The notes beneath the pieces are model-generated. The model saw only the letters and a program-made list of their open reading frames with translations, searched no databases and was not told where the DNA came from. This document shows positions 1 to 42,724 of a stretch of DNA of 42,724 bases, piece by piece. The stretch comes from a virus: positions 1 to 42,724 of the IMG/VR virus record IMGVR_UViG_3300049491_000206. One strand, given 5' to 3'. Each line of letters starts with the position of its first letter. Position 1 is the stretch's first letter. The translations under genes were made by a program, and so were the position numbers.

Positions 1-127
1 AAGTCGAACGTCTGGCCGTGGTTCGAGTGCTTGCCTTTGCTGTTCTTTTGCTCGCTAGACAATTCAGGCGCCGGCGTGTCGACCTGTCCCGTCAATTTGA
101 ATTTGAGCATCTTGTAAGTCATAGAAT
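1..127. repeat. Terminal overlap, left copy (pairs with 42598-42724)
   Basis: Bases 1-127 match 42598-42724 at 126 of 127 positions; the difference is T at 119 versus G at 42716. The length 127 is a common assembler k-mer size and the repeat lies inside one gene, so this is most simply the overlap of a circular contig rather than a true terminal repeat of the packaged DNA. A circular contig is expected for headful-packaged (permuted) or cos phage genomes. Confidence 0.92.
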
Positions 128-1088
128 CCGCCGCAGCCTTGCCCATCATCTGCCAGCCCTGAATCGACTTGCCGAGCCAGTCGACCATGTTCGCGATTGC
201 AACCGAAACCGTTCCGACCGCGCTTGCGATTGCAACAATGGAGTTGACGAATTCGGGGTCTTTCATAAGCCTCGAAAGGCTTTCAAACACGGCAGAAAAC
301 TTTTGTGTCAGCGCTGTCGACTTGTTCATCTTGTCGGCGAATTCGAGCAAGTTGTTTTGGAACACGGTGTAGGAGTCCGCAACCGTGACCTCCATCCCGC
401 TGAACTCTTTTGCGATCACGCCTGACTGAGATTCGATTGCCGCGATCACGCGCTGCGAAGTCAATTCGCCTTGTTCGCCTAGTTTCTTCAATGAGCCTAT
501 TGGTACGTTCAAGCCTGCGGCAAGAGCCGTTGCTGCGCGACCGCCCGCTTCGAGAATTGCGTTTAGTTCAGCGCCCTGCAGTCGACCAGATGCCAGCGCT
601 TGACTGAGTTGCAGAACTACGGATTGAGCCTCCATCGTCGAAGCGCCGCTGATCTTCAGAGCCTGCGAGAATGTTTCTGTGAACCCGATCAGCCGCTCTT
701 GCGATAGGCCAAGTTCATCAGCGCTGCGACCGATGCGCGAATAAAGGACTCCGACGCCTTCGAAGTCGACGCGCGTTCGATTCGCTAACTTCAGGAGCGT
801 TGCTTGTGCGGCCGACGCCTTGTCGAGCGATCCCGTGACCAGCGTTATGCGCGAGCGCATATTCGTCATGGTGTCAGCGAGCCGTGAAAACTCCCCGACC
901 AATCGCCCGACGCCGACGCCAATCAATGCGGCCTTGAGTTGCCCCATTGAGCGCTCAAGGCTCGTAAACCCGCGCGATGCGTTTTGCGCTGACGTTCCGG
1001 CCTTTGTTGCGGAAGCGCCAACCTTGTCGAGGCCGGTCGTCGTAGCGGTTAACCCGTCGAGCTTGATTGAAATTCCAACGTCGGACAT
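1..1088 (-). CDS. Tape measure protein, N-terminal part (continues at the other end of the window)
   Basis: This is the first 362 codons or so of the tail tape measure protein, which sets tail length and occupies the tail lumen. The frame starts at ATG 1088-1086 (MSDVGISIKLDGL) and stays open to base 1. Through the terminal overlap it continues into 42597-41433, giving about 750 residues, short for the family and consistent with a short siphovirus tail. The N-terminal part has the family pattern: a small beta start, a run of alternating Ala/Gly/Thr, and a segment with RITLVTGSLDKA and GRSADELG, as in phage tape measure N-terminal domains. The start lies 5 bases after the stop of the frameshifted chaperone frame, as expected for the G-GT-tape measure order. 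The left copy of the overlap reads MTYKML where the right copy reads MPYKML. Confidence 0.9.
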   Translation of the reverse strand, partial: MSDVGISIKLDGLTATTTGLDKVGASATKAGTSAQNASRGFTSLERSMGQLKAALIGVGVGRLVGEFSRLADTMTNMRSRITLVTGSLDKASAAQATLLKLANRTRVDFEGVGVLYSRIGRSADELGLSQERLIGFTETFSQALKISGASTMEAQSVVLQLSQALASGRLQGAELNAILEAGGRAATALAAGLNVPIGSLKKLGEQGELTSQRVIAAIESQSGVIAKEFSGMEVTVADSYTVFQNNLLEFADKMNKSTALTQKFSAVFESLSRLMKDPEFVNSIVAIASAVGTVSVAIANMVDWLGKSIQGWQMMGKAAADSMTYKMLKFKLTGQVDTPAPELSSEQKNSKGKHSNHGQTFD

Positions 1089-1093
1089 AGCCG

Positions 1094-1572
1094 TTACCTT
1101 CGAGAGCGAGAGCGGTGTTTAGCACGCTCGCGTTGCTCGGCGCGATTATCTTCTTCTAGTAGGTTCATGAAGGCGTTGATTTCGTAGACCGACAAACGCA
1201 ACACATCTTGAAAGGTCCAGCCGTATGCCTTGGCTAGAACGTGTGTTGCTTTAATAAGTTTGGGTCATCGATATCTCGCACGCCGTTTGTGTTCAGCCAG
1301 CGTGCGACGTGTGCCAGAACGTCAAAAGGAAGCGCCGCCACGTCCTCTTCGCGCACTGTCTGGTCGACGATGTTGGCGAAGTAATGGACGAACTGAACGA
1401 TCTTTTTGACCGAGTCGAGCGCCGTCGTCCCGCCGCCCATGAGCTTGATACCGGTGCGATCTTCTAGCGCAACCATGTCACCAGACGAAAACGGCGTCGC
1501 CTTCTGGAAGTCAATTTTCTTGTCGGCGATAACGATTCGACACGGCTGTTTCTTTAACTCGGCTTTCGACAT
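1094..1572 (-). CDS. Tail assembly chaperone, frameshifted long form (GT-like)
   Basis: Reading from 1572 in the G frame and slipping back one base at 1258-1264 gives a product of about 159 residues. The new frame adds 54 residues (LIKATHVLAKAYGWTFQD, then LRLSVYEINAFMNLLEEDN and a basic tail) and ends at TAA 1096-1094, 5 bases before the tape measure start. The -1 frame has no start codon of its own in a sensible place and fills the gap to the tape measure, as T-domain frames do. The composition (WTFQDVL, then a charged Arg-rich end) resembles T domains. The ratio of short to long form cannot be read from sequence. Confidence 0.82.
1234..1572 (-). CDS. Tail assembly chaperone, short form (G-like)
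   Basis: This 112-residue protein lies between the tail tube gene and the tape measure gene, exactly where lambda G-type tail chaperones sit. Such proteins coat the tape measure during tail assembly. It begins MSKAELKKQP, preceded by an AGGA ribosome site, and ends HTF-stop at 1234. A slippery heptamer at 1258-1264 lets some ribosomes move to the -1 frame and make a longer form. The identification rests on position, size and the frameshift; primary sequence is poorly conserved in this family. Confidence 0.85.
   Translation of the reverse strand: MSKAELKKQPCRIVIADKKIDFQKATPFSSGDMVALEDRTGIKLMGGGTTALDSVKKIVQFVHYFANIVDQTVREEDVAALPFDVLAHVARWLNTNGVRDIDDPNLLKQHTF
1258..1264 (-). other. Programmed -1 frameshift site C CCA AAC
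   Basis: On the minus strand the G frame reads GAC CCA AAC TTA. The seven bases C CCA AAC fit the X XXY YYZ rule in the correct register, so both tRNAs can re-pair on CCC AAA. No strong downstream pseudoknot was identified by eye. Confidence 0.82.
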
Positions 1573-1596
1573 TGTGCTTTTTCCTAAGTCTAAACT

Positions 1597-2556
1597 TCAG
1601 TACCCGATTGTGTTGTTTTTCAGCGTAACAGCGATTGCAGAAAGCGAGCCAACAGGGACGCGCGCCTTTGCTTCAAAGCCGACTGTGATGCGGTTGCGTC
1701 CTGACATGCCGAGCGGATAGGTCGTATAGACACAGCGCGGTAGGTCGAGCAAGACCGAGAACGAACCGGCCTTCGCGAAGTTAATCTTAAACGCGCGCTC
1801 GGTCTGGTTCACAAAGTCGTTGTAAGCGCCAATGTCCGTGAACGACATTTGACCCGATAGCTTTGTGCCGACTGGGTTTGTTCGCTGAATGCGCGCGACG
1901 GTGTTCGAGTTGTTGAGCGCGGCAATCGTTTCAAGGTTGTTGTTAACTTCGAGCGTGAACGACTCGAGCAAGTCAGTCGCGGTTCCGGCGATGCTGATTG
2001 AGCACGAATCCCATGTGAACGGTTGCCCTGGCGTGGTCGGGAATAGAACCGAGGCGACCGCCACGCGCGCCTTATTCAGCATTGACTTGCCGAACCAGTT
2101 CACGGTCGCGCGCAAGTCTTGGTTAGGCTGACAAGCCAGCGTGATCTGTGAGGCAACGCAGCCCGCATATTGCTGCGCCGAAGTCACGTCGCGAAACACT
2201 TCGAGCGTGTAGGACTGCAAAGGATTGAGTGACGAAATATCCGAGCCGCGAACCTGAAAGACGTGGGTCCAGTAGGTTGCCGTGACCGATGTCGAAGCCG
2301 TCGCGCCAAGCGCTGCGTTCAACAAGATGCCAAGCGTTTCAGGATTCGCCGGAATAACCGTTTCGCCTTCGATGCGAACCAATCCCGTCGTGTCGTCCGG
2401 TTCCGCAATGCCGTTAAAGATGTTTCTAGTCTCGAAACGGTCGAGTGCTAAGGTCAATCCTTCGCTCATCATTTCGGCAAACGAACCGGCCGACACGGCG
2501 GTTCCCCATGTGGTCTCTTTGCCGATCCCGAGATAACCTTGCATCCCATAAGACAT
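1597..2556 (-). CDS. Major tail tube protein
   Basis: This 319-residue protein forms the stacked hexameric rings of the tail tube. It begins with the typical MxxGMQGYLGIGKETTWGT motif (GIGKETTWGT is characteristic of tail tube proteins of this type) and is beta-rich throughout, with LRATVNWFGKSM and a C-terminal sheet. An AGGAG ribosome site precedes ATG 2556-2554. It lies directly upstream of the G/GT chaperone gene, the standard siphovirus order. At 319 residues it is longer than a minimal tube protein, leaving room for an added surface domain. Confidence 0.87.
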   Translation of the reverse strand: MSYGMQGYLGIGKETTWGTAVSAGSFAEMMSEGLTLALDRFETRNIFNGIAEPDDTTGLVRIEGETVIPANPETLGILLNAALGATASTSVTATYWTHVFQVRGSDISSLNPLQSYTLEVFRDVTSAQQYAGCVASQITLACQPNQDLRATVNWFGKSMLNKARVAVASVLFPTTPGQPFTWDSCSISIAGTATDLLESFTLEVNNNLETIAALNNSNTVARIQRTNPVGTKLSGQMSFTDIGAYNDFVNQTERAFKINFAKAGSFSVLLDLPRCVYTTYPLGMSGRNRITVGFEAKARVPVGSLSAIAVTLKNNTIGY

Positions 2557-2568
2557 AGTCGAAAGCTC

Positions 2569-4422
2569 CTAATTGACTCGCGCTGTCACATCGACCAGCA
2601 AATTGATTTCGCAACCGCCCCAAAACGCCCCGGCATTTCTCGAATCCTGAATGGACATAAACGACCCGGATTCGGTCCACGACGTTTCGCACGTGCCGCC
2701 AAGCGTCCGATCTAACATAAGCGCGCGCTCGACGTCACCGACTAAATCGTTGCGAAGTTGAACGCTTGCGGGACGGCTCAAAGAGTAGCGCCAACAAACA
2801 ATGCTGTGCCGCACGACAAATCGCGTGGCCTTGCCGTTGCTCATTCGCTGCATGTCGGCAGGCGCAGATCGATCGGTTCGATAGATTCCGACCCAGGATT
2901 CATCTGGCACAAATTCGTGCTCGATCTCGACGCGGTTAACCCGCGAGACGTTCGTCGCGATCAACGACTTAATCGCGAGCGCGATGTCGGTGTACGGGAC
3001 GCGAAGTCCGAGCGATTGAGCGCCAAGGCTGAATGCAAGCGTTACGTCTTGCCCAGTTAGGACGAACGAACCGACGCTTGCCGTGATTTTGCGAGCCGCA
3101 GCAAGACCAACGTTTTGACCAGTTAACGCGAACGAGCCGGTTAACGCTGTGATCAGGTAGCCTTTGCCGAGACCAACGGCGCGGCCCGTCAGCGTATAAG
3201 CCCCAGCGGCGGCGGTTAGGCGCGACCCCTTGCCAAGTCCGACCGCAACGCCCGTCAGGCTGTACGAGCCTGCGGCGGCAGCGAGCACGCCAGTTCGTCG
3301 AAGCCCAACTGCAACGCCGGTCAAGGTATACGAGCCAGACGCCGCAGTTAACGTGACGTTTTTGGAAAGTGCGACGGCTTGGCCCGATAGTGTGAATGCG
3401 CCTGCCGCAGCGGTGATCTTGCGCGTTGCTCGCAGCCCCGCAGCAACGCCGGTCAAAACGAATGCGCCTGTCGACGCGGTTAAAAGCCTGGAAGCCTTGA
3501 GCGAAACCGCGACGCCGGTCAGCGTGTAACTACCTGCAGCCGCAGTCAGAACCCTAGTCGCGCGAAGGCCGACGGCTTGGCCTGTCAAGACAAACGAACC
3601 TGCGGCGGCCGTGATCTTGCGCGCAACGGTTAACCCGACAGATTGGCCCGTGAGGGCGAACGTGCCGGCCGCCGCTGTGATCGTTTTCGAGCCTTCGCCG
3701 GAATAAGTAAGACCGACAGATTGACCCGTCAGAACGAACGCGCCCGCTGCTGCGTCGAGGCGAGAGCCTTTCTTGAGTGATACTGCGACGCCGCTTAACG
3801 TGTACGAGCCAGCCGCCGCCGAAATTGCAAAGCCCTTTTTGAGCGATACGGCGACGCCTGTCAGGCTGTAACTGCCTGCCGCCGCGCTGATCGTGTAACC
3901 CTTCGACAAGCCAACCGCGACGCCTGACAAGGTGAATGCGCCGGCCGCCGCTGGCATGGTTCTGGTTGCGCGAAGTCCGGCTGCGACGCCGGTTAGGGTG
4001 AAAGCGCCTGCAGCGGCCGTGATCGAAAAGCCTTTCTTGAGGCTAGCCGCAACACCCGTCAGCGTGTAACTGCCCGCAGCGGCTGTGAGTTTGTAACCCT
4101 TCGCAAGCGTGACCGACACGCCGGACAGTGTGAACGCTCCAGCCGCGGCTGTGATCTTGCGAGTTGTTTTTAGAGTGACCGCGACGCCTGACAGCGAATA
4201 GGAACCGGCGGCGGCAGCGAGTGAGAAGCCCTTTTTAAGCCCTACGTCTTTTCCGCTTAGCGTGAATGCGCCGGTGCCAGCGGTGACGACGTGACCAAAC
4301 TTAACATTGACCGCAACGCCTGTGAGCGTGAACGATCCTGCATCGGCTGTCAGTGTGTAAGAGACCGCGCCGCCTGCTGCGAGCGCCGCCGCTGGTACTA
4401 TTGGTGTGTACCAAAGCGACAC
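2569..4422 (-). CDS. Repeat-rich virion protein with C-terminal connector-like domain
   Basis: This 617-residue protein has a GTG start (4422-4420). Residues about 22-465 are twenty repeats of 22 residues with consensus (K/R)xITAAAGS(Y/F)TLTGVAVGL, rich in Ala, Gly, Ser and Thr; one repeat carries a four-residue insertion. Residues about 475-617 align clearly with the separate protein encoded at 7663-8106: both have an E-x-EF-x-P-x-ESW-x-G-x-Y block and a DVE-x-ALM-x-DRT-x-GG-x3-TSW block. The protein is therefore a fusion of a stalk-like beta repeat to a second copy of a tail-terminator or connector-type domain. It lies just before the tail tube gene. A surface or tail-neck fibre is plausible; the Ser/Thr-rich repeats are possible substrates for the glycosyltransferase encoded at 9116-12031. 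The function is inferred. Confidence 0.7.
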   Translation of the reverse strand: MSLWYTPIVPAAALAAGGAVSYTLTADAGSFTLTGVAVNVKFGHVVTAGTGAFTLSGKDVGLKKGFSLAAAAGSYSLSGVAVTLKTTRKITAAAGAFTLSGVSVTLAKGYKLTAAAGSYTLTGVAASLKKGFSITAAAGAFTLTGVAAGLRATRTMPAAAGAFTLSGVAVGLSKGYTISAAAGSYSLTGVAVSLKKGFAISAAAGSYTLSGVAVSLKKGSRLDAAAGAFVLTGQSVGLTYSGEGSKTITAAAGTFALTGQSVGLTVARKITAAAGSFVLTGQAVGLRATRVLTAAAGSYTLTGVAVSLKASRLLTASTGAFVLTGVAAGLRATRKITAAAGAFTLSGQAVALSKNVTLTAASGSYTLTGVAVGLRRTGVLAAAAGSYSLTGVAVGLGKGSRLTAAAGAYTLTGRAVGLGKGYLITALTGSFALTGQNVGLAAARKITASVGSFVLTGQDVTLAFSLGAQSLGLRVPYTDIALAIKSLIATNVSRVNRVEIEHEFVPDESWVGIYRTDRSAPADMQRMSNGKATRFVVRHSIVCWRYSLSRPASVQLRNDLVGDVERALMLDRTLGGTCETSWTESGSFMSIQDSRNAGAFWGGCEINLLVDVTARVN

Positions 4423-4434
4423 GGCGAAACTCCT

Positions 4435-4782
4435 TTAGACGATGCGGCGGATTGAGAACTCGATGGTTCTATCGCTGCCCGACGTTCGCTGCAACGTCAC
4501 GTCCCAACCGTGCTTCAAGTGCACCGTTGGAAACACCCAATTCGCTGGCGTTTGAACGCCGCTAAATGCGTGCTCGATCACCTTGCGTTGCGTGCTTGCG
4601 CTGCGGACCTTCTCGTACATTCGCAGCATGTAATTGTCACCGCTCGTCAGCGCGTTAAGGTCGAGCCAGACGGTATAAGCAGCCTCGCTTGTCATTGCCC
4701 CGAGAGACGTGCCCGCTGACGTAAAGCTGTACTCCGTGCCCCACGTTGCGTTTGATCCTGAATAAACTTCGCTTAGCGCCAT
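4435..4782 (-). CDS. Small beta-rich virion protein, unknown
   Basis: This 115-residue protein begins MALSEVYSGSNATWG and is followed after 12 bases by the repeat-protein gene. It has no signal peptide or membrane segment. The sequence alternates hydrophobic and polar residues (SIRRIV at the end; HGWDVTLQRTSG near the C-terminus) and looks like a small beta sandwich. It ends a run of small beta-type genes in the late operon, so a virion surface role is likely, but I do not recognise the family. Confidence 0.6.
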   Translation of the reverse strand: MALSEVYSGSNATWGTEYSFTSAGTSLGAMTSEAAYTVWLDLNALTSGDNYMLRMYEKVRSASTQRKVIEHAFSGVQTPANWVFPTVHLKHGWDVTLQRTSGSDRTIEFSIRRIV

Positions 4783-4783
4783 A

Positions 4784-5329
4784 TCAGTAGAACCATGTGA
4801 TAAGAATCATGCCTTGAAGGCCAGCAACAGAGCCAGAGACCTGTCCGCCGCCGCCGCTCCCGTTGGTGTAACTTGTTTGAGTTTCGATCTGATTGCAAAT
4901 ACCCGCATGACCACCAACGCCGTAGGTCGGCCCTTCTGCTTCGTAGTCCGAACCTATCTCGCCGTCGTTGTTAGTTGATCCTCCTGAGGCGGTCCCGCCA
5001 GAGCCGCCGGTGCCAGAGCCGCCCTTCACGCCGCCGAAACCCTTCAACTGCGTAATCGCCGAGCCGTTCATCGTTCCGTCGACTGTCGTGTTGCCGCCGT
5101 TTGTCGAAGCCGCTCCCGCTCCAATTGCGACGGTTAGGTTTGTGTCCCATTCCGCTTCTAAGATTGTGTAAGTTTTCTCCGCACAACCGCCACCGCCGCC
5201 GCCCGCTCGCAAGCCCGCGCCGCCAGCACCGATAGCAGAAATAAACGCCCCAAGCGCACCGCTAGGAATCGTGATCGTCGTTCCTGACGTGTAGATTTGA
5301 GGCGACGATGCGGCTGGTCCGATTGGCAT
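4784..5329 (-). CDS. Glycine-rich virion protein
   Basis: This 181-residue protein has a short beta-type N-terminus (SGTTITIPSGALGAF), then long Gly-rich runs (GGGGGGCAEKTY, GGSGTGGSGGTASGGS and GGGGQVSGSVAG) and a hydrophobic end, ILITWFY. Gly-rich sheets of this kind occur in phage tail fibres and receptor-binding tips, where they form polyglycine sandwiches. It sits among other predicted surface proteins in the late operon. Receptor binding is an inference from composition only. Confidence 0.6.
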   Translation of the reverse strand: MPIGPAASSPQIYTSGTTITIPSGALGAFISAIGAGGAGLRAGGGGGGCAEKTYTILEAEWDTNLTVAIGAGAASTNGGNTTVDGTMNGSAITQLKGFGGVKGGSGTGGSGGTASGGSTNNDGEIGSDYEAEGPTYGVGGHAGICNQIETQTSYTNGSGGGGQVSGSVAGLQGMILITWFY

Positions 5330-5340
5330 AGTTCTAACTC

Positions 5341-5904
5341 CTAAATTCTGTATCCGTAAAAGCCGATCTTCGTCGCAAGAGGCCCGTTTGATCCTGCTGA
5401 CAACGTGCAGAATATACTAACGAAGTCGCCTTCGGTGAAAATCGAATGGCTTGAGTGTAGAGCCTTCGAAACAACAGTGACGTTAGTTGTGAAGTTGAGA
5501 CCTGAAGTTGCCGCAACGCCTGCAACGTTTGTGAAAATGCTCGTATTGGTGACCGACGAAACGCCACGCATGATACTGTATTCGGTCCCTGTCGCTGTTG
5601 CGGGAATATGCGCGGTGCCAACGATGGACTCCATTTTCATCGTGAATGGACAGCGAAAGGCGTTCTTGGCACTTACAAGAGAAGCCGTCGCTCGACCGAG
5701 CGTTTGCGACGTGTCGTCAGGTGCGGACGTTGTCGGAAAGATGAAGCAAATCAGACCGCGAGAATCAAAGACCTTGAATCTTTTAGGAGCTAGATCGCTG
5801 ATGTCGTAACCTGCGAATGTGTCTCGCGTTCCGTGCGGGGAAATTGACTCGGCAGCCAGCGGCGTCAAGTTTCTCATTCCGTGAAGGGATGGTGAGTACA
5901 GCAT
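5341..5904 (-). CDS. Virion protein of a tandem related set, member 3
   Basis: This 187-residue protein overlaps the preceding gene by one base (5904). Its N-terminal part (MLYSPSLHGMRNLT) differs from its two upstream neighbours. From about residue 80 on it is a beta-rich domain with a hydrophobic, Ser/Thr-rich pattern and the same type of ending (IGFYGYRI, compare INVIGYRV-like VNIVGYRV in the 6426 gene). Three such genes in a row suggest duplication of a surface domain. I do not recognise a named family. Confidence 0.55.
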   Translation of the reverse strand: MLYSPSLHGMRNLTPLAAESISPHGTRDTFAGYDISDLAPKRFKVFDSRGLICFIFPTTSAPDDTSQTLGRATASLVSAKNAFRCPFTMKMESIVGTAHIPATATGTEYSIMRGVSSVTNTSIFTNVAGVAATSGLNFTTNVTVVSKALHSSHSIFTEGDFVSIFCTLSAGSNGPLATKIGFYGYRI

Positions 5905-6422
5905 CAGGCGCGAAACATCTTGTTGTGGGTTGATTCGCCAAGCCCGCCCGTCCCAATCGAGAAGTTGAACACGTCAAGAAGAACGGCCTTACTGACGATT
6001 GAAACTCCAGCGCTTGGGAATGTCTCCGAGCCTATCGCTTGACCACTCGTGATTGGAAATGCCCCGCTTTTAGAGCCAGAGTTTGTGACCAGCGAAAGAC
6101 CTTCTGTAACGTTGAAAATATCGCACTGCATTGAGCCTGCGGTGATAGGCGCGACCATAGAAACGCGCGCGCTGTAAGCAAGAAGAGGATATGGGGCAGT
6201 GTCGCTTGCTCGGCGCGTAATGCTTGAAGCTGCAGGCGGCGCTGAAAGGAACCCTGAAATCGTTGACCAAACAATTTCGAGCGGTCGCAACTCAACAATC
6301 GGCATGGCTATGGAATGGTTGACCGAATCAGAATCAAGCACGATCAAATCGTTGGCCGCGTCGACAACGCCGACGCTGGTTGCCATGTGTATTTGATGCG
6401 CAAAGTTGTCCCAAATCGCCAT
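5904..6422 (-). CDS. Virion protein of a tandem related set, member 2
   Basis: This 172-residue protein starts MAIWDNFAHQIHMATSVGVVDAANDL. It shares its layout with the upstream neighbour, which starts MPLWDASARQIAQLPLATIFDAAADM. Both then have a short acidic segment, an E-x-RPLE or E-x-RALE turn, and a beta-sandwich with a C-D/I-D-V/I-F/L-N motif (CDIFNVTEG here, CAIDVLNSTTS in the neighbour). The pair looks like a tandem duplication that has diverged far. It has no catalytic motif. A capsid-surface or tail-surface role is inferred from the neighbourhood. Confidence 0.58.
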   Translation of the reverse strand: MAIWDNFAHQIHMATSVGVVDAANDLIVLDSDSVNHSIAMPIVELRPLEIVWSTISGFLSAPPAASSITRRASDTAPYPLLAYSARVSMVAPITAGSMQCDIFNVTEGLSLVTNSGSKSGAFPITSGQAIGSETFPSAGVSIVSKAVLLDVFNFSIGTGGLGESTHNKMFRA

Positions 6423-6425
6423 TTG

Positions 6426-6929
6426 CTAGACCCTGTATCCAACAATATTGACTCGCGGTTGTCTCGCGATGTTCGCCCCGACTGCTGTCAGGTGGAAGTT
6501 AATAATGTTGTTCACGTTGATCAAAGCCTTCGACGAGTGCGGAGCCATTACAGCCATCACGCTCGATCCGGAAATCTGCAAAATGATTCCGGCCGTCGTC
6601 GTGTTGTCTAGAATTGAAGTCGTAGAATTCAAAACGTCAATCGCGCAACCAGAGCCTGCGGTCGCGACGACGAGTTGAACCTCTGTGACCATGAAATCGT
6701 AAGGCCACCTGATCGCCTGCTTGAGTGGCCCGACCGTGTTGAGTGCCCCGGTCAAGCTTGGCGACATAGGCGCCGAAAAGTATTCAAGCGCTCGCATTTC
6801 TTTAAGCGCTATCTGTGAGGCGAGACCTAGCGAGGCGTCCCAAAAAGGAACCATGTCCGCCGCAGCGTCAAAGATCGTTGCTAGTGGTAGTTGTGCAATC
6901 TGCCGCGCCGAGGCGTCCCAAAGCGGCAT
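6426..6929 (-). CDS. Virion protein of a tandem related set, member 1
   Basis: This 167-residue protein starts MPLWDASARQIAQLPL and ends VNIVGYRV. A repeated WDAS motif (residues 4-7 and about 30-33) marks the N-terminal strand-turn. It is related in plan to the next two genes on the strand, only 3 bases away. No enzyme motif is visible. In this position, between connector genes and tail genes, small beta domains usually decorate the virion. Confidence 0.58.
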   Translation of the reverse strand: MPLWDASARQIAQLPLATIFDAAADMVPFWDASLGLASQIALKEMRALEYFSAPMSPSLTGALNTVGPLKQAIRWPYDFMVTEVQLVVATAGSGCAIDVLNSTTSILDNTTTAGIILQISGSSVMAVMAPHSSKALINVNNIINFHLTAVGANIARQPRVNIVGYRV

Positions 6930-6935
6930 GGGACA

Positions 6936-7202
6936 TTACTCCGCCGACGGAGGGACGCCCGTCTTGCCGCCGAGTGCGTTTGCCAAGCGACCGCGTTCCA
7001 TATCCAAATCGAACAGGTTGGCAGCGTCGCGAATCGCTTTCATTTTGACGGCGACTTTCTTCTGCTCAACCGCAATCGCAGCGGCCTGCTGATGCAGCAA
7101 GGTCATTGCCGCGTTGAGCGGTTCAAGCTCTGCGTCGACTTTTGCTTTGATCGCGCCGAGTTCGTGGAATCGGTCGCGCATTTGGTCGTCGAGTGACTTC
7201 AT
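6936..7202 (-). CDS. Small coiled-coil protein
   Basis: This 88-residue protein is almost wholly helical, with heptad spacing from residue 1 to about 70 (MRDRFHELGAIKAKVDAEL, then QQAAAIAVEQKKVAVKMKA) and a short disordered Gly/Pro end. It has no membrane segment. It lies between the 7218 gene and the tandem surface genes and probably acts as a virion assembly or linking helix. Function unknown. Confidence 0.6.
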   Translation of the reverse strand: MKSLDDQMRDRFHELGAIKAKVDAELEPLNAAMTLLHQQAAAIAVEQKKVAVKMKAIRDAANLFDLDMERGRLANALGGKTGVPPSAE

Positions 7203-7217
7203 TTTTTCGCGCTCCCT

Positions 7218-7649
7218 TTAAGCGATTGTCAGAATGCCGTTTGTTGGGTCGGCGTCCCATGTAAACGTTTCGCCTGATGCGAGCGAAATTGAAGACCCGT
7301 AATCCCAATATGCAATCAAAGGATCGGTTGCGGCCGATCCTGGTGTTGAGTCGTAGAGTACCGCGTATCGGAATGGGCCAATTGATGATGCCGAGGCTGT
7401 GAAAACAACGTCAGCCAAAACCAACTTATAGGTGCCTGAGGTTTGCGCCGAGCTTGATGTCGTCGCCGCCGTGCCGCCTGCGGTGTAACCGTTGCCTGCA
7501 GAGATTTCTGTTAAGTCGTTTCGGAAGTCGTCAGTTGCAGCGGTCGGCGCTGTGTTCGTCAGCATAACTTTGAGTGAGTCAGAACCGAGGTTGTAAACCT
7601 TCTCGGCGAGCATCTCGACGAACGTGTTAAACTTGACGAATGTTGCCAT
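7218..7649 (-). CDS. Conserved virion protein, unknown (tail-associated type)
   Basis: This 143-residue protein has the pattern of a widespread phage protein: an N-terminal KFNTFVEMLAEKVYNLGSD block, then LKVMLTNTAPTA and an EISAGNGYTAGG block, followed by a beta-sandwich ending TWDADPTNGILTIA. From memory, proteins of this pattern occur beside connector and tail genes in many siphoviruses and carry no known enzymatic residues. An AGGAG site lies before ATG 7649. The exact role is not known to me. Confidence 0.68.
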   Translation of the reverse strand: MATFVKFNTFVEMLAEKVYNLGSDSLKVMLTNTAPTAATDDFRNDLTEISAGNGYTAGGTAATTSSSAQTSGTYKLVLADVVFTASASSIGPFRYAVLYDSTPGSAATDPLIAYWDYGSSISLASGETFTWDADPTNGILTIA

Positions 7650-7662
7650 CGAGAAAACTCCT

Positions 7663-8106
7663 TTAAGCCGTTGTCACTATCTCGCACATTAGAACCGTTT
7701 CCGCACCTGCAAAAAAACGACCTAGATTTTGTGGATCGTCGGCCTTGTTGAATTTACCGCCTTCGAGCCACGACGTGCGAACCGCTCCGCCGAATGTTCG
7801 ATCTGTCATTAGCGCAAGTTCGACGTCTGCCACAAGTAAATCCCGCGCCGCCATTGCGGCTTCGGTCGTCATTGCAAAGCGCCAAGCCCACAAATCGAAG
7901 CGAACATAGAGGCGCGACGTGCGGCCAATCGCGAGCGGCTGGTCGCCTGCCGGTGTCGTTTCGCCAGCGCAATAGACACCGATCCATGACTCGCGCGGTT
8001 CGAATTCCTTCTCGATTGAGATCAATGGCGCTGGCGTTCGGTCGGAGAGAAGCGAGTTAACTTGCGTCGCAATTGCCTCGCTGATTGCCTGATACGACGT
8101 TGTCAT
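7663..8106 (-). CDS. Connector or tail-terminator-like protein
   Basis: This 147-residue protein starts 4 bases inside the end of the gpG-like gene (stop/start overlap). It begins with a helix (YQAISEAIATQVNSLL) and continues with the ESWIGVY, DVELALMTDRTFGGAVRTSW and LGRFFAGAETVL blocks. It is clearly homologous to residues about 475-617 of the repeat protein at 2569-4422. Size, helix-then-sheet plan and position after gpG- and gp36-like genes fit the tail terminator or neck protein slot (lambda U-like). The specific assignment is inference. Confidence 0.6.
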   Translation of the reverse strand: MTTSYQAISEAIATQVNSLLSDRTPAPLISIEKEFEPRESWIGVYCAGETTPAGDQPLAIGRTSRLYVRFDLWAWRFAMTTEAAMAARDLLVADVELALMTDRTFGGAVRTSWLEGGKFNKADDPQNLGRFFAGAETVLMCEIVTTA

Positions 8107-8630
8107 TTTCGCGCAGCCTGCGTGGCTTTGTTAACCGCTGCCGTCAGTGTCGAGACTGCCAACTCATGCGCGAGCGGCTTCGACGGGGTCATTTGCCGTT
8201 TCGGTATTCCAGGGTGGTGAATCTCTTTCGCGAAGCGCATCCCGCCTGCTGTCATGAAAGCGAGGCGCTTGGCGGTCTTAGGTCTAATCGTGAAAGGACC
8301 GGAACCAAACTCATGGTAAGGCGCATATTTCACGTTCGACGTAACCGAAACGGTGTCGCCGACGACTTTGGGGTTGCCCCTCGCAGTCGTCCATGACGCG
8401 CGCAATAAGCCCTTGTCCTGCAGCGGCTTGCTTGAAGCCTTGCGCCGCCCCGCAATCGTGTTCGGCGACAACGGTCTCCACTTTGTCTCTAAGCCTTCAG
8501 CCTCGAAGTTTTTGGCGACCCAGCCTATGAGGCGAAGGCCGATTGCGTGCATGATAGGTGCCTGCGCCAAGCCGCCGCGAATGGCTCTCAGCCTTTGAAA
8601 GAGCACGCGCGCGTCGACGATCACAACCAC
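8103..8630 (-). CDS. Virion morphogenesis protein, Mu gpG-like
   Basis: This 175-residue protein has the gpG family plan: an N-terminal helix, a W-x-PLSPNTIAGR motif (residues about 51-62), LQDKGLLRASW, then YAPYHEFGSG with the typical H-E/F-G turn, and KRQMTPSKPLAHEL near the C-terminus. Mu gpG acts at the head-tail joint in tail completion. It starts at GTG 8630-8628, sharing one base with the TAG stop of the upstream gp36-like gene (TAGTG), which points to coupled translation. Confidence 0.78.
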   Translation of the reverse strand: MVVIVDARVLFQRLRAIRGGLAQAPIMHAIGLRLIGWVAKNFEAEGLETKWRPLSPNTIAGRRKASSKPLQDKGLLRASWTTARGNPKVVGDTVSVTSNVKYAPYHEFGSGPFTIRPKTAKRLAFMTAGGMRFAKEIHHPGIPKRQMTPSKPLAHELAVSTLTAAVNKATQAARK

Positions 8631-9109
8631 TAGCGTTCGTCCAGCAGCGCCTGAATCTTGTCAGGGTCAGGCTTGTGATACGGGTCAGGCAACTCCGAGA
8701 ATGTCGGTATGTATTTCGGTGTGGAAAACCCTGAAACGTAGTTGCCGCTTTCTGCAATCAACGTGGCCGAGCTTGTCAAAATGGGAAGGTCGCCCGACGC
8801 AATGCTTTTCAGCATGTCGAGCGCTTCTTTGTAGCGATCCGGCCAAGGCGATTCCTCAAGAGTATTCGCCAGGATTGCCTGCTTCACCAGTACGCCATAG
8901 CAGGTTAAGTCGATGCAGATCGACTCAAGCATGGGAGGTGTCGGCGTGATTGGCACGGCGTAACGCTGCGCCGAATAAGCCCAAACCAACGCCTCAGCCT
9001 GTGCAAGGTGCAGCGCAATTTGAGCCGAAGTAATGGCACTCGCCGACGCGATCAAAGGTTGCGCCGTGTAGATCATTCCAACGCTTGTGATCGTGATCGG
9101 GAGTGCCAT
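8630..9109 (-). CDS. Head-tail connector, Mu gp36 (DUF1320)-like
   Basis: This 159-residue helical protein has the DUF1320 plan: helices with QIALHLAQAEALVWAYSAQ, a conserved Arg-Tyr followed by a Pro turn (RYAVPITPTPP, residues about 48-58), a YKEALDMLKSIASGDLPI helix, and an extended C-terminus. Family members form the adaptor ring beneath the portal. It is preceded by the large glycosyltransferase gene and coupled to the gpG-like gene. Confidence 0.75.
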   Translation of the reverse strand: MALPITITSVGMIYTAQPLIASASAITSAQIALHLAQAEALVWAYSAQRYAVPITPTPPMLESICIDLTCYGVLVKQAILANTLEESPWPDRYKEALDMLKSIASGDLPILTSSATLIAESGNYVSGFSTPKYIPTFSELPDPYHKPDPDKIQALLDER

Positions 9110-9115
9110 CGGTTG

Positions 9116-12031
9116 TCACCAGTAAGAGCCGTTTAACTTCTCGATCTTACTCTTAATCTGTTTGTCTATGAAAGCGCGAAGCGTTTCCTCGCTCTCGAAT
9201 CGTTGTGCGTGCTGCCCAGGATCACCGATCCCGTCACGATTTAACCTAACAATAACCGTCGCGTCGAAACCTAAACCTAGAACCCGAAGAGCGTCGGTCT
9301 TGAATTGCTCGGTCGAAATACCGGCCAGAGGAATCTCTGCGGCGTCGTAATCTTTGCAAAGTTGCAGCGCGCGCCTCGCATACTCTTGCGCCGCCTCGTT
9401 GACCTTGCCTTGTGTGCGCGCGAGCATTTCATTCATTAGAAGTATGTGGTCTCTCGCGTCGAGGTAAACGCCTAGCGCTCGCTGCGGGTAGTCGATTCGG
9501 TCCTTTTCGACCATAGGCCGGTTACGCATGAAGCGAGCCGCACGAACCTGATTCGTCTCATAGCCCATGTGCCAGATCGCAGGCATTCCGCCTAGAATGC
9601 ACACGTTGCCCGGACCTTTGTTAAAGTCGAGTTCTGGGTGTTCATGAATGCGCCCGATGAAGCGGCAACCGCTGGCGCGCCTGAACAAACGCACTGGCGT
9701 GTCCGGCTCAATCTTGTCGTCGAGCGCGGCGTGAACCTGCCGGATTCCATACCCGTTCGACGCGTTCTTTCTGAGATATTTGCGAAGCTGTTCAGGCTCG
9801 CAAAGCCGCTCGTCAGTATCGATCCAAAGGACCCATTCGCCGGCCGATTCTTTTAGAACCGCGTTTCGCGCCTCGTCGAACCCAAACCCAAGCGGGTTAG
9901 GTGCCGGGACAACCTTGCAACCGTAGTCGCGACACGCCTGCAGCGCGGCTTTGTTCATGCCTGTGTCGCCGACCACGATTTCGTCGGCAATGTGACTGAC
10001 TGAATCGAGCGTCCAGCGCATTGTTAACTCAGCGCGCGGCCCTGCGATAATGTTGACCGATAGTGATTGCGTTGGTCTTTGCACGCGCAACTTGCGGAAC
10101 ATGTCGCGCTGCTTTGTGAGTTGCCCGTCAGCACGCCACGACACAACAAAGAAGCCCAACTGGTCATTCAGCAACGCGTGATTCGCGCTTTGAACCGCGC
10201 CGCATTTGAAGTCTTTCTTGTGCCCGAACATTTCAAAGAGGTCTGTCTGCTCAAGCTCTCGAATATGCGTGCGACCGATTGGACCCCAGTTCGGACCGCC
10301 GTATTCCCAAGGTCCGAAGGGGACCGTGATCAACACAAGTCCGTCTGGCCGCACTGAGCGTTCGACGCGCTCTATGAAGGCGTTCGGGTCGACGACGTGC
10401 TCTAGAACTTCACTGCAGATTGCACAGTCGACCCCAGGGGCGCCGTCACGCTTTGCAGCGACTTCGGCCAAGCGCCACTCGCTGTAGAATTCGGCTTTCG
10501 GTTCCTTTCCGGTCTCTGCCTTGACTTGGTCCCTGATCTCTCGCGCCCAGGAGATCGCGCCTGGGTCAACGTCGTAACCAAGCACTGGAATGTCGAGGTT
10601 CATCGAGAAGAACATGCTCGACCATCCGTGACCGCAACCAGCGTCGAAGATGCTTTTGACATTCTCGGCGCGCAAGATTTCGAGCATGAGTTGAAAGCGC
10701 GGCTCTCGGTTGTTCGCCATGTAGTCGGCTGTAAACAAATGCTTACGCGTCTCAAGGTCGGCTTTGATGCCTTTGCCCATCGTCGCGTAGTGCTCGGCCA
10801 GCGCTTCGTGTGACTTTGCGAATGCGTATTTCTCGGCGATCTCAGCCTTGATCGTGTTCGCGATATTGTTGTCTTCGTGCTCCAGAGCGAGCGCTGCGCC
10901 TTCAATTTCCGAGCGCTTGAAAAACCAAGCCCCAAGAGATGTGTTGTCGCTATTGTTGCGCGCAATTTCCTCGTGAAACATATTCTCCCACTCGGCCGCA
11001 ATAAGGTTCCAATCGTATTTTTTGACGTTGTCGAGTTGGCGTTGCTGCACCGATTTCCACAGTTGCGGCGACTCAATCAAGGCGAGCGCTTTGTCGGCCA
11101 TATCGTCGACCGTGGCGAGCGTTAGGTCGTCCTTAGGCAACGTCTCGGCAAGCGCGCCGACGCCTGTGTGCAGGAACGGCAGGCCGCAAGCTTGGGCTTC
11201 AATCGCGGCGATGCAACTGATCTCGGCAAACTCGACGGCGCGCGGCCCTGGTGTCGGGTAGAGGTAGACCGCAGCTCGTTGGAATAGTTCGTAGAGTTGC
11301 ACCTTGGTCAATGAGCCTAGGCGATGCACAGGAAGGTTCGCGGCGAGCCTGTCGAGTTCTGCGTAGAACGGACCAAGCTCCGCAATCGAATTCTCGTAAG
11401 TGCAAATTGCCAACTTGGCGGCGGCGTTCTTTGCCAAGATCGCAGGAAACACGGTCTTCAAAACGTGCTCAAGACCGCGCTCAGGTCGTGCCGCGTACAC
11501 GTAGAGGTTCGGATCGCGCTGGCTCAGGTCTTTGATCGCAGGTTGCAAGTCGAAGTCGAAGCCGTTGCGTGACTGGTAAAGCTCGCCGTCTTCGTACCCG
11601 ACCACCGACTTGTATTGCTCGACGTGAAATTGACTGAGAAGAATGGTCTTGTCTGTCTGCCACTTCGCAGCGCGCATGATGTCAGCGTTGCGACGATGCG
11701 CGAGGTCGTGACACCAAAGGACGTTAAGCTTTGTCGCGATGCGGTTAACTAGCGCCTCTGGCGCGCGTTGCGTGATGTGAACGTCAGACGCCGCGGCGGC
11801 AACGTAAGATTGCCATTGGCTAATCGGGAGGTATTGAACGCTGTCGCGCTCCATTTCCTTCTCTGCGGTCGTAAACACCTTGACGCGGTGTCCGAGCTTC
11901 GCAAGCGCGCGCCCCATGTAATAGCCTGCTGACTCTGAGCCGCCGAGGCTTTTAGTCTTGAGTGTGTCGCCGTCAAACGGCAAGCCTGGGACGAGAAAAT
12001 GAATCGAGAGGGGAAGGTGCGTCTTTGCCAT
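9116..12031 (-). CDS. Tri-domain glycosyltransferase-methyltransferase-glycosyltransferase
   Basis: This 971-residue protein carries three enzyme domains. Residues 1-355 are a GT-B fold of GT4 type: an N-terminal Rossmann strand with a GGSE loop (30-33) and the EX7E pair E270 and E278. Residues about 440-635 are a class I SAM methyltransferase with the FDAGCGHGW loop (462-470), GYDVDP (485-490) and a SEVLEHV motif. Residues about 655-900 are a GT-A, GT2-type transferase with WIDTDER (736-742), a D-x-D metal site, followed by a helical C-terminal tail. It is encoded between small capsid genes and the gp36 connector, so it is expressed late with virion proteins. Glycan addition and O-methylation on a virion protein is the best guess; acceptor and sugar are unknown. 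There is no transmembrane segment, so it should act in the cytoplasm on NDP-sugars. Confidence 0.85.
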   Translation of the reverse strand: MAKTHLPLSIHFLVPGLPFDGDTLKTKSLGGSESAGYYMGRALAKLGHRVKVFTTAEKEMERDSVQYLPISQWQSYVAAAASDVHITQRAPEALVNRIATKLNVLWCHDLAHRRNADIMRAAKWQTDKTILLSQFHVEQYKSVVGYEDGELYQSRNGFDFDLQPAIKDLSQRDPNLYVYAARPERGLEHVLKTVFPAILAKNAAAKLAICTYENSIAELGPFYAELDRLAANLPVHRLGSLTKVQLYELFQRAAVYLYPTPGPRAVEFAEISCIAAIEAQACGLPFLHTGVGALAETLPKDDLTLATVDDMADKALALIESPQLWKSVQQRQLDNVKKYDWNLIAAEWENMFHEEIARNNSDNTSLGAWFFKRSEIEGAALALEHEDNNIANTIKAEIAEKYAFAKSHEALAEHYATMGKGIKADLETRKHLFTADYMANNREPRFQLMLEILRAENVKSIFDAGCGHGWSSMFFSMNLDIPVLGYDVDPGAISWAREIRDQVKAETGKEPKAEFYSEWRLAEVAAKRDGAPGVDCAICSEVLEHVVDPNAFIERVERSVRPDGLVLITVPFGPWEYGGPNWGPIGRTHIRELEQTDLFEMFGHKKDFKCGAVQSANHALLNDQLGFFVVSWRADGQLTKQRDMFRKLRVQRPTQSLSVNIIAGPRAELTMRWTLDSVSHIADEIVVGDTGMNKAALQACRDYGCKVVPAPNPLGFGFDEARNAVLKESAGEWVLWIDTDERLCEPEQLRKYLRKNASNGYGIRQVHAALDDKIEPDTPVRLFRRASGCRFIGRIHEHPELDFNKGPGNVCILGGMPAIWHMGYETNQVRAARFMRNRPMVEKDRIDYPQRALGVYLDARDHILLMNEMLARTQGKVNEAAQEYARRALQLCKDYDAAEIPLAGISTEQFKTDALRVLGLGFDATVIVRLNRDGIGDPGQHAQRFESEETLRAFIDKQIKSKIEKLNGSYW

Positions 12032-12099
12032 TGGGGCGATTTCTCCTGAATTGAATCGGGAGAATCAAATCGCACGGCGAATCAACTTTTGCAATCGAC

Positions 12100-12453
12100 T
12101 CAGGTTATTTGCACAAGCTCGAATGCGCCTTGAGCGGCGAGAACGGATGAAACGAAAAGACGGACCTGATCGAAGCCGATAACGTTTGGACCGATTGCAA
12201 CCGCGACCGATCCTGCAGTCACGATCTGAAAAACGCCAGAGCCGTCAGACTTGTAAATCGGCATATAGCTTGCGCTTGAAGGTGTTGCGCCAGCCGAGGC
12301 GAGCGCTGCGTGAATCTGCACCGCCATTGTTGAGCCGGGGTTTACGTCCAGCACAGGAATCACGAGGCCGATCTTGCTTGCGTTCGCGACAGAGAACGGG
12401 GCGGAAACTCGTTGCCCTGCTGAAATCGTCGGGAATGTAACTGTGCGGGTCAC
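12100..12453 (-). CDS. Small virion protein, unknown
   Basis: This 117-residue beta-rich protein (TVTFPTISAGQRVSAPFSV; IGPNVIGFDQVRLFVSSV; ending AFELVQIT) resembles a jelly-roll or Ig-like decoration domain. It is encoded 4 bases after the next small virion gene and lies close to the major capsid gene. It has no signal peptide and no catalytic motif. A head decoration role is inferred from position and fold-like pattern. Confidence 0.6.
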   Translation of the reverse strand: MTRTVTFPTISAGQRVSAPFSVANASKIGLVIPVLDVNPGSTMAVQIHAALASAGATPSSASYMPIYKSDGSGVFQIVTAGSVAVAIGPNVIGFDQVRLFVSSVLAAQGAFELVQIT

Positions 12454-12457
12454 AGGC

Positions 12458-12778
12458 TTAAGCCTTGGTTTGCGCGATAGTCCAGTGGATAACTGTGTCC
12501 CACGGATAGGCGACGCCTGTTAACGTTCCGAAGCGAGCGCCGACGCCGTCGTTGATTGACGTGACGACGATTCCACCCTGATTCGAGGCGATAGCGCCGA
12601 ACGATCCGGCTTGGTACGTGGCGTTAATCATAACGCCTGAAGTGATCAGTGACGACGACGCCATGACAGCGGCTTGGCCAGAGCCGAGAGTCGCAAAGCC
12701 AGAGGCAAGACCTAGCTTGCGAACGTCTGGAAAGCGTTGTGTCTCTTTCGACTTAAGGCCGGTAGGAGGTTGCACCAT
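12458..12778 (-). CDS. Small virion protein, unknown
   Basis: This 106-residue protein starts MVQPPTGLKSKETQRFPD, preceded in mRNA by a purine-rich stretch. The rest is small-residue-rich (GLASGFATLGSGQAAVMASS) with a C-terminal WDTVIHWTIAQTKA. It is part of the capsid gene group. No family is recognised. It has few charged residues, as expected of a protein packed on a capsid lattice. Confidence 0.58.
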   Translation of the reverse strand: MVQPPTGLKSKETQRFPDVRKLGLASGFATLGSGQAAVMASSSLITSGVMINATYQAGSFGAIASNQGGIVVTSINDGVGARFGTLTGVAYPWDTVIHWTIAQTKA

Positions 12779-12790
12779 TTAAGTCGATCC

Positions 12791-12967
12791 CTATGCCGCG
12801 ACGTTTGGTTTGACTGCTTCTTGCGTTTCCAACATGACCGCAACTTTCGTGAAGTCCTCGATCTTCATCTTGGCCGACTTCGCTAACTGTTCCCAAACTT
12901 GCTTTGGGTAGTCGCGCAATTGGCCTTTGACGAACCGACCGACGTTCTTCGTAAAAATGCGTTCCAT
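12791..12967 (-). CDS. Short protein of 58 residues in the capsid operon
   Basis: Read directly from the sequence: ATG 12967-12965 to TAG 12793-12791, with a TTAGGA ribosome site upstream. It begins MERIFTKNVGRFVKGQLRDY, followed by PKQVWEQLAKSAKMKIEDFT and a disordered Pro/Ala tail. It is basic at the N-terminus and helical in the middle. It fills the only gap between the major capsid gene and the small virion genes. A DNA- or capsid-contacting role is possible. I do not know a named family. Confidence 0.68.
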   Translation of the reverse strand: MERIFTKNVGRFVKGQLRDYPKQVWEQLAKSAKMKIEDFTKVAVMLETQEAVKPNVAA

Positions 12968-12996
12968 GTTGTTTCCTAAAAGTTAGGCGACGCCGG

Positions 12997-13974
12997 TTAG
13001 AGCGTCGCTGTGACTGCGTAAATCAAGTCGCGCGCGACGACCTTCTCGGCTTGGAAATGGCCGGTTTCGATTACTTCGGAATGGATCGATCCAGCGCCTT
13101 GAAGCATCGTGCGTTCGACGCCGAAGGTGCCTGGGTAGATTCCATTGTTGTTCCACTGGAAGCGAACCGCGCCAGCGCTTGGAGCGTTGAACGATCCGGC
13201 GCTTGGTGGGTTGTAAAGCAGAACCGCCGAGTTGCCCCAGATGTTAACTAAAGACTTTGCTTGGCCTTGGTTGGCGTTGTTCTTCAAGCCACCGGCTTCG
13301 AGAATGTTTTCAACGCGAAAGGCGTTCGCGATCTGAGTGTCGGCAACCGTGCCGCCTGACGTGTATTTGTACATATCCAGCAAGACAGGGTGACGGCGCA
13401 ACAGGGTCATGGTGTCGGCGTCCACGACGAGCGTGTTAGCCTTCAATCCAGTGGCACGGCGAATGAACGCATGCCCCGAATCGATGTCACCGATTGGGTC
13501 TGAACCTGCGAGGTCCGACCACTTATTCGAGCCGGTCAGGGCAACGCCAGAACCGATGTTTGTGATCGATGTCAGCAAGTTCGCGATACGAACCTCTTGG
13601 CCTCGACGCAACTTTCCGACGATCAAATCGACTGCCTGCTGACCACGAACGGCTGGGTCCATGTTGGCGATTTCTTCTTGGCCCCAAGCGTGCTGCAACG
13701 CGTAGTTGTCGCAGAAATAACCGTCGCTCGAAACGCTGTAAATCACGCGCTTGGCTTCGGTCTGTGGCGCACGCTTTGCGGCCTGTCCGTCTTCAATGAA
13801 AAACGAGCCCGGCTCCAAAACGAAATAGCGGTTCGATTGATTCGTCACGCCGATTGCGGGACAGATTTTCTCGCCGACAAAGTTCATTCCGTCCGCGCCA
13901 GAGTCGAAAGCCATGACGGCGTAATTCGACAATGCCGCGTCGATATGGCCTGACTGTCCGTTCAATTGAGGCAT
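12997..13974 (-). CDS. Major capsid protein
   Basis: This 325-residue protein is the right size and position for the HK97-fold shell protein, following the protease/scaffold and decoration genes. Features include an N-terminal arm, a YALQHAWGQEEIANMDP helix, LRRGQEVRIANLLTSI (spine helix type), the LVVDADTMTLLRRHPVLLDMY segment, and a C-terminal sheet with RVENILEAGG. A GGGAG-type site precedes ATG 13974. Mu gpT-like or P22-like subtype cannot be settled by eye. Confidence 0.88.
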   Translation of the reverse strand: MPQLNGQSGHIDAALSNYAVMAFDSGADGMNFVGEKICPAIGVTNQSNRYFVLEPGSFFIEDGQAAKRAPQTEAKRVIYSVSSDGYFCDNYALQHAWGQEEIANMDPAVRGQQAVDLIVGKLRRGQEVRIANLLTSITNIGSGVALTGSNKWSDLAGSDPIGDIDSGHAFIRRATGLKANTLVVDADTMTLLRRHPVLLDMYKYTSGGTVADTQIANAFRVENILEAGGLKNNANQGQAKSLVNIWGNSAVLLYNPPSAGSFNAPSAGAVRFQWNNNGIYPGTFGVERTMLQGAGSIHSEVIETGHFQAEKVVARDLIYAVTATL

Positions 13975-14007
13975 TGAAGCCGCTCCCTACAAAGAAAAGT
14001 TAAACTC

Positions 14008-14388
14008 TTAAACCTGACAAATCGTCGGCCCGCGCAACAGCATACGAATCAAATCGCCGTCTGCGGCAGCGGCTTCGAGTGCGTACCCGATGATGCAAAG
14101 ACCTGAGGTCGCCGCAATGGCTCGCCCTGATGCGTTGTGTGAGATCGGCACGCCTGCTGAAATCGCAGCGCCAGCCATGACAATCGTTTCGCCGTCGACA
14201 GCCACGCGACAAGCGCGCCCTGCAGCCGAAGGCGTGTCTTGCAAAACGCCGAGCGCTCGCATGACCGAATTCTGTGAGGCAACGTTGACGGCGTTGTTCG
14301 ACACAACCCGCACGACCTGAAACTGGTTTACGGAAATGTCGCCAGCGGCTTCAAGACCGATTGCAACCTGTGATGCGAAAGCCGTCAT
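14008..14388 (-). CDS. Capsid decoration protein, DUF2190-like
   Basis: This 126-residue protein has the DUF2190 pattern: an N-terminal strand set, VASQNSVMRALGVLQDTPSAAG, ACRVAVDGETIVMAGAAISAG, an exposed small-residue loop, and a GYALEAAAADGDLIRMLLRG ending. Family members cement the capsid surface. It lies directly upstream of the major capsid gene on the same strand. The leader contains AAACGGAG. Confidence 0.8.
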   Translation of the reverse strand: MTAFASQVAIGLEAAGDISVNQFQVVRVVSNNAVNVASQNSVMRALGVLQDTPSAAGRACRVAVDGETIVMAGAAISAGVPISHNASGRAIAATSGLCIIGYALEAAAADGDLIRMLLRGPTICQV

Positions 14389-14422
14389 TTTGAAAACTCC
14401 GTTTGCGGCGCTGCCGAATTAA

Positions 14423-15517
14423 CTAATTGATTGAACCGTTCGCCTGCTGGCGATACCGCGCTGCGAGGTCGTTGTCGGCCGCGAGTACAGCCTGCATCGC
14501 TTCGCCGTATTTCGCGTTCGGCAACTTGTGGTCGGCCATATACTTCTTTGTCTTGTCGGCAAGCTCGACCGATGGATCGCCGCTTGTGCCTGTGAATGCG
14601 CGCGCTGCAGGTGTTGAGCCTGTAACCCGGCCGCCCGTGACTGTTGAGAGAACCTTGTTAACGTGCGCCACGATCTCGTCGACGACTTCGACGAGTGGGC
14701 GCTCGGTCTCTTTGCCTTCAGCGAAGAACTTGACCTTCGTCGCGGTTGACTTTGCAGCGGTGTAAACGTGGCGGAAATGCTCGCGAAGCGCTGGAACATT
14801 GAGCACGTCGAGCTTGGCCGTGATTTCGGCCGACTGTTGATTCGCTGTCAGCGTTGCGAGTGTGGCAACAAGCGATTGAGCCTGCGTTGCCTGTGCTTCA
14901 AGGGCGGCCTTGAGTGCAGCAACTTCGGTCGCGCTCTCTGTTAACTTTGCCGTGAGAGCCGCAACGTCTGCGTTCGTTTCGACTTGCTTGACTGGTTCGG
15001 GCATTGTTTTTGTGACCTTCACACTTGCTGCAACGATCTTTTCGAATTGATCGGCTCCGGGTGCGAAGATCGCCTCACGCAATGGAGCAAGGCCGCTGAC
15101 GGCCGGTGTTTCTGCACCAAGAAGTGCAATCGCCTTTAACGCACGCTTAAAGAGTTTGCCGTCGCGTTTCAAGTTGAAATAAATTTCGATGCTGACTTGG
15201 TCGTAAGCGTGTTGGACGAACACCCAGTCGAAAACGTATGACGGGATGTCTTTGAAGTCCGCCTTGAGCACGTCGCCGATTCTGTAAATGCGCTCGACCC
15301 AACCATAGGCTTGACCGCCGCTGACTTCGTCGTGACCCATCTTCAGCGGCACAGCGTAACCTTGCGCGCCGAAGGCGTTGATCATTTCGTCAAGGTCTTC
15401 GCTGGTGTATTTGTCGCCGTTCCACTCACCGACGCGAAAGATTTCAACGCCGCGCACTGAGCGCAAGTCCGGGTTATATGGCGACAGGCCGTCGAATTTC
15501 AGAATCTCTTGACCCAC
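14423..15517 (-). CDS. Prohead protease with C-terminal scaffold, Mu gpI-like
   Basis: This 364-residue protein has a GTG start (15517-15515) preceded by GAGG and overlaps the upstream acyltransferase end by 44 bases. Residues 1-170 have the gpI-like plan: VEIFRVGEWNGDKYTSEDLD, VPLKMGHDEVSGG with a candidate catalytic His, AYGWVERIYRIGD, and YDQVSIEIYFN with a candidate catalytic Ser, then LLGAETPAVSGLAPL. Residues about 180-240 form a long coiled coil (ALTAKLTESATEVAALKAAL), which should serve as the internal scaffold. It is expected to cleave itself and the shell proteins in the prohead. Confidence 0.78.
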   Translation of the reverse strand: MGQEILKFDGLSPYNPDLRSVRGVEIFRVGEWNGDKYTSEDLDEMINAFGAQGYAVPLKMGHDEVSGGQAYGWVERIYRIGDVLKADFKDIPSYVFDWVFVQHAYDQVSIEIYFNLKRDGKLFKRALKAIALLGAETPAVSGLAPLREAIFAPGADQFEKIVAASVKVTKTMPEPVKQVETNADVAALTAKLTESATEVAALKAALEAQATQAQSLVATLATLTANQQSAEITAKLDVLNVPALREHFRHVYTAAKSTATKVKFFAEGKETERPLVEVVDEIVAHVNKVLSTVTGGRVTGSTPAARAFTGTSGDPSVELADKTKKYMADHKLPNAKYGEAMQAVLAADNDLAARYRQQANGSIN

Positions 15518-15941
15518 TGTAAACCTCGTTCGGCTTGACGACGTAACCCGCAGGAACGTCAGCCCCTGGCAATATGACCGCTCCCGCTCCTATCACAGCG
15601 CCCGTGCCGATTTCTATAGGTTTAACTTCACGCCCGTCTTCGTCAGCGATTGCTGAAATGATTTTTGCCCCAGGCCCGATCTTGGCGTTCGCGCAAATCC
15701 TGATCGGCGCGTATGCCAGAACGACGACACCGTAGGACAATCTGCAACCGTGACCGATGTGAATCGGTGCCTCGGCCATCAGCACAGAAAAGTCATGAAT
15801 CGAAACGGCTGTTGCTATCTCGATCTTGTCGAGTTTGCCGCGCACGCGCACGATGTCTGAAATGTAGACGTTGTCACCGACCGAACATTTACCCCAAAGC
15901 GGGTGCGATTTAATGTCGAAGCGTTGCGTCGGGAGACCCAT
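15474..15941 (-). CDS. Hexapeptide-repeat acyltransferase
   Basis: This 155-residue protein is a left-handed beta-helix acyltransferase. Imperfect hexapeptides run from about residue 15 to 140 (WGKCSVGDNVYISD, IHIGHGCRLSYGVVV, IRICANAKIGPGAKI, IEIGTGAVIGAGAVILPGA). H49 in AVSIHDFSVL is a candidate catalytic His. Such enzymes move acetyl or other acyl groups from acyl-CoA to sugars. It is unusual between portal and protease genes: its first base (15941) is the last base of the portal frame, so it is translated with virion proteins. A glycan or lipid modification role for the virion is inferred. Confidence 0.8.
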   Translation of the reverse strand: MGLPTQRFDIKSHPLWGKCSVGDNVYISDIVRVRGKLDKIEIATAVSIHDFSVLMAEAPIHIGHGCRLSYGVVVLAYAPIRICANAKIGPGAKIISAIADEDGREVKPIEIGTGAVIGAGAVILPGADVPAGYVVKPNEVYSGSRDSEIRRPVAI

Positions 15942-18199
15942 TAGAACCCGCTCCCGCTCAACTCTTTAGCGGTGTTAACTTGGCTGTCTGTGATCTTGTC
16001 CGCCTCGTCGATTGTCTCGCCAATCACAACGGGGACCATGATCGATCGACAGTTGAAATGGCGAGGCGGTCTTAGAGCGCTTGCCCGCTTGTCGTCGGCG
16101 AGAAATACTTTGCCGTCCATGTGCTGACAAACTTCCGTGGTTCGCGTGTCGAGGATCGCACTGTACTGCCAGCCCTCGAGGTATTCCTCAGCCTGAGCGC
16201 CCTGCACCATGCGCCCCTGGTTGTAAACGTCGATTAGGTTCGTTCGCACAATCGTTTCAAGGCGCGCAGGCTCGAGCAAAACACCCTTATCGTCGAGCGA
16301 TGTCTCGACGTATGGCCGGAAGATTTCGCGCAAACGATCCATGATCTCATCGAGCGTTTCGCCGTTCGATACGCCTTGCAACAACGCTTGTCGCACGTCA
16401 GCTAGAATCTTCTGGTCTGTGACGCCTGAAACCCAAAACGACTTAGCGCGAAGGTAAGCCAGAGCATCGTCGAGGTTCGCGTCTGGCAGTGAAGCCTCGG
16501 CAAACTTCGCTCCTGGCAACTCGCTAATAAGTGATTCGCGCCCGCGCTGCATCCCGTCTTTGAGCATCGCCGAGACGTTCGCGAGCAAGCCGTCGGTCAT
16601 TGGCAACTTGGAATAGCTTGTCGCAAACTCTAACGTCGGTGCCCAGTTCACGCGTATGTCGGCCATCACACCGGCCTTGATTGTCTCCAGCGACGACTTC
16701 ATGCGCTCAAGGTGAGCGGCGTTCATTTCGTCGAGGTCGCGCTCTATTTTAGAGAATGAAACCTTGGTCTCGTACTTCGTCAACTGACGCTTGACGCCTT
16801 CGATTTCGGAGAGCTTGGCGACGTTGTCTTTCTTCTCTGGCTCTGGCGGTTCGTCCTTTGGCTTGTTCGGGTCAAGTTGCGGCGGCGGCGCTGGCTTGTA
16901 AGGATTGTCAGGCCCTGCATCGTCGAGCGACTTGTGCGCCGTTTCCATCTCGGGAAACTTCATCTGTTTGCGGATGTGTTCTTCGTCGGTCGGCGTTGTC
17001 TGAACGACGTTTTGCCCCGTCAGCGTCCCCCAAAGCGTTATGAGGTCGGCGCGCACGTCGTCGCTCAAAGCACGAAACTTAAACTTGGGATAGGCTGTCA
17101 CGCCTGCAAAGTTGAGGTCGACCAGCGGCTTAATGATTTGTTCTTGAATGACACAGTCAGCCAGTTGGTTCCGCGCGTGCTCGACGACCAGCATGAACAC
17201 ATCGAAGTGCGTTTGCGCTCTCGCAAATGAACCAGCAGCGGCGTCGGGTGTCACGCCGAGCAAGCCGGGCATGAGAAGTCCTCGCGCGATGTCTTCGTTG
17301 AACATCTTGAAGGCGGGTATGAAAACGGTCGACACTTGGCCCGCAATTTCCGGTGTGTAAAACTCGACTGCGTCTTTGCTTTCGCCGCGCGGGAACATAC
17401 CCCATCCGCCGTTCTGCCACTGACGAACCGCGTCATAGAGTTGGTGTTGAACGTCGCTAGGAATAGCCTCTTGATCGAAGTGTACGAACACAGGCGGAAT
17501 ACCGAAGCGCTCGAGCATGGTCGCGAGCCAGTTGTAAGCCTGCGACTTCATGTTCCATGCGCGGTGCGCGCCTTCCAAATCCGAGCGCCCGTATGGATTC
17601 CCGAAGTCCCCATCCCATGTGAAAATGACGAACTTGCCGAGCGGCAAATTTTGAATCGCGGCGTTGTTGTTCGCGAGTTGGTCAATGCAAAGCAACTCGC
17701 CTTGTGGCGATACCTTGAAAACGATCTCGTGCGGGTTAACCGTCTGCAAGCACTTCAAGCCGAGCTTGCCGTCGGAGCGCTTCACATAGACCTTCTCGGT
17801 CACGCTGAAACCGTAGTCCATCGCTGTAAGCATTTGCAGCATTATGTTTTTGAAGCTGTCCTCAACGGCTTCAAGACAGTCCTCTACAAACTCGGTTACT
17901 TCCCAATCTGGCGCTTCTGTTTCCGGGCTTTCAACGTCGTAACCGCTGGCGACAACAAACTGTTTTTTGAGGCTCATGGAAGCCTTGACCATGTCGTCGC
18001 GCCGCATTTCGTCGAAGATGCGCGGCGAGCGAACTTGAACCAGCAACGACGGGTTACGAATGAACGCCTCGGTCGTGGCAACGCGCGGGTTTGCAATCAG
18101 GTTTGCGTTAAATAGTTGTTGAGGCTTGGCGGCCTGCCCCTTCTGGTCGACGCCACGAAACGCGGCAACCGCACCAAGTAATCGCTCGCGAAACGTCAT
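15941..18199 (-). CDS. Portal protein fused to MuF-like minor head domain
   Basis: This 752-residue protein begins 4 bases before the end of the large terminase frame (ATGA overlap). Residues about 60-400 match the DUF935/Mu gp29 portal plan: MRRDDMVKASMSLKKQFV, MDYGFSVTEKVY, PLGKFVIFTWDGDFGNPYGR and MLERFGIPPVFV. A Pro-rich charged linker follows (about 425-460). Residues about 650-745 are a MuF/SPP1 gp7-type domain with VRTNLIDVYNQGR, LDTRTTEVCQHMDGKVF and a PPRHFNCRS motif. In Mu these are two genes (29 and 30); here they are one. The portal is the DNA gate, and MuF proteins are packaged minor head proteins. Confidence 0.88.
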   Translation of the reverse strand: MTFRERLLGAVAAFRGVDQKGQAAKPQQLFNANLIANPRVATTEAFIRNPSLLVQVRSPRIFDEMRRDDMVKASMSLKKQFVVASGYDVESPETEAPDWEVTEFVEDCLEAVEDSFKNIMLQMLTAMDYGFSVTEKVYVKRSDGKLGLKCLQTVNPHEIVFKVSPQGELLCIDQLANNNAAIQNLPLGKFVIFTWDGDFGNPYGRSDLEGAHRAWNMKSQAYNWLATMLERFGIPPVFVHFDQEAIPSDVQHQLYDAVRQWQNGGWGMFPRGESKDAVEFYTPEIAGQVSTVFIPAFKMFNEDIARGLLMPGLLGVTPDAAAGSFARAQTHFDVFMLVVEHARNQLADCVIQEQIIKPLVDLNFAGVTAYPKFKFRALSDDVRADLITLWGTLTGQNVVQTTPTDEEHIRKQMKFPEMETAHKSLDDAGPDNPYKPAPPPQLDPNKPKDEPPEPEKKDNVAKLSEIEGVKRQLTKYETKVSFSKIERDLDEMNAAHLERMKSSLETIKAGVMADIRVNWAPTLEFATSYSKLPMTDGLLANVSAMLKDGMQRGRESLISELPGAKFAEASLPDANLDDALAYLRAKSFWVSGVTDQKILADVRQALLQGVSNGETLDEIMDRLREIFRPYVETSLDDKGVLLEPARLETIVRTNLIDVYNQGRMVQGAQAEEYLEGWQYSAILDTRTTEVCQHMDGKVFLADDKRASALRPPRHFNCRSIMVPVVIGETIDEADKITDSQVNTAKELSGSGF

Positions 18200-19629
18200 A
18201 AAGTTGGCTCCCTGATAAACGTCGACCCGCCGCCGAACGCGATTAACGCGTCCGAACTAACGACGCTCTTACCAAATAATTCAGTCCCGGCCCAAACTAA
18301 AGCGTCGAGCCTATTCGGCGACGACTGCCCGTGATAGCCGTCCGCACTCATGTTGCACAACTCTTCTTCCAGGCCGTCGAAGCGGCCGCAGTGGTGAACG
18401 CGCCCCGTGTAACCTCCCGACTTGCCGCCGTCTGATTCCTCGTAAAGCGCGGCGATAGGTTCGGCTCTGATGTGCTTTCCTCTCGACGCGGTCACAAGCT
18501 TGATGCGCGCTTGAGGATCGGCGGTCTTGATTGTGTGCCGCACCATTTCGCCGCCGTAATTTTTCTCGGCAACGATCACGTCTGCGTCCCATTTGTCGGC
18601 AGCGCTTGCAACGATCTTCGCCCACACGCTCGGGTGAGCGTTGATCGTTAAGTCCTCAAGAACGAAGGCGCGGCCCTTTGTTCCTGGCTGTTTGCCCATG
18701 ACGATTATGCCGACCGCGTTCGAGCGATCTTCTTCAGCGCCAGACGTGCCAGACGGGTCAACGCCGATTGCAATTCGGGTTATTCCTAGAGCCTTGGTAT
18801 CGGCCGGCGACACCGGATCTAGCCGTCCACGCTCTATTGTTTCCGTCGACCAAAGCGCGCCTTCGATCTCGGCAATGAACTCGCCTTCAAAGAATCGCTT
18901 TCGCGATCTGTCGGAACCGGATGCCAACTCGTCGAGGTATGATTCTGAGAGGTTTGCGGCGTTGTCGACGGGGTTAACCCGGAGCCATTTGTAGTTGTCT
19001 GGGTTGCGAAGCGGCCGAAGGTTCATCGGGTTTTTGTGCTCGACGAATTGCCGATATGACCAATGCCGATTCCCGGTCGGATTCAGGTCGTAATAGGCAC
19101 GCTGCACAAAGTCGTCGCCCTTTGCCTGCTGTGCGAGGCGCGTCAAGGCTGTCTCGATTGAGCTAAAAGGAATCTGCGAGCACTCGTTGAAATACATGGT
19201 CGCGAATTCGGTCCCGAGAATCTTGTCGACGCGCTCTTTGTCGTCGAGTCCGCCCATCCAGATTTCAGAGCCGTTTTCCTCGACGATCCAGCGCCCTAGC
19301 GACTTGTCTTCTTTGACCTTCATCTCGGGAAAACATGTCCGCAGCACCTTCGGCATGGTGTCGAGTCCGATTGACTGTCGAACCGCGTTTCCGCGTTGCC
19401 GCAAAATAACGTGGCGCGTCTCTTTGAACTTCCACGCCCGTGTGACTATGGCGCGGCAAAGTAAGAACGTTTTCCCGCTTCGAGAGCCGCCGACCAGCAT
19501 CGTGTGACGTTGTTGCCCGCCGAGAAGCGATAGCGCCTCACGCTGCTTCGGTGTCAGCTCAAACCTTATCGTCGCCGGGGAGGAGATAGACTGTTCGCGT
19601 GCCGCCTTCAATTTTGCCTGAGTGGTCAT
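18196..19629 (-). CDS. terL: Terminase large subunit
   Basis: This 477-residue protein is the packaging motor ATPase and headful or cos nuclease. The Walker A loop GGSRSGKT is at 47-54. The Walker B region reads TMYFNECSQ (144-152), with Asn where Asp is usual before the catalytic Glu149. The nuclease domain has IGVDPSG (D291), VIVAEKN (E355) and a C-terminal NRLDALVWA Asp. It overlaps the small-subunit frame by 71 bases, and no strong ribosome site precedes ATG 19629, so translation is probably coupled. An alternative start a few codons later cannot be excluded. Confidence 0.92.
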   Translation of the reverse strand: MTTQAKLKAAREQSISSPATIRFELTPKQREALSLLGGQQRHTMLVGGSRSGKTFLLCRAIVTRAWKFKETRHVILRQRGNAVRQSIGLDTMPKVLRTCFPEMKVKEDKSLGRWIVEENGSEIWMGGLDDKERVDKILGTEFATMYFNECSQIPFSSIETALTRLAQQAKGDDFVQRAYYDLNPTGNRHWSYRQFVEHKNPMNLRPLRNPDNYKWLRVNPVDNAANLSESYLDELASGSDRSRKRFFEGEFIAEIEGALWSTETIERGRLDPVSPADTKALGITRIAIGVDPSGTSGAEEDRSNAVGIIVMGKQPGTKGRAFVLEDLTINAHPSVWAKIVASAADKWDADVIVAEKNYGGEMVRHTIKTADPQARIKLVTASRGKHIRAEPIAALYEESDGGKSGGYTGRVHHCGRFDGLEEELCNMSADGYHGQSSPNRLDALVWAGTELFGKSVVSSDALIAFGGGSTFIREPTL

Positions 19630-20002
19630 GTGCGACGCGGTCTTGCCATTTTCCTAAAGCCTTACAAATGAAGATCGCCGCCGTAGTGTCTGGCGGTCTT
19701 TCTGCGCGAACAAGGTTGTTGTTTTGATCATACACGGCAGGCCGCCCTCTAGCACTCAGCAACAAATTTTGAGCCGCCTCGCTAACAACTTTCCACTTAC
19801 CCAGTTTCAACTCTGAGGCGAAATGCTTTGCGAGCGTGTCGCGTTTGATAGGCTTGCCCGAGTTGGGGTTGATTATAAATTCGCAAATGTCGTCCTGCGG
19901 CGCGCCATAGGCGTATAGAGCCTCGACCTTGCTGCGTTGCTCGTCGGTCGGCACAAATGGCAGCCTTGGATTTTTAAGTAATTTGCGGCCCTTTTCGGCC
20001 AT
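19559..20002 (-). CDS. terS: Terminase small subunit
   Basis: This 147-residue protein is the first gene of the late operon. An N-terminal helix-turn-helix region (FVPTDEQRSKVEALYAYG, then DICEFIINPNSGKPIKRDTL with a KHFASEL helix) should bind packaging-site DNA. A central helical part precedes a charged C-terminus. Position directly before the large subunit supports the call. The start at ATG 20002 has an AAGG in its leader. Confidence 0.82.
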   Translation of the reverse strand: MAEKGRKLLKNPRLPFVPTDEQRSKVEALYAYGAPQDDICEFIINPNSGKPIKRDTLAKHFASELKLGKWKVVSEAAQNLLLSARGRPAVYDQNNNLVRAERPPDTTAAIFICKALGKWQDRVAHDHSGKIEGGTRTVYLLPGDDKV

Positions 20003-20021
20003 CGAAACTTAACCTTTTCTG

Positions 20022-20049
20022 TTGATAATTCTGCCGCCTGATTTACAGT
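20022..20049 (+). promoter_or_regulatory. Candidate sigma70-type promoter for the 20087 gene
   Basis: TTGATA at 20022-20027, a 16-base spacer and TACAGT at 20044-20049. It lies in the 84-base space between the divergent terminase operon and the plus-strand gene at 20087. Confidence 0.5.
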
Positions 20050-20086
20050 CTGAGCCGTGTTTAACACAAAAAACGGGAGCGAATAA

Positions 20087-20632
20087 ATGACCTTCGACGA
20101 ATCACTCGAACGCGCGCAGGCATGTTTCAAAATGCCAAGCGCTTTGCATGGCGTCACGCCGGTGCGATATGTGTTCGAGGAACGCAGTGCAAAGGACGAC
20201 GGCTGGCAAGTCGTGTGCATGTGCAACACGTACAACGAGGCTTTGACTGAGCGCGCGATACGCGTTGCCAGCCGAGCCTATGCGATCCTAACGGGCAAAA
20301 TCAGAAAGCCGATTTATGAGTCGAACGGCGCGACGCAAATGCTTAGACGAATGATCTCGGTTTACGGCCCTCCTGAGGCTGTCAAATTAGAGACCGATGC
20401 TTGGGACAACGAAGTGGCAAAGGCCGCGTCTTACTTCATCGCGTTCCTTCACGTCGGCCACGCGACGCGAATCAGGAAGGATTGCCGGTCATACCGCGAG
20501 GCTTTGACGGTTGCGGCCCATCTGAAAAAAACAAACAATTGTATGCGCGAGCCGATTGTCTACGCCGTCGACGGCAAAGGGCGTCAAACGATTGTGACTG
20601 ACTCAATGGCCGAGCAACTGGCGCTCGCATAG
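20087..20632 (+). CDS. Lone plus-strand protein, unknown
   Basis: This 181-residue protein is the only plus-strand gene in the left 32 kb. Its leader has AAACGGGA 8 bases before the ATG, the motif that marks early genes here, so it is probably early. The sequence has an N-terminal QVVCMCNTYNEALTERAIRVA block and a later FLHVGHATRIRKDCRSYREALTVAAHL helix. The two YNEAL/YREAL helices suggest an internal duplication. It has no catalytic or membrane motif. It diverges from terS and converges on the outer-membrane protein gene. Confidence 0.7.
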   Translation: MTFDESLERAQACFKMPSALHGVTPVRYVFEERSAKDDGWQVVCMCNTYNEALTERAIRVASRAYAILTGKIRKPIYESNGATQMLRRMISVYGPPEAVKLETDAWDNEVAKAASYFIAFLHVGHATRIRKDCRSYREALTVAAHLKKTNNCMREPIVYAVDGKGRQTIVTDSMAEQLALA

Positions 20633-20634
20633 GC

Positions 20635-20663
20635 GCAAAAAAAGGGCGGTCACTCGACCGCCC
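20635..20663 (-). terminator. Intrinsic terminator of the outer-membrane protein gene
   Basis: Minus-strand RNA would form GGGCGGTC / GACCGCCC (8 pairs, 20644-20651 with 20656-20663) with a 4-base loop, followed by a run of seven U residues at 20643-20637. The T run is only on the minus-strand side, so it serves the gene at 20690-21262. Confidence 0.82.
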
Positions 20664-20689
20664 AGTTGCCCTTGGTAGAGACCTGAAAC

Positions 20690-21262
20690 CTAATTAAACG
20701 CGAAACTCACTGAAGCGATTGCCGAGTGATTCTCGCCGCTGTCATGAATATCCCCAACGCCAAGATCGGGTCCATTGAAATATCGATATCCGACTCCGAC
20801 GATCACGTTGTCTGCGACCGCCGTGTTGACACCCGCGCCAAGCTGCCAAGCGACGCCGCCGTTGCTCAACTCATATCCGGGAACGTTGTCGAGCGCGGCC
20901 GTGCGTTGCGCGTAACCGACGCCCGCGAGCGCGTAGGGATGCAAACCGCCAACCTTAACCGGAATGTCGTAGACCGCATTCGCCATCGCTGACCACGTCG
21001 AATCTGTAATCGGCAACTCGCAAAAAACGAGCTTGTTTGAGCGATACGCCAACTCTCCTTCGAGCCTAAGACCTGGAACGCTGTCAATCGTTGAGCCGAC
21101 TGCGGCGCCGATCACATATCCTGTCTCTGTCGATACGTCCTCGATGTCGACGCCGCTCCAATTGCCGCCGCCAAGTGTCGTCACGTAAAAGCCCTTCGCC
21201 GTTGCAGCGGGTGAAAGAGCGAGCACAAGAGCGAGCGCGACAAGTCCTAGAAAGTTCTTCAT
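20690..21262 (-). CDS. Outer-membrane beta-barrel protein with signal peptide
   Basis: This 190-residue protein has a clear Sec signal peptide (MKNFLGLVALALVLALSP, predicted cleavage near ATA-KG at 23). It continues with alternating strands typical of an eight-stranded OmpA/Ail/Lom-type barrel: GYVIGAAVGSTI, LRLEGELAYRS, HPYALAGVGYAQR, AWQLGAGVNTAV, VIVGVGYRYF, and a C-terminal SAIASVSFAFN ending in an aromatic-x-Asn. It has its own promoter and terminator, the arrangement of a moron gene. Phage-encoded barrels of this type alter the host surface (for example superinfection exclusion or serum resistance for Lom/Ail types). The specific role is inference. Confidence 0.83.
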   Translation of the reverse strand: MKNFLGLVALALVLALSPAATAKGFYVTTLGGGNWSGVDIEDVSTETGYVIGAAVGSTIDSVPGLRLEGELAYRSNKLVFCELPITDSTWSAMANAVYDIPVKVGGLHPYALAGVGYAQRTAALDNVPGYELSNGGVAWQLGAGVNTAVADNVIVGVGYRYFNGPDLGVGDIHDSGENHSAIASVSFAFN

Positions 21263-21300
21263 GAGTGAATCTCCGATTGAGTTAACTTTGATGCAGTGCG

Positions 21301-21329
21301 AATTTAGGTTGCGAGCGCTGACAGGTCAA
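21301..21329 (-). promoter_or_regulatory. Sigma70-type promoter of the outer-membrane protein gene
   Basis: On the minus strand: TTGACC (21329-21324), a 17-base spacer and TAAATT (21306-21301), 38 bases before the ATG at 21262. It overlaps the last codon of the glycosyltransferase gene. Confidence 0.65.
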
Positions 21330-22189
21330 CCAGTGGCTTTTCTGTAACGCTCGCTGACTATTTTTGGAACTGCGTGAACCCACGACACAGAATGATGCAA
21401 CCGAGCGTGGTTGCTATTCATGAGTCTAACCTTGACGCACGACGGCGCGAACATGACCGAATAAAAGCTCTTAACGTAGGTTCCGCTCGCGATGTAAATG
21501 TCCGTCAAGCCGCCAGCGTTTGACTGCGTTTGCTTTTGCTGCAACGCAACGTCTTTGATAGTCAAAAACAAATCGCCGCGAGACTGCGCCACGACCGATG
21601 TTGTCAAGTCCTCGTTAATCTTTCCGACGAACCTGAACGGGCGATCTGTCGAGCAAAAGAAACTATTCATGACCTTCCGCGACGTACTCGCCTTCGTTGC
21701 ATTGCCTCCGACGCCTCCGAGGAAGTCGCCACTCTGAGCCATGGCAACGCTGCGAAAGTTGCCAGCCTGAAAGAACGCGAGGAACGACGCGAACATGCGG
21801 TCTAGGTTTTTGATCTTCTTTACATTGACTTGTTGAATTTTCCGCTCGCCGTCCACGGTGTATGAAAAGCAAGAGTAGTCGTCGTCAAGCTGAATGAAAA
21901 ATTTACAACCGACCTTTTCGGCTAACTTCCAGCAAGCGTTGCGCGCGTAAACAACTGCACGCCTTTCCGCAAAATTGTCTGCCTCGTCGAAGGCCGCGGC
22001 CGCTTCTTTTTTCGAGAATGTTAAAACCTGTTCGCCGTACTTCTTAACGTACTCAGACGCCTGATTGTCGTCGTCCGAAATTACAATGTATATTTTCCCG
22101 GTGTAGCCTTGCGCGCGTAGCGTGTTGAAAGTGTAAACGCGATCCGCGCGGCCATAGCTCAAAATGAACGCGCAAAAATCATTCCCCAT
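21326..22189 (-). CDS. TET-associated-type glycosyltransferase (TAGT-like), predicted DNA base modifier
   Basis: This protein has 287 residues from ATG 22189, which overlaps the ParB-like stop by 11 bases; a longer frame to 22255 adds a Ser/Pro-rich stretch unlike the family. The N-terminus has the TAGT pattern: FILSYGRADRVYTFNTLRAQ, GYTGKIYIVISDDD (28-41), a DEADNFAERRAVVYARNACW helix (68-87) and FFIQLDDDY (97-105) with the acidic metal site. Later motifs are FRFVGKINEDLTT and GDLFLTI. TAGT proteins are predicted to add sugars to hydroxymethyl-pyrimidines in phage DNA, usually beside a TET/JBP oxygenase, which I did not find here. The ParB-like partner upstream is also typical of such clusters. 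Substrate is inference. Confidence 0.72.
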   Translation of the reverse strand: MGNDFCAFILSYGRADRVYTFNTLRAQGYTGKIYIVISDDDNQASEYVKKYGEQVLTFSKKEAAAAFDEADNFAERRAVVYARNACWKLAEKVGCKFFIQLDDDYSCFSYTVDGERKIQQVNVKKIKNLDRMFASFLAFFQAGNFRSVAMAQSGDFLGGVGGNATKASTSRKVMNSFFCSTDRPFRFVGKINEDLTTSVVAQSRGDLFLTIKDVALQQKQTQSNAGGLTDIYIASGTYVKSFYSVMFAPSCVKVRLMNSNHARLHHSVSWVHAVPKIVSERYRKATG

Positions 22190-22946
22190 TGGATTCGTCG
22201 ATATACTGCGCCGCGATTTCGGCTGTGAGCTTGACAAAGCCGAGTTCGATTGCACGCTTGAAGTCTATGATTACAAGAGCTTGATTTTCCATGAGGTGTT
22301 GAACCTTCGCGTCGGCGTGCGCGTAAAACTCCGCAGACTTTGCAAAGTCTACAACCGTGTGTCGTTGCGCTGCGGCTTTCAGATAAGCGGCAAGATCGAT
22401 CGGCAGTTTGGCCGCGTCGATCTCTGCAACAAGCTCGGCCGTTTTTGACGTGTCATAAAGGTCTGACACTTTCGGCCTGTTGCCCTTCACTTCGTAAACT
22501 GGCGAGGTTATTTTTCGAGTGTAAACCTGATCTTGTTCTTCGGCTGTCTGGTCGTTGAGCGCAGCAATCGAAAGGTCGTCGAATCCTATGACCGCCACGT
22601 CAAAGTCGAGGGCTTGAATCTCGCCTAGTTCGACCGAGAGTAATTTTGTATCCCACCCAGAGTTTTGCGCGATCTTGTTATCGGCGAGGCGCAACGCTTT
22701 GACCTGCACCTCGGTTAGGCCATTGAGCACGATAGCTGGAGCCTCGGACATACCGAGCGCCTTTGCGGCTTCGAGCCTGCCGTGACCGGCGATCACGCCG
22801 TAACCCGTGTCGACTAGGATTGGGTTGACGAATCCGAACTCTGAGATGCTTGCCGCGATCTGCTTGATCTGTGTGTCGCTGTGCGTTCGAGCGTTGCGTT
22901 CGTATGGTTTAAACGCGGCGATTGGAATCTGTTTTATTTGCAGCAC
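22179..22946 (-). CDS. ParB-like N-terminal-domain protein
   Basis: This 255-residue protein uses a GTG start (22946-22944) preceded by AGGAAG. Residues 1-95 are a ParB/Srx-type domain: PIAAFKPYERNARTHSD, IKQIAASISEFGFVNPILVD and the VIAGHGRLEAAKALG box (51-65), then VQVKALRLADNKIAQNSGWD. This class (as in ParB domains attached to DNA methylases) differs from chromosome-partition ParB and has been proposed to have nuclease or NTPase activity. The C-terminal half is helical, with no helix-turn-helix evident. It is followed directly by the TAGT-like gene. There is no ParA gene, so plasmid partition is unlikely. Confidence 0.8.
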   Translation of the reverse strand: MLQIKQIPIAAFKPYERNARTHSDTQIKQIAASISEFGFVNPILVDTGYGVIAGHGRLEAAKALGMSEAPAIVLNGLTEVQVKALRLADNKIAQNSGWDTKLLSVELGEIQALDFDVAVIGFDDLSIAALNDQTAEEQDQVYTRKITSPVYEVKGNRPKVSDLYDTSKTAELVAEIDAAKLPIDLAAYLKAAAQRHTVVDFAKSAEFYAHADAKVQHLMENQALVIIDFKRAIELGFVKLTAEIAAQYIDESNGE

Positions 22947-23015
22947 GGTCGCGCTTCCTGTTTGTCGGCGCGGAACGTATCGCGGCGCTGCTGGTTTGGC
23001 AACGCCGCGAGATTT

Positions 23016-23177
23016 TTACAGGCTCAAAAGAACGACACCGGCTTGGTACGCAAACGCGCCAAATATTGCCACACCGCAGAGGAACGCAGCACCCGCCGCC
23101 GACTCAAGATTGCGCTCGAAGCGTGTGCGCGCCCATCCGCTTTCCGGCCGTTTGAGTGCCCTCCCGCCGCGACTCAT
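23016..23177 (-). CDS. Small membrane protein, 53 residues
   Basis: The ATG at 23177-23175 overlaps the TGA of the gene before it (ATGA). The N-terminal half is very basic (MSRGGRALKRPESGWARTRF) and is followed by one membrane span (GAAFLCGVAIFGAFAYQAGV) at the end. A longer frame to 23255 exists but lacks a ribosome site. Function unknown; the coupling to another tiny membrane gene suggests a two-part membrane device. Confidence 0.55.
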   Translation of the reverse strand: MSRGGRALKRPESGWARTRFERNLESAAGAAFLCGVAIFGAFAYQAGVVLLSL

Positions 23178-23266
23178 ACTGTGAACCATAGCGCGTAGAG
23201 GTAAAGGCCGAGCGCCGCCGTGAGCGAGTTGAAAGCCCAGGATAGGGCAATGCATAGAATTCGCAT
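23174..23266 (-). CDS. Tiny membrane protein, 30 residues
   Basis: Read directly: ATG 23266-23264 to TGA 23176-23174. The product (MRILCIALSWAFNSLTAALG plus LYLYALWFTV) is one hydrophobic span. The leader has AAACGGGAG nine bases before the ATG, the early-gene motif. That motif is also the 3' arm of the hairpin at 23272-23300. The stop overlaps the next start (ATGA). Confidence 0.55.
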   Translation of the reverse strand: MRILCIALSWAFNSLTAALGLYLYALWFTV

Positions 23267-23271
23267 AAAAA

Positions 23272-23300
23272 AGCCTCCCGTTTGTGAGTGTCGGGAGGCT
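23272..23300 (-). terminator. Hairpin plus U run that also buries a ribosome site
   Basis: Minus-strand RNA pairs AGCCTCCCG with CGGGAGGCT (9 pairs, 11-base loop) and then has six U residues and the ATG of the 30-residue gene. It is an intrinsic terminator by shape. The same arm contains the GGGAG ribosome site, so it can act as a transcription attenuator or a translation switch between the upstream genes and the ParB/glycosyltransferase genes. Confidence 0.7.
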
Positions 23301-23312
23301 ACCAGTGAGAAG

Positions 23313-23537
23313 TTAAGATGCGGTTAAGTCGACGATCAGCGCGAATATTTTCTTCTGCCGCACTGACAACAACGCGCGAAGCTCGGCTTTGATCCCGTTG
23401 GGGATTGCGCTTTCTCCAGAGTACCAGCGCCGAACCGTGCGGTCGTTAACGTTTAGGTCTCGTGCCAGCGCGCGCTGCCACTGATCGCCGTAAAGCGCCT
23501 CGCCGGTCCCGATTAGCATGAGTGATAGAGGTTTCAT
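23313..23537 (-). CDS. Helix-turn-helix DNA-binding protein
   Basis: This 74-residue protein has a helix-turn-helix at about residues 18-45 (QWQRALARDLNVNDRTVRRW with YSGESAIPNG), the pattern of small phage regulators of Cro/C1 or YdaS type. Its ATG overlaps the TGA of the gene before it (ATGA). A hairpin terminator or attenuator follows its stop, so it ends a transcription unit and may control read-through to the ParB/TAGT genes. The target is unknown. Confidence 0.7.
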   Translation of the reverse strand: MKPLSLMLIGTGEALYGDQWQRALARDLNVNDRTVRRWYSGESAIPNGIKAELRALLSVRQKKIFALIVDLTAS

Positions 23538-23851
23538 TGATCCTTCACCTTTTTGACGATGAATTCAATTTCAACGGTCGCGCCGTTTTTGTTGTGCCAG
23601 TCGCGCGTCGCTGCCTCATGAGCTATAGACTCACAATGGTCGACGAAGTCGCTCCAAGGCAGACCCTCGGTTGATCTGAATTCGCTTTGCGCCAGACGCC
23701 AATCGGCTTGATGGTATTCCGCGTTGAATTTGAAATCATTGGAAAGCGTTTGCGCGTATGCGTCAAGCGCTTCTTCGGCTCGACGCGCGTCGTCCTCGTA
23801 TGAAAGACTCTTACTTGTTACTTTGACGCTGAAATGAATGCTGTTTGTCAT
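23534..23851 (-). CDS. Small acidic protein, unknown
   Basis: This 105-residue protein is preceded by AAACGGGA nine bases before ATG 23851. It starts with a beta strand (SIHFSVKVTSKSL), continues with helices (YEDDARRAEEALDAYAQTL), and ends with a strand (GATVEIEFIVKKVKDQ). No family is recognised. It is coupled by a 4-base overlap to the helix-turn-helix gene and may be its partner. Confidence 0.65.
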   Translation of the reverse strand: MTNSIHFSVKVTSKSLSYEDDARRAEEALDAYAQTLSNDFKFNAEYHQADWRLAQSEFRSTEGLPWSDFVDHCESIAHEAATRDWHNKNGATVEIEFIVKKVKDQ

Positions 23852-23855
23852 GTTC

Positions 23856-24119
23856 TTAAATCCCGTTTTGGTTGCTGAAATAAATAGTCACGCTGCCGTC
23901 GAGGTTTGGCTCGGAAGAATCGTAAGCCTGCCTGCCCCTTTGACCTAACGCGCCGCCGCAAACGCAGCCCTTGTGACCGCAGAGCGCCGACCAAGATCGT
24001 TTAGCCTGTCGCGGCGAAATGAGAAACGCCGCGTCGCCGTGCTCGTTGGTGAACGTTGCGCGCTTCGCCTTTAACACTCGCTGCGTTTTGTGAAAGTCGT
24101 TTGTGATTACGATGTCCAT
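23856..24119 (-). CDS. Small protein with Cys/His cluster, unknown
   Basis: This protein has 87 residues from ATG 24119 (MDIVITNDFHKTQ), which has AAGGGC upstream. A longer reading from TTG 24230 overlaps the HNH gene and is less likely. The centre has SWSALCGHKGCVCGGALGQR, a Cys-His-Cys-Cys group that could bind a metal, between a strand-rich N-terminus and a YFSNQ end. No family is recognised. Confidence 0.6.
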   Translation of the reverse strand: MDIVITNDFHKTQRVLKAKRATFTNEHGDAAFLISPRQAKRSWSALCGHKGCVCGGALGQRGRQAYDSSEPNLDGSVTIYFSNQNGI

Positions 24120-24198
24120 TTTGAAGCCCTTTTGACTTTCGCGTGGGACCATTCCCGCCGCGTCTGTGCCTAGTATGTAGGGCAGCGCTCTGGCGCGG

Positions 24199-24492
24199 TC
24201 AAGCCCCTGTTCGCCTTTTCTTTCTGACAAAACAAAAAAGGCCGCGAGCCTGCAGGATTGCCGCGTATTTGTGCGACTTTAGGAATTCGTTAACACTTAG
24301 ATCGGCCTTGAATTTGTTGCATGCGCGACAAGCTGCGACAATGTTTGATCGGCGGTAAAACTTGCCGCCCCGACTCAACGCAACGACGTGATCGGTTGTG
24401 GCGTCGCCTGGAGGCATGATCCAATTGCAGTAGTAGCAGCGCCCGCCTTGAGCCTCGACCGCCTTGGTGCGTTGCGGCTTTAGGTTAGACAC
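24199..24492 (-). CDS. HNH endonuclease
   Basis: This 97-residue protein has the HNH core: CYYC and CRAC zinc-ligand pairs (residues about 19-22 and 55-58), ATTDHVVALSRGG with the catalytic His, and NIVAACRACNKFKAD. It lies between the methyltransferase-like gene and a small unknown gene in the early minus operon. Phage HNH proteins nick DNA for packaging or act as homing or anti-host nucleases. Distance from the terminase genes makes a packaging role less certain. Confidence 0.83.
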   Translation of the reverse strand: MSNLKPQRTKAVEAQGGRCYYCNWIMPPGDATTDHVVALSRGGKFYRRSNIVAACRACNKFKADLSVNEFLKSHKYAAILQARGLFCFVRKKRRTGA

Positions 24493-24516
24493 GTCGCGCG
24501 CTCAAATCTAAACCTC

Positions 24517-25086
24517 CTAAGCCGCTATTGCTGCGGCGATTCCCCACTGCTCAGCCATTGCTGCGGCAATACCTTCCAGGGTTCGACTTCTCTCTTTCCA
24601 ACGGTTAGGGCTAGGGGTCATTTTGTGAACCCGCGCCTCACGCCCGCCAACGATATTTGTGGGCATCAGTTTTGGAAGATTCTTAAGCCAGAGGCATGTG
24701 GCCTTAGTTTCCCCGTGGCCAAACATCCAAGGTTGAACAATCTGGTTTGGCTTTCTGATTTTAGAACTGATTACGCTAATGGGGTTTTCCAAGGCAATGC
24801 GATAGATGGGGGCGTCTAACAGCGCCTTTACAAACTTAAGAGCGTCTGATTGCTCCTGTGTCTTGTCTTTGAACCACCGCGCACCGGACACCGCCAGATG
24901 CGTGCACGGTGGGTGGGCGATCATCAAGTCCCACCCGTCACCAAGATGCATCGTCACATCATCCATAATGTGAAAATTGCTCTCATCTTCTGACGGCAGC
25001 AAATCGCAAGACCAAGCGTCTTGCCCCCTATCGCGGAAGGCTCGACGGACCACGCCTGAAAACTCGCAAGCAATAAGCACCCTCAC
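24517..25086 (-). CDS. Cytosine-C5 methyltransferase-like protein
   Basis: This 189-residue protein resembles short phage DNA cytosine methylases. It begins MRVLIACEFSGVVRRAFRDR (SAM-binding motif I type), then has a WSCDLLPSE acidic turn, DLMIAHPPCTHLAVSG with the PPC catalytic Cys (motif IV), and ALENPISV (motif VI ENP). It is much shorter than bacterial C5 methylases and lacks an obvious target-recognition domain, so it may be a single-domain enzyme, may need a partner, or may have a changed reaction. It starts at the base next to the stop of the pentapeptide gene. It belongs to the same transcription direction as the ParB/TAGT pair. Confidence 0.72.
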   Translation of the reverse strand: MRVLIACEFSGVVRRAFRDRGQDAWSCDLLPSEDESNFHIMDDVTMHLGDGWDLMIAHPPCTHLAVSGARWFKDKTQEQSDALKFVKALLDAPIYRIALENPISVISSKIRKPNQIVQPWMFGHGETKATCLWLKNLPKLMPTNIVGGREARVHKMTPSPNRWKERSRTLEGIAAAMAEQWGIAAAIAA

Positions 25087-25632
25087 CTACACCTCCCAAG
25101 CCGCTATTGCTGCGGTTATTACCGCAACGAAATCCGTGTCGCAGATGTTCACGGGGCAGGATCGTTTCATCGCCTCCGTAAATCGCGCTTCGATAAAATC
25201 CAGTATTGCCAACGTCTCCGCGCCCTTTGTTGTGTTTGGGTATGATTTGTCGACGTGCGCTCGATACTCAGCAACCGTCATAAATCGGCAGCCAGCTTTA
25301 ACGTAGTCGCCTCTGTCGGTTCGCCAGCCAAAAAACTCGTAACTATCCTCAATGCGTGTCGCGCGGGCGATTAGCCCTACTGCTTTCTTACCGCCTCCGA
25401 GGTTCGCGCCTCCGAGGTATGCGCCTCCGAGGTATGCGCCTTCGAGGTTTGCGCCTTCGAGGTTTGCGCCTCCGAGGTTTGCGCCTTCGAGGTATGCGCC
25501 TCCGAGGTATGCGCCTTCGAGGTTTGCGCCTCCGAGGTTTGCGCCTCCGAGGCTTGCGCGAGCACCGCCCTTTTCACCACGCGCCCATTTCTCGTGCGCG
25601 GCTAAAACGACTTTGATTTCGTCTGGTGTCAT
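25087..25632 (-). CDS. Pentapeptide-repeat protein
   Basis: This 181-residue protein carries eleven tandem A(N/Y/S)L(G/E)G pentapeptides (residues about 25-80), forming a short right-handed beta helix, then a C-terminal domain with a [15 protein letters not shown] block and a helical end. The C-terminal domain is common in phage proteins with such repeats. Pentapeptide helices can mimic DNA (gyrase protection by Qnr/MfpA), but many have no known role. Its start overlaps the stop of the gene before it by 4 bases. Confidence 0.75.
25392..25556. repeat. Eleven tandem 15-bp repeats inside the pentapeptide gene
   Basis: Unit GCGCCTCCGAGGTTT with variants (TTCGAGG, GGTAT). It encodes the pentapeptides on the minus strand. 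The near identity of units suggests recent slippage growth. Confidence 0.9.
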
Positions 25633-25871
25633 GGATTCTCTCCTATTGCTTTGAGGGCATTTCGAGCAATCAATCTTAGGGTGTCACAGTTTGGCATAAA
25701 CCGAGCCTCGTCCGACACATAAGTATTGATAAATAGCGCCTCTCTCGCCACATCAAGCTTGGCGCGGAGTGATGTGATTTCGGCCGCCGCGTGTCTCATT
25801 TTTATAGCCGCAGCGCTGAAAGCGTCCTCACCACTGGCTCGTGTGAGAAGCCTCTCCACTATGTCACTCAT
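25629..25871 (-). CDS. Small early protein, unknown
   Basis: This protein has 80 residues from ATG 25871 ([16 protein letters not shown]); the longer frame to 25931 runs far into its neighbour and is not used. It is helical, with an [20 protein letters not shown] coiled-coil segment and a [16 protein letters not shown] end that resembles the end of the gene before it ([11 protein letters not shown]). It is ATGA-coupled on both sides. Confidence 0.65.
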
Positions 25872-26083
25872 TTTGCCTCCAGGGCCTTGCGTGCGATGAC
25901 ACGTAGGAACGTGTGATGCCTGATCACCCAATCTTCGCCTGTCCCACCAAAGGCAGCGGCGTGAAGGGCGGCGATGTAACGATCTGCGTAGTTAAGCGCC
26001 ATGCTCCAACCATCATCCCATGCTCCGGTACTTATGACTTCATCCATAATGACCTTCGCAATAATCTCCCTAGCGGTGGTCAT
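25868..26083 (-). CDS. Small early protein, unknown
   Basis: This 71-residue helical protein starts MTTAREIIAKVIMDEVISTG and ends [16 protein letters not shown]. Its start and stop both overlap neighbours by 4 bases (ATGA), so its translation is locked to the chain. The ending motif IARKALEA is shared with the following gene (IARNALKA), suggesting a common small domain. Confidence 0.65.
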   Translation of the reverse strand: MTTAREIIAKVIMDEVISTGAWDDGWSMALNYADRYIAALHAAAFGGTGEDWVIRHHTFLRVIARKALEAK

Positions 26084-26532
26084 GGTGTCACCTCAGGCTT
26101 CGGAATGAGCTTGGCGTCGAATAGCCGCACAAACTCGTCGACACGTGCGCGCAAGAGTGGCGGAGCGTCCTCAGTGGATTTAATCCCAAACGCAAACGCC
26201 ATTGGACAGTTTGTCCAAGAGTGGCAATCCCACGCGCCACTATCGACAACATCTTTGAGTGTCTTTCCTCCGGCTGTAAGCAACGCCGGGACAACATCGC
26301 TCAAGTATTGGCTAAATTTGAGACCATCCGTCATCGTAAAGTCGCCAATATTCTTGGCGTTACGCAAGTCGGCGTAACTCAAGTTGGCGTTACGCAAGTC
26401 GGCCTTAGCCCTGACTGCAATTTCAACCGCCGCCTTGATGTGCAGCATCTCATCAATTGAGGCATCGACTTGAGCCGTGAACAGCACCTTGCCGTCACGC
26501 CATGACTTGATTTCAACTGGTATGGTGGTCAT
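26080..26532 (-). CDS. Early protein with a short pentapeptide segment
   Basis: This 150-residue protein begins with a beta-type part (IPVEIKSWRDGKVLFTAQVD). It then has two to three pentapeptide-like turns (AKADLRNANLSYADLRNA, residues about 42-59) and a C-terminal alpha/beta part with WDCHSWTNCPMAFAFG. This N-part plus pentapeptides plus C-part plan occurs in phage proteins of unknown role. A 20-bp direct repeat (26354-26373 and 26384-26403) encodes the pentapeptides. Confidence 0.65.
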   Translation of the reverse strand: MTTIPVEIKSWRDGKVLFTAQVDASIDEMLHIKAAVEIAVRAKADLRNANLSYADLRNAKNIGDFTMTDGLKFSQYLSDVVPALLTAGGKTLKDVVDSGAWDCHSWTNCPMAFAFGIKSTEDAPPLLRARVDEFVRLFDAKLIPKPEVTP

Positions 26533-26978
26533 GTTTGAATCTCCGGGGTTTGATTCTTAAATAAAATGGGCTTGCCGCACTTTGGGCAAAAGTTTTTGCT
26601 GCGAGGCAAAACAATCCGTGCGCGGGTCATGTGCCCAAACCCACAAGCAGTTGCATAAATCCCCCGCGCATCCTCGCTCCATTCACACACATCAGGAGTT
26701 GATGCGAGACGACTTGATCGTGGATCCTCACCCGCCGCCGCCTCAGCATCGCTGCCAAGGATTTCGTTGATAAAATACTGAGCCGTACGCTTGGTGTAAT
26801 CTGTCTTGCGTGGCGTCTCCCAGTTTATAGCCCGATCAATCACTGGGGCCATAGCGCGCACGACTGCGGCAATTCCCGCGCGCAGTTTTGCTGTGTCTGT
26901 AAGCGTGATACCATTATGAGTAAGTACCGCTTTCCGCAAAGCGTCGCCGTACGCCACTATCAAATCATCAAGCGTCAT
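26529..26978 (-). CDS. Early protein with a C-terminal zinc-ribbon-like end
   Basis: This 149-residue protein has a helical N-terminal half (LDDLIVAYGDALRKAVLTHN) and a C-terminal metal-binding-like part: a CEW strand, ATACGFGH, and a KNFCPKCGKPILF knuckle (residues about 131-143) that supplies a CxxC pair. It may bind nucleic acid. Its start overlaps the stop of the small membrane gene before it by 4 bases. Confidence 0.62.
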   Translation of the reverse strand: MTLDDLIVAYGDALRKAVLTHNGITLTDTAKLRAGIAAVVRAMAPVIDRAINWETPRKTDYTKRTAQYFINEILGSDAEAAAGEDPRSSRLASTPDVCEWSEDARGIYATACGFGHMTRARIVLPRSKNFCPKCGKPILFKNQTPEIQT

Positions 26979-27154
26979 AGCCAGCCCATCCCGCGCAAGC
27001 CCATGTCGACGACGTACTCAGCGAAGCAGTACGTCAAGATGAAAAGTGCAAATCCTGCCAGCGGCGACAGTGGCGGGTTGGTCTTGTCTTGGTATTTCCA
27101 AATGGACCCGAGCGTTAAAACAATCGCGAGCGCGATCAGTGCGTGAACTAACAT
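26975..27154 (-). CDS. Small two-span membrane protein, 59 residues
   Basis: Read directly: ATG 27154 to TGA 26977-26975. The leader has AAACGGGA nine bases before the ATG. It starts MLVHALIALAIVLTLGSIW (span 1), has a charged loop (KYQDKTNPP), then LAGFALFILTYCFAEYVV (span 2) and a short Gly/Met end. It opens the chain of six coupled genes 27154-24517. It could be an early membrane effector, but nothing more can be read. Confidence 0.68.
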   Translation of the reverse strand: MLVHALIALAIVLTLGSIWKYQDKTNPPLSPLAGFALFILTYCFAEYVVDMGLRGMGWL

Positions 27155-27178
27155 TTCAAAATCTCCCGTTTGAATTCC

Positions 27179-27568
27179 TTACTCGGCGACAACACCCAAT
27201 TCGGTTTCTAGCTTTTTCAGCCGCATCGAGAGCGTCGCAACGCGTTCGGATAGTTGAGCGACGCGTTGCGCTAGCGGTTCGACTGCGTCGCGCTTCGCTG
27301 CCTCGACTGCCGCGAGAAGTTCGCCTTGTGTCGCGCGCTTTTGTTGCGCGGGTGGCGCTGGCAACATGAGGCGACCAAACATTTCGATGCGGATATTTTT
27401 CGCCATACTGCCGTTGATGCCAGGGCTTACACACGCCGCAACACGCGCGTCCGTCCAGCCTTCATCGTAGTGATAAATATCACCCTTCATTCGACCGTGT
27501 TGCTTCAGCAAATCGACCATTGCAACACGCTCTTTCAGCGTCGCTTTTTTGTACGTGATCGTTGTCAT
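27179..27568 (-). CDS. Coiled-coil early protein, unknown
   Basis: This 129-residue protein has an N-terminal helix-turn-helix-like start (TLKERVAMVDLLKQHGRM, then a GWTDARVAACVSPGI segment) that resembles phage DNA-binding proteins, and a long C-terminal coiled coil from about residue 80 (LLAAVEAAKRDAVEPLAQRV, then ERVATLSMRLKKLETEL). AAACGGGA lies 6 bases before the ATG. Confidence 0.62.
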   Translation of the reverse strand: MTTITYKKATLKERVAMVDLLKQHGRMKGDIYHYDEGWTDARVAACVSPGINGSMAKNIRIEMFGRLMLPAPPAQQKRATQGELLAAVEAAKRDAVEPLAQRVAQLSERVATLSMRLKKLETELGVVAE

Positions 27569-27588
27569 TTCATCTCCCGTTTGTTGAT

Positions 27589-27602
27589 TTGAGTCGCCTC
27601 AA
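27589..27602. repeat. Short inverted repeat upstream of the 27568 gene
   Basis: TTGAG-TCGC-CTCAA lies just upstream of the leader of the 27568 gene. It could be an operator. On the minus strand a possible promoter (TTAACT, 17 bases, TAAACT) overlaps it. Confidence 0.3.
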
Positions 27603-27657
27603 GTTTAACCCGGCTCGAAAACAAAGTTAACTCGCGCGCGCGTTTTTTCCTCAGCCC

Positions 27658-27987
27658 TTAAGGCAAAGATTGCACAGATTTCGCCTCGTTAATTTGCACC
27701 GGTCTTGGGCTTGAGACGCTCACTGAAACCTCTAAAGGCTCGTCGGCTAGGAAGCTGCGCTGAAGCTCCAGCAGCGCGAGAAGTCTTTTCAACTCGCGCA
27801 GGGTCCAGCCTTTGCTGTCGCGCGTTCGTATTGAAACGCTTGCGCTTGTGTTCGGCGACAGCGCGAATTCGATTGTGTCGTCGTCAAAGCGCGCCTCTTC
27901 GTTTAGTGGCGGCGCGACCTTGTCAGTTTGTGGCGGTGTTAAATCCGCTTGCGCTTGCGTTAATTGCAAAGCCTCGTCTTTGTTCAT
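27658..27987 (-). CDS. Small early protein, unknown
   Basis: This 109-residue protein is preceded by an AGGAAAG site at ATG 27987. It begins MNKDEALQLTQAQADLTPPQ (low complexity), then has a beta-helix-beta region (TIEFALSPNTSASVSIRTRD; LRELKRLLALLELQRSFL) and a Ser/Pro-rich end. It overlaps the upstream membrane protein gene by 65 bases. Family not recognised. Confidence 0.55.
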   Translation of the reverse strand: MNKDEALQLTQAQADLTPPQTDKVAPPLNEEARFDDDTIEFALSPNTSASVSIRTRDSKGWTLRELKRLLALLELQRSFLADEPLEVSVSVSSPRPVQINEAKSVQSLP

Positions 27988-28159
27988 TTTCTCTTTCCTC
28001 TTGTTTCCTAATTGCTTCTAAGTGGGCCTTCATTTCCGCGTGAACTTGTTCAGCCAAGAATCGCTTCACCGGCGACGCAAGGTTAACTCCAGTTATGAAT
28101 CCGACGCAACCGCACGTCAGCGTGAAAACGAATATATATGTGTAAAGCTCGATTGTCAT
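27923..28159 (-). CDS. Small membrane-anchored helical protein
   Basis: This 78-residue protein has an N-terminal membrane span (MTIELYTYIFVFTLTCGCVG with FITGVNLA) followed by a long charged helix (VHAEMKAHLEAIRKQEERE). The start is coupled to the preceding gene (ATGCAATGA). The end overlaps the next gene by 65 bases, a long overlap, so either this end or the next start may be less certain. Confidence 0.5.
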   Translation of the reverse strand: MTIELYTYIFVFTLTCGCVGFITGVNLASPVKRFLAEQVHAEMKAHLEAIRKQEERENEQRRGFAINASASGFNTATN

Positions 28160-28482
28160 TGCATCGCCTCATAAGGTGAAATCTTGAACCGTTTGTAATT
28201 TGTGTCAATAGACCGACCGATTGCGACAGCCAGTTCTCTTGCTTGCTCATCGTCAAACCCGTTGCCGTCATTTTTGACGCCGAGAACACTTATCCTTGCG
28301 AACAGCGCGGCAGACAAAATCACGAAAGCGCGCAACATTTGAAAGTCCGTAAACTCGTTTAGGTCGTTCATCTCCGAGTAAGCCTTGAAAACATGTTGCA
28401 CGCAAATCTCGCTTGGATGATCTTGATCGTTCGCAGTCGTCAGAAGCGTGTAAAGCGCTTCGCCAATGTTTATTTGCGTCAC
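28156..28482 (-). CDS. Small early helical protein, unknown
   Basis: This protein has 108 residues from GTG 28482-28480, which sits in GTGA with the stop of the gene before it and has GGAGAG upstream. A longer frame to 28632 is Arg-rich and shadows the upstream gene. It is mostly helical (INIGEALYTLLTTANDQD; FTDFQMLRAFVILSAALFAR; DDEQARELAVAIGRSID). No known family. Confidence 0.6.
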   Translation of the reverse strand: MTQINIGEALYTLLTTANDQDHPSEICVQHVFKAYSEMNDLNEFTDFQMLRAFVILSAALFARISVLGVKNDGNGFDDEQARELAVAIGRSIDTNYKRFKISPYEAMQ

Positions 28483-28805
28483 TTGTCTCTCCTCTCTGTG
28501 TGTCGTTTGACGTGTTGCAGCAAGTGGGCTTGTGTTCTCATCACAACCGCGTCGAGTGCGTCGTCGTAGTCGATTTTCAGGTCGCGCTGTAGGGCCACGG
28601 TCGCCGCGGCCAGGATTGAACCAGCGAGCCAAGCGCAGGCTTCGGCCTTCTGGCGTAGGGTAGCGCCCTGCGGAGCGTTCACTGCCGCCAACAGGGCGTC
28701 CACGGTGGCTGGCGCGCGCTCTATCGTGTACGGGTCAATCTGCTTTGCCGCGATCCACTCGGAAAGCGTCTCAACACGTGTGCGATAATCGTTTTGCTTT
28801 GTCAT
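28479..28805 (-). CDS. Small early helical protein, unknown
   Basis: This 108-residue protein consists of helices with LSEWIAAKQIDPYTIERAPA and an Ala-rich segment (LAGSILAAATVALQRDLKID). It starts 5 bases after the stop of the 28810 gene and its stop overlaps the next GTG. No motif is recognised. Confidence 0.58.
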   Translation of the reverse strand: MTKQNDYRTRVETLSEWIAAKQIDPYTIERAPATVDALLAAVNAPQGATLRQKAEACAWLAGSILAAATVALQRDLKIDYDDALDAVVMRTQAHLLQHVKRHTERRDK

Positions 28806-28809
28806 GTCG

Positions 28810-29439
28810 TCACCTTGTTCGCGGCGTTAAGATGATTCTACGCCCGAAGTGTTTTTGCATTGAGTCGCCCCACCTTGCGTTAATTTGCTCGACCGCGAAA
28901 GAGGATAAATTTGTAACGGTGTGCTCGTAACCGCCGAAAGCGCAGTCAACAAAAAAGCTGTGTTCGTGCATCGGGTGGATTGTATCGAGCCATTCCGTCC
29001 AACGCTCGTTTTTGCGTAATGGCGAAATCTTGAGTCGAAACCCGGCGTATGCGGGGTCTGGCGCTACCCTGTCAGGATGTAAGTTTGTCTTGGCGCCTGA
29101 GTCTGCAATATCTGCGTGGGCGATACGTCTTGTAATCGTGGCAATGTGCGCAACCTTGGGCCAGTATGTTTTTGTCTGCACCCATTCTGTTATTGCCGCC
29201 TCTGTCGCGCGTGCTGGAAGTGCGTGCAGCGTTTCGAGCCACTCGCCTGCAAGCGTTGTAGACATGTTAGCGCCGTCTGAAGACGGTCCAAACACCGCAG
29301 TCAGTCGCAACAACGCTTTTGCGATAACTTGTGCGTCTGTCGGCCGTGTAAACTTCTCAACCGTTATTAATTGTTGCGTTGCCGTCTGCGATGTCACGGA
29401 GCCAATCGAGTCCGTCGTCGTGTTTTCGTGCTCGCTCAT
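28810..29439 (-). CDS. Putative replication-associated protein
   Basis: This 209-residue protein overlaps the end of the DUF1376 gene by 83 bases; its leader has AAACGGGA and a nearer AGGA. An N-terminal Thr-rich tail leads into VIAKALLRLTAVFGPS and a helix-rich domain with EWLETLHALPARATEAAITEW and WPKVAHIATITRRI. This is the plan of small phage helicase-loader partner or primosome proteins. The position directly after a DUF1376 gene supports a replication role. Function is inferred, not shown. Confidence 0.5.
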   Translation of the reverse strand: MSEHENTTTDSIGSVTSQTATQQLITVEKFTRPTDAQVIAKALLRLTAVFGPSSDGANMSTTLAGEWLETLHALPARATEAAITEWVQTKTYWPKVAHIATITRRIAHADIADSGAKTNLHPDRVAPDPAYAGFRLKISPLRKNERWTEWLDTIHPMHEHSFFVDCAFGGYEHTVTNLSSFAVEQINARWGDSMQKHFGRRIILTPRTR

Positions 29440-30145
29440 AGTCCTTTGCTTTCCCGTTTAAGATTGTTTGCACGTACCCGGCAGGGTTAGCCGCCTGATT
29501 CTGTTCAGCCTTCGAGAGCGCGCTTAGGATCGCTTCGTCGGAGTGTTCTTTTCGCCATTTGCCGATCACGCCCCTGGCGTCGCTTTCGTCGGTCCCGGTG
29601 CTGGTCAGGTAGGCGACCGCATTGGTCCAAATTTGAATCGAAAAATCGAAAAAATTTGAATCGCCGGTACGGCCGCCCAGGGGGCGTTTTTGTGATTCTT
29701 TCTTACTTTCTTTCTTATCTTGTGATTGTGGTTGTGATTGTGTGGTGTTTTGCATGTCGTTTGCTAGGCTGTTTGCTAGACCATTTGCATGTGCAATTGC
29801 ATGTGCAATTGCATGTCTCGTTTTTAGCCCTTTTTTTCCCACTTCTCTGCGGGTTTTTGACAGGTAGCGAGAGCGCTTCAACTCTTCGTCGGCTCTTTTA
29901 TGTCGATAAAAGTCGCCTGATTTTTCGAAAAAACGCTCTAAAATATACTCCACGGCGGCCTGTTCTTCTGGTGCAATTGCACTGCAAACTCGTAGCAATT
30001 GCCAGAGGTCTGTCGGGAGGGGATTTTCGCTCATATAATAGTGGTCTAAGAGACGCCTGTACGCGCAGTCCTGGAGCCAAGAAAGGTGACGCGTGTCGTT
30101 CGCATAGTCGGCGGGGTACCACGCGAACCAAGGTCGTATTGTCAT
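29357..30145 (-). CDS. DUF1376 (YdaU-like) replication protein
   Basis: This 262-residue protein has the DUF1376 N-terminus: WFAWYPADYANDTRHLSWLQ (5-24), then AYRRLLDHYYMSENPLP and LWQLLRVCSA, and VEYILERFFEKSGD, followed by KRADEELKRS. The middle is low complexity, with a HAIAHAIAHANG repeat and Gln/Ser/Lys-rich linker. The C-terminal domain (about 180-250) has WTNAVAYLTSTG and a DAILSALSKAEQ helix. Such proteins act as origin-binding or initiator proteins in phages that use the host replisome. The linker DNA carries origin-like repeats. Confidence 0.78.
   Translation of the reverse strand: MTIRPWFAWYPADYANDTRHLSWLQDCAYRRLLDHYYMSENPLPTDLWQLLRVCSAIAPEEQAAVEYILERFFEKSGDFYRHKRADEELKRSRYLSKTRREVGKKGLKTRHAIAHAIAHANGLANSLANDMQNTTQSQPQSQDKKESKKESQKRPLGGRTGDSNFFDFSIQIWTNAVAYLTSTGTDESDARGVIGKWRKEHSDEAILSALSKAEQNQAANPAGYVQTILNGKAKDYERARKHDDGLDWLRDIADGNATINNG
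29628..29817. other. Candidate replication origin inside the DUF1376 gene
   Basis: Two direct copies of AAATTTGAATCG (about 29628-29640 and 29652-29663) flank an A/T-rich stretch. About 120 bases on, GCATGTGCAATT repeats twice and begins a third time (29788-29817), beside two TTTGCTAG boxes. An iteron-plus-AT-rich layout in the linker of the initiator gene is the lambda O arrangement. Inference from layout. Confidence 0.45.
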
Positions 30146-30178
30146 GGGTTAATTTAGTCCCTTCTTACTAAGGAAAAA

Positions 30179-30233
30179 CCGGGGTCTGTGACGTGTAAGA
30201 CCGCCGCTTTAGGTGTTGCAACACCCGCCCCGG
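30179..30233 (-). terminator. Long hairpin with U run, terminator or attenuator
   Basis: In minus-strand RNA, CCGGGG (30233-30228) pairs with CCCCGG (30184-30179), followed by five U residues. Inside lies the 14-base palindrome GGTGTTGCAACACC (30212-30225). It sits in the 125-base gap between the 30271 gene and the replication gene, so it should limit read-through into replication genes. Confidence 0.55.
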
Positions 30234-30270
30234 CTCAGTGACAATAACCAACTAAAGGTTAATTACAAGC

Positions 30271-30633
30271 CTACAATCGGCCACCGTTTTCCTGCCACTG
30301 GGCAAAAGACACGCGCACAAGATCGACAAGCGGCGCGAAGTCTGCGCGGCTTTTGACGGTTACGTTGCGCCAATCGTGACGCGATTGCAGGAAATACGCG
30401 AAAGTGACAGCGTCATAAATGTCAGAAAACGGTTGCGAGACGAACACGCCAAGCTCTATTGACGCGACGAAATAACCTCCAGCAAGCGGCTTGGCTTCAC
30501 GTGTTGACGCGTTGACGCTGAATCCAGCAGCGCGATGAACGACACAAAGACCGCCGAAACAGTCCGTCGCGTCGACCCATTCGAAGCCGACAGGGGTGTT
30601 AAGCTTGACTTGGAATAGTAATTTCTCGGGCAT
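30271..30633 (-). CDS. Early protein, unknown
   Basis: This protein has about 120 residues from ATG 30633 (MPEKLLFQVKLNTPVG); an extended frame to 30669 shares more of the RuvC-like gene and is less likely. It is alpha/beta, with VDATDCFGGLCVVHRAAGFSV, an FVSQPFSDIYDAVTFAYFLQ helix and an end SFAQWQENGGRL. It overlaps the resolvase gene by 35 bases and is followed by the attenuator-like hairpin. I do not recognise the family. Confidence 0.6.
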   Translation of the reverse strand: MPEKLLFQVKLNTPVGFEWVDATDCFGGLCVVHRAAGFSVNASTREAKPLAGGYFVASIELGVFVSQPFSDIYDAVTFAYFLQSRHDWRNVTVKSRADFAPLVDLVRVSFAQWQENGGRL

Positions 30634-31138
30634 CGAAGAGACTTTTTGCTTGTAAGATTGCCTTGGCATAGTCCCAACCGGCGATCGCGTCGGCTTGGTT
30701 ATCGTCCAGCGGCTTCAAACCGAGTTGCCGACAACGAGCGATCACAACCGCCTTTGGGTCCTTTGGCCGCCCATTACCTATAAAGTGCTTTCGGATCGTT
30801 TGCGAGGTCTCGACGTAGAATTTCGCGCCAGCTTCGAGCGCTGCCAGTTCCGCGACAGCCGTAAAGCCCATCAGAGCCTGCGCTAGGTCGGGATGTTTCG
30901 CGGCCGCGCCTGCGTGAGCAAATACGGTCAAAGGCCGCTCGACGATAACGTGGGTCAAGCTCTCGCGCTGTATTGTGGCCCGAATGAACCCGGCCAACTT
31001 GACGTAGGATTGACCGACGCCGCGGCGCGTCCAGCCTGGAAGATCAAGCGTGCCGAACACTGGCTTGTTTGCGTCGAGCCTATCGCAATGCGCCCACCCG
31101 ACGTGCGTTGACGTGTCGAGGCTCAACACGCGAATCAT
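30599..31138 (-). CDS. RuvC-like Holliday junction resolvase
   Basis: This 179-residue protein has the RuvC fold acidic residues: LSLDTSTHVGWA (D8), HVIVERPL (E67) and PLDDNQADAIAGWDYA (D145/D146 and D150), with ALMGFTAVAELAALEAGAKF between. Phage RuvC-type enzymes resolve branched DNA before packaging or in recombination. It is coupled to the upstream small gene (4-base overlap). The length is standard. Confidence 0.85.
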   Translation of the reverse strand: MIRVLSLDTSTHVGWAHCDRLDANKPVFGTLDLPGWTRRGVGQSYVKLAGFIRATIQRESLTHVIVERPLTVFAHAGAAAKHPDLAQALMGFTAVAELAALEAGAKFYVETSQTIRKHFIGNGRPKDPKAVVIARCRQLGLKPLDDNQADAIAGWDYAKAILQAKSLFDAREITIPSQA

Positions 31139-31341
31139 TTGACCAGCGTCACGGTGTAATTGCTCGCAGCCTCTTCAAACTTGCGCGAGGCTTTGCGGCC
31201 GGCGCGCCTTAGTTTCGATTGGTAGTGAAGAGCCTGAGCAAGCCGACAGCCTGCAATTTGTGAGCCGACAGGCATTTTCTCGAAGCGCGTGTAGAGCAAC
31301 TTCGACTCGCGCTGGTTGTTAACGGCTCGCAAAACGATCAT
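31135..31341 (-). CDS. Small basic protein, unknown
   Basis: This 68-residue, strongly basic protein (KLRRAGRKASRKFEEAASNY) has an N-terminal IVLRAVNNQRESKLLYTRFE block. It is coupled by 4-base overlaps to the GapR-like gene before it and the resolvase gene after it. It could bind nucleic acid by charge. No family is recognised. Confidence 0.6.
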   Translation of the reverse strand: MIVLRAVNNQRESKLLYTRFEKMPVGSQIAGCRLAQALHYQSKLRRAGRKASRKFEEAASNYTVTLVK

Positions 31342-31679
31342 TCGAGCGCGGCAGCGCCGAGCGGTGTATCCGCGAAATCGCCAAGACTTGCCCGTATCAG
31401 GTCAAGGTGTTCGCGCTCCGCCAATTCCATATTGCTCTCTCGCTCTTCAAGTTTGCGTTTAGCGCGGAGCGTTGTGTAAGCGTGCCTGACGACCTTTCGC
31501 GGCGCCTTAAGAACGTCGCCAGCCTCGTTGTATAGCGCTTTGACGTCGGCGCGAAACTCGGCGGACTTCTGCTCGAAGTCCTCGTGCAGGTTGTCTAGCC
31601 GTTGGAAAAACTCAATCAACTTAGATTTGTCGACGTGAAAATTCGAGCCTTCGACGTGCTCGCTTAGCGTTTCGGCCAT
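31338..31679 (-). CDS. GapR (DUF2312)-like nucleoid protein
   Basis: This 113-residue protein has the DUF2312 layout: an N-terminal helix KSKLIEFFQRLDNLHEDFEQ (18-37), FRADVKALYNEAGDVLKAP (42-60), RKVVRHAYTTLRAKRKLEER, and the ending LGDFADTPLGAAAL, which matches the family. GapR of Caulobacter binds overtwisted AT-rich DNA ahead of replication forks and helps topoisomerases. A phage copy could guide replication or silence or activate host DNA. AAACGGGA lies nine bases before ATG 31679. GapR is essentially an alphaproteobacterial family, which informs the host guess. Confidence 0.75.
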   Translation of the reverse strand: MAETLSEHVEGSNFHVDKSKLIEFFQRLDNLHEDFEQKSAEFRADVKALYNEAGDVLKAPRKVVRHAYTTLRAKRKLEERESNMELAEREHLDLIRASLGDFADTPLGAAALE

Positions 31680-31681
31680 GA

Positions 31682-31879
31682 TTATTTGTCCCGTTTGCGG
31701 CGTGGGTTGATCTGGTCGTGCGTTAATCCGGTCTTTTCTGCGACATGTTGCAAGTGTTTATTGGGTATGTCGTCCCACTTGCTGACGGCTGGAGGCGATA
31801 TTCCTAGACTGATTGCGAGCGCTTTGACGCCGCCGCACAATTCAATCGCATTTTTGCACTCAGGGTTGCGAACTTTCAT
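31682..31879 (-). CDS. Cro/YdaS-like regulator
   Basis: This 65-residue protein has a helix-turn-helix (AIELCGGVKALAISLGISPP, then AVSKWDDIPNKHLQHVAEKT), the YdaS/Cro plan with the VSKW recognition helix, ending in HDQINPRRKRD, which is common to Cro-type proteins. It is the first gene of the early minus operon, beside the divergent control region, where GTTAAC repeats may be its operators. No matching CI-type gene is visible. Confidence 0.8.
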   Translation of the reverse strand: MKVRNPECKNAIELCGGVKALAISLGISPPAVSKWDDIPNKHLQHVAEKTGLTHDQINPRRKRDK

Positions 31880-32005
31880 TCCGTTAACTCCGTGACTGTG
31901 CCAACAATGTAACGCTTGGTTAACTTTGTCGAGCCGTGGAGCGTTGACAAGTTGAGGAAAACTTTTAAGGTTAATTCGTTATGACACGAAACGGGAGTTT
32001 ACACG
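31880..32005. promoter_or_regulatory. Divergent early control region
   Basis: The 126 bases between the Cro-like gene and the plus-strand early operon. Plus-strand: TTGACA at 31944-31949 with a weak -10 (TAAGGT, 31966-31971). Minus-strand: a TACATT -10-like box (31906-31911) with only weak -35 matches. GTTAAC occurs at 31883-31888 and 31919-31924, and GTTAAT at 31970-31975; these are candidate operators. Confidence 0.5.
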
Positions 32006-32179
32006 ATGCGAAAGAACGATCTCATTATATTCTGTCTCGCGCTGGCGTTCGGATTATGCACTTACACGCTCGGCGTCTTAACAACTTCGCAAGGTCGCAC
32101 AGTTAAGATACGCGGCAACTGCGACGCGACCGAGGTTAATCACCTCAAGCCTGGATATTACACGGAGATAAGAAATTGA
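32006..32179 (+). CDS. Small membrane-anchored protein, 57 residues
   Basis: Read directly: ATG 32006 to TGA 32177-32179, with AAACGGGA nine bases before the ATG. It starts MRKNDLIIFCLALAFGLCTY, an N-terminal span or signal anchor, followed by a polar part (GRTVKIRGNCDATEVNHLKP). It is the first gene of the plus-strand early operon, downstream of the best promoter. Its stop overlaps the next start (TTGA). Confidence 0.65.
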   Translation: MRKNDLIIFCLALAFGLCTYTLGVLTTSQGRTVKIRGNCDATEVNHLKPGYYTEIRN

Positions 32180-32409
32180 CAGATTACATTAACGGTATCC
32201 CCAAAGAGTGCAGGCCGCAGAACTACACGGCGATTTTACGCGGCGACAAAGCCGCACTAGTGAAGGCCGCCGCAAGCACTCTTGAAAGTTGCGGCTGGCA
32301 TTTTACGATTGTGCACGTCATGAAGGTGCGCGTTTCGATTGCTAAAGACTGGAAAGAGGCGCTCGACAGCGTGTCGGATTACGTGACTATGAAGAACGTG
32401 CTTGACTGA
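32176..32409 (+). CDS. Small early protein, unknown
   Basis: This 77-residue protein uses a TTG start (32176-32178) inside TTGA, with GGAG 8 bases upstream. It has helix-strand pattern parts (ALVKAAASTLESCGWHFTIV; SIAKDWKEALDSVSDYVTMK). It is ordinary alpha/beta with no motif. Confidence 0.6.
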   Translation: MTDYINGIPKECRPQNYTAILRGDKAALVKAAASTLESCGWHFTIVHVMKVRVSIAKDWKEALDSVSDYVTMKNVLD

Positions 32410-32459
32410 CAAATAAACGTGATTACAAGTTGACGAGCCAGAAAACGGGAGAAGCTAAA

Positions 32460-32651
32460 ATGGCAAGCGTGACGATTAAGTTTACAAAGGCTGAAGCCGC
32501 AATCGCGGTCCAGCGCTACCTTGACGACACGAACACAAACGGCGCGCTTCGGCTCGTCGTCGAGGAAGTGTCGTCGTCATACGGCTTCGAGTTTGAGGTT
32601 AAATGCAAGCTCGTCGCATTCTTAAGCCTCGAAACAAAGGAAACAGAATGA
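32460..32651 (+). CDS. Small early protein, unknown
   Basis: This protein has 63 residues from ATG 32460, with AAACGGGA nine bases upstream; a longer frame back to 32430 ignores this site. Sequence MASVTIKFTKAEAAIAVQRY, then a strand-turn-strand region and an acidic end. The ATGA at its stop starts the next gene. Confidence 0.65.
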   Translation: MASVTIKFTKAEAAIAVQRYLDDTNTNGALRLVVEEVSSSYGFEFEVKCKLVAFLSLETKETE

Positions 32652-32911
32652 ACATCACACTAGACAAAAACGTGGCTTTGCCGTCCAGCAGAGTTGACGT
32701 GAAAAGCAAGCTGCCACTCGACGACATGGAGGTCGGCCATTCGTTTTTCTTCGCGGCCGACAAGAAGGTCGCTTCGAAAGCCGCAAGCACTGCACGAGGC
32801 TATGCACGCGAAAACAACAAGAAGTTTGCGACAAAACTTCTCGCTGCTGGCGATCTGTACGGCGACAAGCCTGTTGACGCTGACGGCGTCGCGATCTGGC
32901 GCGTTGAATAA
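32648..32911 (+). CDS. Small early protein, unknown
   Basis: This protein has 87 residues from ATG 32648, in ATGA with the previous stop and with AAGGAAA upstream. It has an N-terminal beta part, then a MEVGHSFFFAADKKVASKAA helix and ARGYARENNKKFATKLL, ending in IWRVE. Phage proteins of this kind (short, with a helix and an arginine-lysine patch) are common but unassigned. Confidence 0.62.
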   Translation: MNITLDKNVALPSSRVDVKSKLPLDDMEVGHSFFFAADKKVASKAASTARGYARENNKKFATKLLAAGDLYGDKPVDADGVAIWRVE

Positions 32912-33327
32912 TGCGAAAGCCGACGCCTGAATCTGAGGCGTTGAAATGGTGGCGGCAAGCGCTAGAAGGCGTTTCGCCGCCACCTATTAACGAGCAACCC
33001 GAGTGCGGGTTTTACGAGCGAAGGCTCGTCAAGGGCGGCCCGCTCGTTCCCGTCGCGATCTGGCTCGAACAACCGGTCGGCGAGGACGGACTGCTAGAAG
33101 GCCCGGAAATAATACGCTGCGTCGTCAACGGGAAAATCGACGACGCTGTGAACCAGTGGGGCTATTGCTGCGCCTCCCCAATCACAAAAGCGCGGTATCA
33201 CGAGATGCGCCGCAAGATCGAATTCGAGCGAGACAACCCAGACAGTCACTTGATTAACCCTCGGCAGCGCATAGACTTGCTGACGGTGCAACCACCAACT
33301 TTCAAAAATGGGAAACAAAGAACATGA
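32911..33327 (+). CDS. Early protein, unknown
   Basis: This 138-residue protein starts at ATG 32911, sharing one base with the previous TAA. It has EALKWWRQALEGVSPPPINE, then a beta-rich central part (FYERRLVKGGPLVPVAIWLE; EIIRCVVNGKIDDAVNQWGY) and a helical segment (RYHEMRRKIEFERDNPDSH). The WWRQALEGV start and CCASPIT core look like a small phage domain of unknown role. Stop coupled to the next start (ATGA). Confidence 0.62.
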   Translation: MRKPTPESEALKWWRQALEGVSPPPINEQPECGFYERRLVKGGPLVPVAIWLEQPVGEDGLLEGPEIIRCVVNGKIDDAVNQWGYCCASPITKARYHEMRRKIEFERDNPDSHLINPRQRIDLLTVQPPTFKNGKQRT

Positions 33328-34373
33328 GTTTACAAGATAACGTCGCAGGCATTGGTCACAATTCGTCAATCAAAGACAGGCTTTCGAGCCTGTGGGCCGG
33401 ACTGATCACGCGTTGCAATCAATTGGTCGCCGCCGCGCAAACAGTCCCTGACAGAATCGAAGACGAAGAAACAGCCACCAAGGCCGCCGATCTGATTAAG
33501 CTGATGAAGGCCGCCGCGAAAGAAGCTGACAGCACGCGCAAGTCTGAAAACGAGCCGTATGCCGCCGCGAAGCAACAAGTTGACGCGTTCTTTAACATCC
33601 CCAAAGAGTCGTTGCAGTCGAGCGCGCAAGAGGTCGAGCGTCGACTTAGCTTGTGGCTCCAACGCAAGGCCGCGCGCGAGGAAGAGCAACGCCGCGAACG
33701 TGCCGACGCTGAACGTCGCGCCAGCGAAGAACGATTCGCGCAAGCCGTCGAAGCCGAGTCGAACGCAAAGGCGGCGCAACAATCAGCAGCGCTTGCCGCC
33801 TTGGCTCAACAAGCGGCTCGCGCGGATAAGGAACAATGCACGACTGCGGCGCGCAATGCCCGCCTGCGCGGCCAGGAAGCCAGCAACCGCGCTCGGGTAG
33901 CCAAGGCCAACGCCGATGCAGTCGCCTATCAGGCGGCGCTGAATGAGGCCGCTCTATGCGATGCCGAAGCAAAGGAGATGGACGCCCGCGCCGGTCAACT
34001 TCGCCAACTCGAAAAGGAAGCTGACGCCAAGCGCAAATCAGACGAGGCCGCCGCAAAGGAGGCAAACAAAGAAGTTAAGCAGGCAATCGGCGACGTGCAA
34101 CGCAGCGACGCAATGGTGGCGAAGCTCGACAAGCGCGCCGACGCCAGCGCCGCCGAACTGAGTCGAAGCCGTGGCGAACTGGGCTCGGTTTCAAGCCTCA
34201 GAACTGACTGGGTATTTGACAGTTTGGACCGCTCCCGACTTGACCTTGAAACGCTTCGCGCGCACCTTCCTGTCGACGCCCTGGAGCAGGCCGTTCGCTC
34301 GTTTATCCGGGCAGGCGGTCGCGAGTTGCGAGGCGTTAAAATATTCGAATCGACAACAGCCGTCGTTCGCTAA
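33324..34373 (+). CDS. Long coiled-coil early protein with IGHNSS start
   Basis: This 349-residue protein begins with DNVAGIGHNSS, a motif I associate with alphaproteobacterial phage and plasmid proteins. Residues about 25-300 form long charged helices rich in Ala, Glu, Arg and Gln (ERRLSLWLQRKAAREEEQRR; KSDEAAAKEANKEVKQAIGD), ending in a globular DSLDRSRLDLETLRAHLP part. Similar coiled-coil proteins lie beside recombination genes in many phages (DUF1351-like context). A recombination or nucleoid role is inferred from neighbours only. Confidence 0.65.
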   Translation: MSLQDNVAGIGHNSSIKDRLSSLWAGLITRCNQLVAAAQTVPDRIEDEETATKAADLIKLMKAAAKEADSTRKSENEPYAAAKQQVDAFFNIPKESLQSSAQEVERRLSLWLQRKAAREEEQRRERADAERRASEERFAQAVEAESNAKAAQQSAALAALAQQAARADKEQCTTAARNARLRGQEASNRARVAKANADAVAYQAALNEAALCDAEAKEMDARAGQLRQLEKEADAKRKSDEAAAKEANKEVKQAIGDVQRSDAMVAKLDKRADASAAELSRSRGELGSVSSLRTDWVFDSLDRSRLDLETLRAHLPVDALEQAVRSFIRAGGRELRGVKIFESTTAVVR

Positions 34374-34399
34374 CCAAACACAAAACGGGAAACACTGAC

Positions 34400-35515
34400 A
34401 TGGAAATAGACACAGGCGAGCGCCTGAATAACCTCGCGACGCTTTCAAAGGCTATCGACGTTCACGCTCAAAACCAACAACTGACACCGCTCGGTCGTCC
34501 TACAACGACTTTGGAAATGGTCACGGCTCAACGCGTCGTCGTGCCTCGCAACATGCCGGACATAATGGGTCGCGTTAAGACGCTCTCAGAAATGGCTGGC
34601 CAGGAATACTATTATAGCTTTCCGGTTAAGAGCAAAAACAAGGTCACAGGCGAGTGGGAAACGAGCGCCATCGAAGGCCCGACAATCAAACTCGCGAACG
34701 ATCTGGCGCGCGAATATGGCAACTGCGGAGTCGAGACAATGGTCGTCGACGTTGGTGATTCGTGGGTGATATATGCGCGCTTTGTCGACCTTGAGCGCGG
34801 CTTCACAATGGTGCGTCCGTTCCAGCAACGCAAAAGCCAGAAGTCGTTGAAAGGCGACGAGGCCCGCGCGCTCGACATTGCGTTGCAAATCGGGGTCTCA
34901 AAGGCGATCCGAAATGTTATCGTCAACAGTCTTGAGACTTTTGCGGACTACATGTTTGAGACCGCCAAAGAAGGTCTCACTAAAAAGATCAGCACCGACC
35001 CGCAGAAATGGCGCGACCACCTTCTCGGCGCGCTGTCGAAAATCAAGGTCGAGCCGAAGCGCGTCGAGCGCCAGATCGGTCGAAGCGTTAGCGCATGGAC
35101 AGTCAAAGACATTGCGCGCGTGGTCAGCGAGCTAAAAGCGGTTCACGAAGGCATGACAAGCTCGGGTGAGATATGGCCCGATCAAGACTTTGCAGGACCA
35201 GTCGACGACCCTGATCCTGTTGCTGATGAATCTAATCAAGAAAAGGTTGCAACTGAGCCAAAACAAAAAATGGTCGAGGCAAAAAAGGTTGAAAAAGCAT
35301 CCGATCCGAAGCCTGACGAATCAGAGCCTGAAAATGCAATCAGCGAATCGCTCGCGACATGTTTCAGCGAGTTAACAAAGATGTTCACGGTCGACGCAAT
35401 TAACGTTTTGCTCGACGTGACTGCGGAAAAACTGACGAGCGACGAGCACGCAGCATTGACCGAAGCTGCAATCGAACGCAAAAAGACCCTGCAGAAGAAA
35501 CCCCCTCGGGGTTAG
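34400..35515 (+). CDS. Candidate phage recombination/annealing protein
   Basis: This 371-residue protein has AAACGGGA nine bases before ATG 34400. The core (about 35-230) has RVVVPRNMPDIMGRVKTLSE, EYYYSFPVKSKNKVTGEWET, AIEGPTIKLANDLAREYGNC and KGDEARALDIALQIGVSKAI plus RNVIVNSLETFADYMFETAK. This resembles single-strand-annealing or recombination proteins of phages (RecT/Sak-like context), but I cannot name the family. The C-terminal third is acidic, Lys/Glu/Pro-rich and repetitive, like SSB-type tails. It ends the operon before the bidirectional terminator. Confidence 0.5.
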   Translation: MEIDTGERLNNLATLSKAIDVHAQNQQLTPLGRPTTTLEMVTAQRVVVPRNMPDIMGRVKTLSEMAGQEYYYSFPVKSKNKVTGEWETSAIEGPTIKLANDLAREYGNCGVETMVVDVGDSWVIYARFVDLERGFTMVRPFQQRKSQKSLKGDEARALDIALQIGVSKAIRNVIVNSLETFADYMFETAKEGLTKKISTDPQKWRDHLLGALSKIKVEPKRVERQIGRSVSAWTVKDIARVVSELKAVHEGMTSSGEIWPDQDFAGPVDDPDPVADESNQEKVATEPKQKMVEAKKVEKASDPKPDESEPENAISESLATCFSELTKMFTVDAINVLLDVTAEKLTSDEHAALTEAAIERKKTLQKKPPRG

Positions 35516-35547
35516 TGCGGCGTTTACTCCCGTTTTCGCCAAACGAA

Positions 35548-35576
35548 AGGCCGGTGTCTGAAGCACCGGCCTTTTT
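35548..35576. terminator. Terminator between convergent operons
   Basis: AGGCCGGTG pairs with CACCGGCCT (9 pairs, 7-base loop). Five T residues follow on the plus strand, and a weaker CCTTTCGTTT on the minus strand, so it ends the plus-strand early operon and probably also the late minus operon. Confidence 0.85.
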
Positions 35577-35605
35577 ACTTCTTACAACTCTTGAGAATCA
35601 GACAA

Positions 35606-35878
35606 TCAAGGCTCTGGCTTTACGGTCCACGTGCGGTTCCAGTCTTGCAAATCTGTGAGTGTGCGAACCAAAAACTCGTCGCGCTCGCGCCTCATGTCGA
35701 TAGCAACTGCAACGTCGCGGTCGCCTAGATCACGATCCGGGAGTGATTCGAGGGGCGTCGGGGTCAGCATTAGGTGTGACGGCGCGCTCGGGCAAATCGG
35801 GTCGACGATCACCGGCGTTGTTGAGCAACCTGACAACGTCCCGAGACAAACAAACGCGAGTGTTGGAGGGAAGCGCAT
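35606..35878 (-). CDS. Outer-membrane spanin lipoprotein (Rz1-like)
   Basis: This protein has 90 residues from ATG 35878 (MRFPPTLAFVCLGTLSGCST), with a lipobox LSGC. It continues with a Pro-rich part (VIVDPICPSAPSHLMLTPTP) and a helical C-terminus (VAIDMRRERDEFLVRTLTD). It is nested out of frame in the inner-membrane spanin gene, the usual Rz/Rz1 layout. A longer frame to 35950 would put an Arg-rich stretch before the signal and is not used. Confidence 0.82.
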   Translation of the reverse strand: MRFPPTLAFVCLGTLSGCSTTPVIVDPICPSAPSHLMLTPTPLESLPDRDLGDRDVAVAIDMRRERDEFLVRTLTDLQDWNRTWTVKPEP

Positions 35879-36155
35879 TGTGAAGATTCTCCCTGCGTTG
35901 AGCGTTAGCCGCCGTCGTCGCGGCCTGGAATTCTGAGAATGCAACTTCAAAGCCTGTTCTGATCATTTCGACCTTTGCCTCGAAGTCGACCTTTGCAGCA
36001 GAGACGGCCCGCTCGCGCGCTAGGTCCGCCTCTAGCTGGTCGGCTTCGCGCGCGCGCTGTACGGTCGCTAGCAACCACCATGTTGCGCCGCCAACGACCA
36101 CGGCGACCAAGCCGTATTTGATAACCGTGGTCCAGAGACTGAGAGAGCCAAGCAT
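35730..36155 (-). CDS. Inner-membrane spanin (Rz-like)
   Basis: This 141-residue protein has an N-terminal membrane span (LVAVVVGGATWWLLATVQRA) followed by a periplasmic coiled coil (DQLEADLARERAVSAAKVDF, MIRTGFEVAFSEFQAATTAA). The C-terminus runs out over the Rz1-like gene. Rz spanins fuse inner and outer membranes in the last step of lysis. Plan and position match the class well. Confidence 0.8.
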   Translation of the reverse strand: MLGSLSLWTTVIKYGLVAVVVGGATWWLLATVQRAREADQLEADLARERAVSAAKVDFEAKVEMIRTGFEVAFSEFQAATTAANAQRRENLHNALPSNTRVCLSRDVVRLLNNAGDRRPDLPERAVTPNADPDAPRITPGS

Positions 36156-36464
36156 TTACTTAGGCTTCGTCGGAGTGACGTTTGTGGCGATGGTGTAGGG
36201 TTGCCAGAAGTGCACCGGTTGGTCGGCTTGCTTGCGACCTACGACCGAAACAATACTTCCGACAAGCGCCATGACGCCGGTCAAAATTGCACCGTAGTCT
36301 TTCGCAGCAACGCCGGTCGCGACCTGGGTGACGCCGTCAACGATTGTTGCCTGCACGTCTGGCGCGATGATGATGTTGAAGAACGACAAGACCGTTCCGA
36401 GAATGCCGACGATTGCGCCCCAAATGCCGATCGATTCGAACCAGGGCTTAGATTGAATTTCCAT
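36156..36464 (-). CDS. Putative holin, two membrane spans
   Basis: This 102-residue protein has SKPWFESIGIWGAIVGILGT and LSFFNIIIAP as an N-terminal span, then AILTGVMALVGSIVSVVGRK as a second, and a short polar C-terminus. It starts next to the inner spanin gene. The size and two-span plan fit a class II-type holin. Several other small membrane proteins lie in the same cassette, so which one is the holin is uncertain. Confidence 0.6.
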   Translation of the reverse strand: MEIQSKPWFESIGIWGAIVGILGTVLSFFNIIIAPDVQATIVDGVTQVATGVAAKDYGAILTGVMALVGSIVSVVGRKQADQPVHFWQPYTIATNVTPTKPK

Positions 36465-36494
36465 GCGGGTTAACTCCTATGTGGAGTTGTCAGA

Positions 36495-36638
36495 CTATCG
36501 AAAGACCACGAAGCAAACAACCGACAGCGCAATGACGGAGCCGACGACGATGAACGGCATCGAATCCCAGTGCATTGGATTGCGATAGAAAATTCGTTCG
36601 CTGAACTTTTTATTTGCTCTGCGCTTTGTCATTTGCAT
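36495..36638 (-). CDS. Small membrane protein, 47 residues
   Basis: Read directly: ATG 36638 (MQMTKRRANKKFSER) with AGGAG 4 bases upstream, or ATG 36632 two codons on, to TAG 36497-36495. The end is one membrane span (MPFIVVGSVIALSVVCFVVF). The basic N-terminus fits a cytoplasmic side. It overlaps the preceding gene end by 29 bases. It may be a holin partner or antiholin. Confidence 0.6.
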   Translation of the reverse strand: MQMTKRRANKKFSERIFYRNPMHWDSMPFIVVGSVIALSVVCFVVFR

Positions 36639-37002
36639 CGATCTCCTGAATCGCGTGTTCAGCTTCAGCCCTTTGCCGTTGTGCGGTTCGGCTATTCGGA
36701 CTGCGTTTCAACTCGTCGTTGGCTTCGTTGATCTTTGCCTGCCAGTAGTCACGCAGCAAGGCGTTTTGGTCCTTTTGCATTCTGCGTTGCGCGGCGTCGA
36801 TCTGTTCTAGCCTTTGCAGAATGGCTTCGTCGCGGGTTAAGTTTTCATTTTTCAGCCGACTAATTTCGTCAGCAGACACCCACGGGATCAAATTTATTCC
36901 GAGAGCCGAAGCGCCGCCAAGGATTGACGTCACAGAAATTGCCGCCGCCGCGACGGTCGAAATGACGGGATTCTCTTTAACCGTTTGCGCTGTGATTCGC
37001 AT
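36610..37002 (-). CDS. Membrane-anchored coiled-coil protein
   Basis: This protein has 130 residues from ATG 37002 (MRITAQTVKENPVIS), with GAAGG upstream; an Arg-rich extension to 37083 shadows the PAS gene. It has one membrane segment (VISTVAAAAISVTSILGGAS) and then a long charged coiled coil (DEISRLKNENLTRDEAILQR). A spanin-like or holin-partner role is possible. It overlaps the PAS gene by 26 bases. Confidence 0.6.
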   Translation of the reverse strand: MRITAQTVKENPVISTVAAAAISVTSILGGASALGINLIPWVSADEISRLKNENLTRDEAILQRLEQIDAAQRRMQKDQNALLRDYWQAKINEANDELKRSPNSRTAQRQRAEAEHAIQEIDANDKAQSK

Positions 37003-37621
37003 TGACTGGCTCGACCTTCGTATATCGCCCAATGTAACTGACGACGCGGCCCGCCTCGTTTGTGATCGGTGTCGCGCTCGCATCGACGTTATATTTCAGG
37101 CCGCCTCGACTTGTCACGACATAAGAAAGCTCGAACGTTCGCGACTTCGCAATGGCGTCCTGCCACTCAACCCAAACGCGCTGACGGTCTGGCTTGTCAA
37201 TTATGTTTTCCCAGCCCGCGCCTGTCATGTCCTCAAGGCTTCGATTGACCAGCTTCGAAAGCGCGCTGTTGATGCGTATGCATTGCCCGCGCTCGTCGCT
37301 CTCCCACATTGGCGTCGGCAACGTCTCTGCAAAAGTCCATTGCCACGCTTTGACCTTGCCTAGCGCCTCGCCGAGTTGAGACACCTTGACAGCGGTCGCG
37401 GCGGTCTGTGCCTGCGTTTGCTTGAGAATGTCAAAGATCGACGAGCCGCCGTTAGGCTTGAATTGCGTTTCGATGCGCTCGACAGCCTCGAATAAAGCCT
37501 CGACGCGCTTCTTTGAGGCTAACAGCATCCTAACAACTCCCGCGCCGCCTGCGGCGATAACTCCAATCAATGTGATTACGTCGGCGAATTTTCCCGCCTC
37601 TTCAAAAAGCCAAACCAGCAT
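36977..37621 (-). CDS. Membrane protein with a PAS domain
   Basis: This 214-residue protein has an N-terminal span (ADVITLIGVIAAGGAGVVRM, 13-32), a coiled-coil linker (KKRVEALFEAVERIETQF), then a PAS fold at about 95-203: FAETLPTPMWESDERGQCI, RINSALSKLVNRSLEDMTG, GWENIIDKPDRQRVWVEWQD, FELSYVVTSRGG, and ASATPITNEAGRVVSYIGRY, matching the PAS/PAC core. It has no kinase or cyclase output domain. It sits between the endolysin and other small lysis-region membrane genes. A membrane-anchored PAS domain could sense a ligand, oxygen or redox state and time lysis. That role is inference. Confidence 0.75.
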   Translation of the reverse strand: MLVWLFEEAGKFADVITLIGVIAAGGAGVVRMLLASKKRVEALFEAVERIETQFKPNGGSSIFDILKQTQAQTAATAVKVSQLGEALGKVKAWQWTFAETLPTPMWESDERGQCIRINSALSKLVNRSLEDMTGAGWENIIDKPDRQRVWVEWQDAIAKSRTFELSYVVTSRGGLKYNVDASATPITNEAGRVVSYIGRYTKVEPVNANHSANG

Positions 37622-37633
37622 CGCAACTAGCCC

Positions 37634-38143
37634 TTAAGTGACCGAGCCGCCGCCTTGAACTTTCGATGGCATTGCAGGCCCGACCCATTCCGCCCTGATG
37701 GGCACTGCACTCGGCCAGTAATAACCCACGACACGACTTCGAGGGAAGGAGGATATGGAGACACTGTCCCCCTGGTTGCCGCCAAGAAGTGCAACGCGGT
37801 TCAAGTCGCGACCGATCAGGAATGCGACGTGACCAAGCCCGGGCTTTGGCGGAGACCTTTCCAGCACGCAAACGCAGCCTAGGACTGGACCTCCTAATTT
37901 GTGACCGCCTGCCCATGTCTCATAGGAGCGCGCGGCAGCGGATTTCGTTCCGACGTAACCTGCGTATGACAGCGCCGCGCCGACGAAGGCCGCGCACCAA
38001 GGCGTTTCGTCGTCGAGAAAGGGGGAGCCGAGAAGTCCGGCCGCGCGAAAGTATTGAATGACTTTTGGGTTATCTGCGTCGCCGGCAAACTCTGTGACAC
38101 CGATCTGTTCACGTGCCCATTCAATCCAAATTGGTTCAGTCAT
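37634..38143 (-). CDS. Endolysin, CHAP/NlpC-P60-like cysteine amidase
   Basis: This 169-residue protein has the TIGR02594-type plan: IEWAREQIGVTEF, a PWCAAFVGAALSYAG block with candidate nucleophile C50, GLGHVAFLIG with H105, and GGNQGDSVSI with N123. It has no signal peptide, so it depends on a holin. It cleaves peptidoglycan peptide links at the end of infection. It is coupled to the fibre gene by a 4-base overlap and opens the lysis cassette. Confidence 0.83.
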   Translation of the reverse strand: MTEPIWIEWAREQIGVTEFAGDADNPKVIQYFRAAGLLGSPFLDDETPWCAAFVGAALSYAGYVGTKSAAARSYETWAGGHKLGGPVLGCVCVLERSPPKPGLGHVAFLIGRDLNRVALLGGNQGDSVSISSFPRSRVVGYYWPSAVPIRAEWVGPAMPSKVQGGGSVT

Positions 38144-39021
38144 TTTCGCAGCCTTCCATAGCCATAAAGTTCGATGTTTGTCGGCGGTAAGAACCCGCCC
38201 GCCGATACGCTGAATTGAATCGCGTTAATTTGCGCCTTAGCTGTGACCTGCCCACCGTAGTTGTGCAACTCCGCGAACCCGCCGCCTGAATGATACAAAA
38301 GGTCCGACATCATCGAGACCCCCATTGAATCGGTTAGATAGTTGTTGGTGAATTTGATGTTTGCCCAGATCATTTGAGCCGACGATGTGCCTCCGTTTCT
38401 GAGCGTTAACAAGGTCGTGTTTGCGGTCGCGTCGCTGTAACCGGTCGCGAGAAATGACGACCCACTATCTTGCGAGAATCTATATGTGACCTCGCCTGTT
38501 GTGGTTTGGTGAAACGTCGCGACGATTTCATAGAAGCGGAAGTCGTTAGGGTACAACCGGTCCAGCGTGATGTTTGCAGCTGAGCCTGCAAGCGTGACGC
38601 GCTGCAAGCGCACCTTGTCCGAGCCGCCGACAACTTCAAGTTCGATGCCGTCGCTCGAGACGATCACGCCTTCGCCGGGGGCGAGCGCGTAGTACGAATG
38701 TTGGTGAATGAATTGACCGCTCGCCGCAGTTAACTGAACGCGGCCAGAGCCGCAGTTGACATAAGCCGCGCCGAAGTTTGCGCCGAGCGTTGCTGCTGCC
38801 GCGAACGTAACCGAGAAGTCGCCAAAGCATTTGAACAACTTGCCCGCGTCGGTTGACGCGGTTGAGAATGCGACGTTGGTCGATGTTGTGACCCATGCCG
38901 CGCCTGCCGCAACAACGCCGTCGACGCCGTGCTTGTGGTCGCGAATGTTGTCTTCGATCTGCTGCGCCTGCGCGCCTGTGAAAATCTGCCCCGACGTGAA
39001 TGACTGGTATGTGTACGCCAT
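38140..39021 (-). CDS. Tail fibre or tip protein
   Basis: This 293-residue protein begins MAYTYQSFTSGQIFTGAQAQ with a QIEDNIRDHKHGVDGV helix, a motif of phage tail tip and fibre proteins. It then has beta-rich domains, including a strand-rich part (KCFGDFSVTFAAAATLGANF, GSGRVQLTAASG) and a C-terminal beta domain with FHQTTTGEVTYRFSQDSGSS and IELYGYGRLRK. It follows the hub gene. It probably contacts host receptors. Its exact position on the tip is unknown. Confidence 0.68.
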   Translation of the reverse strand: MAYTYQSFTSGQIFTGAQAQQIEDNIRDHKHGVDGVVAAGAAWVTTSTNVAFSTASTDAGKLFKCFGDFSVTFAAAATLGANFGAAYVNCGSGRVQLTAASGQFIHQHSYYALAPGEGVIVSSDGIELEVVGGSDKVRLQRVTLAGSAANITLDRLYPNDFRFYEIVATFHQTTTGEVTYRFSQDSGSSFLATGYSDATANTTLLTLRNGGTSSAQMIWANIKFTNNYLTDSMGVSMMSDLLYHSGGGFAELHNYGGQVTAKAQINAIQFSVSAGGFLPPTNIELYGYGRLRK

Positions 39022-39024
39022 CGC

Positions 39025-41115
39025 CTAGAACCCCAGTTGATTGTAATTGAGACGACCAAGCGTCGGACTGTCGTTAGTAAACCAATTTTTGATAGGCGCG
39101 ACCCGCAATTTCATCTGCAGCACATGCTCGGTCCCGGCATTGAACGTGATCGTATGTTCGACTTGCTCGATGATGAACGACGAGCCGACATTCGACAGGC
39201 TGTTGCTGATGAACACGCGGTCTAAAAGGTCGTGCGAGAATGAGCCAGGCCACTCGTTTTTGATTGCGAAGGCTAGCGAAGGTCGCGGCTTCGAGTTGTT
39301 GACCAGAATGAACTCGGCTAAATTTCGAACGCGATTGTCGGTGTATAGCAAGTCTCCCTGAACCGATCCGAAGCGCTCTTGATACAGCGCAACCGACTCC
39401 GGGTCTTGAAGCGTGCGAACAAGTTCAGGCCCGCGCGTGACCGGCTTGCCCATCAGTTGGCACACAACAATATAACCATTCGCGCCGCCAGCGTTCGTCA
39501 CGCTGAAGGCCGCGCTCGTTGCGTTGAGAGAAACGACGACGTTGAATTGCGATGTGATGTTCGACCCCAAGCCTTCAGGGTCCGCAAAGCATTGAAAGTC
39601 GAGACCCTTCACTTGCGCCTCGACGCTGAACGCAGGGACGCCAGATTCGTTGGTTCGCGCGTCAACGTAGTCGAGCACGAACTGCTTCGACGCGCCGCCT
39701 GGAATGAACACAGCGTCGGTTAGCCATGCGACCGTTGACACGTCAGGAAAGATCGCGCGCGGGGTTGTTCTGACTTCGACCTTGTTCACGATTTCGTCGG
39801 TCGTGAGGGCGGTCGCCATTTGAAAGCCTGCCGCGTATGAGCCGACAACCGACGTCGAGCGCACATCGTAGTGTCGGCTTCGAATAATCAACTTGCCAGC
39901 GCCGTTGACGTAGTAAATTTCGGCTCCGTTTTGCTGTATCTGCGACAGAGCTTCGCCAGCGCTCATCTGGTCAACATAGGCATACGCCGCAAGGTCGTTG
40001 ATCTGGTCGACCTGATACTGGTTCTCATTGATCCCGCTCGCGGAAAGCACGGCTTGAATGATCGTTGAGTGCGTTGGAGCAAGCATGAGCGAGGTCGAAA
40101 TGATAGGCCGCAGCCGGTTTGCAACGTCGCTGCAACTGATCGCGATCTTGCGAAGGTCGACGAGTGCAGGGTTGAAAGCCCATTCGTCGAGATAGCCTGA
40201 AAAGATGTTGTAGACCGACGAGCCGTCGACCGCCTTGACTGCAAACACGTCGTTGATTGCCAGATTGGTATCGCGCGGGATCACAGCAAGGCTGTTCGTC
40301 GTCGGAACGTAGGTCGCTGGAATGGTGCCGGTGTTCATCACGAAGCCGCGCACGCCCATCCAGGCCGAGCCGGTCCCTGTGTAAGATGTCGTTCCTGCGC
40401 TGTTGATCTGGTAAACGCGAATTCCGCAAAGGGAAACGCCGCCCGTAATTGGCAAGCGACCGACGACCCAGCAGCGAACCCAGCCGTCGCCGATTGCCTG
40501 CATTGAAGCGCCGATAAACTCACCGCTGGAAACGAACGTCGTGTAACTGACCTGCATCGAGCGAAGAGAAAATCCCGCACCAAAAATAGACGACTCGAAC
40601 CCGTCTTTAGATCGCAACTCGAAACGGTCTCGTGTGCCTGCGTAAAACTCACCGCAGACGACGTGAACTTGTCCAGAGTTGATCGACGCCATGTTCGGCG
40701 TTCTTAGTGAGTGCGTCCCGGTCGCTGAATCTTCGCTATAAGCAGCGGCGTCGATTGCTCCCGTTTTCCCAACGAGCACGTTCAAAGATGTAGCTCCGTT
40801 CTGGCTTAACCAAAACGTGCCGCTTGAAACGTTGTCAGAATAAACAACCAAGTTTTGCGCTGACTTCGTTCCGGTGTACTGCCCGCGCCCGTTGTCAATT
40901 TGCACCCGGCACTCGCCCGTCGAAAGCCTGTTGAACATGGTCCCGATTGCGCGCTGAATTTGAAGCTCGTCTATGTCCTCATTTGGCATAGGTCCGGCCT
41001 GCAACTCTTCCCAACGGAAGTTTCCAGCGATCTGATTCCATGAATACTTCGAGCCGATCTCGACCCAGTCGCCTGCGAGCCATCCGGCGCGAACATCATA
41101 TCTGGGTTGCGGCAT
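39025..41115 (-). CDS. Tail hub/tip protein with inserted carbohydrate-binding-like domain
   Basis: This 696-residue protein has an N-terminal hub strand-set (about 1-100: IDELQIQRAIGTMFNRLSTG), an inserted beta-sandwich (about 105-265: NLVVYSDNVSSGTFWLSQNG; AIDAAAYSEDSATGTHSLRT; MQAIGDGWVRCWVVGRLPI) of the kind found in phage carbohydrate-binding modules, then hub-type domains with FSGYLDEWAFNPALVDLRKI and a long C-terminal beta part (EQVEHTITFNAGTEHVLQMK). The hub closes the tail tube and contacts the cell. It is one of few large tail genes, so several tip functions may be combined here. Confidence 0.7.
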   Translation of the reverse strand: MPQPRYDVRAGWLAGDWVEIGSKYSWNQIAGNFRWEELQAGPMPNEDIDELQIQRAIGTMFNRLSTGECRVQIDNGRGQYTGTKSAQNLVVYSDNVSSGTFWLSQNGATSLNVLVGKTGAIDAAAYSEDSATGTHSLRTPNMASINSGQVHVVCGEFYAGTRDRFELRSKDGFESSIFGAGFSLRSMQVSYTTFVSSGEFIGASMQAIGDGWVRCWVVGRLPITGGVSLCGIRVYQINSAGTTSYTGTGSAWMGVRGFVMNTGTIPATYVPTTNSLAVIPRDTNLAINDVFAVKAVDGSSVYNIFSGYLDEWAFNPALVDLRKIAISCSDVANRLRPIISTSLMLAPTHSTIIQAVLSASGINENQYQVDQINDLAAYAYVDQMSAGEALSQIQQNGAEIYYVNGAGKLIIRSRHYDVRSTSVVGSYAAGFQMATALTTDEIVNKVEVRTTPRAIFPDVSTVAWLTDAVFIPGGASKQFVLDYVDARTNESGVPAFSVEAQVKGLDFQCFADPEGLGSNITSQFNVVVSLNATSAAFSVTNAGGANGYIVVCQLMGKPVTRGPELVRTLQDPESVALYQERFGSVQGDLLYTDNRVRNLAEFILVNNSKPRPSLAFAIKNEWPGSFSHDLLDRVFISNSLSNVGSSFIIEQVEHTITFNAGTEHVLQMKLRVAPIKNWFTNDSPTLGRLNYNQLGF

Positions 41116-41226
41116 TCAATTGACCTCGTAAACGTCGAGGCGGAAATTGCGGCCAAACTTGCGCAAAGTCAAAACCCTCGTCGGTTCAGACTTTTCTATA
41201 TAGCGGCATAAGGTAGTCGGTCCCAC
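41116..41226 (-). CDS. Possible 36-residue ORF before the hub gene
   Basis: GTG 41226 to TGA 41118-41116, overlapping the end of the 41186 gene in another frame. The sequence is basic (VLTLRKFGRNFRLDVYEVN at its end), and the stop (TGAATG) is joined to the hub start. It fills the only gap here. A small translated linker is possible, but the evidence is thin: no ribosome site and a short length. Confidence 0.25.
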   Translation of the reverse strand: MGPTTLCRYIEKSEPTRVLTLRKFGRNFRLDVYEVN

Positions 41227-41431
41227 CGAATCTAACTTGCACGTAAAACGATGGGAGACCGGTTATCGCCGCCGCGCTCCCGCCGACGTTTGTGGCCGTC
41301 TGCACAATGTAACCCGATGAAAACGAAAGCGATTGCGTCAGGATAGCCGTGATTGAACCAGTGCCAGCCGCGAGCACTTCGCCGGCCGCCATCAGCAAAT
41401 TTCCAGAACCGACGCCGCCGCCCCATGCCAT
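41186..41431 (-). CDS. Small virion protein, unknown
   Basis: This 81-residue protein is Gly/Ala/Ser-rich (MAWGGGVGSGNLLMAAGEVL, then SITAILTQSLSFSSGYIV) with a beta end, YVQVRFGGTDYLMPLY. It lies immediately after the tape measure stop and before the hub gene, where lambda has M/L-type tail tip proteins, though it is shorter. Tail tip or virion decoration is inferred. Confidence 0.6.
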   Translation of the reverse strand: MAWGGGVGSGNLLMAAGEVLAAGTGSITAILTQSLSFSSGYIVQTATNVGGSAAAITGLPSFYVQVRFGGTDYLMPLYRKV

Positions 41432-41432
41432 G

Positions 41433-42724
41433 TTAAACCGTCCTCGCCCGTTGTCGTCCGACTGCGTTTGTGATCTTGCGAGCGAAAGAACCCTCGGTCA
41501 AGCCTGAGATAACAGACGTTTGCGGGATGAAAACTTGAACGTTCGTCACGCCGCCAGAGCCGCCGCCGCTGTCTGCAAGGCCTGCAAAACCACCTCGACC
41601 GCCGCGTGATTCGCCGCGCGAGCCGCCCGACAATGGGCTGACGCGAATATGTTCGGCCTTGTTCTTTTCACCTGCGACGAACAGGGTTGGCCGCGTGACC
41701 GTGATCTCGCCGCCTGTCTCGAAGCCTAGAAAGCCTGCCGCCGCCTCGAAGATCGCAATCGCCCAACGTTCGGCGGTGTCCCAAATCGCGAGCGCCCATT
41801 TCTCCGCGATTTCCCACGCTTGCATGATTCCCATCTCGGTCAAAAACGATGTGAACAGTCCCGAGAGGAATGTCCACGACTCAGAAAGGATGGTGCCGAA
41901 CCCTGAGATCACGCCCTTGTCGCCGGTAAAGAGTTCGGTCAAGCCGCCGAGAAAGCCCTTGTCGCCTTGGCCGAAGATGCTTTCAAGGCCGCCGAGGAAT
42001 TTGTCGAACACGCTCGACACGTCACCCGAGCCGCCGCCGAGAAGGTCCATCGCCGCCGCAGGTCCGTCTTTCTTTTTGCCGCCGCCGAGCAACGAGCCGA
42101 CGATGCCCTTGCCTGCATCCTTCAGCGGGTTGAAAACATTCTCCTTAAATATGTCGGTCGCGAGCGTCTTGCCTATGCTGCGAAGTTGCTTCTCGAAGTC
42201 GTCGCCGCCTGAGATGGCCTGATCGAATATCCCGTCGAGCGCGGTCTCGAATGCGCCGACCGTGGCGTTCGTTTCCGCAAGCTTGATGTTTAGGCCGTCG
42301 ATCACAGAGTTGTACTCGTCGACCTTCATGTTGCCGGTGCTGAAAAGTATGTTCAGGTGATCCAGATCGCTCGAATAGTTTTGCAGAGGCGTCCATGCCG
42401 CCTCGACGAGCGCACGCGATTCATCCCACAGGCTTTGCTGCAACGCCGCCAAACGTTCGTCGCTGTCGATCAAATCGTTGATTGCGTCTTGCTCGGCGCG
42501 CATTGCCTCTTTTGCCGCCTTCGCCGCGCCGGTAGTGTCAGCGCCGCCGCCGACCAGCTTGCTTAGATCAAACGCGGCTTCATTCTTTCTCGCCGAGAAG
42601 TCGAACGTCTGGCCGTGGTTCGAGTGCTTGCCTTTGCTGTTCTTTTGCTCGCTAGACAATTCAGGCGCCGGCGTGTCGACCTGTCCCGTCAATTTGAATT
42701 TGAGCATCTTGTAAGGCATAGAAT
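41433..42724 (-). CDS. Tape measure protein, C-terminal part
   Basis: This is the remainder of the tape measure protein, reading in from the right edge and ending at 41433. It is in the same frame as 1-1088 once the 127-bp overlap is collapsed. It contains a helical stretch rich in Trp and Ala (AEKWALAIWDTAERWAIAIF), the membrane-like segment often seen in tape measure proteins. A Gly/Arg/Ser-rich linker follows, then a C-terminal segment with VFIPQTSVI and a basic end. An isolated reading of this end suggests a 428-residue protein starting at 42719, but that Met is internal. The next genes on the strand are a small virion protein and the tail hub, the normal order. Confidence 0.88.
   Translation of the reverse strand, partial: SMPYKMLKFKLTGQVDTPAPELSSEQKNSKGKHSNHGQTFDFSARKNEAAFDLSKLVGGGADTTGAAKAAKEAMRAEQDAINDLIDSDERLAALQQSLWDESRALVEAAWTPLQNYSSDLDHLNILFSTGNMKVDEYNSVIDGLNIKLAETNATVGAFETALDGIFDQAISGGDDFEKQLRSIGKTLATDIFKENVFNPLKDAGKGIVGSLLGGGKKKDGPAAAMDLLGGGSGDVSSVFDKFLGGLESIFGQGDKGFLGGLTELFTGDKGVISGFGTILSESWTFLSGLFTSFLTEMGIMQAWEIAEKWALAIWDTAERWAIAIFEAAAGFLGFETGGEITVTRPTLFVAGEKNKAEHIRVSPLSGGSRGESRGGRGGFAGLADSGGGSGGVTNVQVFIPQTSVISGLTEGSFARKITNAVGRQRARTV
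42598..42724. repeat. Terminal overlap, right copy (pairs with 1-127)
   Basis: Second copy of the 127-bp contig-end overlap. The single difference changes a tape measure codon from ACT (Thr, left) to CCT (Pro, right). Confidence 0.92.

What the first reader, a model, noticed from the sequence alone, without database searches (positions are those of the whole stretch)
21326..25086. Candidate DNA hypermodification set without a TET/JBP oxygenase
A TAGT-like glycosyltransferase (LDDDY at residues 101-105), a ParB-like protein (GHGR box) and a short C5-methyltransferase-like protein (PPC and ENP motifs) lie in one early transcription direction. Published comparative genomics of DNA base hypermodification placed TAGT and ParB-like proteins beside TET/JBP oxygenases and methylases. 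Here no oxygenase with an HxD...H pattern is evident among the proteins I read, and there is no dCMP hydroxymethylase. Either the substrate hydroxyl comes from another source, or the methylase-like enzyme does unusual chemistry, or the oxygenase has been lost. If functional, this would be a reduced hypermodification pathway.
Basis: partly seen in the sequence, partly recalled or inferred. Interest (0 to 1): 0.8.

Follow-up and report, generated by a model that had tools for sequence, protein, structure and literature searches.

The report
TET-free phage glycosyltransferase–ParB partner pair
Many unrelated phages, and prophages in about one in six complete E. coli genomes, carry the same two overlapping genes, a sugar-transferring enzyme and a fixed partner protein, without the oxygenase such enzymes are thought to need, so they probably attach sugars to phage DNA by a route nobody has described.

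Summary
The glycosyltransferase and the ParB-like gene are real. 21326-22189(-) is a Pfam TAGT and 22179-22946(-) is ParB_N plus a C-terminal domain ("CTD") that no Pfam model recognises. The short methyltransferase (24517-25086) is a common phage gene unrelated to the pair: 0 of about 86 TAGT loci carry it and 0 of 80 of its own loci carry TAGT. The absence of an oxygenase is real, but it is not a loss. It defines a separate, widespread class. In 111 of 117 TAGT loci the CTD gene lies directly upstream (the other six are contig edges). In 79 of 80 CTD loci TAGT follows. None of 43 CTD-TAGT records has TET (3/3 positive controls found). TET-linked TAGTs (29/29) never have the CTD. ParB_N is shared by both classes. 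CTD co-evolves with TAGT (r=0.47) and ParB_N hardly does (r=0.14). Six unrelated phages share only these two proteins. 887 of 5,426 complete E. coli genomes hold the pair in Rac-type prophages; K-12 YnaK is its truncated remnant. Best explanation: a self-contained, oxygenase-independent DNA-glycosylating pair that usually sits beside terminase. The DNA substrate and the acceptor group are inferred, not shown.

The parts
21326..22189 (-). TAGT-family glycosyltransferase (PF20691), 287 aa from ATG at 22189 (the ORF may extend to 22255)
   Evidence: Pfam E=1.2e-35, phrog_842 E=1.1e-71; AF2 pTM 0.86, GT-A fold neighbours
21878..21886 (-). DDD metal-binding motif of the glycosyltransferase (residues 102-104 in LDDDY)
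   Evidence: invariant in 41 of 41 relatives
22179..22946 (-). ParB-like partner protein, 255 aa; its 3' end overlaps the TAGT start by 11 nt
   Evidence: PF02195 E=7e-9; Foldseek to ParB-CDP E=1.6e-8; overlap
22536..22946 (-). ParB_N/Srx-type N-terminal domain of the partner (swappable)
   Evidence: weak co-variation with TAGT, r=0.14
22776..22787 (-). GHGR box (P-motif of the ParB NTP-binding fold)
   Evidence: sequence; alignment
22224..22535 (-). 'CTD': helical domain of about 105 aa without a Pfam model, obligate TAGT partner
19559..20002 (-). terminase small subunit (context, downstream of the pair)
   Evidence: phrog_309 E=1.6e-10
18196..19629 (-). terminase large subunit (context)
   Evidence: PF03237 E=5.7e-16, PF17289 E=6.5e-10
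24517..25086 (-). short methyltransferase-like protein (phrog_757); NOT part of the module
   Evidence: phrog_757 E=6e-70; 0 of 80 of its loci have TAGT, CTD or TET

Best explanation
The finding is a two-gene, translationally overlapping module: a ParB_N-CTD partner protein and a TAGT-family GT-A glycosyltransferase. It most likely glycosylates the phage's own DNA without a TET/JBP oxygenase or a hydroxymethylated-nucleotide pathway. Proposed mechanism: TAGT binds a metal ion and a nucleotide-sugar through its DDD motif; the CTD is its obligate subunit, docking it and perhaps shaping or providing the acceptor; the optional ParB_N domain loads or recruits the complex on DNA in an NTP-dependent way, as in its fusions to DNA methyltransferases. 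The product would protect DNA from host nucleases around replication and packaging. Shown: the gene families, the strict pairing, mutual exclusion with TET, co-evolution, broad host range and natural joint deletions. Inferred: physical complex, DNA as substrate, the donor sugar, the acceptor group and the protective role.
For: TAGT identity and fold. CTD directly upstream of TAGT in 111 of 117 loci, the other six cut at contig edges. From the CTD side, 79 of 80 loci have TAGT, and all 28 phage records with the CTD also carry TAGT. No TET in 43 CTD-TAGT records with a dedicated profile, 3/3 controls positive. TET-type TAGT loci 29/29 have TET and 0 have CTD; of 78 TET loci 0 have CTD or CTD-type TAGT. 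The only proteins shared by phages of Lactobacillus (two), Haloarcula, Nocardia, E. coli and this window are the pair. Mantel r: CTD-TAGT 0.47, NTD-TAGT 0.14. DNA link: the same ParB_N domain is fused to or adjacent to N6/N4 and C5 methyltransferases, TET, and a DpdA-like protein; published ParBc genes lie beside CmoX, a proven DNA-modifying enzyme (PMC12783734); in Vibrio phage pv27 CTD-TAGT sits among replication genes; T6 TAGT modifies DNA (PMC13216743).
Against: No biochemical evidence for any member of this class. No acceptor hydroxyl on DNA is apparent, and glycosylation of a canonical base would be unprecedented to my knowledge. GT-A structural neighbours include protein glycosyltransferases (weak, TM 0.3-0.5). 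The proteome intersection used phmmer, and even terminases were too divergent to be detected across all six phages, so a fast-evolving third component could be missed. Sequence relation of CTD-type to TET-type TAGT is itself distant (hhalign E=0.011).
Confidence: 0.55

Rival explanations
1. The pair glycosylates a protein or another non-DNA molecule (for example a packaging or capsid protein, a host factor, or the CTD itself) near the time of packaging.
For: The module lies directly upstream of terminase in most loci; GT-A neighbours include peptide glycosyltransferases; no DNA hydroxyl source is encoded.
Against: Adjacent terminases and capsid genes belong to unrelated families and no capsid or terminase family is shared by all carriers; in Vibrio phage pv27 the pair sits among replication genes, not beside terminase; sister ParB_N genes pair with DNA-modifying enzymes.
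Confidence: 0.22
2. A classical hydroxyl-dependent route, with the hydroxyl installed by an unrecognised host or phage enzyme, after which TAGT adds the sugar.
For: T-even and TET-linked TAGTs use hydroxymethylpyrimidine-derived acceptors (PMC13216743, PMC13390438).
Against: No TET (0 of 43 records), no PF00303 (0 of 29 carriers apart from one large Vibrio phage) and no third protein common to six phages. A host-supplied hydroxyl would have to exist in Firmicutes, Actinobacteria, Proteobacteria and haloarchaea alike.
Confidence: 0.15
3. One reading: a reduced three-gene TET pathway (methyltransferase + TAGT + ParB) that lost its oxygenase.
For: All three genes are in the window.
Against: The methyltransferase never accompanies TAGT elsewhere. 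The TET-free form is the conserved state of a whole class with its own partner domain.
Confidence: 0.03
4. Vestigial, inactive genes.
For: Joint deletions exist in Lactobacillus phages LL-Ku and Ld25A and in the E. coli K-12 Rac prophage, so the module is dispensable.
Against: In the window and most relatives both frames are intact, about 40 TAGT positions are invariant including DDD, and the overlap and order are kept across phyla.
Confidence: 0.05

Closest known systems
TET/JBP-ParB-TAGT hypermodification cassettes of phages (seen here in L095/L096/L108; described by Iyer 2013 and Burke 2021, which I could not read here)
   Same: ParB_N gene directly upstream of a TAGT-family glycosyltransferase; that ParB_N is 55% identical to the window's
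   Different: They carry TET and lack the CTD; their TAGT is a very distant clade (no mutual hits between the two TAGT profiles at E<=1e-3)
T-even beta-glucosyl-HMC-alpha-glucosyltransferase (T6 ggt; assigned to PF20691 in PMC13216743)
   Same: TAGT family and GT-A fold per PMC13216743; modifies phage DNA
   Different: Acts on glucosyl-hmC made with dCMP hydroxymethylase and alpha-GT; no ParB or CTD neighbour; T6 ggt gives no hit to the CTD-type profile
Solitary TAGT homologues (288 of 753 phage genomes in PMC13216743)
   Same: TAGT without alpha- or beta-GT, function stated there as undefined
   Different: The passages read there do not describe a partner domain, TET exclusion or ParB coupling; this work supplies them
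ParB_N-DNA methyltransferase fusions and the CmoX-ParBc cassettes
   Same: Same ParB_N domain, in several cases near terminase, paired with a DNA-modifying enzyme
   Different: Enzyme is a methyl- or carboxymethyltransferase and the CTD is absent
E. coli Rac prophage ynaK (K-12)
   Same: K-12 YnaK is residues 1-86 (97.7% identical) of the intact 263-aa partner
   Different: K-12 has lost the rest of the partner and the TAGT gene

Membership tests
TAGT (PF20691) | Score above the Pfam gathering cut-off | tested here: met
   123.7 bits against 27.5
TAGT (PF20691) | GT-A fold with DXD-type metal motif | tested here: met
   AF2 pTM 0.86 and GT-A Foldseek hits; DDD invariant
TAGT (PF20691) | Sugar transfer to a hydroxylated base in DNA | not testable with these tools
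   needs biochemistry
TET/JBP hypermodification cassette | TET/JBP oxygenase encoded in the genome | tested here: not met
   0 in the window and in 43 CTD-TAGT records; controls positive
TET/JBP hypermodification cassette | TET-type TAGT clade, without CTD | tested here: not met
   no cross-hits between the two TAGT profiles; CTD present
T-even type hydroxymethylcytosine pathway | dCMP hydroxymethylase (PF00303 family) | tested here: not met
   absent in the window; T6 control positive
ParB/Srx fold | ParB_N domain and ParB-like structure | tested here: met
Canonical ParB partition protein | Score above the TIGR00180 cut-off | tested here: not met
   40.1 bits against 58.45
Canonical ParB partition protein | Neighbouring parA | not tested
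   no ParA-specific search was run
C5-cytosine DNA methyltransferase (24517-25086) | PF00145 or profile similarity to C5 methyltransferases | tested here: inconclusive
   no Pfam hit; hhalign E=0.12 with shallow profiles; PPC and ENP motifs invariant; phrog_757 hit
CTD-TAGT module (defined here) | CTD encoded directly upstream of and overlapping TAGT | tested here: met
   11-nt overlap in the window

The most novel reading that the evidence does not exclude
The CTD-TAGT pair is by itself sufficient to put a sugar on unmodified DNA, either directly on a canonical base or after the CTD generates the acceptor. That would be a new DNA-modification chemistry, spread across phages of bacteria and archaea and sitting unnoticed in about 16% of complete E. 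coli genomes.
Probability: 0.35. Interest if true: 0.92.

Novelty: new variant of a known kind. Interest (0 to 1): 0.68.

Why it matters
A 2026 study counts 288 phage genomes with solitary TAGT glycosyltransferases and says the function of TAGTs is yet to be defined (PMC13216743). This work gives such enzymes a definite genetic partner, a rule (CTD or TET, never both), a large host range, and convenient models: the E. coli Rac-type prophage pair, with K-12 YnaK as its remnant, and intact versus deleted Lactobacillus phages. If the pair modifies DNA without an oxygenase, it would be a new route to glycosylated DNA, a new anti-restriction trait and a possible tool for labelling DNA.

Tried and rejected
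C5-methyltransferase as a member: rejected on distribution. Identity of that protein with C5 methyltransferases: hhalign with shallow profiles inconclusive, PDB profile search empty. CTD identification: no Pfam family (best scattered hits E>=1e-4) and no convincing PDB sequence match (weak hits are repeat or coiled proteins); Foldseek of the whole partner is dominated by the ParB domain. Lipopolysaccharide or serotype-conversion glycosyltransferase: rejected because the enzyme has no membrane-conversion gene neighbours, is tied to a ParB/CTD partner and occurs in a haloarchaeal virus. Queuine tRNA-ribosyltransferase beside ParB in cyanophage MED4-184: an apparent misannotation, the protein is Tet_JBP-like. 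Plasmids: no relative of TAGT. Rfam and tRNA scans of the window: nothing. Papers on HHTV-2 (read) and searches for Lactobacillus phages gave no report of DNA modification. Iyer 2013 is not held; Burke 2021 could not be read here either. A family-level genome search centred on a prophage host failed for lack of a handle.
Full report
WHAT IS THERE. The window is a 42,724-bp virus record of a tailed phage: terminase, portal and head maturation protease, and a primosomal-type protein and RuvC-like resolvase all read on the minus strand. At 21326-22189(-) lies a TAGT-family glycosyltransferase (PF20691, 123.7 bits against a cut-off of 27.5; phrog_842 E=1e-71) and at 22179-22946(-), overlapping its start by 11 nt, a ParB_N protein. 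No Tet_JBP, PF00303 or PF00145 match exists in the window, nor a match to a dedicated phage-TET profile.

THE METHYLTRANSFERASE IS NOT PART OF IT. The 189-aa protein at 24517-25086 belongs to phrog_757 (E=6e-70). Similar proteins occur in 627 phage records and in at least 599 viral-contig stretches. None of the TAGT loci first examined carries it, and none of 80 loci fetched with it carries TAGT, CTD or TET. Its kinship to true C5 methyltransferases could not be proven with shallow profiles, although PPC and ENP are invariant.

A CONSERVED PAIR. TAGT relatives were collected from viral contigs (80 loci), isolate phages (36 records) and bacterial genomes (28 loci, prophage-like, from Proteobacteria, Bacteroidota, Firmicutes, Spirochaetes, Verrucomicrobia, Actinobacteria and others). 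In 111 of 117 loci examined the gene directly upstream is the ParB-like partner; the remaining six are cut by a contig end. The two frames usually overlap by 4-68 nt. The partner has two parts. The N-terminal ParB_N domain varies (mean identity 34%) and is missing in 13 loci. The C-terminal domain of about 105 aa (window residues 138-241, here 'CTD') is always present and conserved (mean identity 49%; invariant Y142, P149, Y151, R195, Y208, E220, D228, G236). No Pfam family covers the CTD and the PDB profile search gave no convincing relative. AlphaFold2 shows it as a confident helical domain. In Vibrio phage pv27 and in L012 and L126, for example, the CTD stands alone upstream of TAGT. Conversely, in the 28 isolate-phage records with the CTD, TAGT is always present, and in 79 of 80 viral-contig loci fetched with the CTD, TAGT follows; the exception, L183, has no TAGT within the 3 kb downstream.

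CTD OR TET, NEVER BOTH. ParB_N searches uncovered the classical arrangement ParB-TAGT-Tet_JBP (L095/L096/L108). Using those proteins as queries, 29 of 29 TET-type TAGT loci carry TET and none the CTD, and 78 TET loci have no CTD and no CTD-type TAGT; the 188 CTD-type loci have no TET. Over whole records a 13-sequence TET profile finds none in 43 CTD-TAGT records (including L183) and finds all three positive controls at E about 1e-118 to 1e-131. The two TAGT classes are very distant: neither profile hits the other at E<=1e-3, and hhalign aligns only the N-terminal Rossmann part and the DD(D/N) motif (E=0.011).

CO-EVOLUTION AND MINIMAL SET. Over 97 non-redundant loci, pairwise identities of CTD and TAGT correlate (r=0.47, 0 of 999 permutations), whereas ParB_N correlates weakly with TAGT (r=0.14) and with its own CTD (r=0.19). 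The CTD therefore travels with TAGT, while ParB_N is exchangeable. Comparing the proteome of Lactobacillus phage c5 with those of phi jlb1, HHTV-2 (haloarchaeal), Nocardia phage NTR1, E. coli phage 683R6 and this window, the only two proteins found in all six are the partner and TAGT. Limit: phmmer at E<0.01 also fails to link the terminases of all six, so a fast-evolving third component is not excluded.

CONTEXT AND LIKELY SUBSTRATE. A terminase gene starts within 3.5 kb downstream in 82 of 90 loci by iterated phmmer (not checked by hand; 42 of 64 with the first panel). In Vibrio phage pv27 the pair instead lies among clamp, SSB, primase and helicase genes. The same ParB_N domain is elsewhere fused to N6/N4 DNA methyltransferases or sits beside a C5 methyltransferase, TET, a DpdA-like protein or a radical-SAM protein. 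ParBc genes are also reported beside CmoX, a biochemically proven DNA carboxymethyltransferase, with unknown role (PMC12783734), and the fold binds CTP, ATP or GTP (PMC12704722). These facts make DNA the most likely substrate. They are contextual, not biochemical.

NATURAL KNOCK-OUTS AND A MODEL ORGANISM. In the Lactobacillus genus Cequinquevirus, c5 is intact, while LL-Ku and Ld25A have different deletions running from the ParB gene into TAGT, removing the CTD each time. In E. coli, 887 of 5,426 complete genomes contain at least 80% of the pair's DNA, mostly at 95% identity or more, in Rac-type prophages between trkG and terminase. K-12 YnaK is the first 86 residues of the partner and its TAGT is gone. 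In strain CFSAN061771 RefSeq marks the full-length ynaK as incomplete although the 263-codon frame is open, and it names the TAGT 'GREB1-related protein'.

MECHANISM. TAGT folds as a GT-A enzyme (pTM 0.86; Foldseek GT-A hits) with an invariant DDD motif. I propose a CTD-TAGT complex that transfers a sugar from a nucleotide-sugar to DNA, with ParB_N as an NTP-dependent DNA-loading element. The acceptor is the open point. If the pair suffices, it must be something every host's DNA offers, or the CTD must create it. Tandem TAGT copies in five loci hint at sequential sugar addition in some phages (inference).

NOVELTY. TAGTs and their ParB neighbourhood are known, and solitary TAGTs were counted but left unexplained (PMC13216743). 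The CTD, the strict pairing, the exclusion of TET, the co-evolution pattern, the Rac/YnaK link and the joint natural deletions were not described in the papers I could read. Iyer 2013 and Burke 2021 could not be read here, so partial overlap with them is possible.

Noticed in passing
L419:3501-3764 (E. coli K-12 W3110); L418:4001-4792: K-12 YnaK is a truncated remnant (86 of 263 residues) of the TAGT partner; RefSeq labels the intact ynaK of strain CFSAN061771 'incomplete'.
   Followed up: yes
L093:5274-6059 (cyanophage MED4-184) and phrog_6059: Tet_JBP-like oxygenases appear to be misannotated as 'queuine tRNA-ribosyltransferase' in PHROGs-based annotation.
   Followed up: partly
L167:4134-6108: The ParB_N domain next to TAGT is duplicated; the second copy has another C-terminus and precedes a radical-SAM protein, a possible further DNA-modifying partner.
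   Followed up: partly
L100:663-1616, L105:644-1597, L106:675-1628, L109:421-1374: A 317-aa protein (the L100 copy has no Pfam, PHROGs or NCBIfam hit) directly follows ParB_N upstream of a gpA-type terminase: candidate new DNA-modifying enzyme.
   Followed up: no
window 23313-23851 (-): Aca2/YdiL-like HTH gene (Pfam E=1.3e-5) overlapping an upstream 105-aa gene without any match; arrangement like an anti-CRISPR gene with its regulator.
   Followed up: no
window 20690-21262 (-): Outer-membrane beta-barrel protein gene inserted between TAGT and the terminase small subunit; not seen in the related loci searched.
   Followed up: partly
L017, L070, L124, L128, L141: Tandem or split second TAGT copy next to the first.
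   Followed up: no
L183:2482-3351: The one CTD protein found without TAGT downstream.
   Followed up: partly
window 24199-24492 (-): Small HNH protein with weak similarity to the HNH region of IscB/Cas9d models (E about 5e-6, below cut-offs).
   Followed up: no
window 25087-25632 (-): Protein with a long tandem run of pentapeptide-type repeats ([11 protein letters not shown]...).
   Followed up: no
window 36977-37621 (-): PAS-domain protein in the phage genome (Pfam E=9e-9).
   Followed up: no
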